From Clostridia bacterium (GTDB taxonomy: Bacteria > Bacillota > Clostridia > Oscillospirales > Acutalibacteraceae), in the NCBI GenBank assembly GCA_017430535.1, contig JAFRMR010000013.1, forward strand, positions 248,001-312,000: a stretch of 64,000 nt of DNA, given 5' to 3'. The notes below the pieces were generated by a model, which saw nothing but the letters and a program-made list of their open reading frames with translations, made no database searches and was not told the DNA's origin. The stretch's first letter is position 1, and every line of letters begins with the position of its first letter. Below are positions 1 to 64,000 of the stretch, one piece after another. The position numbers and the translations under genes are program-made.

Positions 1-623
1 GCAAGACTTGTACAACCATAAAATGCTTTATTACCTATGCTTGTTATGTTACCGTGTATGTTAATGTTTGTAAGCGAAGCGCATCCGCTGAATGTACCAT
101 CGCTAATACTTGTAACACTGTTGGGTATTGTGAAGCTTGTCAGCCCGGAATTATTAAATGCCGAACTACCAATTGTTTTGATACTTTTGGGGAGTACTAA
201 GTTTTTAAGGCTTGTGCAACCTGAAAATGTACCGCTTTCTATAGCTGTAATGCCATCCGGAATATTAATTTCGGTTAGTCCGGGACAGCCACTGAATGCC
301 GAACTCCCGATAACCCTTACGCTGTTTGGAATAACAATTTTTGTTAACTTATGATTATAGCCAAAAGCATAAGATTTAATTTCAGTAACGGGATATCCAT
401 TCAAAGTATCGGGAATTACCAACACACCTGAGGCACCAGAGTCACAGCTTTTAATTATTACTTGCCCGTTATTTATTTCATAATATAACGGATAAGATTC
501 GTTGTCCAAAATTGCACTGACCATTGGGATTAAACAATCAGAAAAACTAGTATTTGAACAAATAATACCGAAAAGCAAAAGCACAGATATAGCAATTGAG
601 ATTGTCTTTTTTATCATATTCAT
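1..623 (-). CDS. BspA-like leucine-rich-repeat exported protein (C-terminus cut by window edge)
   Basis: The reading frame runs leftwards from an ATG at 623-621 and is still open at base 1, so the C-terminus is missing. A GAGG ribosome binding site lies just upstream. A basic start (MNMIKKT) and hydrophobic stretch look like a signal peptide. From about residue 75 there are roughly 23-residue repeats of the type IPNSVxxIGxSAFxGC, seen at least four times, which is the BspA/TpLRR_5 pattern. Such proteins are surface-exposed and often mediate adhesion or carry C-terminal enzymatic or anchoring modules; none can be seen here. It resembles the LRR protein at 52802-53938. Confidence in the family is high; the ligand is unknown. 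Confidence 0.85.
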   Translation of the reverse strand, partial: MNMIKKTISIAISVLLLFGIICSNTSFSDCLIPMVSAILDNESYPLYYEINNGQVIIKSCDSGASGVLVIPDTLNGYPVTEIKSYAFGYNHKLTKIVIPNSVRVIGSSAFSGCPGLTEINIPDGITAIESGTFSGCTSLKNLVLPKSIKTIGSSAFNNSGLTSFTIPNSVTSISDGTFSGCASLTNINIHGNITSIGNKAFYGCTSL

Positions 624-681
624 AATATATCCTCGCTGTTCATTTTAATAAAAACTGAAAACTGAAAAAAACTGCGGAAAA

Positions 682-885
682 CTATGTTTTTCTTCTTTCA
701 TAAAAATCACATCCGGCAGCGCTGTGACATCCTAATAAATACATCGGAGATTGTTTGCATTTGCATTTTCTGCTTTTTCCTTTTCCTTCCGAGAAGATGC
801 AATAAGACGGGTGGCGTCGAGAATCTGTTTTTTTCAGATATTCAATGTGTGCAGGAACCCCCTGCATTTGACTGATCCTTGCCAT
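682..885 (-). CDS. Small Cys-rich protein of unknown function
   Basis: A 67-residue protein starting at the ATG at 885-883, directly behind a strong AGGAGG site. It is basic and has six cysteines, mostly in the C-terminal half: a CKCK motif, then C-x7-C with a final CDFYERRK. The spacing suggests a small zinc-binding or disulfide fold. I do not recognise a named family, though short proteins with a closing C-x-(F/Y)-Y motif next to XRE regulators are common in Clostridia (recollection, not tested). It sits behind a perfect-consensus promoter with a palindromic operator over the start point and is divergent from the XRE regulator, so it is likely that regulator's target. Confidence 0.6.
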   Translation of the reverse strand: MARISQMQGVPAHIEYLKKTDSRRHPSYCIFSEGKGKSRKCKCKQSPMYLLGCHSAAGCDFYERRKT

Positions 886-904
886 AAAACCCTCCTTTTT
901 TATG

Positions 905-926
905 CTTGCACCTATATAGGTGCAAG
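905..926. promoter_or_regulatory. 22-bp perfect palindrome, probable operator (site 1 of 3)
   Basis: A perfect inverted repeat with half-site CTTGCACCTAT lies immediately downstream of the -10 box of the small Cys-rich gene. The core is TGCAC-N8-GTGCA (907-924). The same core with 8-bp spacing recurs at 967-984, and a TGCAC-N2-GTGCA version at 1019-1030 overlaps the start region of the XRE regulator. The arrangement suggests control of both divergent genes by that regulator. Confidence 0.7.
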
Positions 927-929
927 TTA

Positions 930-958
930 ATTATAAATGATTGCTATATTTATGTCAA
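930..958 (-). promoter_or_regulatory. Perfect sigma-A promoter for the small Cys-rich gene
   Basis: On the minus strand the -35 box is TTGACA (958-953) and the -10 box TATAAT (935-930), with a 17-bp spacer. This is an exact consensus housekeeping promoter. The palindrome at 905-926 would cover the transcription start, so the promoter should be strong when the operator is empty. Confidence 0.8.
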
Positions 959-966
959 CAGATATT

Positions 967-984
967 TGCACTTGCTCAGGTGCA
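967..984. promoter_or_regulatory. TGCAC-N8-GTGCA operator-like site 2
   Basis: TGCAC at 967-971 and GTGCA at 980-984 repeat the core and spacing of the perfect palindrome at 905-926. It lies upstream of the -35 box of the minus-strand promoter, on the regulator's side of the intergenic region. Confidence 0.5.
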
Positions 985-1025
985 GTTTTTATTTCGCCTG
1001 CATTCGCTCGTGAAGACCTGCACTT

Positions 1026-1277
1026 GTGCATGCAAAGGAGGTTGGCATTATTAACTCCGTATATGATAAGAAAATCGGTCATAATTTAAAAGTTTTGCGC
1101 GAAAAGCGTAAAATGACTCAGGAAGAGCTTTCCGCAAAGCTTCAGGTTATGGGATGCGATATTACAAGGAGTGCACTTGCAAAAATTGAAGTTGCCCAAA
1201 GGCATATTTATCCGGATGAAATATTAGCTTTTAAGAAGATTTTTAATGTTTCTTTTGAAGAGATATTCAAAGAATAA
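1026..1277 (+). CDS. XRE-family helix-turn-helix transcriptional regulator
   Basis: A single HTH_3/Cro-CI domain of about 65 residues: IGHNLKVLREKRKMTQEEL begins helix 1, and SALAKIE lies in the recognition region. Nothing beyond the DNA-binding domain is present. Start choice is uncertain. GTG at 1026 is the only conventional in-frame start, but its upstream region is weak, whereas a strong AAAGGAGG (1034-1041) lies inside that frame and is followed at ideal distance only by ATT codons (1047, 1050). It is divergent from the small Cys-rich gene, with three TGCAC/GTGCA sites between or at the gene starts; autoregulation is likely. Confidence 0.85.
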   Translation: MHAKEVGIINSVYDKKIGHNLKVLREKRKMTQEELSAKLQVMGCDITRSALAKIEVAQRHIYPDEILAFKKIFNVSFEEIFKE

Positions 1278-1282
1278 ACAAA

Positions 1283-1320
1283 ACAGGCTGTCGAAACCGA
1301 CAGCCTGTTGATTTTTTATT
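1283..1320. terminator. Bidirectional intrinsic terminator
   Basis: An 11-bp perfect stem (ACAGGCTGTCG with its complement at 1298-1308), loop AAAC, followed by a T-rich run. It lies between the convergent XRE regulator and the GH101-like gene and can serve both. Confidence 0.85.
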
Positions 1321-2692
1321 TTTCTTTAATCAGTATTGCTTTGCCGGGTTTTACATCCAGCGTGATTTTTCCTCCGGTTATTAAAGCTTCCCCTGCGGGA
1401 ATTTCACCTTCCGGTGTTATTTCATACAGTTCTGCGTTTTCAAAGCCGGCATCCGGTATGTTCCAGGTGCCGTTTCTGCCTTGCTTTGAGTAAGCGATAA
1501 AAACGGTGCACTCCTTATCAAGGGGCAGCAGCACATCATCCCCCTGCTTCAGTATAATCCCGTTTTTGTTTATTGATTTATCCGGGCCGCAGCTCACAAT
1601 GCCCCCTGAATATCCTACGGTATAGCCCGCCTCTTCCTCTTTAAGGGTCAGGCGCTCATAGCGGTTCAGATAAAAACAGGGCAGCTGCAGGGTGCAGAAC
1701 TGATATAGGAATTCATCCGCCCAGTCTTTGATTTCGGGCCCGTATTTCATCCATATATCTTCCCCGTGCATTGCGCCGTAAAAAGCATCAAGCTGTTTCG
1801 GGTCCGTCAGATGTCCGCTGTAAAGGCTTACGGGTATTTCCATGCACTCCCGGGCTGTTATGTTTGAGGTCCACCAGGTGGCGGGTATTCTGCCCAGGGT
1901 GTGCATGGGCACATTCTCCCAGGATATTTCCGGCGCCTCTTCGCCAAGCGAAGCATAGAGCTTGTGTATCGGGTGAGTGGGGCTTTCAGCCCGGAGCTCC
2001 GCCTCCCGGTAGGTGTATTCCGAGGTAACATCAATACCCAGGGAATGAATATAATCAAGCATTTTGTTTCTTGCTTCAGCTTCTTCGGCAACATAGGTGC
2101 GGGGGTTAAGGTTTTGGGCAATGCAGAAATTATCAAGGTGAACCGTGCCTGCCTCCCTAACGGGTGTGGCTTCGCAGAAGCGGTCCCATATTTTTTTGAA
2201 AAGACCGCTCTCCCAGAATCCTTTATATGAAATCTTGTAGGCGTCCCTGCCGTTGAAAACCTCAATAACCGCAGGTTTGCCGTCAATTCCGTTAACCACG
2301 GAATTTGTTGCCGCCAGCTCCGGGAAGCAGGGGGTATCGCTGTAAGCATCCGCAAGGTTGCCGTGAAAGCTTACCACAGTATTGTATTTTTTCGCTTCAT
2401 TGAACAGCCGGTATAAGCTGTCCCTTGCGGTTTCATCACAGTCCCATTTAAGGTATTCGTTTACCTGCTCCATTTCCGGGTAGCAGTCATCGTGTCCCAG
2501 CCCCTGCCAGCCCACAAGGTAAATGATTTTCCGAATTCCGTGGGTCATATTGTCAACAGCCCTGATAATATCCAGAGCCTCGGCAAAGGTGATTTTTACA
2601 TTGGAGCGGTTGTTTTTGAAATCAGGGTCCGCAAGGTACATTTTCATCCACAGGGTCTGTGAATAATCATAGTTCCATTTGTATTTTTCCAT
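1316..2692 (-). CDS. Putative GH101/GH129-like glycosidase, cytoplasmic
   Basis: The ATG at 2692 is preferred over a GTG nine bases upstream; it follows the stop of the symporter gene by five bases. The 458-residue protein lacks a signal peptide. It matches my recollection of the endo-alpha-N-acetylgalactosaminidase fold: WMKMYL and VGWQGLGHDDCYPE near the N-terminus, then Asp187 in TVHLDNF as candidate nucleophile and Glu225 in TSEYTYRE as candidate acid/base, about 38 residues apart as expected for that clan. A beta-sandwich-like tail follows (after about residue 365). Known GH101 enzymes are large and secreted; this short cytoplasmic form more resembles GH129. The upstream symporter gene suggests uptake followed by hydrolysis. 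The exact family is uncertain. Confidence 0.6.
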   Translation of the reverse strand: MEKYKWNYDYSQTLWMKMYLADPDFKNNRSNVKITFAEALDIIRAVDNMTHGIRKIIYLVGWQGLGHDDCYPEMEQVNEYLKWDCDETARDSLYRLFNEAKKYNTVVSFHGNLADAYSDTPCFPELAATNSVVNGIDGKPAVIEVFNGRDAYKISYKGFWESGLFKKIWDRFCEATPVREAGTVHLDNFCIAQNLNPRTYVAEEAEARNKMLDYIHSLGIDVTSEYTYREAELRAESPTHPIHKLYASLGEEAPEISWENVPMHTLGRIPATWWTSNITARECMEIPVSLYSGHLTDPKQLDAFYGAMHGEDIWMKYGPEIKDWADEFLYQFCTLQLPCFYLNRYERLTLKEEEAGYTVGYSGGIVSCGPDKSINKNGIILKQGDDVLLPLDKECTVFIAYSKQGRNGTWNIPDAGFENAELYEITPEGEIPAGEALITGGKITLDVKPGKAILIKEK

Positions 2693-2697
2693 TATTA

Positions 2698-4284
2698 TCA
2701 CTCTTTAAGCTTTTTCTCCGCTTTGCGGGATTCTATAGCCACCATAACAATATCACCGGTCACATTTACAAAGCACTGGGCCATACCCAGAAGCACCTCG
2801 GCGTAAATTGCCACCGCCATCATTGAGGGCGCATTCAGGTAATTTACGATTATAAGTACCCCTATAAGTATGGAGCCCGGCTGGTTCGGAGCGCCCAGGG
2901 AAAGGAAAATAACCAGCACCGCCAGTATCAGGTAATTCCACCAGGGCAGTACCGTGCCTGTTGATATAAGCATAACCATTGTTATTTCCATTATGATAAA
3001 GCAGTTGCCGTCAAGGTTTATCTGGGCAAGCACCGGCAGGGCATCCTCAAGATAGTTTCTGTCAATGCCCAGCAGCTTTGCGCACTGCCTTATGTTGAAG
3101 GGAACCGCATCTATGGATGAGTTGATTTTTATATTCTCTTTAAGTATGGGGGTTATGTTTCTGATAAAGTTTATAATTTTTATTCCGCCGAGTTTAAGCC
3201 GCAGCGCATAAATCAGCATAAGGAATACAATGCCGATAAGAACGGCAACCCAGCAGAACAGCACGCCTTTAAGGCAGACGAAGCCCCTTTCAAGCAGTAT
3301 GTGAAGGAAAGCCAGGAAGCTGAAAAACGGCAGGAAAAACATCACAAGGTTCAGCATCCTTGAAAACAGCATATAGCAGGCGTCCACGGCGCTTTTCAGT
3401 TTATCAAACTGGCTGCCTGCGGAGCGAAGGGCATATACAATCAGCAATGCAATAATAATCAGCGGGAATGGCGAAATCATATTAAAGGGCTCAAATATAC
3501 CCGATGGCATAATGGATGAAACCAGCTCCGACAGATCTGCGTCGGTGTAAATATTAAAGCTGTAATGGCCGAACAGGCCGGTAACATAAGGGGAGAAAAG
3601 CTTGACCCCAAAGCCCAGAACCACCGCCAGCAGCACAGCCGTGGCCGATGTTATCAGGGTTTTGCCCTGAAGTCTGCGGGCGCTTGAGCTTCTCTCGGAA
3701 ATAATGTAGGTTTCAAGCAGGTTTTTCAGTATTGAGAAGAAGGTCATGGGCGTGCCTATCATGAGCATTGCGTTGGTAAAGATATTTTCTGCTGGCATAA
3801 CGGCGCTTCTTAGCAGGTGCTCCCTGCTTTCGGGGCTCACAGTGTGTGAAATCACGGCGTAAACTCCGGCCGCCAGAAGAAAACCCGCCGCACACAGCAC
3901 CGCCTGGGTGGCGTAATCCCTCTTTACCGTAAGCCGTATTATGTTGTATGAGGCCCGGTAGGTATATTCAAGCTTATCCTCATAGGCCTTTATTATCTTG
4001 TATTCAACGGAATCCTCAAGGCTGTCGCCGCCTATGGGTATATATCTTTCCCCGGGGAATTCCAGCTTTATTCCGGGGTTGCCGAAGCTGTTTTTGATGC
4101 TGATTTTCACCTGAGTTTCTTCGGGAAATCCCTTCAGGATAATATCGTTGAAAATCGCCTCAAAAACTATCATGTTTTCGCTTATAATCTGCCGGCTTAT
4201 CCTGCTGCGCTGAAGCTCTTTTTCTATAAAATCAAAGGCTTTGCCGAATTCACCGGCTGCGGCGTGTACGGTTATTTCCTTCAA
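2698..4284 (-). CDS. DAACS-type dicarboxylate/amino acid:cation symporter with N-terminal soluble domain
   Basis: The start is taken as TTG at 4284, 8 bases after an AAGGAGG site, giving 528 residues; an upstream in-frame TTG at 4314 would place that site inside the gene. Residues from about 125 onward hold roughly eight hydrophobic segments typical of the SDF/GltP family, including a late SLGAPNQPGS stretch matching the re-entrant hairpin region. The first ~115 residues are soluble and contain ENMIVFEAIFNDII, resembling the N-box of HATPase_c_2 anti-sigma-type kinases, though no clear ATP-lid glycines are visible. It would import an anionic solute with Na+ or H+. The middle gene of a three-gene minus operon. 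Confidence 0.75.
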   Translation of the reverse strand: MKEITVHAAAGEFGKAFDFIEKELQRSRISRQIISENMIVFEAIFNDIILKGFPEETQVKISIKNSFGNPGIKLEFPGERYIPIGGDSLEDSVEYKIIKAYEDKLEYTYRASYNIIRLTVKRDYATQAVLCAAGFLLAAGVYAVISHTVSPESREHLLRSAVMPAENIFTNAMLMIGTPMTFFSILKNLLETYIISERSSSARRLQGKTLITSATAVLLAVVLGFGVKLFSPYVTGLFGHYSFNIYTDADLSELVSSIMPSGIFEPFNMISPFPLIIIALLIVYALRSAGSQFDKLKSAVDACYMLFSRMLNLVMFFLPFFSFLAFLHILLERGFVCLKGVLFCWVAVLIGIVFLMLIYALRLKLGGIKIINFIRNITPILKENIKINSSIDAVPFNIRQCAKLLGIDRNYLEDALPVLAQINLDGNCFIIMEITMVMLISTGTVLPWWNYLILAVLVIFLSLGAPNQPGSILIGVLIIVNYLNAPSMMAVAIYAEVLLGMAQCFVNVTGDIVMVAIESRKAEKKLKE

Positions 4285-4297
4285 ATCCTTTTCCTCC

Positions 4298-4984
4298 TTA
4301 ATCCAGCCACTCAACGCCTGTTACATATATTACCTCGCAGGCGCCGTCACCGGTATCGTTTCTTGAGGTGCTGGAATTCCAGGTGAAGGTGCTTCCTCCG
4401 GAGTCCTCGGCGGTAATATTGACAAGGTAGCCGGTTATTGTTATAAGGTCACCCTTTTGTATGCGGCTTATATCCTTGGCTACTTCCTCATCGGCGGCAA
4501 TCAGGTGATTGTTTGCGGAGTGTGTGTTTACCCCGTCAACTCCGCCTACCGGGGCGATTATTTCATAGCTTTCTGTCTGCCAGAAATACCATCTGCCGCT
4601 CTGGCTCCAGTGAAAATCTATTTTATCATTGTTTCTTGCAACATCGCCCCAGGCCATAGCAACATCCTTGGGTGCGAGCCTGTCGCCTATGCTTGTGCCT
4701 ATGTACCTTTTGGTGCTTACCGCAATTCCGCTGAGCTCGTAATTATAGAGGAAGGTTATTTTTACATCATATTCTCCCTCTTTTTTCTCCGCCTGTCCTG
4801 TAGCCGGGGTCTGCACCGGGTCCGCAAAGGATGCAGGCAGCTGGGCGGGAGGGGGAGCGGAAGCTTTTTTGAAGCCCTTGCCCCCGAAAAGGAACAGCAC
4901 CGCGGCGGCAATTGCCACGGGGATAAGTATATAAAGTATAACCGCAGGGTTCCTGCGGGATTTTTCGGCTTTCAGTTCAACCAT
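4298..4984 (-). CDS. Single-pass membrane-anchored protein of unknown function
   Basis: The start is the ATG at 4984, behind GGAGG; an earlier in-frame ATG at 5062 lacks a site. The 228-residue protein has a short basic N-terminus, one membrane segment (about 15-35), a Pro/Ala-rich linker, then an extracellular domain. Its conserved-looking motifs are LAPKDVAMAWGD, SANNHLI, a GD-x-ITITGYLV segment and a closing TSRNDTGDGACEVIYV. I recall these motifs from uncharacterised exported proteins in other bacteria but know no function. First gene of the operon with the symporter and the GH101-like enzyme, under the promoter at 5013-5041. Confidence 0.7.
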   Translation of the reverse strand: MVELKAEKSRRNPAVILYILIPVAIAAAVLFLFGGKGFKKASAPPPAQLPASFADPVQTPATGQAEKKEGEYDVKITFLYNYELSGIAVSTKRYIGTSIGDRLAPKDVAMAWGDVARNNDKIDFHWSQSGRWYFWQTESYEIIAPVGGVDGVNTHSANNHLIAADEEVAKDISRIQKGDLITITGYLVNITAEDSGGSTFTWNSSTSRNDTGDGACEVIYVTGVEWLD

Positions 4985-5012
4985 AGTTTCCTCCGGAATT
5001 TGATATATAATG

Positions 5013-5041
5013 ATTATAAAGCAAAAATCAATGATATGCAA
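5013..5041 (-). promoter_or_regulatory. Promoter of the anchored protein / symporter / glycosidase operon
   Basis: Minus strand: -35 TTGCAT (5041-5036), 17-bp spacer, -10 TATAAT (5018-5013), followed by a short leader to the ATG at 4984. Confidence 0.6.
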
Positions 5042-5099
5042 CGGAAAATGCCGTTTCTGCATTTAAAATCAACATTTTTGCATTTTACACAAAAACAAC

Positions 5100-5128
5100 T
5101 TGACATATTTATGCAATGCTGATATACA
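5100..5128 (+). promoter_or_regulatory. Promoter of the LytTR leader transcript
   Basis: -35 TTGACA (5100-5105), 17-bp spacer, -10 TATACA (5123-5128). It would start a leader of about 230 nt that ends in the terminator hairpin at 5319-5351 before the LytTR gene. Confidence 0.6.
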
Positions 5129-5176
5129 ATATAAACACCCCGCAGGGGATATATTGAAGAAAGGAAGGCAAAAATA

Positions 5177-5353
5177 ATGAAGTATTATACAGACAGATTC
5201 GTTCAGAAACGAAAAAAATACTGCTGCCGGGGTCGCTTTGCGAGATTTATTATGCCTGTCCTTTCTGCGGACTGTTCTGTCAGTCCGTTACGGAAAAAGG
5301 GATACGGTATTATTGAGGCATCTCCGCTGCAGCGGGGATGTTTATTTTTTTGA
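5177..5353 (+). CDS. Possible 58-residue leader ORF
   Basis: ATG at 5177 preceded by AAGGAAGG; the frame ends with TGA at 5351 inside the T-run of a terminator hairpin. The translated peptide is Arg/Lys/Cys-rich with no recognisable motif. It could be a leader peptide coupled to attenuation, a small protein, or chance within a non-coding leader. Its stop overlapping the terminator is what makes coupling conceivable. Confidence 0.3.
   Translation: MKYYTDRFVQKRKKYCCRGRFARFIMPVLSADCSVSPLRKKGYGIIEASPLQRGCLFF
5319..5351 (+). terminator. Leader terminator / attenuator upstream of the LytTR gene
   Basis: A 9-bp stem (CATCTCCGC with GCGGGGATG, one U-G pair), loop TGCA, and TTTATTTTTTT. The ribosome binding site of the LytTR gene follows immediately, so readthrough or antitermination would be needed for its expression from the 5100 promoter. 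Confidence 0.7.
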
Positions 5354-5365
5354 GGAGGAAGGGCA

Positions 5366-5716
5366 ATGAGTCACCTGATTACAATAAGATGGAGAAACAA
5401 GAGGAAGATAATAAATGTGGAAAAAATAGTGTATGTTGAAAGCTACAACAGGCACCTGATAATATGTACCGAAACTGAAAAATGCGAAATAGTAGGCAAG
5501 CTGGGGGATTTCATATGTCTTTTGCCGGAAGGAATGTTTCTGAGCATACACAAAAACTTTGCCGTTAATATGAAGTATATATCCGAGCTCAGTGCCGAGG
5601 GAGCTGTTATGATCGATGGAACCGTGCTTCCCGTCAGCGTAAGGAGAAAAACCCGGGCGCTGGAGACCTTTGACCGCTTTTGCAAGGAGAGAGGGGATGA
5701 ACAATGTATATTCTGA
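5366..5716 (+). CDS. Stand-alone LytTR DNA-binding regulator
   Basis: 116 residues making up a LytTR domain alone, without the usual response-regulator receiver. Typical features are IVYVESYNRHLIICT, FLSIHKNFAVNMKYI and VLPVSVRRK. Such single-domain regulators often act on adjacent membrane-protein genes. A strong GAGGAGG site precedes the ATG, and the following gene overlaps its end by 13 bases. A leader with a terminator precedes it. Confidence 0.85.
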   Translation: MSHLITIRWRNKRKIINVEKIVYVESYNRHLIICTETEKCEIVGKLGDFICLLPEGMFLSIHKNFAVNMKYISELSAEGAVMIDGTVLPVSVRRKTRALETFDRFCKERGDEQCIF

Positions 5717-5967
5717 TTGCGGTCCTTTTTCTTTTTGCTTTGATTTTCAGTATGTCAGGCATAATTCTTCGCAGAGTACCGACCCCGGAGGATAATGGAA
5801 AAGCGGGAATGGGTCTCTTATTCACAGGCTTTCTTTTTGCTTACGGGGCTTATGTATTGTTCTGTGCTAATAATGATTTTCCAGGCAGGGCAGTTCTTTC
5901 GGTTATTATTCTTATCACCGGTCTTATGCTGTCGCTGTATGCCGGTATTTTTTGTGATTACCGCTGA
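5704..5967 (+). CDS. Small three-helix membrane protein
   Basis: 87 residues with three hydrophobic segments (about 2-22, 36-55, 63-82) and little else. It overlaps the LytTR gene by 13 bases and has an AGAGGGG site, so the two are translationally linked. In many Firmicutes LytTR orphans pair with a small membrane protein that modulates them; whether this is such a partner is inference. No named family recognised. Confidence 0.65.
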   Translation: MYILIAVLFLFALIFSMSGIILRRVPTPEDNGKAGMGLLFTGFLFAYGAYVLFCANNDFPGRAVLSVIILITGLMLSLYAGIFCDYR

Positions 5968-6009
5968 TTTTTATTCCGAAATATCAAAAAGAATGTTTAA
6001 TAAAAATTG

Positions 6010-6038
6010 TTGCACCCATTTAAAAAACCTGTTATAAT
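6010..6038 (+). promoter_or_regulatory. Promoter of hppA
   Basis: -35 TTGCAC (6010-6015), 17-bp spacer, -10 TATAAT (6033-6038). The short leader holds a weak hairpin (CACTG/CAGTG) followed by six T at about 6046-6067; its role is unclear. Confidence 0.65.
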
Positions 6039-6104
6039 ATAAAGACACTGAAGCGGCAGTGTTTTTTCTGCCCTTTATTCCGATATTATTATGGAGTTGA
6101 TGAT

Positions 6105-8189
6105 ATGGAATTAAAAATCGTATGCCTCACAGCCTGCGCTTCCGTTCTTGCTCTTCTCTTTGCCCTGTTCACGGCAAAGAAGGTGCTTAAGTTTGACGAA
6201 GGCACAGACCTGATGAAGAAAATCTCACAGTCTGTACGCAAAGGCGCCAATGCTTATCTCAGCCGCCAGTACAGGATAGTTATAGTTTTCTTCGCCATTG
6301 TTTTTGCGGTACTGGGCGTAATGGCTTTCTTAAAGCTCCTTACCCCCTATGTTCCCTTCGCATTCCTTACAGGCGGTTTCTTCTCCGGCCTGTCCGGATT
6401 TATCGGCATGAAAATTGCTACAGCATCCAATGCCCGCACAGCCAACGCCTGCAGAGAGGGGCTCAACAAGGGCCTCCGTGTGGCTTTCTCAGCCGGCTCT
6501 GTTATGGGCTTTACCGTTGTTGGCCTGGGTCTTCTTGATATAACAATCTGGTTCTTCCTGCTTAAGTTTGTATTCAAGCTCCCCGATAACGAGGTTACCG
6601 GCGCAATGCTTACCTTCGGTATGGGCGCTTCCTCAATGGCTCTGTTTGCCAGAGTGGGCGGCGGTATTTTCACCAAGGCCGCAGATGTGGGCGCTGACCT
6701 TGTAGGTAAGGTTGAGGCAGGCATACCCGAGGATGACCCCCGCAACCCCGCCGTTATAGCCGATAATGTAGGCGATAATGTAGGCGATGTTGCCGGAATG
6801 GGCGCAGACCTTTATGAATCCTATGTCGGCTCCATTATTTCATCCTGCGCACTGGGCGTTTCCGCGTTCAAATCTTTCGGAGCCATGGCTCTGCCCCTTT
6901 GTATTGCGGCAGTGGGCGTGCTTTGCTCAGTAATAGGCACCTTCCTTGTAAGGACCAAAGAGGGAGCCGGCCAGAAGCAGCTGCTCAGCGCTCTTTCAAA
7001 GGGCACCAACTTCTCCGCAATCCTTATTGCCGTTGTTTCCTTCCCCCTGGTGTATTTCATCCTGGGCAAGGACTGCTGGCATATCTATTTCGCAATTCTC
7101 TCCGGCCTTATTGCCGGTGTTCTTATCGGCAGATCCACGGAGTATTATACATCAGACAGCTACAAGCCCACCCGTAACCTTGCAAAGACCAGCGAAACCG
7201 GCACCGCCACCATCATAATCGGCGGCCTTTCCGTAGGTATGCTGTCAACCCTTATTCCTATCATCATTGTTTCCGTTTGCGTGCTTGTTTCCTTCTTCGT
7301 TTCCGGCGGCAAAAGCAGCGCCGCAATGGGCCTTTACGGCATAGCTCTTGCAGCTGTGGGCATGCTCTCAACTCTGGGCATCACCCTTGCAACCGATGCT
7401 TACGGCCCCGTAGCGGATAACGCAGGCGGCATTGCCGAAATGGCCGGCCTTGAAGAAGAGGTAAGGCAGAGGACCGATGCTCTTGATTCCCTGGGCAATA
7501 CCACCGCCGCCACCGGCAAAGGCTTTGCAATCGGCTCCGCAGCCCTTACGGCCCTTGCTCTTATGGCATCCTATATTGATAAAATCAAGGTTATCCCCGG
7601 AGGCGCGGAAAAAATATCCAACCTCAATATCAACAACCCCACCGTTCTTATCGGTTTGTTTATAGGCGCCTGCCTTCCCTTCGTTTTTGCTGCCCTTACA
7701 ATGAATTCCGTAGGCCGCGCAGCTCAGAGCGTTGTTAAGGAAGTTCGCCGCCAGTTCAAAGAAATCGTGGGCCTTATGGAGGGCGAAGCCGAAGCGGATT
7801 ACGCAAAGTGTGTTGACCTTTGCACAAAATCCAGCCTTCACGAAATGGTGCTTCCCACCATCGTTGCCGTTGTTGTTCCCGTTATAGTAGGTATTGTGCT
7901 GGGCTGCTCCGGCGTTGTTGGTATGCTGGCCGGCGCCACAGTTGCAGGCTTCCTTATGGCAGTGTTCATGTCCAACTCCGGCGGTGCCTGGGATAATGCC
8001 AAAAAGTATATTGAAAGCGGTCAGTTCGGCGGCAAGGGCTCCGATAACCACAAAGCCGCTGTTGTAGGCGATACCGTAGGCGATCCTTTCAAGGATACCT
8101 CGGGCCCCTCAATCAATATTCTCATAAAGCTGCTCTCAATGGTTTCCATTGTGTTTGCCGCGCTTGTTGTTAAATTTTCACTTCTTTGA
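6105..8189 (+). CDS. hppA: Membrane-bound ion-translocating pyrophosphatase, K+-dependent type
   Basis: 694 residues, the usual length, with about 16 membrane segments. It couples PPi hydrolysis to pumping of H+ and/or Na+. Visible signatures are the substrate loop [13 protein letters not shown] (about 198-210), the [14 protein letters not shown] repeat, and the C-terminal [19 protein letters not shown]. The segment [10 protein letters not shown] has Ala at the position that is Lys in K+-independent enzymes, so K+ dependence is predicted; whether it moves Na+ or H+ cannot be decided here. It stands alone with its own promoter and terminator and fits the ion-gradient economy suggested by the Rnf complex. 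Confidence 0.97.
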
Positions 8190-8197
8190 TTTTAACC

Positions 8198-8230
8198 GCC
8201 GTACCGGTTTTCCGGTACGGCTGATTTGTT
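8198..8230 (+). terminator. Terminator after hppA
   Basis: A perfect 10-bp stem (GCCGTACCGG) with TTTT loop; the following tract TGATTTGTTAT is only moderately T-rich. Confidence 0.6.
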
Positions 8231-8244
8231 ATCTGAATTTTTTT

Positions 8245-8280
8245 GAAAAAATCTGTCAGAAATTCCGAAAAAATCTGTCA
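8245..8280 (+). promoter_or_regulatory. Two 14-bp direct repeats upstream of the ECF sigma gene
   Basis: GAAAAAATCTGTCA occurs exactly at 8245-8258 and again at 8267-8280, 22 bp apart (two helical turns, same DNA face). A TATAAT follows at 8282-8287. This may be an activator/repressor site or an autoregulatory ECF promoter element. Confidence 0.5.
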
Positions 8281-8316
8281 TTATAATTGAAGGGTGCAAA
8301 AACCCCGGAAGCGGTG

Positions 8317-8880
8317 ATGAAATTGGAAGATGAAAAAATAATAGAGCTCTATTTTGCCAGGGATGAAAAAGCCATAGCCGAAACCTCCTCAAAATACGGC
8401 AGCTACTGCCTTAAAATTGCCCTGAATATTCTGGGAATAATGCAGGACAGTGAGGAGTGCGTAAACGATACCTGGCTTAAAACCTGGAATTCAATTCCCC
8501 CTCAGCGCCCCCGCATTTTCAGCGCTTTTCTTGCAAAAATCACCAGAAACCTTGCAATAAACAGGTTCAATTATGAAAACGCCAAGAAAAGGAGTGTCCC
8601 TGCCTGCGCCGCTCTTGATGAGCTGGATTACTGCATAGGGGAGCAGGGCACCCGTGAGGACTTTGACCGCCGGGAGCTGGAAAGGATTATAAACAGCTTT
8701 GTTTCATCTCTTGATGAGAGGGAGCGCAATATCTTTATCCGCCGCTATTTCTTCAGCGAATCCACACCGGAAATCAGCGAAAAATACGGCATAAAAGAAA
8801 GCTATGTTCTTACAATTCTTTCACGCACAAGAAAAAAGCTGAAAGCATACCTTGTGAAAGAAGGTGTATTCAATGGATAA
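8317..8880 (+). CDS. ECF-type RNA polymerase sigma factor
   Basis: The start is ATG at 8317 (MKLEDEK); a TTG at 8287 lies within the probable promoter. 187 residues with sigma-70 region 2 (DSEECVNDTWLKTWNSIPP, then a helix with ITRNLAINRFN) and region 4 (LDERERNIFIRRYF ... PEISEKYGIKESYVLTILSRTRKKL). It directs polymerase to a small regulon. The stop overlaps the next start by 8 bases, linking it to an anchored partner that probably acts as its anti-sigma factor. The two direct repeats just upstream suggest autoregulation. Confidence 0.92.
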   Translation: MKLEDEKIIELYFARDEKAIAETSSKYGSYCLKIALNILGIMQDSEECVNDTWLKTWNSIPPQRPRIFSAFLAKITRNLAINRFNYENAKKRSVPACAALDELDYCIGEQGTREDFDRRELERIINSFVSSLDERERNIFIRRYFFSESTPEISEKYGIKESYVLTILSRTRKKLKAYLVKEGVFNG

Positions 8881-9655
8881 CAGGGATTTGTTTGAGGCCA
8901 TAGGCGGTATAGATGAAGACTATATTGCGCAGTCTGAAAACTATCATTTCAAAAATAGGCATAATATCCTGAAATTCGCCCTGCCCATTGCGGCCTGCCT
9001 TGTTCTTTTCTTCGGCGGCTTTGCGGTAAGCCGGGTAACCCTCGGCAGCAAAAAAGCGTCAGATACCGTTGATTACAAGGATTATAACGGCAATTACCAA
9101 AAGGAAGCCGCAGATGCGGAAAACGCTGTCGAGACCTGCAAAGATGAGCAGGCGGAATCCGCAGAATGCTCCGTAAGAGAGGTAAGCGACAGCGAAGCAA
9201 AAGCCTTTTTTGAAAAGAACGCAGATAGTATTATTCAGAAATTCGGGCCTTATGATTCTGCAGGAATAAACCTCAGCGGTTATTATCATGTATCTGTAAA
9301 TGAAAACGGCACAACTTATTTGAATGTCAGCGAAAGACATTATCTCGTTACAATAAATGAAAAAATTGCCGGCACAGCCGCTCTTTATTACGACGGCGAT
9401 GAGCTTAAATATGAAATAAACAATGATAAAGATTATGCTTCCGCGCTTAATGAAGCTTTCGGGGAATATCACGACGGCAGCCTGATATTTGCCGATTACC
9501 CAGGCGGCAGCGAAGTAATTGTAACATCAGCGAACAATGTTTATACCGTCAAAGGAAACTCTCCGGATAACCCGCCGGATTATGAATCATTGTATGTTGC
9601 GGGCGGTGAAGTTCCGGGCAGTATTTACCGTGAAGCAGATTATATACGCTTTTAA
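8873..9655 (+). CDS. Membrane-anchored protein, probable anti-sigma partner
   Basis: 260 residues from the ATG at 8873, which overlaps the sigma gene. The N-terminal ~37 residues are cytoplasmic and include MDNRDLFEAIGGIDEDYIAQ, a pattern common in Clostridial sigma-linked proteins. One membrane segment follows (about 38-58), then a largely acidic extracellular region with no recognised domain. By position and topology it probably binds and inhibits the sigma factor, the outer domain sensing envelope state; this is inferred from context, not from a classic anti-sigma motif. Confidence 0.7.
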   Translation: MDNRDLFEAIGGIDEDYIAQSENYHFKNRHNILKFALPIAACLVLFFGGFAVSRVTLGSKKASDTVDYKDYNGNYQKEAADAENAVETCKDEQAESAECSVREVSDSEAKAFFEKNADSIIQKFGPYDSAGINLSGYYHVSVNENGTTYLNVSERHYLVTINEKIAGTAALYYDGDELKYEINNDKDYASALNEAFGEYHDGSLIFADYPGGSEVIVTSANNVYTVKGNSPDNPPDYESLYVAGGEVPGSIYREADYIRF

Positions 9656-9670
9656 AGGAGGAATAACAAC

Positions 9671-10657
9671 ATGAAAAAAGGAATAAAAATTGCAGTTTCG
9701 GCTCTTGTGGTTGTGGCTTTGGCATTTGCACTGTTCGGCTGCGGCGCGGCCAAAAACGCGGCAAAGGATACCGTTGAGGAAAATTATATCACCGATTCCG
9801 GTTACGGCTATTCCTATCAGAATTACGCCGATTACGACAGCCCTGAGGGCGCAGAAGCCGCTTATGAATCAAACAGCAAATCCTCCGAAACAAAACCGGC
9901 AGAGAAAACAAAAACCGAAATCCCGGAAACAAACCGCAAGCTTGTAAGGGATGCTCAGCTGGATGTTGAAACCAAAGAGTTTGATTCCTTTATTGCTTCC
10001 GTTGAAAAAAAGGCGGCAGGCCTCGGCGGTTACATTGAAAAATCAGAGATTGACGGCAACGGTTATTATTCATCCTATTTCAGGAGCGCAACCATAACCG
10101 TGCGCGTGCCCGAGGATAAGTTCGATGATTTTATCGGCGTTATCTCCGAAACCGCCAATATAAGGAGCAAGTCCGTTTCCGTAAGGGATATAACCTCCGA
10201 TTATATTGATACCGAAAGCCGCATCAGAGCCCTTGAGGCAGAGCAGACCGCTTTGCTGGATATACTGAAAAAGGCAAAAAATGTTACCGAAACCCTTGAA
10301 ATATATAACAGGCTCAGTGAGGTTAACGCACAGCTGGACCGCTATAAATCAACACTTAAGAGCTATGATAATATGGTATCCTACTCAAAGGTTGTTCTTG
10401 ATATAAGCGAGGTTGAAAAAATAACCGAAAAAGAGCAGGAAGGCTTCTTTGCCGAAATCAGAAGGCGTCTTTCCGATAACCTTTACAGCATCTCTCAGGG
10501 CTTCAGAAGCTTCGGTATCTGGCTTATCAGCTCCCTGCCCTACATAATCATCATTGCAGCCATAGGCGCAGCTGTGGTGCTTGTTATCAAAAAGGCCGTT
10601 AAAAAAAGAAGAGCGAAAAAGGCGGCAAAAAAACAGTCTTCAGAAACAGAGCAGTAA
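9671..10657 (+). CDS. DUF4349-domain lipoprotein
   Basis: 328 residues behind AAAGGAGG. The signal peptide ends in a lipobox-like LFGCG, so Cys24 is probably lipidated. After a Ser/Glu-rich linker, residues about 95-290 match DUF4349: RKLVRDAQLDVETKEFDSF, TVRVPEDKFDDF, VRDITSDYIDTESRI and a coiled-coil helix pair. A C-terminal membrane helix and a Lys/Arg-rich tail follow, so both ends appear membrane-tied. Third gene of the sigma/anti-sigma operon, likely a regulon output or part of the sensing system. Biochemical role unknown. Confidence 0.9.
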   Translation: MKKGIKIAVSALVVVALAFALFGCGAAKNAAKDTVEENYITDSGYGYSYQNYADYDSPEGAEAAYESNSKSSETKPAEKTKTEIPETNRKLVRDAQLDVETKEFDSFIASVEKKAAGLGGYIEKSEIDGNGYYSSYFRSATITVRVPEDKFDDFIGVISETANIRSKSVSVRDITSDYIDTESRIRALEAEQTALLDILKKAKNVTETLEIYNRLSEVNAQLDRYKSTLKSYDNMVSYSKVVLDISEVEKITEKEQEGFFAEIRRRLSDNLYSISQGFRSFGIWLISSLPYIIIIAAIGAAVVLVIKKAVKKRRAKKAAKKQSSETEQ

Positions 10658-10659
10658 AT

Positions 10660-10693
10660 AAAAAAGCGGGACCTTAACGGTCCCGTATTTTTA
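10660..10693. terminator. Bidirectional terminator between DUF4349 and GH2-like genes
   Basis: Stem CGGGACC (10667-10673) with GGTCCCG (10679-10685), loop TTAAC, an A-run on the left and a T-run on the right; serves the convergent genes on both sides. Confidence 0.8.
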
Positions 10694-12112
10694 TTGTTTT
10701 CTTAAGGATTTAAGATATTCTTCCGCTTTTTTCAGGTATTCCTCCGGCAGGCCCAGGGTTTTCGCCGTATCAAGCACGGGCTTTATTCCGAATCTTTTTA
10801 ACGGCCCCGCCGCGGCAAATATAAAATCAAATGCAGTACCGAACCTGGAGTGAAACAGCTCCTTAATATCCGCCGAGTCAACTATATCCCCCAGGGTATC
10901 TTCCTCATTTATAAACCTGCCCGCAGTTTCCGGCAAAGCTTCATTTGCGGCGGTAAGCTTTCCGGGCATATCGGAGTTTTTAAATCGGCCGTATCTCAGA
11001 GAGTCAATGCTTTTGATCAGCGAGTTTATTTCGCTTACAAAAGCGTTTCTTTTTTCTTCATCCGGAAGGTCCGGCACAATATTGCCTCCCACGCACCAGC
11101 CCGGTATGCAGGGCCGGTTGTAGTTCTGCTTTATCATTTCCGTAAACTGGGATTTATAACTTTTCTGTTTTTTCACGGTGAGGGAGGGTATAACAGGAAT
11201 TGAGGCAATAACAAAAATCCCGTTTTCATCGCAGTAATCAAGCAGCTTTTCCGTCAGCTGATAATTCTGAAGCAGCAGGGTGTTTGCGTCGCTTCCTGAA
11301 AGGGAGGCGATAAATTCATCTTCAGCACCAGGCTCATATTCCCCGCCGTAAACCTTTATTTCAAATGGCTTGCCGTTTACCGTAAGATTATTGCCCTCTG
11401 CCTCAATGGTGTCAAAGCAGGTTTTTATGCTGAGGCAGTCGGATATACTGCCGTGTGTAATTATTATTTCGGCTTTCAGAGTATAAAGGTACGGCTTTCC
11501 GTCTTTCCCGTGCTTCGGTTTTCCGCAGTCAATCACCGTAACGCTTTGGGTTGTCGGTACGGTTTCTTCGGCTATGGTTTTGCCCTGTTTGTCAAGCAGG
11601 GTGTATTTTATTTCGGATCCTTTTGCCGGGCAGTCAATCAGGGCTTTTATGCCCAGAAAGGCCTTGCCGTCTTTTATGAAAGGGGTTAAATACAATCCGT
11701 CGGATGAATAGTCCGTGCAGGAAAATCTTGTAAGCCCGGTAACAATAAGCTTTGCGCCTGCAACCCCACCCATGGGCTTCAGCCCTGCGGCGACGGGGTA
11801 AATATCCTCATATCCGGTGTTATCCGCAAACAGGGTAAGGGTACAGCCGCTGCGGATATAATTTGTGATATCATATCTGAAAGCGCCGGCGCCCCCCTTG
11901 TGGGCAAAAACCGGAGCCCCGTCAATATACACATTGCACAGGGAGTCCGCTCCCGATATTTCAAGCATAACCTCGCCCTCGGCAACGGGCTCAAGGTCTC
12001 TTGAGTAGGTAAAAACTCCCGTTTCCCCGGGTATATGGGGCAGGCTGACTTTACGGGATATTCCTTCACCGGAATATATCCAGTTTTCGTTAATGCTTAT
12101 TATCTCTCTCAT
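10691..12112 (-). CDS. GH2-like protein lacking the catalytic glutamates
   Basis: 473 residues, no signal peptide. The N-terminal ~130 residues are a GH2 sugar-binding jelly roll (WIYSGEG ... VSLPHIPGETGVFTYSRDL ... YIDGAPVFAHKGG), followed by an Ig-like domain (to about 255) and a shortened TIM-barrel segment with YCDENGIFVIASIPV and NRPCIPGWCVGGN. In active GH2 enzymes the last motif ends Asn-Glu (acid/base); here Asn is followed by Ile, and no nucleophile segment is found in the short remainder. It ends in a helical tail. Probably a non-catalytic or repurposed family member. Three bases after the SDR gene, hence one operon. Confidence 0.65.
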   Translation of the reverse strand: MREIISINENWIYSGEGISRKVSLPHIPGETGVFTYSRDLEPVAEGEVMLEISGADSLCNVYIDGAPVFAHKGGAGAFRYDITNYIRSGCTLTLFADNTGYEDIYPVAAGLKPMGGVAGAKLIVTGLTRFSCTDYSSDGLYLTPFIKDGKAFLGIKALIDCPAKGSEIKYTLLDKQGKTIAEETVPTTQSVTVIDCGKPKHGKDGKPYLYTLKAEIIITHGSISDCLSIKTCFDTIEAEGNNLTVNGKPFEIKVYGGEYEPGAEDEFIASLSGSDANTLLLQNYQLTEKLLDYCDENGIFVIASIPVIPSLTVKKQKSYKSQFTEMIKQNYNRPCIPGWCVGGNIVPDLPDEEKRNAFVSEINSLIKSIDSLRYGRFKNSDMPGKLTAANEALPETAGRFINEEDTLGDIVDSADIKELFHSRFGTAFDFIFAAAGPLKRFGIKPVLDTAKTLGLPEEYLKKAEEYLKSLRKQ

Positions 12113-12115
12113 ATA

Positions 12116-12901
12116 TTACTTTTTGATTTTTACTTTATCATCAACAAATCTTTTCAGCTTGTTGTTTTCAAGCTTTAAGTAAACGGATTTTACGGGAGGA
12201 ACTATGCTGAAAAGCACCCCGGAAAGTGAAAACAGGGCGCTGGGGTTAACGGCTTTTGCTCCTCTCTCAAGGCCTGCCACCATCTTTTTGGCAACATGCT
12301 CAGGGCTCTGTACCGGGAAGGGTTTTTCAAATACTTTTTCGTTTGCCGCCTTGAAAAATCCGGTATCCGTAGCTATGGGGTAAAGGCAGGTAAGCTTTAT
12401 GTTTTTCGGCAGCTCAAACCTCAGCCCCTGCTGGAATCCGTGCATTGCAAACTTAGTGGCGGAGTAAAGGGTATAGCCGGGTATTGCCATTTTGCCTATG
12501 GCGGAAACGGTTATGGCATAATGGCCGTGCCTGCCACCAAGGTACTCTCTGTATTTTTCATAGGAGTAAATGGGCGAAAAAACATTTGTTTCAAAAATCC
12601 TGCGGGTTCTGTCCCAGTCCGCATAATCAACTACCTCATAGTAGGGGTAGCCTGCGTTGGCATAGAATATATCTATAAATCCCATGGCTTTGTCAGCTTC
12701 CTCAAAGATTTTGTCAACCGCTTCTTTTGAGGAAACATCTATCTCAAAGGGGATTACATTTTCACCGAACCCGGTAATACGGGTTATGTCCTTATCCACG
12801 GCAAATACCGTGTTTGTCCCTTCGCCGGCAAGTAACCTGAGCACCTCAAGGCCTATGCCGCTGCCGGCTCCGGTAAGAACTATCTTTCTGTTTGCAAGCA
12901 T
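12116..12901 (-). CDS. Short-chain dehydrogenase/reductase
   Basis: 261 residues, standard SDR length. Rossmann motif TGAGSGIG at about 10-17, acidic cap in AVDKDI favouring NAD(H), NAG motif, and the catalytic Ser and YSATK tetrad. Substrate unknown. The C-terminal hydrophobic stretch (SALFSLSGVLFSIVPPV) suggests membrane association, as in many lipid- or ketone-acting SDRs. First gene of a two-gene minus operon with the GH2-like protein, with its own promoter divergent from the flavin oxidoreductase operon. Confidence 0.9.
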   Translation of the reverse strand: MLANRKIVLTGAGSGIGLEVLRLLAGEGTNTVFAVDKDITRITGFGENVIPFEIDVSSKEAVDKIFEEADKAMGFIDIFYANAGYPYYEVVDYADWDRTRRIFETNVFSPIYSYEKYREYLGGRHGHYAITVSAIGKMAIPGYTLYSATKFAMHGFQQGLRFELPKNIKLTCLYPIATDTGFFKAANEKVFEKPFPVQSPEHVAKKMVAGLERGAKAVNPSALFSLSGVLFSIVPPVKSVYLKLENNKLKRFVDDKVKIKK

Positions 12902-12939
12902 ATCGCAGTCTCCTTCTGAAATATATTTTTACTCAAATA

Positions 12940-12968
12940 ATTATATCAAACTCCCCGTAATATGTAAA
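12940..12968 (-). promoter_or_regulatory. Promoter of the SDR operon
   Basis: Minus strand: -35 TTTACA (12968-12963), 17-bp spacer, -10 TATAAT (12945-12940). Divergent from the promoter at 12992-13020. Confidence 0.65.
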
Positions 12969-12991
12969 TAGAAACCCTTCCCATTTTCCGA

Positions 12992-13020
12992 TTGAAAAGA
13001 GCAGGGGGTTAGTGTATAAT
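12992..13020 (+). promoter_or_regulatory. Promoter of the aromatic 2-oxoacid operon
   Basis: -35 TTGAAA (12992-12997), 17-bp spacer, -10 TATAAT (13015-13020), about 50 bp before the first gene of a five-gene run. Confidence 0.65.
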
Positions 13021-13072
13021 ATAATAGTTAAATATTAAACAGTTGAATAAATGAAGGGCAGGTTTGTTCCCA

Positions 13073-15142
13073 ATGGCATACGATAAACTGTTTACCCCCA
13101 TCAGCATCGGCAAGTGTGAAATAAAAAACAGGATTGTTATGGCTCCCATGCTTATGGGTATGGGTCAGTTTGACGGCACACCCACAGAAAAGCTCATGGA
13201 TTATTATGAGGAGAGGGCCAAAGGCGGCACCGGGCTTATTATCACCGAAATCACCCGTGTTGATGATGTTACCGGGGCGGCGGCTTTCGCTCAGCTCTCT
13301 ATGAGTAAAGATAAAAATATTTATGCTTTCAGGCCTTTTGCAGAAAGAATTCACCGCCACGGCGCAAAGCTTTTTGTTCAGCTCCATCACCCGGGCAGGC
13401 AGAATCTGGGCCTGCTGGTGGGCACGGTGCCTATGAGCATCGCCCTTGACAGCAAGCTGCCGTTCTATTCCGATCTGCTTTATAAAATCGTTCCGGCGGG
13501 CAAAGTGCTCCTCAAGCATCATATCGTGCCCCCGGTTGTTGCCCCCTCAAAGTGTGAGAGAAGCTATTTTGCGGATTCAGTTATGCGTGCTCTTTCAAAT
13601 AAAGAGGTCAAAAAGCTCCGCGATGAATTCATCGAGGCAGGCGTAAGGGTTCAGCAGGCAGGGGCCGACGGCGTTGAGCTTCACGCCTCCCACGGCTACC
13701 TTATCCAGCAGTTTCTTTCACCCAACACAAATCACCGCACGGATGAATACGGCGGTTCCCTTGAAAACAGGATGAGGTTCCTCATTGAGATACTGCAGGG
13801 CATAAAAGAAAAATGCGGCAGTGATTTCCCGGTTATAGTCCGCCTTACAGTGGATGAATGCTACTCCTTCATAGGCAAGCCCGGCAAGGGCTATGACCTT
13901 AAAGAAGGCGTTGAAATGGCAAAGCGCCTTGAGCAGGCCGGGGCGGATGCAATTGATGTTTCCTCCGCCGCCTACGATACCTTCAATTACTGGCTTGAGC
14001 CTATGTCCTTCAAATGCGGATGGCGCGCCTATATGGCGGCGGCAGTCAAGGCGGCTGTCAATATCCCGGTGCTTGCCGCCAACCTGATAAGAAGCCCCGA
14101 GCAGGCTGAAAAACAGCTTGAAGAGGGCGTGCAGGATATGGTTTCCCTGGGCAGGCCTCATATTGCGGACCCCCACTGGGCGGAAAAAGCTCAGAGCGGG
14201 CATCCCGAGGATATCACAAGATGTATCTGCTGCCTTTACTGTATTCAGAGCATGCAGGATAACGCCTATGTGGGCGGCAGCGGAGGCTGCAGCGTAAATC
14301 CATTCACAGGCAGAGAATCCGTTAAGCTTGAGAAAAACGGCAACGGCCGCAAGGTTGTTGTTGTGGGCGCAGGCCCTGCCGGGCTTATGAGCGCGCGGCT
14401 TCTTGCTTACAGGGGCTTTGATGTTACTCTGCTTGAAAAAGAAGCAAAAGCCGGCGGCCAGCTTATTCTCGCTGCCGCGGCGCCTGAAAAGGAAAAGATG
14501 AACTGGTGCATTGAAGATATGGTTCACCAGGCCCTTAAAGAGGGGGCGGAAATCCTTTATAACACCGAAGCTACCAAAGAGCTTATCGCTTCATATAACC
14601 CGTATGCCGTAATCTTCGCCACCGGCGCAAACGCCGTAAGGCCCGGCTCCGTAACCGGCTCCGATTTACCTCATGTTTACACCTCCACTGATATCCTCAG
14701 CGGCTCGGTAAATCTTGAGGGCAAAAATGTTGCGGTTATCGGCTCCGGTATGACAGGCCTTGAAACCGCTCAGTTCCTTTGTGAAAATAATATAGTAACA
14801 ATCATCGAAATGGCAAAGGAAATTGCCCCGGGTACCTGGATGCAGCATATTGATGATATCAAGCCTAAGCTTGAAAGTAACGGCGTAACCTTCCATACCG
14901 GGCTTCAGCTTACTGAAATCCGCGAAACCTCAATTGCCGCCCGTGATGTAAAGAGCGGCGCAGGCAAAACCTTTGAGGCGGATGCGGTTGTGTTTGCCGT
15001 TGGCGTAAGACCCGAAAAGGCCCTTTATGAAGAGTGCAAAGGCGCTTTTGAGAATACCTTTGCAATCGGCGATGCCGAAAAGAGCGGCAGAATTGCGGAT
15101 GCCACCCGCAGGGCTCTTGATACTGTGCTTGAAATAAACTGA
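13073..15142 (+). CDS. Old-yellow-enzyme/dienoyl-CoA-reductase-type flavin oxidoreductase
   Basis: 689 residues from ATG 13073 (a TTG at 13064 is an alternative). Three parts: an FMN TIM barrel (1 to about 345; ELHASHGYLIQQFLSP, NHRTDEYGGSLENR), a [4Fe-4S] cluster (about 385-405; CICCLYC then a later Cys), and an FAD/NAD(P) module (VVVGAGPAGLMSARLLA near 428, and VIGSGMTGLE). This is the layout of 2,4-dienoyl-CoA reductase, 2-enoate reductase and trimethylamine dehydrogenase relatives. Located with iorAB and an arylacetate-CoA ligase, it may reduce an aryl-acrylate or enoyl-CoA intermediate as an electron sink; that role is inference. Confidence 0.88.
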   Translation: MAYDKLFTPISIGKCEIKNRIVMAPMLMGMGQFDGTPTEKLMDYYEERAKGGTGLIITEITRVDDVTGAAAFAQLSMSKDKNIYAFRPFAERIHRHGAKLFVQLHHPGRQNLGLLVGTVPMSIALDSKLPFYSDLLYKIVPAGKVLLKHHIVPPVVAPSKCERSYFADSVMRALSNKEVKKLRDEFIEAGVRVQQAGADGVELHASHGYLIQQFLSPNTNHRTDEYGGSLENRMRFLIEILQGIKEKCGSDFPVIVRLTVDECYSFIGKPGKGYDLKEGVEMAKRLEQAGADAIDVSSAAYDTFNYWLEPMSFKCGWRAYMAAAVKAAVNIPVLAANLIRSPEQAEKQLEEGVQDMVSLGRPHIADPHWAEKAQSGHPEDITRCICCLYCIQSMQDNAYVGGSGGCSVNPFTGRESVKLEKNGNGRKVVVVGAGPAGLMSARLLAYRGFDVTLLEKEAKAGGQLILAAAAPEKEKMNWCIEDMVHQALKEGAEILYNTEATKELIASYNPYAVIFATGANAVRPGSVTGSDLPHVYTSTDILSGSVNLEGKNVAVIGSGMTGLETAQFLCENNIVTIIEMAKEIAPGTWMQHIDDIKPKLESNGVTFHTGLQLTEIRETSIAARDVKSGAGKTFEADAVVFAVGVRPEKALYEECKGAFENTFAIGDAEKSGRIADATRRALDTVLEIN

Positions 15143-15160
15143 AAATACGGAGAAGAGAAA

Positions 15161-15574
15161 ATGACACTTGAAGAAAAAAGAGAGTTTTTTAAAAAAGACA
15201 GGTTCGCTACATACAAAACCGGAATAATTATTGAGGATGCGGGTGAAAATTATTCCCGCTGTTCCTTTGAGATTACTCCGGATGACTGCGCCGCCCACGG
15301 CGGAGTTATGGGCGGAGCCATATTCACTCTTGCGGATTTCGCTTTTGCGGTTGCCACCAACAGCGATGAAAAGCTTACGGTTACCGTGAGCAGCAATATT
15401 GAGTTTATGGGTCTTCCCAAGGATAAAAAACTCATTGCCGAGGCAAAATGCCTTAAGGACGGCTCAAGGGCCTGCTTTTTTGAAATAAATATTACCGACG
15501 GCCTGGGCAATCCCGTGGCGGCGGTTATGTCAAACGGCATGCATCTCGGGCCCATGCCCGGGGGCAAAAAATAA
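15161..15574 (+). CDS. PaaI-family hotdog-fold thioesterase
   Basis: 137 residues. The hotdog signature is visible: HGGVMGGAIFTLADFAFAVA (helix with active-site region about 46-65) and a following VSSNIEFM strand. PaaI-type enzymes hydrolyse aryl- or acyl-CoA esters. Lying 18 bases after the flavin oxidoreductase and 21 before iorA, it probably releases CoA from arylacetyl-CoA or related thioesters formed by this operon. Confidence 0.88.
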   Translation: MTLEEKREFFKKDRFATYKTGIIIEDAGENYSRCSFEITPDDCAAHGGVMGGAIFTLADFAFAVATNSDEKLTVTVSSNIEFMGLPKDKKLIAEAKCLKDGSRACFFEINITDGLGNPVAAVMSNGMHLGPMPGGKK

Positions 15575-15595
15575 TTATCAAGCAGGAATAACGCT

Positions 15596-17389
15596 ATGAA
15601 AGAATATGTTATGGGGAACGGCGCCATAGCCCTGGGCGCCCTTGCCGCAGGCGTAAATGTTGCGGCCGGCTATCCGGGCACGCCCTCCTCAGAAATAATT
15701 GAAACCATTGCAAAGCACCCTCACGAGGGCACATATATCGAGTGGTCCGTCAACGAAAAGGCGGCAATGGAGGTTGCAGCAGGCGCCGCCTACAGCGGAG
15801 CAAGAGCCCTTGTCACAATGAAGCAGATGGGCCTCAATGTGGCTTCCGATCCCCTTATGTCCCTTGCCTATGTGGGCGTAAAGGGCGGTATGGTGGTTGT
15901 TTCCGCCGATGACCCGGGCCCCATTTCATCCCAGACCGAGCAGGATACGAGGCGGTTTGCGGATTTTGCCCGCATCCCCGTATTTGACCCCTCATCCCCG
16001 GAAGAGGCCTTTGAGATGATACAGGCGGCCTTTGATTATTCCGAAAAATATAAAACTCCCGTTATTTTAAGGCCCACCACCAGAGTATGCCACGCCTATG
16101 CCGGCATTGATGCGCCCGAAAGCTTTGCGGCAAAGCAGTATGACGGCTTTGAAAAGGACCCGGGCAGGTGGGTTATATTCCCGAAGCTTTCCTATAAAAA
16201 TCACGGCCTGATTGAGCAGAGAAACAAAGATATTGCCGATGATTTTTCCGGCTGCAAGTTCAATTTCACCTGTGGGCCCGCAACAGAAAAAGCGGTTGTT
16301 GCTTCCGGCGTAAGCTACGCTTATGTGAAGGAGAGCTTAAAAGCTTTTCCGGATATCAAGCTTATCAAAGCAGGCACTGCTTTTCCCTTCCCCGAAAAGT
16401 TTATGCTCGGCGCTCTTGAAGGGGTTAAAGAGGTTATCTGCTTTGAAGAGCTCAGCCCCTATATTGAAGAGCAGATTCTGAAGCTTATAGGCAGGAATCA
16501 CCTTGGTATAAAAGTCCGCGGCAAGCTGGACGGCACAGTTCCCCACAACGGCGAGCTCAGCGTCAGCATTGTTACGGATATCTTGTCGGATTTCACCGGA
16601 ATCAGTGCGGATAAACCTGCTGATATTTCCGGCATACCCCCGCTGCCCGTAAGGCCGCCCGTGCTCTGCGCCGGCTGCCCCCACAGGGCTTCCTTCTATG
16701 CCGTGAAGCAGGCTATGAAGGGGCGCAAAAGCTTTTTCTGCGGCGATATCGGCTGCTACACTCTGGGCAACGCCGCCCCCCTTGAAATGGTGGATACCTG
16801 CCTTTGTATGGGTGCCGGCATCACAATAGCCCAGGGGCTTCACCGGGCAGATAAGGATGCCGTTTGCTTTGCTTTCACCGGCGATTCCACCTTCTTTGCC
16901 TCCGGTATGACTGGGGTTGTGAACGCCCTTTATAATGAAGCGGATATGGTGCTGTGCGTGCTGGATAATTCCACCACAGCCATGACCGGCCACCAGCCCC
17001 ACCCGGGCACCGGCCGCAATATGATGGGCAATATTGTTGATAAAGTTGATATTGCAAAAGTGCTTGAGGGTATGGGAGTCAAAAAGATAGTTACCGTTGA
17101 TCCTCTTGATTATCCCAAAGCCGTTCAGACTGTAAAAGAGTGTGCTGATTTGCCGGGGGTGAAGGCGATTATCTTTAAATCCCCCTGCATAGCAATTGTG
17201 AAATCCGGCAAAAAATGCACCGTCAGCGATAAATGTATCGGCTGCAAAAAATGTATAAGAGAAATCGGCTGTCCGGCTCTGATTTTTGAAAACGGCAAAG
17301 TCCGCACAGATAAATCCCTCTGCACCGGCTGCGGCCTGTGCGCCGCGGTCTGCCCCGTAAACGCCATAGGAGGTAACGCCAATGAATAA
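15596..17389 (+). CDS. iorA: Indolepyruvate:ferredoxin oxidoreductase, alpha subunit
   Basis: 597 residues, typical for IorA. It oxidatively decarboxylates aryl-2-oxoacids from Phe, Tyr and Trp to aryl-CoA, reducing ferredoxin. Domains: pyruvate:ferredoxin oxidoreductase-like N-terminal part (AAGYPGTPSSEIIET; MKQMGLNVASDPLM), TPP-binding part (CGDIGCYTLG; FTGDSTFFASGM), and a C-terminal 2x[4Fe-4S] ferredoxin domain (CIGCKKC, CTGCGLCAAVCP). It overlaps iorB by 8 bases. Reduced ferredoxin produced here could feed the Rnf complex encoded further along. Confidence 0.97.
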   Translation: MKEYVMGNGAIALGALAAGVNVAAGYPGTPSSEIIETIAKHPHEGTYIEWSVNEKAAMEVAAGAAYSGARALVTMKQMGLNVASDPLMSLAYVGVKGGMVVVSADDPGPISSQTEQDTRRFADFARIPVFDPSSPEEAFEMIQAAFDYSEKYKTPVILRPTTRVCHAYAGIDAPESFAAKQYDGFEKDPGRWVIFPKLSYKNHGLIEQRNKDIADDFSGCKFNFTCGPATEKAVVASGVSYAYVKESLKAFPDIKLIKAGTAFPFPEKFMLGALEGVKEVICFEELSPYIEEQILKLIGRNHLGIKVRGKLDGTVPHNGELSVSIVTDILSDFTGISADKPADISGIPPLPVRPPVLCAGCPHRASFYAVKQAMKGRKSFFCGDIGCYTLGNAAPLEMVDTCLCMGAGITIAQGLHRADKDAVCFAFTGDSTFFASGMTGVVNALYNEADMVLCVLDNSTTAMTGHQPHPGTGRNMMGNIVDKVDIAKVLEGMGVKKIVTVDPLDYPKAVQTVKECADLPGVKAIIFKSPCIAIVKSGKKCTVSDKCIGCKKCIREIGCPALIFENGKVRTDKSLCTGCGLCAAVCPVNAIGGNANE

Positions 17390-17981
17390 AGATATTATGG
17401 TGTGCGGAGTAGGTGGTCAGGGCACTGTGCTTGCCTCAAAAATAATTGCCGCCGCGGCAATGCGTGAGGGTAATACCGTCCATTCCGCAGAAACAATCGG
17501 TATGGCCCAGCGAGGCGGCAGTGTTACCAGCCACATAAGGGTAGGGGAGCAGAGCTATTCTCCTTTGGTTCCCCCCGGCAGCGCAGATATTATCATTGCC
17601 TTTGAACCCTCCGAGGCGGTAAGAAATATTGCTTACCTAAAAGCCGGCGGCATTGCCGTTGTCAATACTTCACCCGTAAGGCCTGTAACCGAATCTCTGC
17701 ACAATACGGGATATGACGGCAGCAAAATGGTTGAGTTTCTTAAAGAAAACTGCAGTTGCATTTTTGTTGATTCTGATGAAATCAACGAAAAGCTCGGCTC
17801 GGCAAAGTTTTTCAATGTGTTTCTTCTTGGCGTTCTTGCAGGTTCCGGCAAGTCGGGAATCGGCAAAGACTCCTTAACGGCAGAGATTAAAAAGTTTGTG
17901 CCGGAAAAATTCATTGATGTTAATCTTGCGGCTTTTGAGGCCGGATATGAAAAGGGGACAGAATTCAATGCAGATAAGTGA
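17382..17981 (+). CDS. iorB: Indolepyruvate:ferredoxin oxidoreductase, beta subunit
   Basis: 199 residues, the usual size, matching the gamma/beta domain of 2-oxoacid oxidoreductases: VCGVGGQGTVLASKI at the start, then ETIGMAQRGGSVTSHIRVG. It forms the heterodimer with IorA and overlaps both its neighbours (8 bases with iorA, 14 with the ligase gene), a sign of tight translational coupling. Confidence 0.96.
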   Translation: MNKDIMVCGVGGQGTVLASKIIAAAAMREGNTVHSAETIGMAQRGGSVTSHIRVGEQSYSPLVPPGSADIIIAFEPSEAVRNIAYLKAGGIAVVNTSPVRPVTESLHNTGYDGSKMVEFLKENCSCIFVDSDEINEKLGSAKFFNVFLLGVLAGSGKSGIGKDSLTAEIKKFVPEKFIDVNLAAFEAGYEKGTEFNADK

Positions 17982-19209
17982 AAAACAGTTAAAACAGGTT
18001 GATGCTCAGGTAAAAAGACTGATTGCCTGCGGCAATTATTACGGCAAACTCTACAAAAAGCTGGGCATAACCGGCGTAAACAGCCGCGAGGATTTTGAAA
18101 AAATCCCCTTTACCGATAAAGCGGATTTAAGGAACGCCTACCCCCTCGGTATTCAGGCGGTTCCCGATGAGGATGTTGTCAGGATTCACTCCTCCTCCGG
18201 AACCACCGGCAAGCCCGTTATCATCCCCTATACCGCCAAGGATGTGGATGACTGGGCCACCATGTTTGCCCGCTGCTATGAAACCGCAGGCATCACAAAG
18301 AAGGACCGCATCCATATAACCCCGGGCTACGGCCTGTGGACTGCCGGCATCGGCTTCCAGGCGGGCTGCGAAAAGCTTGGGGCAATGGCAATCCCCATGG
18401 GCCCCGGCAATACCGAAAAACAGCTTCAGATGATGATTGACCTCAAGTCAACGGTTATCTGCGCCACCTCATCCTACGCCCTGCTCCTTGCGGAGGAAAT
18501 CAACAAAAGAGGCATAAAGGATCAGATATGCCTCACCAAGGGCGTAATCGGCTCCGAAAGATGGAGCGAAAAAAAGAGGGAATATATTGCCAGAGAGCTG
18601 GGCATTGAGCTCTACGATATATACGGTCTTACTGAAATTTACGGTCCCGGTATCGGTGTTAACTGCAAGGACCAGACCGGTATGCACTACTGGGATGACT
18701 ATATTTATGTTGAAATAATCAACCCCGAAACAGGTGAGATTCTGCCGGACGGCGAAGAGGGCGAAATTGTTATAACCACCCTTGTAAAAGAGGGCGCCCC
18801 CCTTATCAGGTTCCGCACCCACGATCTTTCCTCAATTATCCCGGGCGAATGCCCCTGCGGCAGAAAATACCCCCGCCTTGATATAATCAAGGGCAGAAGC
18901 GACGATATGTTCAAGGTTCACGGCGTAAATATGTTCCCCAACCAGATTGAGGAAATTCTCGGCCTTGTGGACGGCGTTTCCAGCGAGTATAAAGTTGACA
19001 TTGCCCACGATGAGCTTAAAAACAGGGATATAATAATGCTCACTGTTGAGGCCGAAGGCCGTGTGGATTTTGAAAAGGCCGGCGAAGAGATTAAAAACCT
19101 TTTCAAATCCCGTATGAATGTTACCCCCAAGGTGGTTGTAGTGTCCCTTGGCACCCTTCCCCGCTCCGAAAAGAAAACCAAGCGAATCTTTGACCACAGA
19201 GATGATTGA
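17968..19209 (+). CDS. paaK: Phenylacetate--CoA ligase family enzyme
   Basis: Start at ATG 17968 with an AAAAGGGG site inside the end of iorB; an upstream in-frame start is not supported. 413 residues. Adenylate-forming motif HSSSGTTGKPVIIP, then IYGLTEIYGPG, FRTHDLSSI and the C-terminal hinge IIKGRSDDMFKVHGVN. It converts arylacetates to CoA esters; next to iorAB it could also run in reverse, conserving energy as ATP/PPi from aryl-CoA, as proposed for similar clusters. Last gene of the operon. Confidence 0.93.
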   Translation: MQISEKQLKQVDAQVKRLIACGNYYGKLYKKLGITGVNSREDFEKIPFTDKADLRNAYPLGIQAVPDEDVVRIHSSSGTTGKPVIIPYTAKDVDDWATMFARCYETAGITKKDRIHITPGYGLWTAGIGFQAGCEKLGAMAIPMGPGNTEKQLQMMIDLKSTVICATSSYALLLAEEINKRGIKDQICLTKGVIGSERWSEKKREYIARELGIELYDIYGLTEIYGPGIGVNCKDQTGMHYWDDYIYVEIINPETGEILPDGEEGEIVITTLVKEGAPLIRFRTHDLSSIIPGECPCGRKYPRLDIIKGRSDDMFKVHGVNMFPNQIEEILGLVDGVSSEYKVDIAHDELKNRDIIMLTVEAEGRVDFEKAGEEIKNLFKSRMNVTPKVVVVSLGTLPRSEKKTKRIFDHRDD

Positions 19210-19220
19210 ATAACACAGCA

Positions 19221-19251
19221 AAAAGCGGTTCCCCACCGGAGAACCGCTTTT
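19221..19251 (+). terminator. Terminator of the aromatic 2-oxoacid operon
   Basis: 11-bp perfect stem AAAAGCGGTTC (19221-19231) with its complement at 19241-19251, 9-nt loop, closing T run formed by the stem. Confidence 0.8.
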
Positions 19252-19415
19252 CAGGTATGACACACTTTTTCAGGCGGTGATGAATTACGGACGGTTTTAT
19301 TTCTTTTATTACAACCCTTTCCCTTGTTTTTACCTATATTTTCGGTCTCGGCACGGTTACCGTATCGGACGGGTATAAGCTTGTCAAAAATCAGAAGCTC
19401 AGCCCCGTTGTTTCA

Positions 19416-20135
19416 ATGTTTTCCGGCCAGGGGCTCTGCTGTGACGGCGAGTATTTTTACTCTTCCGGTTCCCTTACCGCCGTCAATTTAACGGGCCTTG
19501 CAAAGTTTGACCTTGATATGAACTGCAAAAAGGTGAAAAGCGGCAGCATTCCCAAGGAATTCACCGAAAAATACGGCAGCAACCATATCGGCGGCATAGA
19601 CTGCGCCGGGGGCTATATCTATGCCCCGGTGGAGGGGGATATTGACGGCAAGGGCTATCTTTATAATTTTATCCTGCTCTATGACTGCGAAACCCTTGAA
19701 TACACGGGCAGGTATTATGACCTTACAAGCGAATACCTTACTGACGGCATACCCTGGTGCGCCGTGGACAGGGAAAACAGCTTCCTTTATACCTCAATGT
19801 TTGACCCCGTTGATGTTATACTGCAGTATGACCTTGCCACCATGGAGCTTCTGCAGGTTATACCTCTTGAAACTCAGCTTCACCGCATTCAGGGCGGCTC
19901 CGTTTATGAGGGCATGCTTTACCTTTCTTATGACTGCAAGGATCCCGGCACCCGTGAAACGGTTTACCGGGTAAACCCCGCCACCGGAGAGGTGGTAACG
20001 CAGTTTATAAGGGAAGTGCCCAATTATGATAACGAAGCGGAGGATTTATGTGTTTATCCTTTGCCGGACGGCACCCTTTACCACACCCTTGATTATGATA
20101 AACTCATCTGCGCAAATGTAATGCACTTTAAATAA
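19416..20135 (+). CDS. Exported beta-propeller-like protein of unknown function (true N-terminus upstream)
   Basis: The first ATG in frame is 19416, but the frame is open back to 19284 and those 44 codons read as a membrane/signal segment (FISFITTLSLVFTYIFGLG), so the real protein probably starts near 19284. There is no ATG, GTG or TTG in that stretch; an AGGCGG (19272-19277) sits six bases before ATT at 19284. The rest (239 residues) has repeated strand patterns such as LYDCETLEYTGRYYDL, LQYDLATMELLQVIPL and YRVNPATGEVV, like extracellular propellers. No named family recognised. It stands alone after a terminator. Confidence 0.6.
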   Translation: MFSGQGLCCDGEYFYSSGSLTAVNLTGLAKFDLDMNCKKVKSGSIPKEFTEKYGSNHIGGIDCAGGYIYAPVEGDIDGKGYLYNFILLYDCETLEYTGRYYDLTSEYLTDGIPWCAVDRENSFLYTSMFDPVDVILQYDLATMELLQVIPLETQLHRIQGGSVYEGMLYLSYDCKDPGTRETVYRVNPATGEVVTQFIREVPNYDNEAEDLCVYPLPDGTLYHTLDYDKLICANVMHFK

Positions 20136-20172
20136 ACGGCGCATGGTTTTGTCAAAGCACTGAATTGCATTA

Positions 20173-20201
20173 TTGACATATTTCCGTAAAATAATTATAA
20201 T
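20173..20201 (+). promoter_or_regulatory. Perfect consensus promoter of the nucleotidyltransferase gene
   Basis: -35 TTGACA (20173-20178), 17-bp spacer, -10 TATAAT (20196-20201): an exact sigma-A consensus, 56 bp before the start codon. Confidence 0.75.
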
Positions 20202-20256
20202 AAATTCCCCAAGAGCTGTGCAGCGCTCTTGAATTATCCGGAAGGGAGAACGAAAA

Positions 20257-20991
20257 ATGAAAGTTATTATTCTTGCCGGCGGTTTCGCCACCAAGCTTTA
20301 TCCGCTTACCGAAAATGAGCCCAAATCAATGCTTGAGGTCGGCGGCAAAAGCGTAATTGACCACCTTGTGTCAAACTTTGAGTCCACAAAAAGGATTGAC
20401 GAGTATATCGTTGTAACCAACCACAGGTTCTATGCCCGCTTCAGCCAGTGGGCCCTTACAAGGCGTGAAAAAATCACCGTGCTGGATGACGGCGCTGCCG
20501 ATAACAGCGAGGTTTACGGCGCAGTCAAAGATATTAAGCTTGCAGTGGATAAATGCAGCATAGATGAAAACTGCTTCATAATCACATCCGATTTGCTCTT
20601 TGATTTCAGCTTTATGTCATTTGTGGATTACTGCATCAGAAAGAATACAGACTGCTGTATGAGATTCTATGAGGAAAATGAGATTAAGCTTTACCGCAAC
20701 ACGGTAGCGGATATGGGCCCCGATGATATAGTTAAGTCCATAGTCTGCAAGCCCAGGGAACCCTTCTCAAACTGGTGTATTCCTCATTTTTACTACCTGC
20801 TCAAAGAGGATATAGCCCGCATAGATGAGGCCTTTGCAGCAGGGATTGACCCCAATTCCATAGGTCAGTTTATTGAGTATATTTCAAAAACTTCCGTGTT
20901 CCACTCCGTTGAAATGCCCGGCATTCACGCAAGGATAACCAACGAGGCAAGCCTTCGCTCCGTGCGTAAAAACTTCAATCCTTTCTCATAA
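20257..20991 (+). CDS. Sugar-phosphate nucleotidyltransferase family protein
   Basis: 244 residues. N-terminal LAGGFATKLYPLTENEPKSM is the NTP-transferase signature (usual GGxGTRL with variations; Lys24 of the PKSM motif retained), followed by VGGKSVIDHLV and a TSDLLF acidic metal-binding segment. Such enzymes make NDP-sugars or attach cytidylyl groups to polyol phosphates. The substrate cannot be told. It precedes the lipase gene by 20 bases and both probably share the strong promoter. Confidence 0.85.
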   Translation: MKVIILAGGFATKLYPLTENEPKSMLEVGGKSVIDHLVSNFESTKRIDEYIVVTNHRFYARFSQWALTRREKITVLDDGAADNSEVYGAVKDIKLAVDKCSIDENCFIITSDLLFDFSFMSFVDYCIRKNTDCCMRFYEENEIKLYRNTVADMGPDDIVKSIVCKPREPFSNWCIPHFYYLLKEDIARIDEAFAAGIDPNSIGQFIEYISKTSVFHSVEMPGIHARITNEASLRSVRKNFNPFS

Positions 20992-21011
20992 CAGAAGGGG
21001 AGGGCTGAAAA

Positions 21012-22124
21012 ATGCAGGCTGTAATTTCGTTTTTTATGACAATAGTGATGTTTCTTGCCCCTATGCTCAATTACCCGAAAACCGAGCCGGCAAAAGATAA
21101 CTGGAATACGGATTATGCCTATATATTCGTTCACGGTCTTTCCGGCTGGGGTGAGTATGATTTTTACTATGATTTCCTGCCCTACTGGGGTATGTTCGGC
21201 GGCGATATGATGAAGTACCTCAACGCCCGGGGCTATACCGCCCGCGCCGCTTCCGTTGACCCTCAGGGCTCCGCGTGGGACAGAGCCTGTGAGCTCTACG
21301 CGCAGCTTACCGGCACCCGGGTAGATTACGGCGAGGCCCACTCAAAGCGCTGCAATCACAGCAGATACGGCGATGATTTCACCGGCCGGGCGCTTATCGG
21401 GAACTTCTCCGAAAAGCATAAAATCAACCTTCTGGGCCATTCCTTCGGCGGCGCCACAATCCTGCTTTTCACTGAGCTTATGGCAAACGGCAGCCCCGAG
21501 GAGCAGAAAGCCGGCGGGGATATTTCCCCCTTCTTTACCGGGGGCAAAGGCAGCTGGATTTATTCAATCACAACCCTTGCATCTCCCCTTAACGGCACCA
21601 CCGCCTATAATATCGGCAGCGGCAGCGGAAATTCCGGCAGTAAAAGCACGGCGGAAAACGGAAAACCGTTCTATGACAGCGCCGCTTATGATATGTACAT
21701 TGATAATGCCATAGCCCTTATGGAGAGTATTGAAACCCTGAGCTCCGTTTATTATTTCTCCTTCCCCTGCTGCTGTACAAAGGAGGGGGCGGACGGATAT
21801 CAGGTTGCAGATGAAAATATATGGATTGAGCCCTATGTAAAAAGCAATGTTGATGTAATCGGCAGTTACCGCGGTGTTACTCCCGGTGGAGTTGTGCTGG
21901 ATGAAAAATGGTGGCCCAACGACGGCCTTGTGAATACCTACTCGGCCATGGCGCCTTTCAATGCGCCTCAGAAAGCTTTTGATTCCGCCGGCATTGAGCC
22001 GGGGATCTGGAATGTTATGCCGGTTTACGCCGGGGACCATCAGGCCTTCAACGGAGACCTGCTTAAGCCCAATAACATAAGGCCGTTTTTTACAAAACAT
22101 ATTGAAATGATAAACGCTCTTTAA
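21012..22124 (+). CDS. Secreted family I.5-like lipase (alpha/beta hydrolase)
   Basis: 370 residues with a short hydrophobic N-terminal segment (about 1-18). The body matches staphylococcal/Geobacillus lipases: FVHGLSGWGE (oxyanion), the conserved WDRACELYAQLTGTRVDYG and the following HSKRCNHSRYG. Catalytic triad candidates: Ser in GHSFGG, Asp in NDGLVNTYSAM and His in AGDHQAF. The nucleophile elbow is GHSFGG rather than AHSQGG of classical I.5 members. It would hydrolyse triacylglycerols or short esters outside the cell. Cotranscribed with the nucleotidyltransferase. Confidence 0.88.
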   Translation: MQAVISFFMTIVMFLAPMLNYPKTEPAKDNWNTDYAYIFVHGLSGWGEYDFYYDFLPYWGMFGGDMMKYLNARGYTARAASVDPQGSAWDRACELYAQLTGTRVDYGEAHSKRCNHSRYGDDFTGRALIGNFSEKHKINLLGHSFGGATILLFTELMANGSPEEQKAGGDISPFFTGGKGSWIYSITTLASPLNGTTAYNIGSGSGNSGSKSTAENGKPFYDSAAYDMYIDNAIALMESIETLSSVYYFSFPCCCTKEGADGYQVADENIWIEPYVKSNVDVIGSYRGVTPGGVVLDEKWWPNDGLVNTYSAMAPFNAPQKAFDSAGIEPGIWNVMPVYAGDHQAFNGDLLKPNNIRPFFTKHIEMINAL

Positions 22125-22142
22125 TAATTCAGTTTCAGGCAG

Positions 22143-22190
22143 GCGGCAGCGGATAACCCCGGTTTATCCGTCAGCCGCTTTCTTTGTTTT
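22143..22190 (+). terminator. Terminator after the lipase gene
   Basis: Interrupted stem GCGGC-A-GCGGATAA with TTATCCG-TCA-GCCGC, then TTTCTTTGTTTTT. Confidence 0.7.
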
Positions 22191-22364
22191 TAAAAACTGC
22201 ACAAAAAACCGGTGTTTTATTTGTCTATTCTGTTGTAACATACGAAAAATGAAAACGGCCCCCGATATTGTTTGACTTTAATAAAAAAATGGTATAATAT
22301 TAGCCTGTAAAAAATCCGGAAGCTCCGCTTCCGGCAACATTATATGAAAAGGACGAGGATTATT

Positions 22365-23969
22365 ATGGCAAAGCTTGATTTAACAAAGTACGGCATTACC
22401 GGCACCACAGAAATCGTTTACAATCCCTCTTACGAGCAGCTTTTTGCAGAGGAAACAAAGCCCGGGCTTACAGGTTATGATGTAGGCACAGTTACAGAGC
22501 TCGGTGCCGTTAATGTTATGACCGGCGTTTACACCGGCCGCTCACCCAAGGATAAATACATCGTTATGGATGAAAACTCCAAAAACACCGTTTGGTGGAC
22601 TACCGATGAATATAAAAACGATAACCACCCCATGAGCGAAGAAACCTTTGCTTATGTCAAGGGCCTTGCAAAGCAGCAGCTTTCCGGCAAAAGACTTTTT
22701 GTTGTTGATGCTTTCTGCGGCGCCAACAAAGATACCAGAATGGCAATCCGCTTCATTATGGAGGTTGCCTGGCAGGCTCACTTCGTAAAGAATATGTTCA
22801 TCGTTCCCACAGCGGAAGAGCTTGAAGCTTTTGAGCCCGATTTCGTGGTTTATACCGCCTCCAAGGCAAAGGTAGATAACTACAAAGAGCTGGGTCTTAA
22901 TTCCGATACCTGCGTTGCCTTCAATGTTACCACCCGTGAGCAGGTTATACTCAACACCTGGTACGGCGGCGAAATGAAGAAGGGCCTGTTCTCAATGATG
23001 AACTACTACCTTCCCCTCAAGGGCATTGCCGCAATGCACTGCTCCGCAAATACCGATATGGAAGGCAAAAACACAGCCATCTTCTTCGGCCTTTCCGGCA
23101 CAGGCAAAACCACCCTTTCCACAGACCCCAAGCGCCTTCTTATTGGCGATGATGAGCACGGCTGGGATGATAACGGCGTGTTCAATTTTGAGGGCGGCTG
23201 CTACGCAAAGGTTATTAACCTTGATAAAGAATCCGAGCCCGATATCTATAATGCCATCAAGCGCAACGCCCTGCTTGAAAACGTTACCGTTGATGCCGAA
23301 GGCAAAATCGATTTCAGCGATAAATCCGTTACCGAAAATACCCGCGTTTCCTATCCCATCACTCATATAGAAAAGATTGTACGCCCCGTTTCAGCAGCTC
23401 CTGCGGCAAATAATGTTATCTTCCTTTCCGCAGATGCTTTCGGCGTACTTCCTCCCGTTTCAATCCTCACCCCGGAGCAGACCAAGTATTACTTCCTCTC
23501 CGGTTTCACAGCAAAGCTTGCAGGCACCGAGCGCGGTATCACCGAGCCCACCCCCACCTTCTCCGCCTGCTTCGGTCAGGCTTTCCTGGAACTTCATCCC
23601 ACCAAGTATGCTGAAGAGCTTGTTAAGAGGATGGAAGCCAGCGGCGCAAAGGCCTACCTTGTAAACACCGGCTGGAACGGCAGCGGCAAGCGTATCTCCA
23701 TCAAGGATACCAGAGGAATTATTGATGCCATCCTTAACGGCGCCATCAATAACGCCCCCACCAAGACTATTCCCTATTTCAATTTTGAAATCCCCACCGT
23801 TCTTGAAGGCGTTGATACCGGCATTCTTGATACCAGAGATACCTATGCAGATGCTTCCGAATGGGATGCAAAGGCAAAGGATCTTGCAGGCAGATTCATC
23901 AACAACTTCAAAAAGTATGAAGGCAACGAAGCCGGCAAGGCACTTGTTGCGGCAGGCCCTCAGCTTTAA
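22365..23969 (+). CDS. pckA: Phosphoenolpyruvate carboxykinase (ATP)
   Basis: Start at ATG 22365 behind GACGAGG; an in-frame ATG at 22344 lies before that site. 534 residues, the family norm. Interconverts oxaloacetate + ATP with PEP + CO2 + ADP; in gut anaerobes it usually runs as the CO2-fixing, ATP-forming step toward succinate/propionate. Visible: [12 protein letters not shown], the P-loop [11 protein letters not shown] (about residue 242), the metal-binding GDDEHGWDD, and the Arg-containing ENTRVSYP. A 5'-leader hairpin (CCGGAAGC / GCTTCCGG, 22316-22334) lies between a likely promoter (TATAAT at 22293) and the gene. Confidence 0.98.
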
Positions 23970-23984
23970 TCTTATAAAGTATTT

Positions 23985-24016
23985 GCAGATGCGTTTTACA
24001 GCGCATCTGCTTTTTT
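23985..24016 (+). terminator. Terminator after pckA
   Basis: Perfect 9-bp stem GCAGATGCG / CGCATCTGC, 8-nt loop and six T. Confidence 0.85.
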
Positions 24017-24019
24017 ATA

Positions 24020-24048
24020 TTGAAAAGATCTTAAAAACAATATATAAT
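24020..24048 (+). promoter_or_regulatory. Promoter of the DUF3842/M20 peptidase pair
   Basis: -35 TTGAAA (24020-24025), 17-bp spacer, -10 TATAAT (24043-24048). Confidence 0.65.
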
Positions 24049-24081
24049 CTTCTTTGAAATAAACTCAAAGGAAGAGGAAAT

Positions 24082-24495
24082 ATGAAAGTTACGGTAATTG
24101 ACGGCCAGGGCGGCAAGCTGGGCCGTATGATAGTTGAGGAAATCCTCGGCAGCGGCATAAACTGCGAGCTTACGGTTATCGGCACCAACAGCATAGCCAC
24201 CGCCTCTATGCTCAAAGGCGGAGCAGTCAGCGGAGCAACCGGCGAAAATCCCGTTGTAACCGCCTGCCGCACAGCGGATGTGATAATCGGGCCCGTAGGC
24301 ATAATTTCCGCCGATTCCCTGCTTGGTGAGGTTACCCCGGCCATGGCTCTTGCCGTGGGGCAGAGCAGCGCCCTTAAGCTTCTGCTGCCCGTAGGTCACT
24401 GCAACAATAAGGTTATCGGCGTTAAGCAGCTCTCTATGGCTGAGCTGGTAAAAGAAACCGTTGAAGCCCTAAAAAATACGGAGGTAATGAAATGA
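24082..24495 (+). CDS. DUF3842 family protein
   Basis: 137 residues. The N-terminus VTVIDGQGGKLGRMIVEEI has a Rossmann-like glycine pattern, followed by TVIGTNSIATASMLKGGA and VIIGPVGIISADSLLGEVTPAMA, which match the DUF3842 family as I recall it. Members are small cytoplasmic proteins of unknown role, possibly nucleotide binding. Its stop overlaps the next start by 4 bases (ATGA). Confidence 0.85.
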   Translation: MKVTVIDGQGGKLGRMIVEEILGSGINCELTVIGTNSIATASMLKGGAVSGATGENPVVTACRTADVIIGPVGIISADSLLGEVTPAMALAVGQSSALKLLLPVGHCNNKVIGVKQLSMAELVKETVEALKNTEVMK

Positions 24496-25943
24496 ATCCT
24501 GCACTTATAATTATTCTTGCAGTTCTTGGTCTGTTTGCCCTTCTGCTTATTATTGCCGCAATCAGGGCAGTTCTTATCAAAGCAAAGCCGGCGGATGAAT
24601 CCGGGGCAGTTTCCTGCACCCCGGAGGAAGAAAACAAATATGCTGAAACCCTTTCCGCAATGATTCGCGTACCCACCGTTTCCGTTGCCGAGGGAGGGGA
24701 TAAATCCATATTCTATGAGCTCCATAAAGTGCTCAGGGAGCGTTTCCCTCTCATTTTTGAAAAGCTTGAGGTCAATGATTTAAACGCAAACCTTCTTGTA
24801 CGCTGGCCGGGTAAGGACAGCTCCAAAGATGCCCTTCTGCTTATGGGCCACCAGGATGTTGTGCCTGCGGCGGAGAATAACTGGGAGCATGAGCCCTTCT
24901 CCGGCGATATTGAAGGCGGCAAAATCCACGGCAGGGGAGCAATGGACTGCAAGTGCACCGTATTTGCCGAGTGGCAGGCGGTTGAGGAGCTCCTTGAAGA
25001 GGGCTTCACCCCTGAAAGAGATTTATACCTTTCCGCTTCAACCAATGAGGAAATCGGCGGCGGCGGAGTTCAGAAATCCGTTGAGTTCCTTAAAGATAAA
25101 GGCATCCGCCTTGCAGTTGCAATGGATGAGGGAGGAGCCATTGTGGATGGTATACTGCCCGGTATGAGCACCTTTGCCGCAGCCGTAGGTCTGGGCGAAA
25201 AAGGCACAGCCAATATAAAATTTACCGCAAAAAGCGCCGGGGGCCACTCTTCCACTCCACCCAGGCACACCCCCTTTGCCCGCATTGCGGAGTTTATAAA
25301 TGATGTTGAAAAGCACGATCCCTTTAAGGCAAAGCTTTCCCCTGCAGTTGAGGCAATGTTCAGTTATATTGCCCCTTACCTTACCTTCCCCTTAAGATTT
25401 GTGCTTGGCAATATGTGGCTGTTCAAGCCCCTTGTGTCATTGCTTATGCCCGTGCTTGCTCCCGCTACCAGAGCCCTGGTCAAAACCACTTATGTTTTCA
25501 CTATGAGCGAGGGCAGCAAAGCCCCAAATGTTATTCCCTCAGAGGCAACTGTTGTTGCAAATATACGCCCCTCATTCCATCAGAACCTTGAAACCTGTTT
25601 TGATATTCTTAAGATTATTGCCGCAAAGTATGATATTGAGGCGGAGATTATTACAGGCAAAAGCGCCTCTGCCGTAACAGATTTAAAGAGCGAGGAGCTT
25701 GCCTATCTCGGCAAATGCGTAAACGAGTGTTTACCCGGTTGCTGCTTTGCCCCCTATGTGCAGACCGGCGGAACCGACTGCAGGGAAATGCAGCCCGTTA
25801 CGGATAACTGCTTAAGGTTCACCCCCATCCGTATGGATTCACAGCAGCTTGCCGCCATGCACGCCGCAAATGAGAATATAGGCGTTGCGGATATTGCCAA
25901 GGGCGTTAAATTCTATAAATATTGGATTAAGAATCACAATTAA
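24492..25943 (+). CDS. M20-family metallopeptidase with N-terminal membrane anchor
   Basis: 483 residues: a membrane helix at about 3-28, then an M20 (ArgE/DapE/PepV-like) zinc enzyme. Metal and catalytic motifs: MGHQDVVP, GRGAMDCKCTV, and the catalytic Glu pair in ASTNEEIGGGG; an inserted dimerisation domain follows (about 205-340) with GGHSSTPP, and a late QTGGTDCREM. It probably trims dipeptides or N-acyl amino acids at the outer face of the membrane. Overlap with DUF3842 implies coexpression. Confidence 0.9.
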   Translation: MNPALIIILAVLGLFALLLIIAAIRAVLIKAKPADESGAVSCTPEEENKYAETLSAMIRVPTVSVAEGGDKSIFYELHKVLRERFPLIFEKLEVNDLNANLLVRWPGKDSSKDALLLMGHQDVVPAAENNWEHEPFSGDIEGGKIHGRGAMDCKCTVFAEWQAVEELLEEGFTPERDLYLSASTNEEIGGGGVQKSVEFLKDKGIRLAVAMDEGGAIVDGILPGMSTFAAAVGLGEKGTANIKFTAKSAGGHSSTPPRHTPFARIAEFINDVEKHDPFKAKLSPAVEAMFSYIAPYLTFPLRFVLGNMWLFKPLVSLLMPVLAPATRALVKTTYVFTMSEGSKAPNVIPSEATVVANIRPSFHQNLETCFDILKIIAAKYDIEAEIITGKSASAVTDLKSEELAYLGKCVNECLPGCCFAPYVQTGGTDCREMQPVTDNCLRFTPIRMDSQQLAAMHAANENIGVADIAKGVKFYKYWIKNHN

Positions 25944-25962
25944 AAACATTTGCGGATAATAA

Positions 25963-25992
25963 AACAAGGCAGGGTACATTCCCTGCCTTGTT
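25963..25992. terminator. Bidirectional terminator between peptidase and DtxR-family genes
   Basis: 12-bp perfect stem AACAAGGCAGGG (25963-25974) with its complement at 25981-25992 and a 6-nt loop; T-rich on both outer sides. Confidence 0.85.
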
Positions 25993-26004
25993 CCGTATTT
26001 ATTA

Positions 26005-26382
26005 TTATTTTTCCTGTGATTTAAGGTGCTTCTTTATTGCGTTAAAGGTTTTGTCGCTTATGTAGTGCTCAATTTTGCAGGCATCCTCGGTGGCGGTTTT
26101 TTCGTCAACGCCTATAAGGGTAAATACCTTTGTAAGTGTGGTGTGGCGGTCATAAATCCGCTTTGCCTTGGCCTTGCCCTCTTTTGTCAGGTTTATGTTT
26201 CCGCTGTCATCCACCGTAACCAGCCCCTGCTTTTCAAGCAGACCTATGCCTCTGGTGATTGAGGGCTTTGCATAATCAAGGTGCTTGCTCACATCTATTT
26301 TTTTAACTTCCTTGCTTTTCTTTGAGAGCACATATATTGTTTCAAGGTACATCTCTCCCGATTCGGAGTAACTCATTTTCAT
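26005..26382 (-). CDS. DtxR/MntR-family metal-dependent repressor
   Basis: Start at ATG 26382 behind GAAGAGGTG; an upstream in-frame start has no support. 125 residues: winged helix (EMYLETIYVLS, VSKHLDYAKPSITRGIGLLEKQGLV) and the metal-binding dimerisation helices (RHTTLTKVFTLIGV, ACKIEHYISD). No SH3 domain, so it has the short MntR-like length. Given its divergence from feoAAB and the GTTAGC-type inverted repeats there, it is most likely the iron-responsive repressor of this locus, although Mn response cannot be excluded. Confidence 0.9.
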   Translation of the reverse strand: MKMSYSESGEMYLETIYVLSKKSKEVKKIDVSKHLDYAKPSITRGIGLLEKQGLVTVDDSGNINLTKEGKAKAKRIYDRHTTLTKVFTLIGVDEKTATEDACKIEHYISDKTFNAIKKHLKSQEK

Positions 26383-26465
26383 CACCTCTTCCTCAATTAT
26401 TCTATCACATAACGCAGTGAATATCAAGAAACAATGAAAATATTAAAGTTTATATATAAAAATAC

Positions 26466-26494
26466 TTGACAAGTTAGCAAAAGCTAACTATAAT
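26466..26494 (+). promoter_or_regulatory. Consensus promoter of the feo operon with operator in the spacer
   Basis: -35 TTGACA (26466-26471), 17-bp spacer, -10 TATAAT (26489-26494). The spacer consists of the inverted repeat AGTTAGC-AAAA-GCTAACT (26472-26489), so a bound repressor would directly block polymerase. This is iron box 1. Confidence 0.85.
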
Positions 26495-26498
26495 ATAG

Positions 26499-26520
26499 AC
26501 GGTTAGAGGCGGCTAACCGT
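26499..26520. promoter_or_regulatory. Iron box 2
   Basis: Inverted repeat ACGGTTAG-N6-CTAACCGT, perfect 8-bp arms, just downstream of the feo transcription start. Confidence 0.75.
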
Positions 26521-26537
26521 ATTATTTTGATTTCACG

Positions 26538-26553
26538 GTTAGCAAATGCTAAT
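26538..26553. promoter_or_regulatory. Iron box 3
   Basis: GTTAGC-AAAT-GCTAAT, one mismatch between arms, about 10 bp before the ribosome binding site of the first feoA. Confidence 0.65.
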
Positions 26554-26569
26554 TTATTCTTAAGGAGGG

Positions 26570-26788
26570 ATGTTTGTGATACCTCTCAATATGGCCGATG
26601 CAGGCCAGCCGCAGATTATCAAAAGGATCGGCGGCAGCCCCGAGGTTAAGAAGCATCTTGAAAACCTCGGTTTCAATGTAGGCGGCGAAGTGTGCATTGT
26701 CAGCACCCTTGCAGGCAACCTTATTGTCAGGGTCAAGGAAAGCCGCGTTGCTGTCAGCGAAGAGCTGGCCCGTAAAATTATGGTATAA
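26570..26788 (+). CDS. feoA: FeoA-family protein (first copy)
   Basis: 72 residues forming an SH3-like FeoA domain: IKRIGGSPEVKKHLENLGFNVGG, then VSTLAGNLIVRVKESRVAVSEELARKIMV. FeoA proteins bind the FeoB G domain/membrane complex and support Fe(II) uptake. First gene after three iron boxes. The start is ATG 26570 after TAAGGAGGG, with a GTG at 26577 as a less likely alternative. Confidence 0.92.
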   Translation: MFVIPLNMADAGQPQIIKRIGGSPEVKKHLENLGFNVGGEVCIVSTLAGNLIVRVKESRVAVSEELARKIMV

Positions 26789-26813
26789 ATTTATTTACAT
26801 AGGAGGAATTGCA

Positions 26814-27035
26814 GTGAAAACTCTTAGAGATGTCGGTATCGGCGAAACAGTCACGGTTGTGAAGCTCCACGGCGAAGGCGCGGTGAAGCGCCGCATTATG
26901 GATATGGGTATCACAAAGCGCACCCCCGTTTATGTGCGCAAAGTTGCTCCTCTGGGCGACCCTATTGAGGTTACCGTGCGCAACTATGAGCTTTCAATCC
27001 GCAAGGCGGATGCAGAAATGATTGAGGTTGAATAA
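26814..27035 (+). CDS. feoA: FeoA-family protein (second copy)
   Basis: Starts with GTG 26814, six bases after AGGAGG; 73 residues. KTLRDVGIGETVTVVKLHGEGAVKRR begins the SH3-like fold, with the usual MDMGITKRTPVYVRKVAPLGDPIEV core. Tandem feoA genes before feoB are common in Firmicutes. An additional iron box (27076-27095) separates it from feoB. Confidence 0.92.
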   Translation: MKTLRDVGIGETVTVVKLHGEGAVKRRIMDMGITKRTPVYVRKVAPLGDPIEVTVRNYELSIRKADAEMIEVE

Positions 27036-27075
27036 AACCGCACCCGGGGATAATCCCCGAAATTTTTTCGGCTCA

Positions 27076-27095
27076 CGGTTAGCTTAAACTAACCG
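27076..27095. promoter_or_regulatory. Iron box 4, upstream of feoB
   Basis: CGGTTAG-CTTAAA-CTAACCG, perfect 7-bp arms, 35 bp before feoB. It implies a separately regulated start or a roadblock within the operon. Confidence 0.7.
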
Positions 27096-27130
27096 CCTGA
27101 GACCGCTTTAAGCAGAAAGGAACTACTGAT

Positions 27131-29617
27131 ATGAGTATTCGAATTGCACTTGCAGGCAACCCCAACAGCGGTAAAACCACCCTGTTCAATGCCCTTACCG
27201 GTTCCAACCAGTTTGTAGGCAACTGGCCGGGCGTAACCGTGGAGAAAAAGGAAGGCAAGCTTAAAAAGCACGATGATGTTACAATCACCGATCTTCCCGG
27301 TATCTATTCCCTTTCTCCCTACACCCTTGAGGAGGTTGTGGCAAGGAATTATCTTATAGGCGAACGCCCCGACGCAATCCTCAATATTATAGACGGCACA
27401 AACCTTGAGCGTAACCTTTACCTCACCACACAGCTTACGGAGCTTGGTATTCCCGTAGTGCTTGCCATCAATATGATGGATGTTGTCAAAAAGAACGGCG
27501 ATAAAATTGATACTGCTGTTCTTGCACAGCAGCTGGGCTGCAAAGCGGTGGAAATCTCCGCCCTTAAAGGCGACGGTGTTACCCAGGCCGCCGAAGCCGC
27601 CATTGAAGCTGCAAAGAGCTCAAAAACCGTGCCTATGCACACTTTTTCCGGCCCTGTTGAGCACGCCCTTGCCCATATTGAGGAGGCGGTTGTTCACGGC
27701 CTGCCGGAGGAGCAGCAGCGCTGGTATGCGGTTAAAATATTTGAGCGCGATGATAAAGTGCTGGAGCAGCTGAATATACCCGATGATACCCTTGCCCATA
27801 TTGAGGAGGATATCAGCGCGGCAGAAACCGAACTGGATGACGATGCGGAAAGCATCATCACCAACGAGCGTTATATCTATATTGCAGATCTGATTCAGTC
27901 CTGCTATAAAAAGAGAAACAAAGGAGCCCTTTCAACCTCCGATAAGATTGATAAGGTTGTTACCAACCGCTGGCTGGGCCTGCCGATTTTTGCTGCCGTA
28001 ATGTTCCTGGTTTACTGGGTTGCAATGGTTGCGGTAGGCGCCCCCGCTACGGACTGGGCCAATGACGGCCTCTTCGGTGACGGCTACCATCTTTTTGGTA
28101 TAGGTTCAGGTGCTTATGAAGAAGCGGACGGCGAATACTCCGACGCCCTCAATGCGTTGCAGGCGTTTACCGAAATTGACCCCGAGGCAGAGGATTTTGA
28201 TGAGGATGCAGCTAAAGCGGAGCTTGCCGCTTTTGTTCCCGCCGAAAAATCCGCTGAGATAGATGTTGAGGATGAAGAAACCCTTGAAACAAACACCCTT
28301 ACCGCATATTACGATGCAATTCCCGAAGATGCGGATGAGGAGGAAACAGTAGGCACAACCTTTGAGGAAGCAAAGCAGTTCTTTGCCGAGAAGGGCTTTG
28401 AAGCTCCCGACCCCGCAGAGTTCGGCGTATGGGTTCCCGGTGTTCCCGCCCTTATAGGCGGCCTGCTTGAAAAGGTGAATGCAGCTGAGTGGGTACAGGG
28501 CCTTGTGCTTGACGGTATTGTAGCCGGCGTAGGCGCCGTGCTCGGTTTCGTTCCCCAGATGCTTGTTCTGTTCCTTATGCTTGCCTTCCTTGAGGCCTGC
28601 GGCTATATGGCCCGTATCGCTTTCGTGCTTGACCGTATTTTCCGCAAGTTCGGTCTTTCCGGCAAGTCCTTTATCCCCATGCTTATAGGCGTCGGCTGCG
28701 GCGTGCCCGGCATTATGGCAAGCCGTACCATTGAGAATGAACGCGACCGGCGTATGACAATTATGACCACCACCTTCATTCCCTGCGGAGCCAAGGTTCC
28801 ATTTATTGCCATGATTGCAGGCGCAATTTTCGGCGGCTCACCCTGGATTTCAACATCCGCTTACTTTATAGGTATGGCGGCAATAGTCACCTCCGGCATT
28901 ATGCTTAAAAAGACAAAGATGTTTGCAGGCGATCCCGCCCCCTTTGTTATGGAGCTGCCCGCTTACCATCTGCCAACGGTAAGTAATGTGCTCCGCTCTA
29001 TGTGGGAGCGCGGCTGGTCCTTCATCAAAAAGGCCGGCACCATCATCCTGCTTTCCACAATTCTTGTATGGTTCACCTCATATTTCGGCTTCACTCCCGA
29101 CGGCTTCAGAATGCTTGCCGAGGATGAGCTTGATTTATCAATACTTGCCCGCATAGGCAACCTGATTGCCTGGATATTCATTCCTCTCGGCTGGGGCAAC
29201 TGGCAGGCAGCCGTGGCCTCCATCACAGGCCTTGTTGCCAAAGAGAATATAGTAGGCACAATGGGTATCCTTTACGGCGGCGGAGAGCTTACCGCCTGGC
29301 AGGCGCTGCACGCGGCCTTCACAGGTGTTGCAGGTTTCTCATTCCTGGTATTCAACCTTCTGTGCGCTCCCTGCTTTGCCGCAATCGGCGCAATCAAGCG
29401 CGAAATGAACAGCGCAAAATGGACCTGGTTTGCAATTGCTTATCAGTGCGGATTTGCTTATGCAATAGCTCTTTGTATTAACCAGATAGGCGGCGCATTC
29501 ACCGGCAACTTCAATATAGTTGGCTTTATCTGTGCCCTTGCGGTAATAGCCGCCATGGTCTATATGCTGTTCTTCAGAAAATATAAGGAAGCAACCAAGC
29601 TTACAAAGAAAATCTGA
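27131..29617 (+). CDS. feoB: Ferrous iron transporter FeoB with a large acidic insertion
   Basis: 828 residues versus about 670-720 for many relatives. The N-terminal G domain shows GNPNSGKTTLFNALTG, DLPGIYSLSP and NMMD; the cytosolic helical spacer follows, then the two Gate/core membrane halves (FIPCGAKVPFIAMIAG; GYMARIAFVLDRIF). Between WANDGLFGDG (about 317) and VPGVPAL (about 434) lies an insertion of roughly 115 residues, very rich in Glu/Asp/Ala, in the loop after the first membrane helix. Imports Fe(II). Followed by a FeoB-associated Cys-rich protein. Confidence 0.97.
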   Translation: MSIRIALAGNPNSGKTTLFNALTGSNQFVGNWPGVTVEKKEGKLKKHDDVTITDLPGIYSLSPYTLEEVVARNYLIGERPDAILNIIDGTNLERNLYLTTQLTELGIPVVLAINMMDVVKKNGDKIDTAVLAQQLGCKAVEISALKGDGVTQAAEAAIEAAKSSKTVPMHTFSGPVEHALAHIEEAVVHGLPEEQQRWYAVKIFERDDKVLEQLNIPDDTLAHIEEDISAAETELDDDAESIITNERYIYIADLIQSCYKKRNKGALSTSDKIDKVVTNRWLGLPIFAAVMFLVYWVAMVAVGAPATDWANDGLFGDGYHLFGIGSGAYEEADGEYSDALNALQAFTEIDPEAEDFDEDAAKAELAAFVPAEKSAEIDVEDEETLETNTLTAYYDAIPEDADEEETVGTTFEEAKQFFAEKGFEAPDPAEFGVWVPGVPALIGGLLEKVNAAEWVQGLVLDGIVAGVGAVLGFVPQMLVLFLMLAFLEACGYMARIAFVLDRIFRKFGLSGKSFIPMLIGVGCGVPGIMASRTIENERDRRMTIMTTTFIPCGAKVPFIAMIAGAIFGGSPWISTSAYFIGMAAIVTSGIMLKKTKMFAGDPAPFVMELPAYHLPTVSNVLRSMWERGWSFIKKAGTIILLSTILVWFTSYFGFTPDGFRMLAEDELDLSILARIGNLIAWIFIPLGWGNWQAAVASITGLVAKENIVGTMGILYGGGELTAWQALHAAFTGVAGFSFLVFNLLCAPCFAAIGAIKREMNSAKWTWFAIAYQCGFAYAIALCINQIGGAFTGNFNIVGFICALAVIAAMVYMLFFRKYKEATKLTKKI

Positions 29618-29656
29618 ATTTAATCTACGGATATCTGAAAGAAAGGAAGCGATTAT

Positions 29657-29830
29657 ATGTTAACCTGGCTCAGCGCAAATATCGGCACAATTCTGGTTGT
29701 AACGGTGCTTGCCTTAATAGTTGCCGCAATTATAATCAAGCTTCGTAAAGATAAAAAGAAAGGCGTTTCCTCCTGCGGCGGAAACTGCGCTCACTGCGCA
29801 ATGGGCGGAACCTGCCATCAGCCGAAATAG
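29657..29830 (+). CDS. FeoB-associated Cys-rich membrane protein
   Basis: 57 residues behind GAAAGGAAG. One membrane helix (about 8-29), a Lys/Arg stretch, then CGGNCAHCAMGGTCHQPK with four cysteines. This matches the FeoB-associated Cys-rich family (PF12669 as I recall it), thought to help Fe(II) handling at the exit of FeoB. Last gene of the feo operon. Confidence 0.88.
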   Translation: MLTWLSANIGTILVVTVLALIVAAIIIKLRKDKKKGVSSCGGNCAHCAMGGTCHQPK

Positions 29831-29899
29831 GTCTTTCAGTAAAACCAAGAGGCAAATAATATTCCGTCCGGCGGAAAATGTTTCAGATAAAGTAAGATT

Positions 29900-29942
29900 C
29901 ATACGGTGCCGGAGTTCTGCTTCAGCACCGTATGTTTTTTAT
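29900..29942 (+). terminator. Terminator of the feo operon
   Basis: Perfect 10-bp stem CATACGGTGC (29900-29909) / 29925-29934 with a 15-nt loop, then TTTTTT. Confidence 0.8.
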
Positions 29943-29990
29943 AAAAATTATGAAAAACTGCGGAAACTCCGCATTTATTTTTACTCACGC

Positions 29991-30008
29991 GGTTAGCCAC
30001 TGCTAACT
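29991..30008. promoter_or_regulatory. Iron box 5, upstream of the DUF3793 gene
   Basis: GTTAGC-CACT-GCTAAC (29992-30007), perfect 6-bp arms, about 30 bp before the start codon. Same motif as the feo boxes, extending the presumed iron regulon to the next operon. Confidence 0.7.
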
Positions 30009-30036
30009 CAATATAAAATTCGGCAAGGAGTATTTT

Positions 30037-30594
30037 ATGTCTGAGGATTTGTTTGTTCACCACTGCGCTCCAACTCTTGCAGGGCTTAAAACAGGCAGCC
30101 TTTTTGCCTGCGGATTTGAAAGCGAAAGTGAAATGAAAAATACTGTCAGGGCTGTGAACCGCAGGCTTAAAAGTAAGGGGCTCTGTTTTGTCCCTATGAA
30201 ATACAGCGGCAAAAAAGCGCTGCTTTATTTATACCGTCCCGATAAGCTCAGGCTGGATTTAAAGTGCAGCGGAGCCAATGCCATTCTGTCCGGCTGCGGT
30301 TATTCCACAGAGCATCCGGGCAGGTGTATTTCCTGCCTTCGCCGCAAGCTCTCCCAAAGTGAGGAATTTCCACACGAGATAGGTCTGTTTCTGGGCTACC
30401 CGCCGGATGATGTTAAAGGCTTTATTGAGCAGGGTGCAAAAAACTGCAAATGCTCCGGCTGCTGGAAAGTTTACGGCGATGAAAAGCTGGCCCTCTCGCT
30501 GTTTGTAAAATATAAAAAATGCAGAGAGATTTACTGCCGCAAGCATGCCGAAGGCTTCTCTCTGGAGAGGCTTGCCGTAGCGGCAAAGCAATAA
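30037..30594 (+). CDS. DUF3793 family protein
   Basis: 185 residues matching DUF3793 as I recall it: HHCAPTLAGLKTGSLF at the start, ALLYLYRPDKL, the central FPHEIGLFLGYPPDDVKGFI, and CSGCWKVYGD. It contains many cysteines (positions spread through the protein, including HCAP and a C-x-C-x2-C near 148-153). Function unknown; genes of this family often occur with iron or flavodoxin genes. An iron box precedes it, so it is probably induced under iron limitation. Followed by the membrane/ABC genes. Confidence 0.85.
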   Translation: MSEDLFVHHCAPTLAGLKTGSLFACGFESESEMKNTVRAVNRRLKSKGLCFVPMKYSGKKALLYLYRPDKLRLDLKCSGANAILSGCGYSTEHPGRCISCLRRKLSQSEEFPHEIGLFLGYPPDDVKGFIEQGAKNCKCSGCWKVYGDEKLALSLFVKYKKCREIYCRKHAEGFSLERLAVAAKQ

Positions 30595-30614
30595 TTCAAA
30601 AAAGAGGAAGATTT

Positions 30615-31186
30615 ATGTTAAAAAAATGGAATAAAAAAGAAATAATCAAAGCATTTATTTGCTTTGCAGTTTATTTTGTTTTTATTCTTGCCACCGAACT
30701 GCCCGGTTTTTTAAGCCCGCTTTACTGGCTGCTGTTTCCCGTTCTCGCTGCCTTCGTTTCGGCAGGGCCCCTTACCTGTATGATGAATATGAAAAAGGCT
30801 TCGGCTCGGCTGCCGCTCTGCCTCTGCTCTGGTTCATTGTAAACAGGCTTATGGGTGAAATCAGCATGCCCGTAATGTGGCTGGGAATAATCCTTCTCAT
30901 AATTGCCGCGGAACTGATGCGTTATATGTTCGGCTACGACAGCCGTCTGGGCATAAGGTGGTGCGTTCCAGTTCTTGGCCTTGTTCCTTCCTGTGTGCTT
31001 CTGCCACTTTATTTTGACAGAGCGGAATATTTCTCAAGGGCAAACGAAGAAATGGCGGCGGATTATGTTTCCGGGCTTGATAAATACGCAACAATATGGA
31101 TGTTCGCTCTTGTCACCGTACTGTGCCTTGCGGCATCCTTTATCTCGGAGAGAATATCAGAAAAAATACTTAAAATCGAGGGCTGA
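30615..31186 (+). pseudogene. MptD-like ECF-type membrane protein, broken by a -1 frameshift
   Basis: The product starts at ATG 30615 (AAGAGGAAG site) and reads well up to about 30796, then continues only in the -1 frame to the TGA at 31184. Joined, the protein has five or so membrane segments and resembles MptD-family putative ECF transporter S components (LYWLLFPVLAAFVSAGPL then GFGSAAALPLLWFIVN). The intact relative at 34975 aligns across the break (FVYLPASANWQRFGAA). The junction lies at a run of five A (30792-30796) within GAAAAAG. Six A would restore the frame, so a homopolymer deletion, sequence error or programmed slippage are all possible. Confidence 0.7.
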
Positions 31187-31188
31187 AA

Positions 31189-31890
31189 ATGAGTTTTTGT
31201 AAGCTTGAAAATATAAGAAAAAGCTTTGGCAGCGGAGAAAACCGGGTTGAAGTATTAAAAGGTATTGACCTGAATATTGAAAAAGGAGAAATCTGCGTTC
31301 TGCTGGGCCCTTCCGGCTCGGGTAAAAGTACGCTTCTTAATATTATAGGCGGTATTGAAACTGCCGATGAGGGTACCGTTTCGGTAAACGGCGAAAAAAT
31401 CGCGGACCTCGGTGAAAAAGCGCTGACCGAATACAGGCGGCATCATCTCGGCTATGTGTTCCAGACTTATAACCTTATACCCAATCTCACCGTGCGCGAG
31501 AATATTGAAGTAGGCGCGTATCTGAGCAAAAACCCGCTTGACATTGACGAACTTATGGAAACCCTCGGCATCGCCGACCAGAAGAACAAGCTGCCCAATC
31601 AGCTTTCCGGCGGTCAGCAGCAGAGAACTTCAATCGGCAGAGCGATTGTCAAAAACCCCGATATTCTGCTGTGCGATGAACCCACGGGCGCGCTTGACTA
31701 CACAACCTCAAAAGAAATTCTCAAGCTCATTGAGGATGTCAACAAAAAATACGGCAACACCGTTATTATGGTAACACACAACGACGCCATAAAGAATATG
31801 GCGGACAGAGTATTCAAACTGCGCGACGGCGTAATAAGAAAATCCTATGTCAATGAAGAGAAGATTCCCGCCTCGGAACTTGACTGGTAA
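31189..31890 (+). CDS. ABC transporter ATP-binding protein (MacB/LolD type)
   Basis: 233 residues. Walker A GPSGSGKSTLLN, Q-loop QTYNLIPNLTVREN, signature LSGGQQQRTSIGRA, Walker B DILLCDEPTGALD and the switch His in VTHND. Subfamily features (RRHHLGYVFQTYNLIPNLT) match ATPases that drive FtsX/MacB-like permeases. It works with the 1012-residue permease whose gene follows 13 bases later. Such pairs perform mechanotransmission or peptide/lipid export rather than import. Confidence 0.95.
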   Translation: MSFCKLENIRKSFGSGENRVEVLKGIDLNIEKGEICVLLGPSGSGKSTLLNIIGGIETADEGTVSVNGEKIADLGEKALTEYRRHHLGYVFQTYNLIPNLTVRENIEVGAYLSKNPLDIDELMETLGIADQKNKLPNQLSGGQQQRTSIGRAIVKNPDILLCDEPTGALDYTTSKEILKLIEDVNKKYGNTVIMVTHNDAIKNMADRVFKLRDGVIRKSYVNEEKIPASELDW

Positions 31891-31903
31891 CGGGGGCGGC
31901 AAG

Positions 31904-34900
31904 ATGAAAAATCCTCTGAACAAAAGATTTGCCCGCGAGCTGAAAAGCGATGCCGGCAAATATATCGCCGTTTTCCTGTTTCTCGTTCTTTTCATCGGTG
32001 TGATATCCGGCTTCCTTGTGGCGGATAACAGCGTGTCCGCGGCTTATCACGAGGGCTTTGAAAAATATAATATCGAAGACGGGCATATTACCTTTGCATC
32101 GGAGCCTCCCGAAGAAATCCTCGCACAGATTGAAAAAGCGGGAGAACTTGAATTTTACAATCTGTTTTATAAAAACGAGGCTCTTGTGGATTTCGGTGCC
32201 GATACGGTAAAAACCGTTCGTATTTATTCCGAAAGGGATACCGTAAACACCATTTGCTTAATGGAGGGCAAAATGCCCGCATCCGAGAATGAAATTGCGA
32301 TAGACCGTTTGTTTGCCGAAACAAATAAGGTGAATATCGGCGACACCCTGCACTTCTCAAAATGCGAATACAAGGTTTCGGGCTATGTCGCCCTTCCCGA
32401 TTACAGCTGCCTTTATGAGAACAACTCCGATATGATGTTCAGCGCGGTGAACTTCTGCGTGGCGGTTGTCACACCCGAAGGCTTTGAAAACCTCGGCGAT
32501 GCACATATGTTTTATAACTACGCCTGGAAATATCTGAAGCCTTACGCCGACGAAGCCGAGCAGAATGACCGCTCCGAGGCGCTTATAAAATCGCTTGAAA
32601 ACATAATAAAGAAATATGATGAAAAGCTTATTCAGGCGCAGGTTGACGCTGTGTGGAGCGATGCCGTTGCTCTCTCGGGCGGGCTTGAAAAAATGTTCAA
32701 AGATGCGGCAGATGAAATTGAAAAGAAGGTTACAAAAGCCGGCGAGGATGCAGTAAAAGAAGCACTTGCAACCTTTTCACAGGATGAAACTTCCGAAATA
32801 CTGCTAAAAGAATCCGGAATGAGCCGGGAGCAGGTTTATTCCGCAATGATGGAAAAAGCCGACCTCACTTCTGCTCAGAAGCTGAAATTAGCAGCAGATT
32901 CAAAGAAGCTCAGCGATGAGGAACTGCTTGAAGAAGCCCTCGAAATGACCGGGCTTACTCAGGATGATCTTGCCGCAATGCTGCTCGAAATAACGGGAAT
33001 AACCGAGGAAAGAGCGGCCGAAATACTGTTTGATGAATACTGCAAAAAGAATAATACAACCGCCCAGGCACTTGTTGCCGCAAAGCTGGGTACAACGGAG
33101 CAGGCGCTCAAAGATATGCAGTCGGCTTTTGAAGACGCCGAAAACCTGACGGGCGACCTTGATATAAGCAGCAAAGAGGCGCCGAAAATCGATTTTGACA
33201 AGCTTGAGAAGGACAGCGACATAGAGTCGGGGCTTGATTTCTCATTTGATGATATTTATTCAATAATCGATAAGGTTGATGCCGCGAATGTTTATGATAT
33301 GGCTGACATACGTGCAACTCTCGGCAAGCTCGAAAAACTGATGGATATACATCCCGACGACAGCGAGCTCATTGATATAAAGGATTATATTCCCCGCTAT
33401 CAGAATATGGCGATTATGTTCACAGGCAACGATATGAGCTCCGATCACGCAACCGTTGTTCTTATGCTCTACATTATGCTCATCATTCTCGCCTTCGTGT
33501 TTGCTATTACCATTTCAAACACAATTTCAAAGGAAGCGGGCTCAATCGGCACTCTGCGGGCATCCGGTTACGGCAGGGGTGAACTTATCAGGCATTATCT
33601 TGTTCTGCCTGTTGCCGTCACCGCTTTGGGCGCGGTTGCGGGCAATATCCTGGGCTATACCGTGTTTGAAAGCGTTTTCGTAAAGATTTATTACACAAGT
33701 TATTCGCTTGTAAACTATAAAACTCTGATGAACGGCGAAGCGTTCCTTCTCACAACGGTGAGCTCCATAGCGCTTATGCTCATCGTGAATATATTTGTTC
33801 TCGTTCGCAAGATGAAGGTCCGTCCGCTGGATTTTCTGCGCGGCGAGGTTTCCTCTCACAAAAGGAAAAAGGCTGTTAAACTCAGCCCGAAACTTCCGTT
33901 CCTGCAGAGATTCGGTCTTCGCATCTTTTTCCAGAACGCGGGCTCCTATGTCGTTCTGTTCTTCGGTATACTCTTCGGCGGTATGCTCGCCGTTTTCGGT
34001 ATGCTTTTCGGCCCGATGTTTGAGGACTACTCCGCGCTCGCAAAAGACACGATGATATGCGATTACCAGTATATTGTCAAAAACGATTCCGTTGAAACGG
34101 CAGACAAAGAAGCCGAAAAATTCTGCCTGACAGCCCTTGATACAGATGTAAAGGGCTATGTCAAAGACAGCGTGTCAATTTACGGCATATCGGATAACAG
34201 CAGCTACATCAAAGCGGATATTCCCGCCGGAAAGGTGTTTGTTTCCGAAGGCATTATGAAAAAATTCCGCTTTGAGCCCGGCGACAAGCTGACTCTCAAA
34301 GAGCCGTATTCAACCAAAACATATACATTCACCATAGCGGGCGATTATCCCTATCTTGCTTCGCTCGCCGTCTTTATGCCCCGTGAGGACTACCTTGAAA
34401 TGTTTGACAAGAGCGATGAATATTTCACGGGTTATTTCAGCAACAGTGAGCTTAACGACATAAATGAAGACGATATTTACACTACGCTCCGGCTTCAGGA
34501 CGCCACGAAGATAGTCGACCAGCTTTCATCCCTCATCGGCTTTATGGATATATTTATGTATTTCGGCGTGGTAATGTTCCTTCTGCTTATGTTCCTGCTG
34601 ACAAAGCAGATTATTGAAAAGAACAGCCAGTCAATAGCGATGACAAAGATTCTCGGCTTCAAAAACGACGAAATCGCGAAGCTCTATCTGCTCGCCACTT
34701 CGGCGGCGGTTGTCATTTCACTTCTGCTGTCAATGCCCTTAATACACCTGCTGCTTCAGTGGGCGTTCAGATATTATCTGTATGTCAAGATGTCCGGCTA
34801 TATTCCCTATATCATTTCAAACACATGCTATGTAAAACTTTTCGTTATGGGTATAGCAAGCTACGCAGTTGTTGCCGCGCTTATGCTCCTGAAAATCAGA

Positions 34901-34942
34901 AAAGTGCCTATGGGTGAAGCGCTTAAGAATCAGAATATGTAA
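31904..34942 (+). CDS. FtsX-like ABC permease with two permease domains
   Basis: Start ATG 31904 after GGGGGCGGC; 1012 residues. One membrane helix near 22-42, an extracellular MacB-PCD-like domain to about 220, a long acidic helical stretch (about 220-500, probably coiled coil, rich in Glu/Asp/Lys), the first FtsX core (about 520-650; GTLRASGYGRGELIRHY), a second extracellular domain, and the second FtsX core (about 880-1010; MTKILGFKNDEIAKLY). Codon use with many GAC, CTC and CGC differs from neighbouring genes, which may signal a different history. Partner of the upstream ATPase. Confidence 0.93.
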   Translation: MKNPLNKRFARELKSDAGKYIAVFLFLVLFIGVISGFLVADNSVSAAYHEGFEKYNIEDGHITFASEPPEEILAQIEKAGELEFYNLFYKNEALVDFGADTVKTVRIYSERDTVNTICLMEGKMPASENEIAIDRLFAETNKVNIGDTLHFSKCEYKVSGYVALPDYSCLYENNSDMMFSAVNFCVAVVTPEGFENLGDAHMFYNYAWKYLKPYADEAEQNDRSEALIKSLENIIKKYDEKLIQAQVDAVWSDAVALSGGLEKMFKDAADEIEKKVTKAGEDAVKEALATFSQDETSEILLKESGMSREQVYSAMMEKADLTSAQKLKLAADSKKLSDEELLEEALEMTGLTQDDLAAMLLEITGITEERAAEILFDEYCKKNNTTAQALVAAKLGTTEQALKDMQSAFEDAENLTGDLDISSKEAPKIDFDKLEKDSDIESGLDFSFDDIYSIIDKVDAANVYDMADIRATLGKLEKLMDIHPDDSELIDIKDYIPRYQNMAIMFTGNDMSSDHATVVLMLYIMLIILAFVFAITISNTISKEAGSIGTLRASGYGRGELIRHYLVLPVAVTALGAVAGNILGYTVFESVFVKIYYTSYSLVNYKTLMNGEAFLLTTVSSIALMLIVNIFVLVRKMKVRPLDFLRGEVSSHKRKKAVKLSPKLPFLQRFGLRIFFQNAGSYVVLFFGILFGGMLAVFGMLFGPMFEDYSALAKDTMICDYQYIVKNDSVETADKEAEKFCLTALDTDVKGYVKDSVSIYGISDNSSYIKADIPAGKVFVSEGIMKKFRFEPGDKLTLKEPYSTKTYTFTIAGDYPYLASLAVFMPREDYLEMFDKSDEYFTGYFSNSELNDINEDDIYTTLRLQDATKIVDQLSSLIGFMDIFMYFGVVMFLLLMFLLTKQIIEKNSQSIAMTKILGFKNDEIAKLYLLATSAAVVISLLLSMPLIHLLLQWAFRYYLYVKMSGYIPYIISNTCYVKLFVMGIASYAVVAALMLLKIRKVPMGEALKNQNM

Positions 34943-34974
34943 AACTCAAATTATATTTGAAAAGAGGTATCATT

Positions 34975-35547
34975 ATGAAAAAACATCCCGTTCTTGCAAT
35001 CATAATCGCCGCGATTGTTTACCTTGCGCTTTACCCGCTCGGCTCCTGTGCAGGCCTGATTCACCCCGCCTGCTACGCCTATGTGGGCACGCTGTTGCCT
35101 TTGCTTTTTGCATTCGTATATCTGCCCGCTTCGGCAAACTGGCAGCGCTTCGGTGCGGCGGTAATTCTCAACGGCTTTGTGCTGATATTGGGATTTATCG
35201 CAGGCGAGGGCAACCTGCCGTTTGCAGTCGGAATGATTGCTTTGGCTGTTATCGCCGAAATCATAAGAGGAGTCTGCGGTTACAAAACCCTTAAAGGCGT
35301 AAAGCTCAGCTTTATCCCTTTCGCTTTCTCGTTCTATACCTATTCAGCCCACTGGTGGTTTGATAAAGCAGGTTCCCTTGCCGCGGCTGTCGAAGAAATG
35401 CCTGCCGGCTATGCGGATAAAATGGCGCCTGTCATTGATAATATTCCGCTGCTGATAGTCATGCTTCTGTTCACCGTTCCCGTTGCAATTCTCGGAATGC
35501 TTGTTGCCTGTAAGGGTATGAAAAAGCAGGCCGCGCTTCTGAAATGA
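34975..35547 (+). CDS. MptD-like ECF-type membrane protein (intact)
   Basis: ATG 34975 behind AAGAGG; 190 residues with five or six membrane segments. It resembles MptD-family putative ECF transporter S components and the frameshifted protein at 30615: YVGTLLPLLFAFVYLPASA aligns with the region around the break there, and VIAEIIRGVCGYK with AAELMRYMFGYD. Substrate unknown. Flanking the ABC pair with a paralog on the other side suggests the membrane proteins are accessory parts of one metal-responsive transporter, an inference. Confidence 0.72.
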   Translation: MKKHPVLAIIIAAIVYLALYPLGSCAGLIHPACYAYVGTLLPLLFAFVYLPASANWQRFGAAVILNGFVLILGFIAGEGNLPFAVGMIALAVIAEIIRGVCGYKTLKGVKLSFIPFAFSFYTYSAHWWFDKAGSLAAAVEEMPAGYADKMAPVIDNIPLLIVMLLFTVPVAILGMLVACKGMKKQAALLK

Positions 35548-35557
35548 GGTAGATGAT

Positions 35558-36181
35558 ATGGGATTATTGAAATCTTTTTTCAGCCAGACTAAAAAGCCGG
35601 AGGGCTTTCTGGGCAGAATAATGGTAAACGGCATGAACGGCGGCGGCCACGCCTCTCTTGCAGAGTGGGGCTTCGGATTTATCGGCATAGAAAAAGTCGC
35701 CTGCTCCCTTGACTGCGGCTGCGGCGGCGGAGCAAATGTTAATCGCCTGCTTGAAAGAAGCGATACCGTGTACGGTATTGATTATTCCGATGTCAGTGTT
35801 GCAAAGGCAAAGGAATTCAATGCAGATGCCATCCGCAAAAACCGCTGCAGGATTCTGCAGGGGGATGTTTGTTCCCTTCCCTTTGCAGATAACAGCTTTG
35901 ATATTGTCACTGCCTTTGAAACCGTTTATTTCTGGCAGGATATTGAAAAGGCCTTTTCAGAGGTTTACCGGGTGCTTAAAAGCGGCGGAGTATTCGCAAT
36001 CACCAATGAGTCAACCGGCACCGATAAAACCTCCGTTAAGTTTTCAAAAATCATAGACGGCATGAATCTTTACACAGGTGAAATGCTGAAAACCCTTCTT
36101 GAAGGTGCCGGCTTCACCGGTGTTGAAATACACTCCCATCCGGATAAACCCTGGCTTAATGTAACCGCCGTGAAGGCATAA
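35558..36181 (+). CDS. Class I SAM-dependent methyltransferase
   Basis: 207 residues. SAM-binding motif I SLDCGCGGGANVNRLLE (about 48-64), motif with Asp in GIDYSD, post-motif QGDVCSLPFADNSFD, and the methyltransferase_11 strand order. Acceptor unknown. It begins 10 bases after the MptD-like gene and probably belongs to the same operon. Confidence 0.9.
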   Translation: MGLLKSFFSQTKKPEGFLGRIMVNGMNGGGHASLAEWGFGFIGIEKVACSLDCGCGGGANVNRLLERSDTVYGIDYSDVSVAKAKEFNADAIRKNRCRILQGDVCSLPFADNSFDIVTAFETVYFWQDIEKAFSEVYRVLKSGGVFAITNESTGTDKTSVKFSKIIDGMNLYTGEMLKTLLEGAGFTGVEIHSHPDKPWLNVTAVKA

Positions 36182-36265
36182 AAACAAATAATCCCGCAGG
36201 GCGTATCCTTACCGGTTATGCGCCTGTGCGGAATTATATATCAGAATTTTTAAAGGAGGAGAAAA

Positions 36266-36439
36266 ATGGATCTCGGTACATTACTTGAAGGCTTTGGCTA
36301 TATCGGCTCGGGTATGCAGCTTATAGTTGACCTTCTTCAGGTTCACCTTGACGGAGCCGGCTGGATTGCTTCTGCATTTTCCTGGGTTTCCGAAAACCTG
36401 CAGGGAATTATTGACCTTGTTGCTAAAATAGCAGGTTAA
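36266..36439 (+). CDS. 57-residue acidic amphipathic peptide
   Basis: An ATG six bases after a strong AAAGGAGGAG site opens a frame of 57 codons ending in TAA, followed by a terminator. The peptide is rich in Leu, Ile and Gly, has five or six acidic and one Lys residue, and can form amphipathic helices (GMQLIVDLLQVHLDGAG, then WVSENLQGIIDLVAKIAG). No signal peptide or cysteine. Not recognised. By size and character it could be a membrane-active or small accessory peptide; being acidic it is unlike typical cationic bacteriocins. Isolated between two methyltransferase genes. Confidence 0.6.
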   Translation: MDLGTLLEGFGYIGSGMQLIVDLLQVHLDGAGWIASAFSWVSENLQGIIDLVAKIAG

Positions 36440-36446
36440 ACCCCAC

Positions 36447-36495
36447 GGCAATACCGCGCGTTTTCAGATGTGCGGTATTGCCTGAATTCTTTTGA
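36447..36495 (+). terminator. Terminator after the small acidic peptide
   Basis: Perfect 11-bp stem GGCAATACCGC (36447-36457) / 36472-36482, followed by TGAATTCTTTTG. Confidence 0.65.
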
Positions 36496-36546
36496 TTGAT
36501 AACAGTTTTGTTTTAATATATAATCTGAGGAGAGAAAAGTCTGTTT

Positions 36547-37338
36547 ATGAAACCCGATTACAAAAACTGGATGCCGAAAGGCATGATTTACACTGCTGTT
36601 GCAGGCACAGCTTTATTTCTTATTCTTTTTATCATTTTCGGTGTGAGCGGTATTATTAAACCGGGCGCACTGAAAACCGTGCTGTTCATTGTGTTCCTGC
36701 TGGGTACTCTTGCCGGCATATGTGTTTCGGCATGGATGATTCTTATGTACCGCGCATTTTCCTATAACGGCAAAAGGCAGATGTCAAAGCAGATAATTGA
36801 AGGCATAGCCGGTTATGTTAAACTGCCCGAAGGCGGCAAAGGCCTTGATGTGGGCTGCGGCAGCGGCGCGCTGGCTATTGCCTGCGCAAAAAGAAATCCC
36901 AAAGCAGAATTCACAGGTATAGACCGCTGGGGCAAGGAATATGCCTCGTTCAGCAAAACGCTCTGTGAAAATAACGCAAAAGCCGAAGGTGTCTCCAATG
37001 TCACATTTAACCGGGGGGATGCGGTGAAGCTTGATTTTGCAGATGAAACCTTTGATGCGGTTGTGAGCAACTATGTATATCACAATATTCCGTCAAACAA
37101 CAGGCAGGAAATCCTGCTTGAAACCCTGCGCACCCTGAAAAAGGGCGGCACTTTCGCTATTCACGATATTTTTTCAAAGGCGAAGTACGGCGATATGCAG
37201 GCATTTATCAGAAGACTTAAAGAAATGGGATATGAAAAAGCGGAGCTCATTGACACAACAAACGGCAAATTCATAACAAAAAGCGAATCAAAATGGATGG
37301 AGCTTTCCGGCTCCGCTCTGCTTACAGGCAAAAAATAA
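36547..37338 (+). CDS. Membrane-anchored class I SAM-dependent methyltransferase
   Basis: 263 residues: two membrane helices (about 13-34 and 42-63), then a methyltransferase domain with motif I GLDVGCGSGALAIACAKRNP (about 98-117), GIDRWG, and RGDAVKLDFADETFDAVVSNY. The membrane part suggests a lipid, quinone or lipid-linked substrate. Starts a run with ZIP and HMA genes, spacing 13 bases. Confidence 0.88.
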   Translation: MKPDYKNWMPKGMIYTAVAGTALFLILFIIFGVSGIIKPGALKTVLFIVFLLGTLAGICVSAWMILMYRAFSYNGKRQMSKQIIEGIAGYVKLPEGGKGLDVGCGSGALAIACAKRNPKAEFTGIDRWGKEYASFSKTLCENNAKAEGVSNVTFNRGDAVKLDFADETFDAVVSNYVYHNIPSNNRQEILLETLRTLKKGGTFAIHDIFSKAKYGDMQAFIRRLKEMGYEKAELIDTTNGKFITKSESKWMELSGSALLTGKK

Positions 37339-37351
37339 AGATGGTGAGATT

Positions 37352-38134
37352 ATGTGGTTCAGTGTATTTGAAGGGCTGATTATTCCCTTTGCCGGCACGG
37401 CGCTCGGCTCCGCCTGTGTGTTCTTTATGAAAAAAGAGCTCGGCAGAAATATGCAGAGAGCCCTCACGGGCTTTGCTTCCGGCGTTATGGTTGCTGCTTC
37501 AATCTGGAGCCTGATTATTCCGGCTATGGAGCAGTCTGCGGATAAAGGGAGATTATCATTCCTGCCCTGCGTTATCGGATTCTGGCTGGGAATACTGTTC
37601 CTGCTTCTGCTGGACAGTGTGATTCCCCATCTGCATCTTTACGCGGATAAAGCGGAGGGCGTAAAAAGCAAGGCGGCAAAAACCACAATGATGGTTCTTG
37701 CGGTTACCCTTCACAATATCCCGGAGGGGATGGCGGTGGGTGTGATATATGCAGGTCTTGTTTCCGGTGCCGAAAGAATAACAGCCGGCGGCGCCCTCGC
37801 TCTTTCACTGGGCATAGCAATACAAAACTTTCCCGAAGGCGCAATTATCTCAATGCCCCTTCACGCCGAAGGCAAATCAAAAGGCAAAGCATTTCTCGGC
37901 GGCGCTCTTTCCGGTGCTGTTGAACCTGTAGCCGCTTCGGTTACCGTTCTTGCCGCAGGGCTGATTGTTCCCGCCATGCCTTACCTGCTCTCTTTTGCCG
38001 CAGGGGCAATGGTTTATGTGGTTGTAGAGGAGCTTATTCCCGAAATGTCAGCAGGGGAGCATTCAAATATCGGTGTTCTTATGTTCGCTCTCGGATTTAC
38101 ACTTATGATGGCGCTGGATGTGGCGCTCGGATAA
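37352..38134 (+). CDS. ZIP-family divalent metal transporter
   Basis: 260 residues with eight membrane segments. The metal-site motifs are present: HNIPEGMAVG in helix 4, QNFPEGAIIS in helix 5, and EELIPE in helix 6. A short His/Asp loop PHLHLYADKAEG lies between helices 3 and 4. Resembles ZupT/GufA-type importers for Zn and other divalent metals. Adjacent HMA-domain gene supports a role in metal handling. Confidence 0.92.
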   Translation: MWFSVFEGLIIPFAGTALGSACVFFMKKELGRNMQRALTGFASGVMVAASIWSLIIPAMEQSADKGRLSFLPCVIGFWLGILFLLLLDSVIPHLHLYADKAEGVKSKAAKTTMMVLAVTLHNIPEGMAVGVIYAGLVSGAERITAGGALALSLGIAIQNFPEGAIISMPLHAEGKSKGKAFLGGALSGAVEPVAASVTVLAAGLIVPAMPYLLSFAAGAMVYVVVEELIPEMSAGEHSNIGVLMFALGFTLMMALDVALG

Positions 38135-38147
38135 AAGGAGTGTTTCT

Positions 38148-38396
38148 ATGATTAAATATACAGTTAAAATCGACGGTATGATGTGCGGTATGTGCGAGGC
38201 ACATATAAACGATACAATCCGCAAAGCCTTTCCCGCTGCAAAAAAAGTTTCCGCTTCAAGGAAAAGCGGCGAAGCAGTGTTCCTGACAGAGGATGAAATA
38301 AATACCGACACCCTGAAAGCCGCAATTGAGGATACGGGTTATACATTTGTATCCTGCAAATCCGAACCGTATAAAAAGCGGGGACTTTTCGGATAA
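38148..38396 (+). CDS. Heavy-metal-associated (HMA) domain protein
   Basis: ATG 38148 behind AAAAGGAG; 82 residues. VKIDGMMCGMCEAHINDTIR carries the metal-binding C-x2-C of an HMA/CopZ-like fold, followed by a second half IEDTGYTF and a Cys in FVSCKSE. A soluble metallochaperone. Cotranscribed with the ZIP transporter; metal specificity (Cu or Zn) not determined. Confidence 0.88.
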   Translation: MIKYTVKIDGMMCGMCEAHINDTIRKAFPAAKKVSASRKSGEAVFLTEDEINTDTLKAAIEDTGYTFVSCKSEPYKKRGLFG

Positions 38397-38410
38397 AAAA
38401 TAATAAAAAT

Positions 38411-38452
38411 TATCCCCTGCTTACCGTAAAGGTGAGCAGGGGATATTTCTTT
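38411..38452. terminator. Bidirectional terminator between HMA and GH4 genes
   Basis: 15-bp stem TATCCCCTGCTTACC (38411-38425) / 38431-38445 with one U-G pair and a GTAAA loop; T-rich outside. Confidence 0.85.
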
Positions 38453-38453
38453 A

Positions 38454-39782
38454 TCAGTGATATTCCGGCATAAAATTGCCGTGGGCCTCGATAAGGTCAT
38501 CCACCATCTTTTTGATGCTGTCTATATCCAGCTCGCTTCCCGTGTGGGGGTCCAGCATAGCGGCCTGGTATATATGCTCTTTCTTCTTTGTGCGGGCGGC
38601 CTCTATGGTAAGCAGCTGAACATTTATGTTTGTCATGTTCATTGCAGCGCACTGCACAGGCAGGGGACCTACATGGCAGGGGTTTATTCCGTAGCCGTTC
38701 ACAAGGCAGGGCACCTCAACGCAGGCCTCGGCGGGCAGGTTTGTAATAATGTGGTCGGTGTTAAGCACATTTCCGCCTATCTGTATGGGCTTAGATTCCG
38801 TAATTGCCTCCATTATTCTTGAAGCATATTCGTTGGATCTTTCGTGCTCCTTAACGCCGTTTTCTACCAGTTCCGCATATTCCGTTTTCCATTTTTCAAT
38901 CTGGTTCACACAGCGGCGGGGGTATTCATCAAGGGGGATATTGTATTTTTCAATAAGCTCCGGATATTTTGACTTGATGTAGAACATATTGTATTCCGAG
39001 TTATGCTCGCTGGATTCCGTAACATAGTAGCCGAAGTTTCTGATATATTCAAGGCGCACCTTGTTGCCGCATTCCGGGTCATCCAGCTTGTAATTCATCT
39101 TTTCAAGCCTTGCTTTAATTTCGGGGTAAAGGTCATTGCCCTCTTTATCTTTTATTTCAAGCAGCCAGGCCATGTGGTTTATGCCGGCAATCAGTTCTTT
39201 TCTGCCCTCCAGCTTATCCTGCATATCAACTTCATTCAGCAGGGATTCCGAGCATACCTGAACCGAGTGGCAGAGCCCCACGGTGTTAATACCCGTGTAT
39301 CTCTGCATATAGCCCGAGAGCATGGACATGGGGTTGGTGTAATTAAGGAAAAGGGCGTCCGGGCAGACCTCTTCCATATCCCTTGCAAAATCCTCAAGCA
39401 CGGGTATGGTGCGCAGTGCCCTCATAATGCCGCCTATGCCAAGGGTATCGGCTATGGTCTGGCGAAGGCCGTATTTTTTCGGTACCTCAAAATCAATTAT
39501 GGTGCAGGGGTCGTAAAGGCCTACCTGAATGGCGTCAACCACAAAGTTTGCTCCTCTCAGGGCCTCTTTCCTGTTTTCAACCCCCAGGTAGCATTCGATT
39601 TTTCCGTAGCCGCCTTTTGCTTTGCGCATGGCTTCAAGTATAACCCGGCTCTCTTCAAGGCGCTGGCCGTCAATATCATAAAGGGCAAATACGCTGTCAC
39701 GCAGTGACTCAACGCACATGCAGTCGCCTATAACATTCCTTGCAAATACGGTGCTGCCTGCCCCCATAAATGTAATTTTCAT
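38454..39782 (-). CDS. GH4 family alpha-galactosidase/alpha-glucosidase
   Basis: 442 residues. GH4 enzymes use NAD+ and a divalent metal; the Rossmann start ITFMGAGSTVFARNVIGD, the Asn pair FLNYTNPMS and the metal-binding Cys in GLCHSVQ (with the later His in GINHMAW) are all present. The CHS motif is typical of members acting on unphosphorylated alpha-galactosides or alpha-glucosides, as in MelA, rather than 6-phospho-sugars. Cotranscribed after a TetR-family regulator, 18 bases upstream. Confidence 0.92.
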   Translation of the reverse strand: MKITFMGAGSTVFARNVIGDCMCVESLRDSVFALYDIDGQRLEESRVILEAMRKAKGGYGKIECYLGVENRKEALRGANFVVDAIQVGLYDPCTIIDFEVPKKYGLRQTIADTLGIGGIMRALRTIPVLEDFARDMEEVCPDALFLNYTNPMSMLSGYMQRYTGINTVGLCHSVQVCSESLLNEVDMQDKLEGRKELIAGINHMAWLLEIKDKEGNDLYPEIKARLEKMNYKLDDPECGNKVRLEYIRNFGYYVTESSEHNSEYNMFYIKSKYPELIEKYNIPLDEYPRRCVNQIEKWKTEYAELVENGVKEHERSNEYASRIMEAITESKPIQIGGNVLNTDHIITNLPAEACVEVPCLVNGYGINPCHVGPLPVQCAAMNMTNINVQLLTIEAARTKKKEHIYQAAMLDPHTGSELDIDSIKKMVDDLIEAHGNFMPEYH

Positions 39783-39800
39783 AAATTCTCCTCCCGTTTA

Positions 39801-40376
39801 TTATATAATCAGGTTGTTGTTAAGGCTTTCGGCATTATTCAGCATAAGCTTATCTGCCCCGAAAAGCATTGCGTGCAGGCTGCCCACAAGGCTGTCAACA
39901 TCCTCCTGCATACCTTCATCAACCCATTTTGAAATAAACCCTGTTGCAATAAAGGTGAAAGCGCTTGCCACCTTATCTTTCTGAAGGTCGCTTATATTTC
40001 TCCCTTCCGAAAGAGAGTTTACATTGTTTCTGAAAACCGAATAAATTATACTGTGTATATGTTTTTCCACAAGATGGTTTTTTCCCGAATTATAGATGTG
40101 CAGGAAAATATCCTCATTTTGCTTTATGATTTTGAAAAAACCCGCAACTGCATCGGATGTCGCTGTCCCTTTGGGAAGAGCAGAGTAGAAAGTTTTTACC
40201 TCATAATCCAGTGTCTGTTCCATAAGGTCTTCAATATCCGCAAAATAGTAGTAAAAAGTCTTTCTGTTCACATCACAGCCGTCTGTAATATCTTTAATAT
40301 TGATATCCTCCGGCTTTTTTTTCTGCATAAGCTTCAGAAAGGAATGTATTATCGCTGTTTTTGTATTCCGGGCCAT
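39801..40376 (-). CDS. TetR/AcrR-family transcriptional regulator
   Basis: 191 residues. N-terminal HTH with DINIKDITDGCDVNRKTFYYYFADIEDLM (positions about 24-52) and a helical ligand-binding C-terminus. AAGAGGTG precedes the ATG. A possible promoter lies upstream on this strand (TTGACA 40450-40445, TATAAT 40425-40420) but the spacer is 19 bp. It probably controls the GH4 gene and itself in response to the sugar or another effector. Confidence 0.9.
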   Translation of the reverse strand: MARNTKTAIIHSFLKLMQKKKPEDINIKDITDGCDVNRKTFYYYFADIEDLMEQTLDYEVKTFYSALPKGTATSDAVAGFFKIIKQNEDIFLHIYNSGKNHLVEKHIHSIIYSVFRNNVNSLSEGRNISDLQKDKVASAFTFIATGFISKWVDEGMQEDVDSLVGSLHAMLFGADKLMLNNAESLNNNLII

Positions 40377-40547
40377 AGGTTCACCTCTTTTGCTGTTGTC
40401 GGGTAATTTATTATTTTACATTATAGCATATTTCACCTTGAAAATGTCAACTATCTGTGATATTCTTTTTATCGGTTTTATCACAGGCTGATTTTCCGGG
40501 CTGTTCAGTTCCGGATATGCTCGGCTTATAATTCGGAGGGAATCAAA

Positions 40548-41504
40548 ATGCTCTTTAATCTTATACCGGCAAATATACTCGCGCCTGCTGCCGCAATATT
40601 CACCCCGTGCCTCTGCGCTCTGCTGCTCAGGCTGTTTTCCGGCAGGCTGCCCAAGGACCACGGCAGGGAGTTTGCCGTGGACGGTGAAAAATCCGCAGGC
40701 AAAATCAGAGGCGCCGGTATAGTTTTTGTTATATCTTTCATTATATGCGGCCTTGTTTTTATCCCCATAAGCCTTGAATACGGGCTTTACTATGCTCTCA
40801 TTTTCCTGGGAATGCTCTCCGGTTATCTTGATGACCGCAGCGAAAAGCCCTGGGGAGAGTATAAAAAAGGCGCCATAGACCTCCTTATTTCCGCAGGCAC
40901 AGCGGCGGCTTTCGTGTATTTCAACAGAGAGCTTACGGATATAAGCCTTTTCGGTCTTAAACTTCACATACCTACCGTTGTGTTCGGCGTAATCTGCGCC
41001 GTGCTTGTGTGGATGCTGATTAACGCCGTAAACTGCACCGACGGCATAGACGGCTTTTCATCCACCCTTGCCTGCGTTTCCTTTGTTTCACTTGCAGCGG
41101 TTATAATAATGAGAGGCGGGGATAAATCCGCCGCCTCAATGGTAGCCATTATGGCTCTTTCTCTTATTCCTTATCTTTGGAAAAACGCGGAGCCCAGCAC
41201 AATGATGATGGGTGATGCCGGCTCAAGGGCTCTGGGTCTGCTTATGGCAATTCTCGTTATGAAAACCGGCAATATTCTCCTTGTTGTTCCCCTTTGCCTT
41301 GTTATCTGCCTTGACGGCCTTATGGGTATTGCCAAGGTTTCAATCAGAAGGTTCCTGCGCATCAGAAACTTTATGGAGGGCATCCGCACTCCTCTTCACG
41401 ACCACGCAAGGAAAAACAAGGGCTGGTCAAACACTCAGGTTATCTACAGGTTCTGCATGCTTCAGATACTTGTTTCTCTTGTAACACTGCTTCTTATGCG
41501 GTGA
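40548..41504 (+). CDS. MraY/WecA-like polyprenyl-phosphate phosphosugar transferase
   Basis: 318 residues with about ten membrane segments. Catalytic motifs of the glycosyltransferase-4 superfamily: SGYLDDRSEKPWGEYKK, NAVNCTDGIDGFSS and MMMGDAGSRALG, ending with a PLHDHARKNKG loop where MraY proper has a His-rich HHHFE. It transfers a phospho-sugar to undecaprenyl phosphate. The altered loop and isolation from cell-wall genes suggest a MraY-like paralog for another polymer. It overlaps the 3' end of the convergent P-ATPase gene by 43 bases. Confidence 0.85.
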   Translation: MLFNLIPANILAPAAAIFTPCLCALLLRLFSGRLPKDHGREFAVDGEKSAGKIRGAGIVFVISFIICGLVFIPISLEYGLYYALIFLGMLSGYLDDRSEKPWGEYKKGAIDLLISAGTAAAFVYFNRELTDISLFGLKLHIPTVVFGVICAVLVWMLINAVNCTDGIDGFSSTLACVSFVSLAAVIIMRGGDKSAASMVAIMALSLIPYLWKNAEPSTMMMGDAGSRALGLLMAILVMKTGNILLVVPLCLVICLDGLMGIAKVSIRRFLRIRNFMEGIRTPLHDHARKNKGWSNTQVIYRFCMLQILVSLVTLLLMR

Positions 41505-43438
41505 AGCTTCAGCAGCCTTGCGGCGTTGAGCACGCTGATTATCATTGTGCCTACATCTGCGGCCACAGCCAGCCACATAGGGGCGGTTGCCGTAAACCCG
41601 GCAATTATCACCGCCGCCTTTACAAGTATTGCAAAAGCTATATTGAATTTAATTAAACCAAGCGTCCTTTTGCTGTGGTTGATTGTATCGTTCAGCCGCA
41701 TAAGGTCCGGCTGTGTGAGTATAACATCCGCAGCTTCTCCGGCGGCTTCGTTATCAAGGCCTATGGCAACCCCTACATCCGCCGCCGCAAGCACCGGGGC
41801 ATCATTTATGCCGTCGCCTATGTAAATAATACCGTCAGAGCCGTCTTTGAATGATTCAAGGGCGGCTGTTTTCTGCCCGGGCAGCAGGTTGCTTTCATAG
41901 GTATCAATGCCTGCCGCGGCGCAGATTTTTTCCGTTCTTTCCGCTGTATCTCCCGTGAGTACGGCGGTCTTTTTTATGCCGGATTTTTTAAGCAGGGCAA
42001 CAGCTTCGGCAGTATCCGGCCTCAGGTTATTCACTATGTCAATACATCCTGCGGCTCTGCCGCCTGCCGCCACATAAACAGGGGAGGGGGGCAGCAATGA
42101 AATATCGATATTCTCTTTTTCCATAAGCCTTCTGCCGCCGCAGAGGATAACGGTTTCGCCGCTTATTATCCTTGAACCGCCTCCGGGTATTTCGGCAAAA
42201 TCCCTCGTGCCTGTCATATCCGGTTCCCCGGCCCTTGCAATAATCGCTCTCGCTATGGGGTGGCCGGAATAGTATTCGCATTTTGCCGCAAGGGCAAGTA
42301 TCTCTTTTTCGCTGAATCCATCAGCCGGGGTTATTGCCCCCGCAACCGGCGTGCTGTCCGTAAGGGTACCGGTTTTGTCAAAGAGCACCGTATCCGCCTG
42401 AGCAAGGGATTCAATAAAATTATTGCCCTTGATTATGGTGCCGTTTTTGGCGCAGGCTCCCATAGCGGAAAGGAACGCCAGAGGAACACTGAGCACCACC
42501 GAACAGGGGCAGGATGCCACCAGTATCACCAGGGCTCTGTGAAGCCAGAGCGATACATCTCCCGTAATAATTGAGGGAATAATAAAAGCCAGCAGGGCAA
42601 TACCGATAATAACGGGTGTGTAAATCTTTGAAAACTTTTCGGTTATAAACTGAGCTTTTCCTTTTTTGGAGGCGGCCTCTTCCACAAGTGAAATTATCCT
42701 TGCCGCCCCGGACCGCTCCCTTGAGGTTGTTGCCTCATAGATAAGGGTGCCGTCCCCGTTCATACATCCCCCGGTGATTCTGCTGCCTTCTGCGGCCTCA
42801 ACGGGTATGCTCTCCCCGGTAACCGCAGATGTATCAATTGACGAAAAGCCGGAAATAACCATGCCGTCAACGGGTATTACCTCGTGGGGCAGCAGGGCCA
42901 GCTTCATGCCGGGCTCTATCATGGATGAATCAATATCCTCATAAGTTCCGTCCTCTTTCACAAGGTGGCCGGAATCATTGATTATGGCAAAAAGGGATGA
43001 AATTCTGCTCTTGCTTTTTTCGCTTGCGTAGTCCTCAAGGGCCTCGCCTATAAGGTATATCAGGGCAACCGCGGCGCCCTCCGCAAAATCCCCGGTGCAT
43101 ATTGCGGCGGTTACCGCAATAACCATAAGCAGGGAGGGGGTAATATTCTTTTTTATCAGCGCCTTAAAAGCGTTGACTGCCGTGGGTATGCCGCAGGCAA
43201 CGGCGCAAAGTATAAACAGCACGGCAGAAACCGCCGGGTTCAGCTTGGTAAGGTATTTTATTGCAAGGGCGGCAACAAACAGCACAGCTCCGCCGGCAAT
43301 CAGCACTTTTTCAAGTGCTTCATTTTCGCCGTGTTCTTCACCGCAGCTGCATAAGCTTTCATCTTCGCAATGATCATCACAGCAGCCGTGGGCGTGATTG
43401 TGTTCATGTTCATGCTCATGTTCATGCTTATCAGTCAT
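41462..43438 (-). CDS. Zn/Cd-type P1B ATPase
   Basis: 658 residues. A His/Glu/Cys-rich N-terminus (HEHEHEHEHNHAHGCC, then CSC) replaces the usual HMA domain. Core motifs: TGES actuator, the metal-binding SCPCSVVLSVP helix, DKTGTLT phosphorylation site, SGHP and GDGIND. Exports Zn(II), Cd(II) or similar. It overlaps the stop of the ArsR-family repressor by 8 bases, forming a classic cad/zia-type pair. Its 3' end also overlaps the convergent MraY-like gene. Confidence 0.95.
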   Translation of the reverse strand: MTDKHEHEHEHEHNHAHGCCDDHCEDESLCSCGEEHGENEALEKVLIAGGAVLFVAALAIKYLTKLNPAVSAVLFILCAVACGIPTAVNAFKALIKKNITPSLLMVIAVTAAICTGDFAEGAAVALIYLIGEALEDYASEKSKSRISSLFAIINDSGHLVKEDGTYEDIDSSMIEPGMKLALLPHEVIPVDGMVISGFSSIDTSAVTGESIPVEAAEGSRITGGCMNGDGTLIYEATTSRERSGAARIISLVEEAASKKGKAQFITEKFSKIYTPVIIGIALLAFIIPSIITGDVSLWLHRALVILVASCPCSVVLSVPLAFLSAMGACAKNGTIIKGNNFIESLAQADTVLFDKTGTLTDSTPVAGAITPADGFSEKEILALAAKCEYYSGHPIARAIIARAGEPDMTGTRDFAEIPGGGSRIISGETVILCGGRRLMEKENIDISLLPPSPVYVAAGGRAAGCIDIVNNLRPDTAEAVALLKKSGIKKTAVLTGDTAERTEKICAAAGIDTYESNLLPGQKTAALESFKDGSDGIIYIGDGINDAPVLAAADVGVAIGLDNEAAGEAADVILTQPDLMRLNDTINHSKRTLGLIKFNIAFAILVKAAVIIAGFTATAPMWLAVAADVGTMIISVLNAARLLKLHRIRSSVTRETSI

Positions 43439-43835
43439 CCTGTTTTCCGCCTCCCGTCTTGTGGATTATATGCTCAAGACCTATTTCAAGTATTTTTTCC
43501 ACATGCTCATCATCAAGGGAATAATACATCTCTTTGCCTTCACGCCTCGGGCGCACAAGCCCCGCCTGCCTCAGAATCCTCAGCTGGTGCGAAACCGCGC
43601 TCTGCCCCATGTTTAGGTGCTCCGAAAGGTGCAGCACGCACCTTTCCCCCGATGAAAGAGCAGTGAGTATCCTGATACGGGTAGAGTCACCGAATACCTT
43701 GAATACTTCAGCCAAGTCATACAGCAGGTCAATATCCGGTTCCGGGCATTTATCCGCCGCAGTGCAGATATGTGTATCCGCGCCGCTTGTCTTATTCTCT
43801 TTTTTTGCATTTTTTACGCTCTTGCTGTCAGCCAT
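43431..43835 (-). CDS. ArsR/SmtB-family metal-sensing repressor
   Basis: 134 residues. Winged helix with LSEHLNMGQSAVSHQLRIL and a C-terminal helix DDEHVEKILEIGLEHIIH carrying the alpha-5 Asp/His...Glu/His zinc-site pattern of SmtB/CzrA. An N-terminal C-x4-(D)-x-C segment (HICTAADKCPEPD) may add an alpha-3N cadmium/lead-type site. Represses the downstream P-ATPase until metal binds. The inverted repeat at 43941-43978, directly after the -10 box, is its probable operator. Confidence 0.93.
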   Translation of the reverse strand: MADSKSVKNAKKENKTSGADTHICTAADKCPEPDIDLLYDLAEVFKVFGDSTRIRILTALSSGERCVLHLSEHLNMGQSAVSHQLRILRQAGLVRPRREGKEMYYSLDDEHVEKILEIGLEHIIHKTGGGKQDD

Positions 43836-43940
43836 TTATCTCATCCTTATAATTCAGTAATTTGCAACCGGAAAGGTGGTTAAAGCACACCATCAGGTTA
43901 TCCGACCGAAACTTACAATTGATACACGCAGGTGAAATTT

Positions 43941-43978
43941 TAAATCAACATATGAATAATTGCTCATATGTTGATTTA
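43941..43978. promoter_or_regulatory. ArsR/SmtB operator, 15-bp perfect inverted arms
   Basis: TAAATCAACATATGA (43941-43955), 8-bp centre ATAATTGC, and the exact complement at 43964-43978. The inner ATATGA...TCATAT core is typical of zinc-sensor ArsR operators. It begins one base pair beyond the -10 box of the minus promoter. Confidence 0.8.
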
Positions 43979-44007
43979 AGTATACTCCCGATATTTCCTT
44001 TTGTCAA
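43979..44007 (-). promoter_or_regulatory. Promoter of the arsR/P-ATPase pair
   Basis: Minus strand: -35 TTGACA (44007-44002), 17-bp spacer, -10 TATACT (43984-43979). Confidence 0.8.
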
Positions 44008-44046
44008 CTTTTTTCAGCTGAAAGCCGAAAGTTTTTTAATTAATTA

Positions 44047-44075
44047 TTGCAACAAAAAATGATTTATTATATAAT
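44047..44075 (+). promoter_or_regulatory. Promoter of the apbE-rnf operon
   Basis: -35 TTGCAA (44047-44052), 17-bp spacer, -10 TATAAT (44070-44075), 36 bp before the apbE start. No other promoter-like sequence is obvious in the nine-gene run that follows. Confidence 0.65.
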
Positions 44076-44111
44076 ATAAAGTGGCAGATTTTGAGTAGGT
44101 GATTTTTGATT

Positions 44112-45110
44112 ATGAAGAAAACGGCGGGTATAATTGCATTTGCGCTGGTTGCCGCGGTTATTGCTTTTTTTGCCTTTACAGGGCAGGAAAAAGAGACAAC
44201 CTTTACCGCTATGGATACGGTTGTAACCTTAAAGCTCAGAGGTATCGGCGCAGGCAAACAGCTTGATGAAATAAAGGCCTTTGTCAGCGATTACAGCGAT
44301 AATGTAATCTCAAGGCACAGCAGCAGTTCCCGCATATCTTCTGTAAACAGCAAAGACTCAGGCAGGTTGGATGATGACCTTTCCGCTGATTTTGACCTTC
44401 TTTATTCTGTTTACCGTGACAGCGGCGGCGCTTTTGATTTTACCCTGGGCGCTCTCAGCGATTTGTGGGGTATAGGCACGCCCCGGGCGGCTGTGCCCTC
44501 TGCCGAAGATATTCAGCAGGTTCTGTCCCGCTGCGGAGCCGGTAAAACCGATTATAAAAACGGCGAAATAAAACTTCCCGAGGGCGCGGTTCTCGATCTC
44601 GGAGCCGCAGGCAAGGGAATGGCTCTTGATAAAATATCCGGGCTGCTTTCCGAAAACAGGATAATAAACCGGGGTGTAATTTCCCTCGGCGGCAGTATTC
44701 TTCTTTACGGCAAAAAGGGCGAAACATTTACAATAGGTATTCAGGACCCGGCCAAAAAGAATAACTACGCCGTTGTTCTGGAGCTTGGCCCCTGCTTTGT
44801 TTCCACCTCGGGCAGTTATGAAAGATATTTTGAAAAAGACGGAAAAAGGTATCACCATATATTCGATCCCGCAACGGGTTACCCTGCAGAGAGCGGACTT
44901 CTGAGCGTTACTGTCGTTTCACAGGACAGCGGTCTTTTATCCGATGCCCTTTCCACTGCCTGCTTTGTGCTGGGCTCCGAAAAGGGTATGGAGCTTGCCC
45001 GTAAATATAACTGTGAGGCCCTTTTTATAGATGAAAACGGCAATATTACCGTTTCGGATAATCTCAGAGAAAAAATTGAAATTGTTGACCCCGCATTTAC
45101 TTTGAGGTAA
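44112..45110 (+). CDS. apbE: FAD:protein FMN transferase
   Basis: ATG 44112 behind GAGTAGGTG; 332 residues with an N-terminal membrane or signal helix and no lipobox Cys. Motifs: TAMDTVVTLKLRG, FDFTLGALSDLWGIG, LDLGAAGKGMALDKI, INRGVISLGGSILLYG and the metal-binding SDALSTACFVLG. It attaches FMN covalently to Thr residues in SGAT-type motifs, as found in RnfD and RnfG encoded in the same operon. First gene of the operon. Confidence 0.95.
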   Translation: MKKTAGIIAFALVAAVIAFFAFTGQEKETTFTAMDTVVTLKLRGIGAGKQLDEIKAFVSDYSDNVISRHSSSSRISSVNSKDSGRLDDDLSADFDLLYSVYRDSGGAFDFTLGALSDLWGIGTPRAAVPSAEDIQQVLSRCGAGKTDYKNGEIKLPEGAVLDLGAAGKGMALDKISGLLSENRIINRGVISLGGSILLYGKKGETFTIGIQDPAKKNNYAVVLELGPCFVSTSGSYERYFEKDGKRYHHIFDPATGYPAESGLLSVTVVSQDSGLLSDALSTACFVLGSEKGMELARKYNCEALFIDENGNITVSDNLREKIEIVDPAFTLR

Positions 45111-45113
45111 AAA

Positions 45114-45479
45114 ATGAAGCTTTTCGGAAAAACGGATTTTATCATAATTGCGCTGGTGCTTGCCGCCGCCGGGCTGTTTTTTGTGCTGAACGGTTCGGAT
45201 GACAAGGCTCTTACGGCGGATATAATTGTTGACGGTGAAATTATTGAATCCGTAAATCTCGACGAAATCACGGATAAAACCGAATTCCGGCCTGAGACCG
45301 CACCCCGGGTTGTGATATCGGCGGAGAACGGAGAGATTTTTTTTGAAGAAGCCGAGTGCAAAGATAAAATCTGCGTGCATACCGGTAAGCTGAGCCGCAA
45401 AGGAGATACGGCGGTCTGCCTGCCTGCAAAGACCGTAGTAAGCATACGGGGCTCGTCGGTTGACGCCGTAACCTATTGA
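45114..45479 (+). CDS. NusG domain II-containing membrane-anchored protein
   Basis: 121 residues, one membrane helix (about 8-24), then the NusG_II fold: ECKDKICVHTGKLSRKGDTAVCLPAKTVVSI with conserved cysteines. Common beside rnf or apbE genes in Clostridia, extracellular role unclear, possibly in cofactor insertion. Three bases after apbE. Confidence 0.88.
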   Translation: MKLFGKTDFIIIALVLAAAGLFFVLNGSDDKALTADIIVDGEIIESVNLDEITDKTEFRPETAPRVVISAENGEIFFEEAECKDKICVHTGKLSRKGDTAVCLPAKTVVSIRGSSVDAVTY

Positions 45480-45480
45480 T

Positions 45481-46065
45481 ATGAATAAAAACACAAATTA
45501 CAGAATTGCGCTTACCGCAGTGCTCTGCGCTCAGGCGGTGGCCCTGAGCTTTTTTGAAAATCTTATACCGCCTCTGCCCTTTATGCCCCCCGGCGCAAAG
45601 CCCGGATTTTCAAACCTTATCACGATGTTTGCAGCCGGCAGCCTTGGCTTTTCTCAGGCCCTTATAATAACGGCCGTAAAAAGCGGGTTCGCTTTTATCA
45701 CAAGAGGCGCCACGGCGGCGGCAATGAGCTTTTCCGGCGGTCTGCTTTCAACTATAGCAATGTATTTTCTTATGAAATACGCAAAGAAATACATCGGCAT
45801 TGTGGGAGTTTCAGTAATAAGCGCTCTTTGCCATAACGCAGGTCAGCTTATTACATCCTGCATAATCACAGGCACCTCAAAAACCCTTTATTACGCTCCC
45901 GCTCTTGCGGTTTTCGGTGTGGTTACCGGAATTATCACCGGCGTAATATTCAGAATACTTATCCCGGCACTTGAAAAACAGAAAAAATATTTTTTGAAAT
46001 CCGATATACAGACAGGAGGAGATGAAAATGGCCAAGGGAACCAAGGGCGTTCTTACCGCGGTTAA
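45481..46065 (+). CDS. Gx transporter family membrane protein
   Basis: 194 residues with five or six membrane segments. MPPGAKPGFSNLITMFA, TRGATAAAMSFSGGLLS and SALCHNAGQLI match the Gx transporter/heptaprenyl-diphosphate-synthase-component-I family, an ECF-S-like group. It lies between the NusG-II protein and rnfC and overlaps rnfC by 38 bases. In Firmicutes this order recurs; substrate unknown, perhaps a flavin or quinone-related compound. Confidence 0.85.
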   Translation: MNKNTNYRIALTAVLCAQAVALSFFENLIPPLPFMPPGAKPGFSNLITMFAAGSLGFSQALIITAVKSGFAFITRGATAAAMSFSGGLLSTIAMYFLMKYAKKYIGIVGVSVISALCHNAGQLITSCIITGTSKTLYYAPALAVFGVVTGIITGVIFRILIPALEKQKKYFLKSDIQTGGDENGQGNQGRSYRG

Positions 46066-47377
46066 AAAGGTCAGGGGCGGCGTTAAAGTTGACCACAGAA
46101 AAAACACCGCCGATCTTGAAGTTGTAAGAATACCCACCCCTGCAAAGGTGGTTATACCTATGGCAATGCACATCGGCGCACCCTGTGAGCCGGTTGTGAA
46201 GGTCGGAGATACCGTTGCGGTGGGTCAGCTTATTGGTGACAGCGACAAGTTCGTAAGCGCACCCATTCACGCATCCGTTTCCGGCACCGTAACGGCGGTG
46301 GGCGATGTTAAGCTGCCCAACGGAATGATGTCAAAAGCCGTCACAATAGAATCCGACGGAGAGATGAGGCTCTGGGAGGGCATAAAGCCCCCGGTGGTTG
46401 AAACCCGTGAGGATTTCATCAAAGCCGTGCGTGACAGCGGCCTTGTAGGTCTGGGAGGTGCAGGTTTCCCCACCCACGTAAAGCTGAATTTTGACCCGTC
46501 AAAAGGTATTGATACCCTTGTTATCAATGCCGCGGAGTGCGAGCCGTATATCACCGTTGACTACCGTGAATGTATTGATAATTCCTGGGATATCCTTTCA
46601 GCTGTTTATACCATAAAGGAAATGCTGGGCTTCAAAAAGGTTGTAATAGCCGCTGAGGATAATAAACCCGAGGCCTTCAGAATTCTCAAAAGAATTGCCG
46701 ATGACCAGGCGGATACAGATGATGAAGTAAAGCTTATGGTGCTTGAATCCAAGTACCCCCAGGGCGCAGAGAAAATGATGGTTCAGTCCGCTACCGGCAG
46801 GAAAGTTCCCCCCGGAAAGCTTCCCGCAGATGTGGGCTGCGTGGTTATGAATGTTGCCTCCGTAGCATTCATTTCAAGATATCTCAAAACCGGCAAGCCC
46901 CTTGTAAGCCGTTCCCTTACCGTTGACGGCTCCGCAATCAAGGAGCCCAAAAATGTAAGAGTTCCCATCGGCACAAATATAGGCGATATCATCGAGTTCT
47001 GCGGCGGCTTCAGCAAAGAGCCCTACAAGCTCATAACCGGCGGGCCTATGATGGGCCTTGCCATTGTGGGCACGGATCTGCCCATACTCAAGCAGAATAA
47101 CGCCATCCTCGCTTTTGCCGAGGAGGATGCCCTGCTTAAAACCGAAACAGACTGCATACGCTGCGGCCGCTGCGCCATGGCGTGCCCCCTGAGCCTTACC
47201 CCCACAAATATTGTCAGGGCCGCCAAGGCAAGGGATGTTGATACAATGAAGCGCATAGGCGCCAATGTGTGTATGGAATGCGGCAGCTGCGCTTATTCCT
47301 GCCCCGCAGGCAAACCCCTGGTGCAGTATATGCGCCTTGCCAAAGCAATACTCAGAGAGGAGAGTGCAAAGAAATGA
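46028..47377 (+). CDS. rnfC: Rnf complex subunit C
   Basis: ATG 46028 after AGGAGGAG; 449 residues. N-terminal barrel-sandwich domain, then the NADH/FMN domain with GGAGFPTHVKLN and NAAECEPYITVDYRE, and two C-terminal [4Fe-4S] motifs (CIRCGRCAMACPLSLTP; CMECGSCAYSCPAGKPL). It is the NAD(H)-oxidising or reducing subunit of the ferredoxin:NAD+ oxidoreductase. Start overlaps the preceding gene; stop overlaps rnfD (ATGA). Confidence 0.97.
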   Translation: MAKGTKGVLTAVKKVRGGVKVDHRKNTADLEVVRIPTPAKVVIPMAMHIGAPCEPVVKVGDTVAVGQLIGDSDKFVSAPIHASVSGTVTAVGDVKLPNGMMSKAVTIESDGEMRLWEGIKPPVVETREDFIKAVRDSGLVGLGGAGFPTHVKLNFDPSKGIDTLVINAAECEPYITVDYRECIDNSWDILSAVYTIKEMLGFKKVVIAAEDNKPEAFRILKRIADDQADTDDEVKLMVLESKYPQGAEKMMVQSATGRKVPPGKLPADVGCVVMNVASVAFISRYLKTGKPLVSRSLTVDGSAIKEPKNVRVPIGTNIGDIIEFCGGFSKEPYKLITGGPMMGLAIVGTDLPILKQNNAILAFAEEDALLKTETDCIRCGRCAMACPLSLTPTNIVRAAKARDVDTMKRIGANVCMECGSCAYSCPAGKPLVQYMRLAKAILREESAKK

Positions 47378-48372
47378 TTGACGGTAAATTACTTCATGTA
47401 AGCGCATCTCCTCATTTCAGGTCAAAGGCAACCACAAAGAGCATAATGTTGGATGTTATCATTGCTCTTCTGCCTTCCCTTATAGCTTCCGTGGTTATTT
47501 TCGGCCTCAGGGCCCTTCTTGTTACCATAATTTCCGTTGCAACCTGCGTTCTTTCCGAATATGTTTTCAGAAAGCTCCTCAAGCGCAGCAACACAATTAC
47601 CGATTTAAGCGCCGTGGTCACCGGCCTTCTTCTGGCATTCAATATGCCCTCCGGCATTCCTCTGTGGATGGTTGCCATCGGCGGCGTATTTGCCATTGTT
47701 ATTGTTAAGCAGTGCTTCGGCGGCATCGGCCAGAATTTTGTCAACCCCGCCATTGCCGGCAGAATCTTTATGCTGCTTTCCTTCGGCAAAATGATGGAGT
47801 GGTCGGAGCCTATGGCCGGCATTATGAATATTACCGGCGTTGAGGCCATTTCCGGGGCAACTCCCCTTGCTGTTATGTCTTCCGGCGAAGGCTTGCTTCC
47901 CTCACTTATGGATATGTTCCTGGGTATCAGGGGCGGCTGCCTTGGCGAAACTTGTATTGCCGCAATAATCCTGGGCGGAATATATCTTGTGGCAAGGAAA
48001 GTTATCAAGCCCGTTATTCCTCTTTCATATATCGGCACGGTTGCCGTAATAATGATAATAGTTAAATTTACAAAAGGCTCAGACTGGAGCTTTGTTGCTT
48101 ATCAGCTTATGTCCGGCGGTCTGTTCCTCGGCGCCGTATTTATGGCAACGGATTATACCACCAGCCCCATCACCTTTACCGGTAAAATCATTTTCGGCGT
48201 CGGCTGCGGCCTGCTGACCTGCCTTATAAGGCTTTTCGGCTCCCTGCCCGAAGGTGTTTCATACTCAATAATCCTTATGAATGTTCTTTGCCCGCTTATT
48301 GAGAGATACACCACCCCCAAACCTTTCGGCACACCGAAAAAAGAAAAGAAGGAAGGGGAGGCGAAAGCATGA
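47374..48372 (+). CDS. rnfD: Rnf complex subunit D
   Basis: 332 residues from the ATG overlapping the rnfC stop. Multiple membrane helices; the FMN attachment motif is visible as EAISGATPLAV. The periplasm-facing covalent flavin is supplied by ApbE of this operon. Part of the ion-pumping membrane core. An in-frame ATG upstream within rnfC is not used. Confidence 0.97.
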   Translation: MIDGKLLHVSASPHFRSKATTKSIMLDVIIALLPSLIASVVIFGLRALLVTIISVATCVLSEYVFRKLLKRSNTITDLSAVVTGLLLAFNMPSGIPLWMVAIGGVFAIVIVKQCFGGIGQNFVNPAIAGRIFMLLSFGKMMEWSEPMAGIMNITGVEAISGATPLAVMSSGEGLLPSLMDMFLGIRGGCLGETCIAAIILGGIYLVARKVIKPVIPLSYIGTVAVIMIIVKFTKGSDWSFVAYQLMSGGLFLGAVFMATDYTTSPITFTGKIIFGVGCGLLTCLIRLFGSLPEGVSYSIILMNVLCPLIERYTTPKPFGTPKKEKKEGEAKA

Positions 48373-48956
48373 AAGTAATTAAAGAATTCATAGTTCCCAC
48401 CGTTATTCTTTTCGCAATCTGTTTTGTTGCCGCTCTGCTCCTCGGCCTTACAAATGATGTAACGGCGCCCAAAATTGCGGAAAACGCCGCAAAAGCTCAG
48501 CAGGAAGCCATGGCCTTCGTGCTCCCCGATGCGGCAGAGTTTGATGAAGAAGCCGCCGAAAACGAAAACGGAATTTATTACACCGCTTATGATAAGGACG
48601 GCAATGTTATCGGCTATGCCGTAACCGCCACAGGCAAAGGCGGATATGACGGCGATATTACCCTTATGGTAGGCATTACTGCAGATGGTGCGGTAAATGA
48701 GCTCCCCGACGGTTCCCCGGCAATCAGCTTCCTTGAAGAGAGCGAAACACCTTCAGTAGGCGGCAAGCTCAAAAAGAAAGCGGATTTCCTTGTGCAGTTT
48801 GCGGGCCTTACCGGTTCCGCCGCACTTACCAAAAACGGAGGCACCGTTGATGCCGTTACCGGAGCTACCAAAACATCCACCGGCATTACAGATGCAGTTA
48901 ATAACGCACTGCTCTGTTATTCAAAGATAAATAAGGAGGTGAGCGCAAATGGCTGA
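48369..48956 (+). CDS. rnfG: Rnf complex subunit G
   Basis: 195 residues, N-terminal membrane helix and an FMN-binding domain with DAVTGATKTSTGI, whose Thr carries covalent FMN. It relays electrons between the subunits. Overlaps rnfD by 4 and rnfE by 8 bases. Confidence 0.96.
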   Translation: MKVIKEFIVPTVILFAICFVAALLLGLTNDVTAPKIAENAAKAQQEAMAFVLPDAAEFDEEAAENENGIYYTAYDKDGNVIGYAVTATGKGGYDGDITLMVGITADGAVNELPDGSPAISFLEESETPSVGGKLKKKADFLVQFAGLTGSAALTKNGGTVDAVTGATKTSTGITDAVNNALLCYSKINKEVSANG

Positions 48957-49704
48957 GAAGAAATCCCTGGGCAAAGAATTCTCAAAAGGTATCATTAAAG
49001 AGAATCCGGTTCTCCGCCTTGTGCTCGGAACCTGCCCCACTCTGGCAACCTCCGTTTCGGTAACCAACTCAATCGGTATGGGTATTGCCGCAACAATGGT
49101 GCTTATATGCTCCAACATAGTAATATCCGCCCTGAGGAAGGTTATACCCTCAAAGATAAGAATACCCGCTTATATAGTTGTTATAGCTTCATTTGTTACA
49201 ATAGTTCAGATGCTTGTAAAGGCCTTTATCCCCGCTCTTAATGACGCTTTGGGAGTTTACCTTCCCCTTATAGTTGTTAACTGCATTATCCTGGGCAGAG
49301 CCGAAGCTTTCGCAGGCAAAAATTCCGTGCCCGCCTCCTTCCTGGACGGCCTCGGAATGGGCATCGGCTTCACCTTCGCCCTTGTGGTAATGGCCACAAT
49401 CCGCGAGGTGTTCGGCGCCGGCACTTTCCTTGACGGCATAGACAGCCTCACAAAGCTTTTCGGCGCAACTTCCTTTACCGGCTTCACAATTTTCAGCGAG
49501 CCCGTAGGTCTGTTGGTTATGGCTCCCGGCGGTTTCCTTGTATTCGGCCTTGTTATGGCGCTTGCCAATAAAGTGGCCGAGGGCAAAGGCAAGCCCAAGG
49601 CTGAGCTCAAAGGCTGCGCCGCCTGCCCCATGGCTCACAGCTGTTCCCTTATAGATACACAGGATTCCTGTGATAATACTGCAAAGGAGGAGGCAAAAGA
49701 ATGA
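48949..49704 (+). CDS. rnfE: Rnf complex subunit E
   Basis: 251 residues, six membrane helices. Conserved NPVLRLVLGTCPTLATS and LPLIVVNCIILGRAEAFA. The C-terminus has an added CAACPMAHSCSLIDTQDSC tail with four cysteines beyond the usual core. RnfA and RnfE are homologous and form the ion channel with a [2Fe-2S] cluster between them. Confidence 0.96.
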   Translation: MAEKKSLGKEFSKGIIKENPVLRLVLGTCPTLATSVSVTNSIGMGIAATMVLICSNIVISALRKVIPSKIRIPAYIVVIASFVTIVQMLVKAFIPALNDALGVYLPLIVVNCIILGRAEAFAGKNSVPASFLDGLGMGIGFTFALVVMATIREVFGAGTFLDGIDSLTKLFGATSFTGFTIFSEPVGLLVMAPGGFLVFGLVMALANKVAEGKGKPKAELKGCAACPMAHSCSLIDTQDSCDNTAKEEAKE

Positions 49705-50282
49705 TAGCGATTTTCCTTACCGCCATACTTACCGAAAACTACATTCTCTGTCAGTTCCTCGGTATCTGCCCCTTCCTGGGTGTTTCCAAAAAGCTCAATA
49801 CCGCCGTCGGTATGTCCGTAGCCGTTATATTTGTTATGGCCCTTGCCACAGCGGTAACTTATCCCATCAACCAGTATTTGCTCGTTAAGAATAATCTTGA
49901 ATATCTTCAGACCATAGTATTTATTCTTGTTATTGCCGCTCTGGTTCAGTTTGTTGAAATAGTGCTCAAGAGATTTATCCCCGCCCTTTATCAGGCTCTC
50001 GGAATTTATCTTCCGCTTATCACAACAAACTGCGCCGTTCTCGGTGTTGTACTGCTTAATATCAGCAAGGAATATACCTTTGCGCAGTCCATGATTAACT
50101 CCGTTGGCGCAGGCGTGGGTTTCCTTGTGGCTATGGTTATGTTCGCCGGAGTCCGTGAAAGGCTTGAGGGCTGCGATATCCCCAAGGGCCTTCAGGGCCT
50201 TCCCATCACCCTTGTTGCTGCCTCCCTTGTTTCCCTCTCATTCCAGGGATTTTCGGGAGTAGTCAGCGGCATATTCGGCTGA
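49701..50282 (+). CDS. rnfA: Rnf complex subunit A
   Basis: 193 residues, six membrane helices. Begins with LTAILTENYILCQFLGICPFLGVS and contains LPLITTNCAVLGVVLLN, the RnfA signatures. Overlaps rnfE by 4 bases. Confidence 0.97.
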   Translation: MIAIFLTAILTENYILCQFLGICPFLGVSKKLNTAVGMSVAVIFVMALATAVTYPINQYLLVKNNLEYLQTIVFILVIAALVQFVEIVLKRFIPALYQALGIYLPLITTNCAVLGVVLLNISKEYTFAQSMINSVGAGVGFLVAMVMFAGVRERLEGCDIPKGLQGLPITLVAASLVSLSFQGFSGVVSGIFG

Positions 50283-50298
50283 GAAAGGCGGTGCTGAT

Positions 50299-51114
50299 AT
50301 GAACACTCAACTTATTATCACTGCCGTTGTAATCTTAGCGGTTATAGGCGCAATTGCCGCCCTTGTGCTGGCAATAGCCTCAAAGATTTTTGCGGTACCC
50401 GTTGATGAAAAAGCCGAAAAAATAAGAGAATGCCTTCCCGGCGCCAACTGCGGCGCCTGCGGTTATTCCGGCTGTGACGGTTATGCTTCCGCACTTTCAA
50501 AGGGAGAAACGGATAATACCGCCCTTTGCAACCCCGGCGGCAATGAAGCCGCCAAGGCAATCAGCGAAATCCTCGGGGTTGAGGCCGGCGAGGTCAAACC
50601 CATGGCGGCGGTAGTGCTGTGCAGAGGTTTTAAATCCAACGCAGTTGAAAAGCTTATTTATGACGGCTATATGAGCTGCCGTATGGCTGCTCAGGTTTTC
50701 GGCGGACCTAAGGAGTGTATTTACGGCTGCCTTGGTTACGGCGACTGCCTCAATGCCTGCGAATACGGCGCAATTTCAATCTGCAACGGTGTTGCCCGCA
50801 TAAATCCCGCGGCCTGTAAGGCCTGTAAAATGTGCGTAAAAACCTGCCCCAAAAATCTTATTGAGATGATGCCTCTTGAAGAGGTTAAGGCGGCGGTTAT
50901 ATGCAAAAACCACGATAAAGGCGCCACCACCCGCAAAGAATGCACCGCCGGCTGTATCGGCTGCATGAAGTGCGTAAAGGCCTGCCCGGCAGAAGCAATC
51001 ACTATTGACCGCTTCTGCGCCAAAGTGGATTATGATAAGTGCGCCGGCTGCGGAGAGTGTCACAGCGTATGCCCCGTAGGTGCCATTGACCTTGTAGATA
51101 TCCGCCGTATGTAA
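50299..51114 (+). CDS. rnfB: Rnf complex subunit B (ferredoxin-interacting)
   Basis: 271 residues. N-terminal membrane helix, then CLPGANCGACGYSGCDGYA and CNPGG forming the first [4Fe-4S] site, followed by several clusters (CKACKMCVKTCPKNLI, CIGCMKCVKACPAEAI, CAGCGECHSVCPVGAI). It takes electrons from ferredoxin, such as that reduced by IorAB. Last gene of the operon. Confidence 0.97.
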   Translation: MNTQLIITAVVILAVIGAIAALVLAIASKIFAVPVDEKAEKIRECLPGANCGACGYSGCDGYASALSKGETDNTALCNPGGNEAAKAISEILGVEAGEVKPMAAVVLCRGFKSNAVEKLIYDGYMSCRMAAQVFGGPKECIYGCLGYGDCLNACEYGAISICNGVARINPAACKACKMCVKTCPKNLIEMMPLEEVKAAVICKNHDKGATTRKECTAGCIGCMKCVKACPAEAITIDRFCAKVDYDKCAGCGECHSVCPVGAIDLVDIRRM

Positions 51115-51153
51115 TAACCTGATTCCGATAATCGAAATATTGTAGAATTAAAA

Positions 51154-51192
51154 ACAGAGCCTTTGGGAATTACCCACGGGCTCTGTTTTTTC
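51154..51192 (+). terminator. Terminator of the apbE-rnf operon
   Basis: Stem ACAGAGCC...GGGCTCTGT with an inner TGGG/CCCA pairing, then TTTTTT. The following 51193-51356 is AT-rich with no gene or other feature I can support. Confidence 0.8.
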
Positions 51193-51356
51193 AGTGGCTG
51201 TTTTAAATGATGGAAGGTTAATCGCAGTTAAGTTTTTCATTTTAAAATCATTACAGCATTTCTTTCTGTCTGTTATTGTTTTTTGTGCTTTGCAGCCCAT
51301 AAAGCTGCGAATTTTCGGCATTGAATATCGGATGATATAGTTGAAACAATTTAAGC

Positions 51357-51385
51357 TTGATATTTTGAACTACTCGTGATATAAT
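51357..51385 (+). promoter_or_regulatory. Strong extended promoter of the structured RNA
   Basis: -35 TTGATA (51357-51362), 17-bp spacer, extended -10 TGATATAAT with TATAAT at 51380-51385. Transcription would start at about 51391, exactly where the outer helix begins. Confidence 0.75.
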
Positions 51386-51390
51386 GTGGG

Positions 51391-51559
51391 TGCCACACAA
51401 ACGAATAAAAGCAAAACCACCTGGGTGTGTATTTTTATCTCAGTAAAAATGCATACTCTGTCTTGGCATACCTAAGTTGGTTTTGCGATCGTTGTGTGGC
51501 GCAACCGGAGTTATGCGTTTTTCGTGCGCAGTCTTCGGGCTGCGCACTTTTTGTTTTTT
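51391..51559 (+). ncRNA. Structured non-coding RNA or leader, family not identified
   Basis: About 165 nt with nested long-range pairings. Outer helix GCCACACAA (51392-51400) with 51492-51500, extended by CGA (51402-51404) with TCG (51489-51491). Next GCAAAACCA (51411-51419) with 51478-51486. Innermost 13-bp helix 51425-51437 with 51444-51456, two U-G pairs, loop TCTCAG. A 21-nt single strand (51457-51477) lies on one side. A terminator ends it (GTGCGCAGTC, UUCG tetraloop, then TTTTTGTTTTTT). The ribosome binding site of the next gene follows directly, so it may be a free RNA or a cis-acting attenuator. Not T-box, tmRNA, SRP RNA, GEMM or a 6S form I can match. Confidence 0.65.
51524..51559 (+). 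terminator. UUCG-loop terminator of the structured RNA
   Basis: 10-bp stem GTGCGCAGTC / GGCTGCGCAC with a C(UUCG)G tetraloop (one U-G pair) and TTTTTGTTTTTT. It precedes GGGAGGGG, the site of the following gene. Confidence 0.85.
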
Positions 51560-51572
51560 GGGAGGGGTGCTG

Positions 51573-52658
51573 ATGGCATACTATTCATTTAAGAGCACCG
51601 GGCAAAGCGGTTTGTGTCAACGGTGTAAAAAAGAGGCTGAAGACCTTATTGAATTCGAGATAACAAACGGGGGCACAGTAAAGCATTTCCGTCTCTGCCG
51701 GGATTGCGGCAAGGCTTTCGCTTCGGTTTTAAGGAATAAAGGAGCAGAATATAAGCCGGCCGAAAAATCACCGGATAATCCCGACGAACAAAACCAAGAA
51801 ATCCCGTATGAAGAGCAAAGCACGGTCAGCACCGGCGGTGTTTCCGTTTTTTCCGCTTTAACGCAGAAAAAAGTCGCTTTAATTATTAGCCTGATTGCCG
51901 TCATATTGGTTGTATCGATTGTTGTTCCGGCTGCGGTAAAAAATCAAAAAAAGAGGGCTGAAACCTACGGTGAAAGCAATTACCAAAATGAGGAAATATA
52001 TGACGGCGGCTCCGATAATGAATACGAACAGGAAACCGAAACGGAAACAACCGTTGCCGGTGTTGACATAGATTTTCAATCTTATACAGTGCAAATTGAA
52101 AACAGCGCAGGGTACAAGTTTGAAATAACGCTGAAAATGAGCCCGTGGATTCTTTCTGATAATGAAGAAGTTATCAATTCGGCCTGGGCGGAGGTTGGCT
52201 CGGGAAAAACCCTGCCGGGCTTCAACGATTGGAAAATATACGGCGATTCTCCGAATCACTGGGATTGCAATAAAATATTTTATTCCGTAGGTCAGATAAG
52301 CGTTAAAAACATTACTCCCGGGTGGGATTTTTCAGAATCAAATCAGGGGGAGCCGGATATTTATATCAACAACGCTTCCGGCGATAATTTTCTTTTGGGC
52401 AAAGCATATTACAGCGATGAAACTGTAAGCTTTAATGTTAAAGCCGATCACAGCAATGCGGTAATCAGAATATGCCCTCTGATGAAAAAGAATACGTGGG
52501 GGCCTTTAACAATAATACTGGCTGTTCCGGATTTGATTTCGCCTAAATACCCCGACGGCAAGTGGGGGCAAAAATTAGGCGAAGGAGGGGTTTTGATTTC
52601 AGCCGCAACTTATGGGGGCGAAAGAATAACAATCCCTCTGTACAAACCTGCTCAGTGA
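51573..52658 (+). CDS. Membrane protein with N-terminal zinc ribbon, function unknown
   Basis: ATG 51573 behind GGGAGGGG; in-frame starts further up lie within the RNA. 361 residues: a cytoplasmic C-x2-C...C-x2-C zinc ribbon (CQRCKKEAE, then CRDCGKAF), an acidic/Gln linker, one membrane helix (about 99-123), an acidic stretch, and a C-terminal ~200-residue beta-rich extracellular domain (VQIENSAGYKFEITLKMSPW). The ribbon resembles those of UvrB-C-like or YgiT-type modules; no named family for the rest. Its position behind the structured RNA suggests it is under that element's control. Confidence 0.7.
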   Translation: MAYYSFKSTGQSGLCQRCKKEAEDLIEFEITNGGTVKHFRLCRDCGKAFASVLRNKGAEYKPAEKSPDNPDEQNQEIPYEEQSTVSTGGVSVFSALTQKKVALIISLIAVILVVSIVVPAAVKNQKKRAETYGESNYQNEEIYDGGSDNEYEQETETETTVAGVDIDFQSYTVQIENSAGYKFEITLKMSPWILSDNEEVINSAWAEVGSGKTLPGFNDWKIYGDSPNHWDCNKIFYSVGQISVKNITPGWDFSESNQGEPDIYINNASGDNFLLGKAYYSDETVSFNVKADHSNAVIRICPLMKKNTWGPLTIILAVPDLISPKYPDGKWGQKLGEGGVLISAATYGGERITIPLYKPAQ

Positions 52659-52756
52659 CTTTTACGGTTCATCAACTAAGAGCAACCTGAAAGCTGCCTT
52701 GCGGTTTTAATCAGTTTATAACGGCAGATAAATTATGTTTCTGCCTTATTTAAACA

Positions 52757-52772
52757 TAATCGGTACCGATTA
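52757..52772. promoter_or_regulatory. 16-bp perfect palindrome upstream of an LRR protein gene
   Basis: TAATCGGTACCGATTA is self-complementary and lies 30 bp before the LRR gene at 52802. It may be an operator, but could also be chance in this AT-rich tract. A weak hairpin (GGCAGA / TCTGCC, 52724-52746) precedes it as a possible terminator of the zinc-ribbon gene. Confidence 0.4.
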
Positions 52773-52801
52773 AATTGCAAAATAATTGAAGGAGGTTATT
52801 T

Positions 52802-53938
52802 ATGAAGAAAACACTATCGGTTCTGCTCTGCTTAATCCTTGCTCTCGGAACAGTGTTGACCGGAACGGCAAAAATTGACGGCGTTTTTGGATCGCTTCTT
52901 ATGAAAGCGGCGGCAGAAACAAGCGGAAAGTGCGGCGAAAACCTGACCTGGAGTCTGTCTGACAGCAGCGTACTGACAATCAGCGGCAAAGGCCAAATGA
53001 CCGATTTTTCGGAGGATTTGCCGCCGTGGGATTCATACTCCGGGTCTGTAAAACAGGTAATCATAGAAAACGGAGTAACAAGTGTAGGCGCCAATGCGTT
53101 TTTTGCCTATGCAAATCTTGAATCTGTCGCTCTGCCCGATACTCTTGTCTCTGTCGGCAGCTTCGCTTTCTGCGGCTGTTCGCTTAAAAGCGTTGAACTG
53201 CCGGGGAGCGTTACCGGATTGGGCGAAGGCGTATTTCAGGGCTGTGGCAAACTGCAAAATGTAAAACTTTCAAATGGTTTAACAAGTATTAACGGTTTTT
53301 CATTTTCAGGCTGCCCCAATCTTAAAGAAATAATTATACCGGACAATGTAAAAACAATATGCCGGGAGGCTTTTGCCGAATGCTCCGGGCTGAAAAGCCT
53401 TACATTGTCAAAAAACATAAGTGAAATACAAACGGGCGCATTTTACGGCTGTAATTCGCTTAAGGATGTTTATTATGACAATACAAGCAAAGACCGGCAG
53501 AATATAACAATCTGCGAGCATAACGAAAAACTGGAAAATGCCGTTTGGCATTATAAAAACCCGAATATCAGAATAAACGTTGCCGGGCCCCGTTCCGTTA
53601 ATGAAAGAACAAATGTTTTTATCGTCGCTACCGCGGAAAACGTGCCTAAGGGTTCGATGATTTATATGGAAATATACCAAAACGGCTCTATGGTTGATAA
53701 ATGGTTTACCGAATCAACCGATGAAATAAATGTTTCCGTATTTGATGTGCGATCCGATATCGATTATACAGTCGGGGTTTGTGATAAGGAAAAGACAAAT
53801 CTGACCGATGAAAACGGAAATGCAATACGGGTAAACGGCGGGAAAATAACCGTTAAATCCGTTGGCTTTTTTCAAAAAATCATTCTCTTCTTTAAAGCCC
53901 TGTTTAATAATCTGCCCGGGGTTACGGTAAAGCCCTGA
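52802..53938 (+). CDS. BspA-like leucine-rich-repeat exported protein
   Basis: 378 residues behind GGAGG. Signal peptide (about 1-24), a short CGENLTWSLSDSSVLTISGKG domain typical of BspA leaders, then about six LRR_5 repeats (SVGANAFFAYANLESVALP and relatives) to about residue 220, an Ig-like region, and a C-terminal aromatic/basic amphipathic tail FFQKIILFFKALFNNLPG. Surface-associated adhesin-type protein; the tail may anchor it to the membrane. Confidence 0.88.
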   Translation: MKKTLSVLLCLILALGTVLTGTAKIDGVFGSLLMKAAAETSGKCGENLTWSLSDSSVLTISGKGQMTDFSEDLPPWDSYSGSVKQVIIENGVTSVGANAFFAYANLESVALPDTLVSVGSFAFCGCSLKSVELPGSVTGLGEGVFQGCGKLQNVKLSNGLTSINGFSFSGCPNLKEIIIPDNVKTICREAFAECSGLKSLTLSKNISEIQTGAFYGCNSLKDVYYDNTSKDRQNITICEHNEKLENAVWHYKNPNIRINVAGPRSVNERTNVFIVATAENVPKGSMIYMEIYQNGSMVDKWFTESTDEINVSVFDVRSDIDYTVGVCDKEKTNLTDENGNAIRVNGGKITVKSVGFFQKIILFFKALFNNLPGVTVKP

Positions 53939-54013
53939 AACAGTGTATAAGAGCGTAAAAAAATAACAGTCAGAATTATGGTTGCATAAATAAACTTAGA
54001 AAGGATTTGACCT

Positions 54014-55663
54014 ATGAAAAAAGTACTGTCCGTAATACTTGCGGTTATTATTGCCGTGATGGTCGCCCCGTTTGCCTTTGCGGCAGGAACAATTGACGAG
54101 ACTGAAAGCAATGATACATTTACAGCCGCAAATATGATCCCCGCCGGTGGAGAAATCAGAGGTAATCTTAGCTCTCAAAATGATATTGATTACTTTAATG
54201 TTACACCTACAAAAAACGGAAAACTGGCTTTCACTTTTAAGCATGATTTTTACGACTCATCAAACGGATGGGATATTTCGATTTTCAGAAAGAATACCAA
54301 TGGTACCTACAATTCGCTGTTTTCATTTAGAGCAAATAGAAACTCCTCTGAATCGCTGACAACTATTCCCATCAGTGTTATAGCGGATACAACCTATGTT
54401 GTAAAAATTGCATGCCCATACTCAAGCAGCAATTATTATACATCGAAACTCTATACAGTTTCGTACAGTTTTACAGAAACAGAATACTATGAGCGTGAAT
54501 ATAATAACACATTTACCAATGCTACATTTCTTCCCGAATCTAAAGATATTGAAGGAAATTTGGATACTGTAAATGACGAAGATTACTACTACTGTACCCC
54601 CAATAAAAACGGAAAACTTCAATTTGTTTTCAAGCATTCTTTTGTTGATAATGATACAAGAGGTTGGGACATCGCTGTCTATATGAAAAACAAGGGCGGA
54701 GATTATTCAGTAGCGCTTACAGATACCATAAGACTGAACAGCGGTGAAACTTGGATCACTTTGGCAATAGGGGCCAAGGCAAACACAACTTACTGCTTTA
54801 AAATTGCTTGCCCATACACATCTTCAAATTATCTGACAAATAATCAGTATTCAGTTTCATATTTGTTTGACGCAACAGAATATTATGAGCGTGAATTCAA
54901 CGATTCATATGCCACGGCGAATACTTTGCCTTCAGGTATTGCAGTAAGTGGAGTTATGATCGGATTAGATAACGACTTCTTTTCTTTTGTATCAGCCAAA
55001 ACAGGAAAGCTGTCTATAGATTTTATTCATCCATATTATGATGATGATGTTAGGGGCTGGGATGTTTACCTATACGCTAAAAATGGTGACGGCACATATT
55101 CGCAGCTCAGCAAAACAACTGTGACATTAAATAAACCGGAAACCGTTTCTATTCCGTTTGATTCTGTTGCCGGTAATACATATTGTGTCAAAATCACAGT
55201 GCCATGGAATTCTTACAATTACAGAACCACAGCAACTTACTCTGTAAAATGTGACTACGGCGGCAGCTCCGCTGCAAGCTACTCTCTCAGCTACAATGCC
55301 AACGGCGGAAGCGGTGCTCCCTCGGCGCAAAAAGGCACCAGTGTAAAGATATCCGGCACAGCGCCCACCAGAGACGGTTACACCTTCCTCGGATGGTCGC
55401 CGGATAAAACAGACACAGCCGCGACCTATCAGCCTGGCGACACAATAATCCTCAGTTCCGATACCATCCTTTACGCAGTATGGGAGCTCGGCTACTCAAA
55501 TCCGGACGATCCGTCGGATCCCGAAACCCCGGACAACCAGGGAGGCAACAATTCCGACAGCCTCAGCCGCGGAGAAAGAATAAAATCATTTTTCCTGAAA
55601 TTCCTGAGTATCTTTACAATTTTTATCCGTATTATCAGGTATTTACTCAGTGCATTTGTGTGA
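54014..55663 (+). CDS. Exported protein with three PPC-like repeats and an InlB B-repeat
   Basis: 549 residues behind AGAAAGGA. Signal peptide (1 to about 24), then three similar ~130-residue units beginning E-(S/Y/F)-N-(D/N)-(T/S) (ETESNDTFTAANMIP; EREYNNTFTNATFLP; EREFNDSYATANTLP), each with a DxDYF/DNDFF and GW-D core, like bacterial pre-peptidase C-terminal beta-sandwich domains. After about residue 412 comes an InlB/Flg_new-type repeat (YNANGGSGAPSAQKG ... DGYTFLGWSPD ... YAVWE), a Pro/Asp-rich linker and a hydrophobic, basic C-terminal segment. Probably a cell-surface glycan- or host-binding protein. Confidence 0.85.
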   Translation: MKKVLSVILAVIIAVMVAPFAFAAGTIDETESNDTFTAANMIPAGGEIRGNLSSQNDIDYFNVTPTKNGKLAFTFKHDFYDSSNGWDISIFRKNTNGTYNSLFSFRANRNSSESLTTIPISVIADTTYVVKIACPYSSSNYYTSKLYTVSYSFTETEYYEREYNNTFTNATFLPESKDIEGNLDTVNDEDYYYCTPNKNGKLQFVFKHSFVDNDTRGWDIAVYMKNKGGDYSVALTDTIRLNSGETWITLAIGAKANTTYCFKIACPYTSSNYLTNNQYSVSYLFDATEYYEREFNDSYATANTLPSGIAVSGVMIGLDNDFFSFVSAKTGKLSIDFIHPYYDDDVRGWDVYLYAKNGDGTYSQLSKTTVTLNKPETVSIPFDSVAGNTYCVKITVPWNSYNYRTTATYSVKCDYGGSSAASYSLSYNANGGSGAPSAQKGTSVKISGTAPTRDGYTFLGWSPDKTDTAATYQPGDTIILSSDTILYAVWELGYSNPDDPSDPETPDNQGGNNSDSLSRGERIKSFFLKFLSIFTIFIRIIRYLLSAFV

Positions 55664-55736
55664 TTCATTAAGCCGGCGTTATCTCCGCACTGAGCGGTGC
55701 AGGTTGGCCGAAAGACCGGCAATCGAATAAAGCTTT

Positions 55737-55769
55737 AAGTCCGCAGAAAAAACTGCGGACTTTTCCTTT
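55737..55769 (+). terminator. Terminator after the PPC/InlB-repeat gene
   Basis: 10-bp perfect stem AAGTCCGCAG / CTGCGGACTT with six A in the loop, then TTCCTTT. Confidence 0.75.
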
Positions 55770-55784
55770 GACTCTTAAGAGCCA

Positions 55785-55820
55785 ATAAAACATCCGCCCG
55801 AAGCAGATGCTCCGGGCGGT
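55785..55820 (-). terminator. Terminator of the antiporter gene
   Basis: On the minus strand stem CCGCCCG / CGGGCGG (55813-55819 with 55794-55800) followed by GATGTTTTATTGG. Confidence 0.7.
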
Positions 55821-55836
55821 TTAACTATCCTGTTAT

Positions 55837-57717
55837 TTATGCCTTTTTCTTTGTGGCGCCTTTAACTGCAAGCAGGGTAACAATTGTAAGCGCGCAGCCT
55901 ATGGGCAGGGCGATTATGGCAAGGCCGCTGCCTGCAAGCAGGCCGGCAATAACATAAGTTACAAAGGATACGCCTGCCACGGTAAGGGCATAGGGAAGCT
56001 GGGTTGAAACATGGTTTATGTGGTCGCACTGTGCGCCGGCAGAGGACATGATGGTGGTATCGGAAATAGGTGAGCAGTGGTCACCGCAAACCGCACCGGC
56101 CATGCAGGCGGAAATAGCGATAATCTGAAGGTGGTTGTCAGCCGGGAATACGCTGAGAACGATGGGGATAAGGATTCCGAAAGTACCCCAGGATGTTCCT
56201 GTTGCAAAGGAAAGGCCCACGGCTACAAGGAAGATGATTGCGGGCAGAAGAATCTTGAAGCCTGCTGCCGAGCCGTTTACAAACTGTGAAATAAATACCT
56301 TTGCGCCGAGGGAATCGGTCATTGCCTTCAGGGTCCAGGCGCAGGCAAGGATCAGGATTGCGGGCACCATTGCCTTGAAGCCTTCGGGCAGGGCATCCAT
56401 AATATCCCTGAACTTCATGGTTCTTCTTATTACGAAGTAGATTACGGATATTACAAGGGCAACTGCAGAGCCCAGAGCAAGGCCTACGGATGCATCGGAA
56501 TTTGAGAATGCGGTTATAAATGAGCGGTAGCTCTCGCTCTCGCTGTCAAAAATTCCGCCGGAATATATCATACCGATTACGCAGGAAACTATAAGAATAA
56601 TTACGGGAATTACAAGGTCGATAACACGGCCTTTTTCGTTTGCTTCCATTTCGCTCACAGCCTGCTTTGTGCCGCTGGTGAAAAGGTCGCCGTTTTCGGT
56701 GGCGTTCTTTTCGTGAAGCTTCATGGGTCCGTAATCAAACTTGCTTACCGCAAGTATAATCATCATTACAATTGTGAAAAGAGCGTAGAAATTATAGGGG
56801 ATAGCTCTTATGAAAAGGTGAATGCCGTTGGTTTCGCCGGCGCTCTTTGCAAAGCCGGCTACGGCTGCAGCCCAGGATGAAATGGGGGCAATAATGCAAA
56901 CGGGAGCCGCTGTTGCGTCAATAAGGTATGCAAGCTTTGCTCTTGAAACCTTGTGGCTGTCGGTTACGGGGCGCATAACGGAGCCCACGGTAAGGCAGTT
57001 GAAATAGTCATCAACAAAGATAAGCACGCCGAGAGCAATGGTGGCAAGCTGAGCGCCTACTCTTGATTTAATGTGTCTGGTTGCCCATCTGCCGAAAGCG
57101 GCGGAGCCGCCGGCCTTGTTCATCATGCTCACAAGGGCGCCGAGGATAATAAGGAATAAGATAATACCGATGTTGTAGGAATCTGCAACATTTGCAATGA
57201 AGCCGTCCTGAATAACATGGTTCAGGGTGCCTTCAAAGTTGCCGCCGGCATAAAGGGCGCCGCCCACAACAATACCGATAATAAGCGAAGAGTAAACTTC
57301 CTTGGTGATAAGGGCAAGAACTATTGCGATAATTGCAGGCAGAAGGGAAAGAATTGAAGCATAGCTGCCTATGGATTCTCTTATTTTGGTAAGAGCCGGG
57401 CCGATGTGGCTGTCAAAATCCGGGTCCCCTGCAATATTGTCGGCATAGTTGTCAACATATTCAAGGGCTGAGTCGCCGTCGGATAAATCGTAATCAACGG
57501 CATCTTCGCCTTCGCCTACGGCAAAGGATTCGTCTGAGGGAGCTTCGGCAATGTCAACATCCTCACCGGCTTCTTCTGCGCCCGGGGCTTCGGCAACATC
57601 CGAGGCTGCGGTTTCGTCAGCGGGAGGAAGCAGATCCGCAAAAGCGAAAAATGAAAACAGGGAAAGCATCAGCATTGCGGCCGTCAGAACGGCAAGCAGT
57701 TTCCTTCTTCTTGTCAT
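55837..57717 (-). CDS. NhaC-family Na+/H+ antiporter with signal-like N-terminus and acidic segment
   Basis: Start at ATG 57717 behind GGAGG; an upstream in-frame start lies at the promoter. 626 residues. From about residue 100 on it is a NhaC/ArsB-fold antiporter (VFVDDYFNCLTVGSVMRPV, FATGTSWGTFGILIP, GAVCGDHCSPISDTTIM). Before this comes a cleavable-looking hydrophobic segment (1-27) and about 65 very acidic residues (ADETAASDVAEAPGAEEAG and following), unusual for the family. It moves Na+ or an organic solute in exchange for protons. Single gene with own promoter. Confidence 0.9.
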   Translation of the reverse strand: MTRRRKLLAVLTAAMLMLSLFSFFAFADLLPPADETAASDVAEAPGAEEAGEDVDIAEAPSDESFAVGEGEDAVDYDLSDGDSALEYVDNYADNIAGDPDFDSHIGPALTKIRESIGSYASILSLLPAIIAIVLALITKEVYSSLIIGIVVGGALYAGGNFEGTLNHVIQDGFIANVADSYNIGIILFLIILGALVSMMNKAGGSAAFGRWATRHIKSRVGAQLATIALGVLIFVDDYFNCLTVGSVMRPVTDSHKVSRAKLAYLIDATAAPVCIIAPISSWAAAVAGFAKSAGETNGIHLFIRAIPYNFYALFTIVMMIILAVSKFDYGPMKLHEKNATENGDLFTSGTKQAVSEMEANEKGRVIDLVIPVIILIVSCVIGMIYSGGIFDSESESYRSFITAFSNSDASVGLALGSAVALVISVIYFVIRRTMKFRDIMDALPEGFKAMVPAILILACAWTLKAMTDSLGAKVFISQFVNGSAAGFKILLPAIIFLVAVGLSFATGTSWGTFGILIPIVLSVFPADNHLQIIAISACMAGAVCGDHCSPISDTTIMSSAGAQCDHINHVSTQLPYALTVAGVSFVTYVIAGLLAGSGLAIIALPIGCALTIVTLLAVKGATKKKA

Positions 57718-57811
57718 AAAAACCTCCAAAAAGTCAGCCCCGGAGCAATTATCCCGCAGGGCATGTGATTCCGGGCAGAAAAAAACTTCTGCACCTGTGT
57801 CATCGTTAAAA

Positions 57812-57840
57812 AATCTATCACTTTGTAACAGAAAAGTCAA
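57812..57840 (-). promoter_or_regulatory. Promoter of the antiporter gene
   Basis: Minus strand: -35 TTGACT (57840-57835), 17-bp spacer, -10 TAGATT (57817-57812). Confidence 0.6.
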
Positions 57841-57859
57841 GAGATGTATATAATTGATA

Positions 57860-57889
57860 TTGAGTTAAAGTATAACTGTATGTTATAAT
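57860..57889 (+). promoter_or_regulatory. Promoter of the GNAT gene
   Basis: -35 TTGAGT (57860-57865), 18-bp spacer, -10 TATAAT (57884-57889). Confidence 0.55.
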
Positions 57890-57918
57890 CAATATATCAT
57901 CAGCACGGAGGAATCTTA

Positions 57919-58518
57919 ATGAGAATAATAAAACCCGGTGAAAAGCTCCCCAAAAAAGAGCTCAGGGAATATGCCGAAATCGCAGGCAGAGCTTATGTGA
58001 ATGACCCGGTGCACACCTACGCCACAAAGAGTCCGGAAAGGCGCAAAAGGTTTGTTTACCACTTTATGATGGAGCGGCTCAACACCTCAAACGGCGAGGA
58101 TTATATATTCATCGATGATGAAAACAAGGGTATGTGTGTGTGGCGCAAGGCCCATAATGAATACGGTGTTATTGACTTCCTCAAATGCCCGGACTGGCTC
58201 TATCTTTACTGGTTCTGGCCCAATACCCTTCGCACCCTTAAGGCCTACAGCAGCCTTGATGTGAAAGTGTTTGACGAAAACACCTATATCATTTCCCCGG
58301 TGTTTGTTGCCCCCGAGTGCCAGGGCAGGGGAACCGCCACAAATCTCATAAAGGCCGGTATGGATTACCTTGCCCCTCAGGGCTGCAAATTTGGCCTTGA
58401 GGCCCAGGATGAAAAAAATGTGGAGTTTTACAGAAAACTGGGTTTCGAAGTGATTGATACCTGCAAATGCAAAGGGATTGATATAACCCATTACTATATG
58501 GTGTATAATCCGGAATAA
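57919..58518 (+). CDS. GNAT-family N-acetyltransferase
   Basis: 199 residues behind CGGAGG. The acetyl-CoA loop is VAPECQGRGTATNLIKAG (about 134-151), followed by LEAQDEKNVEFYRKLGFEVI. Substrate unknown; the long N-terminal half with YVNDPVHTYATKSPERRKRF resembles GNATs of the uncharacterised YkkB type. Monocistronic. Confidence 0.88.
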   Translation: MRIIKPGEKLPKKELREYAEIAGRAYVNDPVHTYATKSPERRKRFVYHFMMERLNTSNGEDYIFIDDENKGMCVWRKAHNEYGVIDFLKCPDWLYLYWFWPNTLRTLKAYSSLDVKVFDENTYIISPVFVAPECQGRGTATNLIKAGMDYLAPQGCKFGLEAQDEKNVEFYRKLGFEVIDTCKCKGIDITHYYMVYNPE

Positions 58519-58698
58519 TGTCAATTATTATTCTTTATAATGTTCTGCAAACTAATTGTTGAAAAATAAGTATAAATAAGTATAAATTAGAATATAATAC
58601 AGAAAATGTATGAACTGCGTTCTGTATTGTATTCTTTTTATTTATATGATAACCTACTACCATTATTGCGCCCTGGCGCAGAAAAGGGGAATTAATAT

Positions 58699-60189
58699 AT
58701 GGTTACAACCAAATTACTGGCATTTATCCTTTATTTCGCTTTCGTAGTCGGAATCGGAATATACTTCTTCATTAAGTCAAAAAGCGGCGGCGAAAAGGAA
58801 TACTTCCTCGGCGGCCGTTCCATAGGCCCCTGGGTAGCGGCTATGAGCGCCCAGGCCTCTGATATGAGCGGCTGGCTTCTTATGGGCTTCCCGGGCAGCA
58901 TTCTTGCCTTCGGTATGGGCAAGGTGTGGATCGGTCTCGGCCTTGCTCTGGGTACTGCAGCCAACTGGATTTTCGTTGCAAAGCGTCTTCGCAATTTTTC
59001 CATTGCCGCCAACGATTCCATCACACTGCCTCAGTATCTTTCAAACCGCTTCCTTTCCAAGGGCAAAGCTCTGCAGATAATCTGCGCAATCATTTTCCTT
59101 GTATGCTTTACCGTTTATGTTGCCTCCAGCTTCTCGGCAGGTGCAAAAGTTGTTACAAGCGTTCTGCCTCAGGTAAGCACATCAACCGCTCTTATTATCT
59201 TTGCGGTAATTATTATTGCTTACACCTTCCTCGGCGGTTTCAAGGCAGTTTGCTGGACTGACTTTTTCCAGGGTCTTATGATGCTTGTTGCAATCCTTGC
59301 TGTGCCCTTCATCATCCTCTTTGCAAAAGAGTATGACTGGTCCAAGGTTATCGCCGGCTACACCATGGCAGACGGCACCGTAAGCACCTTCAACGCAAAT
59401 CCCTTCTCCGCAAGCTGGCAGGATATAGTTTCCGGCCTCGGCTGGGGTCTCGGCTACTTCGGTATGCCCCACATTCTTGTAAGGTTTATGTCCATCAAGG
59501 ATTCAAAAGTTGTAAAGAAATCCGCAACCATCGGTATTATCTGGGTTGTTCTTTCACTGGGCGCAGCAATTGCCATCGGCATTCTCGGCAGGTCCCTTTA
59601 TGCCGAAGAGCTTCTTGCAAACGGCGCACAGGAAAAGATATTCATCTTCTGCACAAATCTTTTCCCGCCCTTCATCGGCGGCCTGCTGCTCTCAGCAATT
59701 ATAGCCGCGGCAATGAGCACTGCGGATTCACAGCTCCTTGTTGCTTCCTCATCCTTCACCAGCGATATTTACAAGCCTGTTATCAGAAAAGAAGCTTCCG
59801 ATAAAGAAATGCTCTGGGTCGGCAGACTGCTTGTTTTCGTTATTGCCATAGTTGCTTATTTCATCGCCAGCAGCAAATCCGAAGCTGCCAGCGGTATTAT
59901 GGATATGGTTGAAAACGCCTGGGGCGGTTTCGGCGCCTCCTTCGGCCCAGTTATCATCCTCTCCCTTTTCTGGAAACGGCTCACTTACAAAGGCGCTGTT
60001 GCCGGTGTTCTGGGCGGAGCAATAGTTGATATTCTCTGGCTCCTTCTTCTCAGCGGCAAAACCGGTGTTTACGAAATCGTGCCCGGTTTCATCGCAGGCG
60101 TAATCTGCGCAGTTGCCGTAAGCCTTATTGATAAAGAGCCCTCGGACGAAGTCAAGGCAATGTTTGATAAAGCCTCATCCGCAGAGTAA
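58699..60189 (+). CDS. putP: Sodium:solute symporter, proline permease type
   Basis: 496 residues with about 13 membrane helices. SSS-family signatures: EYFLGGRSIGPWVAAMSAQASDMSGWLLMG, GGFKAVCWTDFFQGLMML, SAIIAAAMSTADSQLLVASS (motif split for length; residues about 33-62, 180-197, 330-349). Matches the Na+/proline symporter group; relatives carry other amino acids, so the symbol is provisional. The 180-bp upstream region has a TATAAT (58593-58598), a 12-bp direct repeat and a hairpin ATACAGAA / TTCTGTAT with a T-run. Confidence 0.9.
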   Translation: MVTTKLLAFILYFAFVVGIGIYFFIKSKSGGEKEYFLGGRSIGPWVAAMSAQASDMSGWLLMGFPGSILAFGMGKVWIGLGLALGTAANWIFVAKRLRNFSIAANDSITLPQYLSNRFLSKGKALQIICAIIFLVCFTVYVASSFSAGAKVVTSVLPQVSTSTALIIFAVIIIAYTFLGGFKAVCWTDFFQGLMMLVAILAVPFIILFAKEYDWSKVIAGYTMADGTVSTFNANPFSASWQDIVSGLGWGLGYFGMPHILVRFMSIKDSKVVKKSATIGIIWVVLSLGAAIAIGILGRSLYAEELLANGAQEKIFIFCTNLFPPFIGGLLLSAIIAAAMSTADSQLLVASSSFTSDIYKPVIRKEASDKEMLWVGRLLVFVIAIVAYFIASSKSEAASGIMDMVENAWGGFGASFGPVIILSLFWKRLTYKGAVAGVLGGAIVDILWLLLLSGKTGVYEIVPGFIAGVICAVAVSLIDKEPSDEVKAMFDKASSAE

Positions 60190-60210
60190 TAATACACAAG
60201 GAGTAATACT

Positions 60211-60882
60211 ATGAAATACGAAATCAAAGGCGGAAATCTCCCCTATGTTGAGCTTACCCTTGAAAACGGCGAGGGTATCAAGTGCCAGAACGGCGCAATG
60301 AGCTGGAAAACCCCCAATATGCAGATGAAAACCTCCGGGGGCGGTCTGGGCAAGATTTTCAGCAAAGCCATCACAGGCGAAGCTATGTTTCACAATGAGT
60401 ATTCCGCAGTGGGCGGTCAGGGCCTCATCGCTTTCTCCTCAAGCTTTCCCGGCAATATAATGGCTGTTGAGGTTACCCCCGGCAAAGAAATAGTTTGTCA
60501 GAAGTCCGCATTTCTTGCCGCCACAAGCGGAGTTGAAATCGGTATATTCTTCCATAAGAAACTGGGCGCCGGCTTTTTCGGCGGCGAGGGTTTCATTATG
60601 CAGAAGCTTTCCGGAACCGGCCTTGCTTTTCTTGAAATCGACGGCTCGGCAGAGACCAAAGTTCTCGGCCCCGGCGAGCAGCTTATTGTTGATACCGGAT
60701 ATCTTGCAATGATGGATTCCACCTGCTCCATGGATATCACAGCCGTAGGCGGAATCAAAAACAGCCTGCTGGGCGGCGAGGGCTTCTTCAATACCGTGGT
60801 AACAGGTCCGGGCAAAATAGTTCTTCAGTCAATGCCCGCCTCAAAGCTGGCAAGCCTTATTTCCATTCCGTCATCAAACTGA
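60211..60882 (+). CDS. TIGR00266/AIM24 family protein
   Basis: 223 residues. MKYEIKGGNLPYVELTLENGEGI, AMSWKTPNMQMKTSGGG and GEGFIMQKLSGTGLAFLE with a closing GGEGFFNTVVTGPGKIVLQSMP are typical of this beta-prism family, related to mitochondrial AIM24. Function poorly known; sometimes linked to membrane stress. It follows the symporter gene by 22 bases with AAGGAG, so may be cotranscribed. Confidence 0.92.
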   Translation: MKYEIKGGNLPYVELTLENGEGIKCQNGAMSWKTPNMQMKTSGGGLGKIFSKAITGEAMFHNEYSAVGGQGLIAFSSSFPGNIMAVEVTPGKEIVCQKSAFLAATSGVEIGIFFHKKLGAGFFGGEGFIMQKLSGTGLAFLEIDGSAETKVLGPGEQLIVDTGYLAMMDSTCSMDITAVGGIKNSLLGGEGFFNTVVTGPGKIVLQSMPASKLASLISIPSSN

Positions 60883-60896
60883 AATCAATAAATAAA

Positions 60897-60932
60897 AATC
60901 CGCAGAGGTTTTGCCTCTGCGGATTATCTTTT
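60897..60932. terminator. Bidirectional terminator between AIM24-like and lipoprotein genes
   Basis: 12-bp perfect stem AATCCGCAGAGG / CCTCTGCGGATT with a TTTTG loop and T-rich flank on each side. Confidence 0.85.
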
Positions 60933-60937
60933 TGCAA

Positions 60938-61339
60938 TTATTTTGCCACCGGTGTAAAGTTTCTTCCCTCCATCTGGGAAAGGCCGGTGATTTTGCCGTT
61001 TTCATCTCTGGCAACGGTGAATTTATAGCTGTAATCGGCTCCGTCATAGGTGAGCTCAATCCTGTCGTTTTCTTCATCATAAGCCCAGGTGCCGGTGAAT
61101 TTGTTGCCGGAGTAGGTTTCGGTAAAGGTTTTTCCGTCCTTGCTGAATACCAGAGTGTTTGTTTCATCCTCTTCCACAAACTTTGTGCCCTTGAAGGCCT
61201 TGCTGTAATCGTCGGTGGGCTTGTACTTTTCAAATTTTTCTGTTTCTTCCTTGGTATCAACCTTGCTGTCAATCTTTGAGCAGGCCGCAAAGCTGAATAT
61301 CAGCATTAAAGCAAGAAGTATGGATATTGTTTTTTTCAT
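60938..61339 (-). CDS. Small lipoprotein, unknown function
   Basis: 133 residues behind GGAGGAAAA. Signal peptide ends in FAACS, a lipobox, so Cys20 is probably lipidated. The remainder is an acidic linker then strand-rich sequence (TNTLVFSKDGKTFTETYSGNK, split as positions about 61-81; TGTWAYDEENDRIELTY) like small beta-barrel lipoproteins of the DUF5640/lipocalin-like type common in gut Clostridia. Starts 15 bases after the gene at 61355-61717 and is probably cotranscribed with it. Confidence 0.8.
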   Translation of the reverse strand: MKKTISILLALMLIFSFAACSKIDSKVDTKEETEKFEKYKPTDDYSKAFKGTKFVEEDETNTLVFSKDGKTFTETYSGNKFTGTWAYDEENDRIELTYDGADYSYKFTVARDENGKITGLSQMEGRNFTPVAK

Positions 61340-61354
61340 AAGTTTTCCTCCGTA

Positions 61355-61717
61355 TCACAGGGTAAAATTCAGGCCCGAGTTTTTTATGAGAGCGTAAAAG
61401 TCAAAATCAAGGGGCCCGTAGCACTCAAGATCTTCGCCGGGGTGTATTATAAAGCTGTAGGGGCAGTATCCTGAACTCTCTCCGATTTCAATGGAGGTTA
61501 ATTTCAGGTTGCCCAGGGTTTCTTCAAAAACAGCAAGGTCCGCGCACCTTGCGGCAGGCAGCCGGTGCTCACCGAAAGGTGAAACAGCCACAACAGATGC
61601 CTTGCTGAAGGCGGATATAAGAGCAAATGCAACTTCGCCGCTGCTAAGATCCTGAAGCGAAAAGGTGACTATCCGTCTGTTTTTGCCTTCCAGGCTTTTG
61701 TCACATACCAGTTTCAT
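61355..61717 (-). CDS. Hypothetical protein
   Basis: ATG 61717 behind AAAGAGGGATG gives 120 residues; an upstream in-frame start lacks a site. The protein is soluble, without signal peptide or obvious motif; three cysteines. Not recognised. Promoter-like sequence upstream on this strand: TTGATA, 17-bp spacer, TTAAAT. Next gene is the small lipoprotein. Confidence 0.6.
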   Translation of the reverse strand: MKLVCDKSLEGKNRRIVTFSLQDLSSGEVAFALISAFSKASVVAVSPFGEHRLPAARCADLAVFEETLGNLKLTSIEIGESSGYCPYSFIIHPGEDLECYGPLDFDFYALIKNSGLNFTL

Positions 61718-61781
61718 AAAACATCCCTCTTTGATATTTAACCACAAAACCGTGAATTTATCAAGATGTATTTGCCGGCAC

Positions 61782-61810
61782 TTGAAAAAAACAGTCCCCT
61801 GTGATATTAT
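61782..61810 (+). promoter_or_regulatory. Promoter of the esterase/flavodoxin pair
   Basis: -35 TTGAAA (61782-61787), 17-bp spacer, -10 TATTAT (61805-61810). Confidence 0.55.
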
Positions 61811-61855
61811 ATTATTTGTTACATTTATTAAAATCTGTTCACCGGAGGAGAGAAA

Positions 61856-62947
61856 ATGAAAAAGCTTTTATGTTTATTTATGGCAACAGTTATGCTTCTC
61901 GGCTGCTTCGGCATCAATGCCTTTGCCAAGGCGGAGCCGGACTGGATTCTTGAGCTTGCCGAAAAGTTTAAAGACGGTGTCGGCCCCGAAGTCAACGGCA
62001 TTAAAATTGACTATGTCAGCTATACCCCAGAAAAGCTGAAAAGCGGAGTAAAGTATCCTCTTGTCATCCTTATCCACGGTATGGGCCAGGGCGGCAAAGA
62101 GAGGGAACAGATTGTAAATAACAACTTCCCCGCCTTTGCAGGCAAAGAGATGCAGTCCCGCTTCACAAACGGCGGCGCCTATATATTTATCCCCAGGTCC
62201 GATGAATCAAAAAACCCCACAGGCACCTGGAGCAACGATGAGGTTGAGCCCCTTTATGAGGCAATTCAGCAGTTCATTTTCGCCAACAGATCCCATATTG
62301 ATACCACCCGTATCTATATCGGCGGTTATTCAATGGGCGGCAAAATGACAATCAAGATGATATCCACTTATCGCAAAATGTTTGCGGCTGCTTTCCCCAT
62401 GTGCCCCGCATATATCCCCAGCGATGCCCAGCTTGAAGAGGTTGCGGATATGCCTATCTGGCTCTCCTGCTCAAAGTATGATATTCTTGCGGGCTACTAT
62501 GTTTACGGCAAGGATATCTGGGAGCAGATATGCCGCATTACAAAGGTTCCCGGCAACTGCAGAATGTCCCTTTTAGGTAAGGTCTGCTTCCCGGACGGCA
62601 CTAAAACCGACAGCAACCATCATGTTTGGTTTGCTTCTTCAAATGATATGTTCGCTCAGGACGGCGGCGATTACCCCAATATGGTTACCACCGATGCAAA
62701 GGGCAATGAGGTTAAGCTTGTTTACCCCAATGGCCTTATTTCCTGGCTTTGCAGTTTCACATCCTCGTACAGTGGCGGAGATGTTGAAAAGACAAATCTT
62801 GTTGAAGAAAACGATTCCACCGTACTGGATATGGGCAAAAGAATGATCAAGGCCATTAAGTTTATGCTCAGGGATACCCTTAAGGCCTTCAATGAATCCC
62901 ATTTCGGCAATATTGATTTAAAAGCCGGCCTTGATTGGAGCAAATAA
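61856..62947 (+). CDS. Secreted alpha/beta-hydrolase esterase (PHB-depolymerase-like)
   Basis: 363 residues behind CGGAGGAG. Signal peptide (1 to about 25). Hydrolase features: VILIHGMGQGGKERE with the oxyanion region, nucleophile elbow GGYSMGGKM, and candidate Asp in WLSCSKYDILAG and His in NHHVWFAS. The layout resembles feruloyl/PHB-depolymerase-type esterases that act on plant or polyester esters outside the cell. Its stop codon abuts the ATG of the flavodoxin gene. Confidence 0.85.
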   Translation: MKKLLCLFMATVMLLGCFGINAFAKAEPDWILELAEKFKDGVGPEVNGIKIDYVSYTPEKLKSGVKYPLVILIHGMGQGGKEREQIVNNNFPAFAGKEMQSRFTNGGAYIFIPRSDESKNPTGTWSNDEVEPLYEAIQQFIFANRSHIDTTRIYIGGYSMGGKMTIKMISTYRKMFAAAFPMCPAYIPSDAQLEEVADMPIWLSCSKYDILAGYYVYGKDIWEQICRITKVPGNCRMSLLGKVCFPDGTKTDSNHHVWFASSNDMFAQDGGDYPNMVTTDAKGNEVKLVYPNGLISWLCSFTSSYSGGDVEKTNLVEENDSTVLDMGKRMIKAIKFMLRDTLKAFNESHFGNIDLKAGLDWSK

Positions 62948-63424
62948 ATGAAACCCATTGTTGTTTATTTTTCCCAGTCCGGCAATACCGAAAGCCTTGC
63001 GTGCAGGATTTCGGATGACCTGGGCTGCGAAAGTTATAAAATTGAGGCGGTAAATGATTACGGCAGTTATGTAAAAGCCCTTTTTAAGTTTACCGCCGAA
63101 AAAATCACCCGTGCTAAATCTTATTATGCCAATATACTGCCCGATTTAAGCGGATATGATATGATTATTCTCGGATTTCCTCTCTGGGCCTCTGCGCCCC
63201 CGCCTTTTGTAACGGAGTTTATAAGAAATTGCGGCGCCGACGGTAAAATGATTATTCCCTTCTCTACATCCGGTTCCTCATCAATAAGCGCCGCGGTGCC
63301 CAAACTGAGGAAAGAGCTGGGCAATTCAAAAATACTTTATCCCTTTAATTTCAGCAGAGTGTCAAAGGATGACTATGACAGCTGGATGAGGGTTGTCAGA
63401 ACAATTATTTCTGAGGAGGAATAG
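62948..63424 (+). CDS. Flavodoxin
   Basis: 158 residues. FMN phosphate loop VVYFSQSGNTESLACRI (about 4-20), then the isoalloxazine-binding segment ILGFPLWASAPPP and FSTSGSSSISAA near the C-terminus. Single-electron carrier that can replace ferredoxin under iron shortage. Starts directly at the stop of the esterase gene, an odd pairing without obvious functional link. Confidence 0.93.
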   Translation: MKPIVVYFSQSGNTESLACRISDDLGCESYKIEAVNDYGSYVKALFKFTAEKITRAKSYYANILPDLSGYDMIILGFPLWASAPPPFVTEFIRNCGADGKMIIPFSTSGSSSISAAVPKLRKELGNSKILYPFNFSRVSKDDYDSWMRVVRTIISEEE

Positions 63425-63430
63425 GTTGTT

Positions 63431-64000
63431 ATGAAAAGAACAATCAGTATTTTGCTTGTGATTCTGCTGGCTTTCGGCTCATCGGGCATTATAGCACATG
63501 CTCTGGTTAACAGCGGAGATGAAGGCGATTTGAGCGAAGATGCAGGCGTAATTGCCGAAATTCCGGAGGAAAGAACCTTCGCTTACCGCGGCACAAACAG
63601 TGATACCGATACCCCGAACCCGGATGATAATCCTGATCCCGATAATCCTGATCCCGATGCCCCGGATCCCGATGACCCGGACCCCGAAGACCCTACAGAC
63701 CCGGAAAATCCCGAAAACCCCGAAAATCCGGAAGAACCCACAAAACCTGCCGAACCCGAAAAACCAACAGAACCGGAAGAACCCGCAGAGCCCGCGAAAC
63801 CCGATGATCCGAACAGGTATGCGCAGGTTTACCTTCTGTCCTACTGGAACGGCTTTTCACCTCATATCTGCATTTATGTTGAAAATCTTACAGAGCATGA
63901 TATAAAAGTCGGCGCGTATACCTGCCCGAAGGGGCAGGGCGTATCAGTCGGTTCTTTAGGCTTCAGTGTGGCAGATGGCGACGGTGCCGGGGTTTATTAC
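63431..64000 (+). CDS. Exported protein with Pro/Asp/Glu-rich repeat (C-terminus cut by window edge)
   Basis: ATG 63431; the frame is open through base 64000 (190 codons seen). Signal peptide (1 to about 25), an acidic stretch, then about 70 residues of degenerate PDP/PEN/PEEP repeats (residues about 62-127; units such as NPDPDNPDPDAPDPDD and ENPENPEEPTKP), which look like a cell-wall-spanning stalk. A folded domain begins at about 128 (RYAQVYLLSYWNGFSPHICIY). Follows the flavodoxin gene by 6 bases but with a weak site. Family not recognised. Confidence 0.75.
   Translation, partial: MKRTISILLVILLAFGSSGIIAHALVNSGDEGDLSEDAGVIAEIPEERTFAYRGTNSDTDTPNPDDNPDPDNPDPDAPDPDDPDPEDPTDPENPENPENPEEPTKPAEPEKPTEPEEPAEPAKPDDPNRYAQVYLLSYWNGFSPHICIYVENLTEHDIKVGAYTCPKGQGVSVGSLGFSVADGDGAGVYY
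63590..63810 (+). repeat. Degenerate Pro/Asp/Glu-coding tandem repeats
   Basis: Short repeats of the type GATCCCGATAATCCTGATCCC, diverging into GAAAACCCCGAAAATCCG and GAACCCGCAGAGCCC. They encode the Pro/Asp then Pro/Glu stalk of the truncated exported protein. Length polymorphism between strains is likely. Confidence 0.75.

Follow-up and report, generated by a model that had tools for sequence, protein, structure and literature searches.

Competing pairings in a leader RNA upstream of exported-protein genes: a candidate class of transcription attenuators in Clostridia

Between rnfB (which ends at 51114) and a gene whose ATG lies at 51573, the window (the whole stretch of 64,000 nucleotides of Clostridia DNA analysed here) carries a strongly promoted and highly structured RNA. 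The first-pass annotation had placed it in no known family and had left it as either a stand-alone RNA or an attenuating leader of the next gene.

Boundaries and fold of the leader RNA

Of 6 promoter-like sites in 2.3 kb, the one in front of the RNA (Table 1) is the best. So many sites are no more than chance would give (4.0 +/- 2.3 in shuffles), and the support for the promoter therefore rests on the conservation of its extended -10: one is found directly upstream of 101 of the 108 distinct family members in our main alignment, and at 13 of 2160 positions drawn at random from those loci. Both this conservation and the 11 of 12 consensus matches agree with the extended-consensus promoter originally proposed. 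Since the -10 ends at 51385, transcription is expected to start near 51391, and the leader would then be the 5' part of an mRNA beginning there. The covariance-model match in the window (51392-51552, 132 bits) bears out the boundaries first drawn for the RNA, and the UUCG-loop terminator with its T-run was recovered as a hairpin of 10 pairs (51524-51547) followed by TTTTT, leaving 20 nt from the end of the leader to the start codon. A promoter, a leader and an intrinsic terminator just before a start codon, the arrangement expected of an attenuator, are thus all found here.

The minimum-energy fold of the RNA (-70.4 kcal/mol) is far below that of 200 shuffles (-43.0 +/- 3.8; z = -7.2; 0/200 as low), and the reverse strand likewise folds well (z = -4.4); together with the promoter and the terminator, this fold confirms the strongly promoted, structured RNA first described. 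Of the three long helices described at first, P1 and P2 (9 pairs) are as stated, while P3 was understated and reaches 16 pairs in the structure of lowest energy. The "21-nt unpaired side" has a pairing role as well, since within it lies GGCAUACC, conserved as a second partner that the P3 5' strand could take. The first-pass annotation had noted neither the putative antiterminator nor the long-range pairing, and it had missed the number of copies and the abundance of exported-protein targets described below.

Table 1. Features of the leader RNA and the genes that follow it (window positions)
Feature	Position	Strand	Basis or remark
Promoter: -35 TTGATA, 17-nt spacer, TG, -10 TATAAT	51357..51385	+	11/12 consensus matches; extended -10 family-wide
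Whole leader RNA	51391..51552	+	start from promoter and P1 base (putative); end at T-run
P1 5' strand (GCCACACAAACG)	51392..51403	+	P1 98.9% of cells paired; 10/11 pairs changed on both sides
P2 5' strand, sequence variable	51411..51419	+	cis duplex energy vs permuted
Segment A, P3 5' strand; partner B or B'	51423..51437	+	covariation
Segment B, P3 3' strand (UAAAAAUGCAUACUCU); partner A or C	51444..51459	+	covariation
Segment B' (GGCAUACC), alternative partner of A	51465..51472	+	88.4% of cells paired
P2 3' strand	51478..51486	+	fold and P2 cis duplex
P1 3' strand	51490..51500	+	P1 covariation
Conserved unpaired linker GCAACC	51501..51506	+	column conservation C 0.92, A 0.97, A 0.91
Segment C, antiterminator 5' arm (GGAGUUAUGCGUUUUU); partner B or D	51507..51522	+	covariation
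Segment D, terminator 5' arm; with the next bases, antiterminator 3' arm	51524..51533	+	terminator scan and covariation
Segment E, terminator 3' arm, then TTTTT at 51548-51552	51538..51547	+	terminator 99.2% paired; 8/10 pairs changed on both sides
Shine-Dalgarno-like GGGAGGGG of next gene	51560..51567	+	sequence
Putative regulated gene	51573..52658	+	361 aa; two N-terminal CxxC motifs by eye (zinc-ribbon-like), one hydrophobic stretch
Possible second operon gene	52802..53938	+	signal peptide-like start, BspA-type LRR_5
Possible third operon gene	54014..55663	+	signal peptide-like start, Flg_new repeat domain

A family of related leaders and its conserved pairings

The RNA matched no known family, in keeping with its original description as unassigned: Rfam 15 gave no match in the window at the gathering score, and none of all 4227 models matched positions 51330-51600 at E up to 10, including the 6S RNA and raiA models that had been singled out for this check as well as those of T-box and GEMM. 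At 18 loci with other family members, the Rfam search returned tRNAs only. We found no description of the leader in the titles and abstract starts listed by searches of the open-licence PubMed Central literature, although the 3161 candidates of PMC8040213 may include it without a name.

At the DNA level, 34 of 99 genomes had matches (the window's own included). A covariance model detected the family in 26 of 45 genomes within the genus, 103 of 295 within the order (63 of 149 genera) and 98 of 391 within the class (57 of 223 genera), these three genome sets overlapping one another. In the phylum set of 299 genomes, the window's own genome alone had a match, and among the genomes listed there nine others of the same class had none. 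The covariance-model runs were filtered more strictly, with 7-10 candidates scored per genome in the larger sets; the copy numbers from these sets are therefore minimum values, and weak members have in part gone undetected. Deeper scoring of eight genomes picked for their high counts gave 29, 28, 26, 17, 12, 12, 11 and 8 matches (E up to 0.001); the 26 of genome G681 may include degenerate or false matches, as several are weak and have no recognisable -10 and one is an opposite-strand echo. The window's own genome has two matches, the other of which (L090:1001-1880) lies upstream of a LytTR response regulator gene.

An exact terminator-region motif was found in 22 named contigs. Every one of them carries a label of MAG or uncultured Clostridia (Clostridiales, Clostridiaceae, Oscillospiraceae), and the record titles that give an animal name goat, yak, reindeer and rabbit ("Lapin"). 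Two phage records match the family pattern, and one of them contains a full member (138 bits): MT835845.1 (L278:2077-2230), a human-faecal record labelled "Bacteriophage sp., unverified", in which the member precedes a lipoprotein-like gene. A phage origin was rejected, since three exact patterns had no match in IMG/VR and the surroundings in MT835845 look bacterial and chromosomal (the lipoprotein-like gene and a reading frame that we take to be YicC-like).

The covariance model was built from one RNA each of 30 matching genomes. Our main alignment holds 115 hits (108 distinct) from 100 of 217 loci, 16 of its 108 rows being among the 30 behind the model and the pairing idea; a second alignment draws its 68 distinct rows from six genomes that had no part in the model, with 10 rows shared with the main alignment and two opposite-strand matches remaining in its B:C and C:D counts. 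The compensatory changes that the first-pass annotation had looked to homologues for are present in the helices. In P1, 98.9% of cells are paired and 10 of 11 pairs have changed on both sides; the corresponding figures for the terminator are 99.2% and 8 of 10, and upper P3 is 95.9% paired. P2 is free in sequence, yet its strands are complementary in cis (mean -12.1 vs -4.3 kcal/mol permuted; 0/100 as low).

Three further pairings are not part of the covariance model. The P3 3' strand and the antiterminator 5' arm (B:C) are paired in 94.5% of cells, with changes on both sides in 9 of 15 pairs and 78 double-changed cells vs 22.3 in shuffles (0/500), although two inner pairs are often broken (32/100 and 24/108 cells); slid by 1-3 columns, 33-67% of cells pair. 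In the second alignment, the same pairing reaches 89.2%, with 48 double-changed cells vs 14.8. A window-specific A in B (GCAUACUCU vs the common GCAUGCUCU) is matched by a U in C (GGAGUUAUGC vs GGAGCUAUGC), and this position forms a standard pair in 84 of the 108 RNAs and does not in 24. The second partner of the P3 5' strand (A:B') is paired in 88.4% of cells with 78 double-changed cells vs 22.0 shuffled, its count of changing pairs not being above shuffles (139/500 reach it). For comparison, full-length A:B is 86.5% paired, with 78 double-changed cells vs 24.8, its outermost pair being present in only 31 of 107.

The covariation of the antiterminator (C:D) is the weakest of the pairings. It is paired in 91.9% of cells with 28 double-changed cells vs 14.5 shuffled, but double-changed pairs (5 vs 5.2 shuffled) and pair types show no excess; in the second alignment, the figures are 83.9% and 38 double-changed cells vs 23.4 (36 at a +2 slide). 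Slid by -2 or +2 columns, the main alignment yields 39 or 36 double-changed cells vs 28 in the true register, with pairing down to 61-64% and a far lower covariation score. For B:C, A:B' and C:D alike, the true register is far ahead in both pairing and covariation score.

The B:C pairing also prefers its own molecule on average. Over 95 RNAs in 11 genomes, its mean energy in cis is -14.4 kcal/mol vs -11.0 between copies of the same genome (0/500 permutations as low); in one of the 11 genomes (G103), the preference is absent by rank, as only a fraction of 0.46 of the trans partners pair less well than the cis one.

Genes downstream of the leaders

The 236 hit records correspond to 232 distinct RNAs, and weak model matches on the strand opposite a true hit (21/127, 5/27 and 2/69) were dropped from the gene counts. 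Some ORF lies within 400 nt of 225 hits. Among the proteins that these encode, we kept the 170 that have a Shine-Dalgarno match, begin no more than 180 nt behind the RNA, reach 60 aa or more and are distinct in their first 80 residues, each scanned over at most 450 residues. In this filtered set, the start codon lies a median of 22 nt after the RNA, and at 15-30 nt in 110 of 170; among all 225 hits, a Shine-Dalgarno start falls at 15-30 nt in 114, the remainder including far tandem copies, contig ends and doubtful ORF picks.

Exported-type starts, as called by a simple hydrophobicity rule rather than SignalP, are carried by 118 of the 170 downstream proteins vs 20 of 91 upstream neighbours (Fisher p about 2e-13), and by 17 of 53 ORFs in the window. 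LRR_5 domains of the BspA type are found in 28/102 and 23/68 downstream proteins vs at most 1/91 upstream neighbours (a ceiling taken from the best 25 of 139 families by count). Other downstream families include Cu_amine_oxidN1 (9/68), MazE/AbrB-like regulators (7/68), CHAP, ricin-type lectin, zinc-ribbon and HTH_3 (3/102 each) and M23 (2/102), and no common pathway that would name a ligand unites them. The recurring AbrB/MazE-type genes hint at a transcription-factor layer in the regulon.

In high-copy genomes, small AbrB/MazE-type genes were seen by eye right after the RNA at eight loci (L262, L220, L268, L274, L227, L228, L231 and L234). Four copies (L159:1684-1908, L178:1268-1480, L163:1209-1454 and L162:1997-2144) are followed by small cysteine-rich proteins that share the pattern PGN..KDC.GNG...ECCCDEC.Y..CC, read by eye; these are possibly a peptide precursor or a metal-binding protein.

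In the window itself, the 361-aa product of the first gene, by its motifs a membrane protein of zinc-ribbon type, had no match in Pfam or NCBIfam. Simple scans listed neither a terminator nor a promoter between genes 1 and 2, nor a terminator between genes 2 and 3, so that control by the leader may extend to three genes, those at 52802-55663 included.

The proposed switch and its rivals

Whatever its trigger, the leader probably belongs to a hitherto undescribed class of clostridial leaders that attenuate transcription in cis. The mechanism, transcription attenuation, is a known one; the RNA class appears to be new. In our model, six segments (A, B, B', C, D and E) would compete for partners. 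In the first state, A:B (P3) would leave C free, and the C:D antiterminator would block the terminator, so that the gene is transcribed; in the second, A would pair with B' and B with C, freeing D for E, and the resulting terminator would stop transcription. With B enclosed by the P1-P2 fold and C beyond it, the B:C pairing would be a pseudoknot. The sensor that tips the balance would be the P1-P2-P3 domain, in which AAUA, UUU and GCAA are conserved and unpaired, and we lean towards ligand binding stabilising the B:C pseudoknot and hence causing termination.

The energies are in keeping with this model. Averaged over the 108 RNAs, they are -14.1 (A:B), -6.1 (A:B'), -15.1 (B:C), -10.8 (C:D) and -15.3 (D:E) kcal/mol, the near equality of A:B and B:C being what a switch needs. 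B:C is stronger than C:D in 101 of the 108, so that the default could be "off." In the window, the values are -15.8, -9.9, -14.4, -8.3 and -18.0 kcal/mol in the same order; with so imperfect an antiterminator beside so strong a terminator (-8.3 vs -18.0), read-through may be low, although C:D can form before E has been transcribed and the weaker antiterminator may therefore win kinetically. The switching, its ligand dependence, its direction and the co-transcription of the second and third genes are inferred.

What the alignments show is a conserved aptamer-like domain coupled by pairing to an expression platform, as in a riboswitch. A small molecule or an ion is the trigger that we consider most likely, with about an even chance of being the right one. 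The transcription-terminating riboswitches, of which c-di-GMP-I (RF01051) is an example, are alike in their leader position, in an aptamer-like fold with conserved unpaired bases, in the competition of terminator and antiterminator predicted here and in their tandem copies. They differ in that the leader has no Rfam match, extends a pseudoknot into the antiterminator arm and is carried by genomes in which GGDEF was not found (4 of 18 carriers). The targets of c-di-GMP-I riboswitches are export-rich, like those of the leader, and exported and surface proteins recall c-di-GMP regulons in general. A c-di-GMP sensor is very unlikely even so. A GGDEF match is present in 14 of the 18 carriers tested and a c-di-GMP-I riboswitch in 7 of 18, but G619 (94% complete) has 29 RNA matches and no GGDEF match, G007 (100%), G100 (99%) and G197 (83%) have no GGDEF match either, and the c-di-GMP families of Rfam do not match the leader; the carriers without GGDEF thus weaken c-di-GMP as a candidate and make it improbable as the general signal.

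An RNA-binding protein might instead stabilise one of the two states, as LicT, PyrR, TRAP and ANTAR proteins do on their own leaders; we regard this as possible, if doubtful. The predicted overlap of the antiterminator with the terminator 5' arm resembles protein-dependent antitermination, the paired sequence of P1 is unusually conserved (columns 4-9 and 209-214) and could be read by a protein, and small AbrB/MazE-type regulator genes recur downstream (the 7/68 above); on the other hand, no Pfam family occurs in more than 3 of the 91 upstream neighbours, and Rfam shows no match to a protein-bound leader. The proposed antiterminator vs terminator decision is that of the T-box leaders of Firmicutes, but the leader has no T-box match, and no tRNA-linked genes appear among the downstream families listed (the best 25 of 62 in one protein set and all 25 in the other). 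The chaining of alternative pairings between successive segments is that of the trp-type relay attenuators, so that a ribosome translating a leader peptide could in principle drive the same competing hairpins, and an AUG does lie within AAAAAUGCA in 96 of the 236 hit records. None of these 96 has any of the tested Shine-Dalgarno motifs upstream, however, the ORF lengths from this AUG are scattered (quartiles 10, 26.5 and 45 codons), and the leader differs further in having a structured sensor-like domain; with no sign of a conserved peptide at this AUG, the sole start codon tested, the leader-peptide candidate was rejected and is barely credible.

Two other explanations would do without attenuation as the function. 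The terminated product of ~160 nt could be a stand-alone or trans-acting sRNA that pairs with copies of itself or with mRNAs, which would suit the strong promoter and terminator, the abundance of copies whose B and C could pair across molecules (-11.0 kcal/mol on average in trans) and the 111 of 225 hits with an ORF for which the start codon picked either lacks a Shine-Dalgarno match or lies outside 15-30 nt. We think it quite unlikely, as it leaves the predicted conserved antiterminator without a role, as cis pairing is on average favoured over trans, and as the filtered genes begin so close behind the RNA (110 of 170 at 15-30 nt, median 22). Start-codon spacing, the conserved antiterminator predicted to overlap the terminator 5' arm and the average cis preference of the relay pairing all make an attenuating leader the better supported of the two options originally left for this locus. 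A mobile, MITE-like repeat that happens to carry a promoter and a terminator is extremely unlikely: it would explain the many copies per genome and their head-to-tail arrangement (some 46-51 bp apart), but the copies are highly diverged with compensatory helix changes, and the spacing to the start codon is narrow in 110 of the 170 filtered cases. Leaders with premature terminators are known to form families that can be found by comparison, some of them spread in many copies (Naville and Gautheret 2010, PMC2965389); the mobile attenuators in the part of that paper at hand are tied to transposon genes, whereas the targets of the leader are often genes for exported proteins.

Taken to its full extent, the riboswitch reading, on which our confidence is evenly divided, would make the leader a new class (seen in Clostridia only so far) through which one signal controls exported and surface proteins and small regulators genome-wide, by way of a pseudoknot that sequesters the antiterminator. 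If so, carriers without GGDEF proteins would have a control of the cell surface that is independent of c-di-GMP, with BspA-type LRR proteins, peptidases and lectins as its surface targets. Orphan riboswitches have earlier led to metabolites or messengers that were unknown at the time. Here, an apparently undescribed RNA family, strongly covarying and with coherent targets, reaches a dozen or more matches in several genomes; its sequence, two proposed states and named helices offer a handle on a signal that may control protein export in gut Clostridia, of which many are uncultured, at the level of the exported proteins.

Copies of the leader lie no more than 400 bp apart at 16 loci, and in 13 of these 16 every copy has an extended -10 of its own, so that the units need not share one transcript. 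Complete units in series before one gene are likewise found in tandem riboswitches (PMC9481103); the separate extended -10 of the copies is where the leader differs. At five of the tandem loci, the copies follow one another head-to-tail with gaps of 46-51 bp, just room for one promoter, and every copy there has its extended -10, suggesting serial cassettes of promoter plus attenuator. These loci are L129:1001-1558 (three copies), L223:247-649, L221:263-633, L218:2801-3165 and L257:3001-3375.
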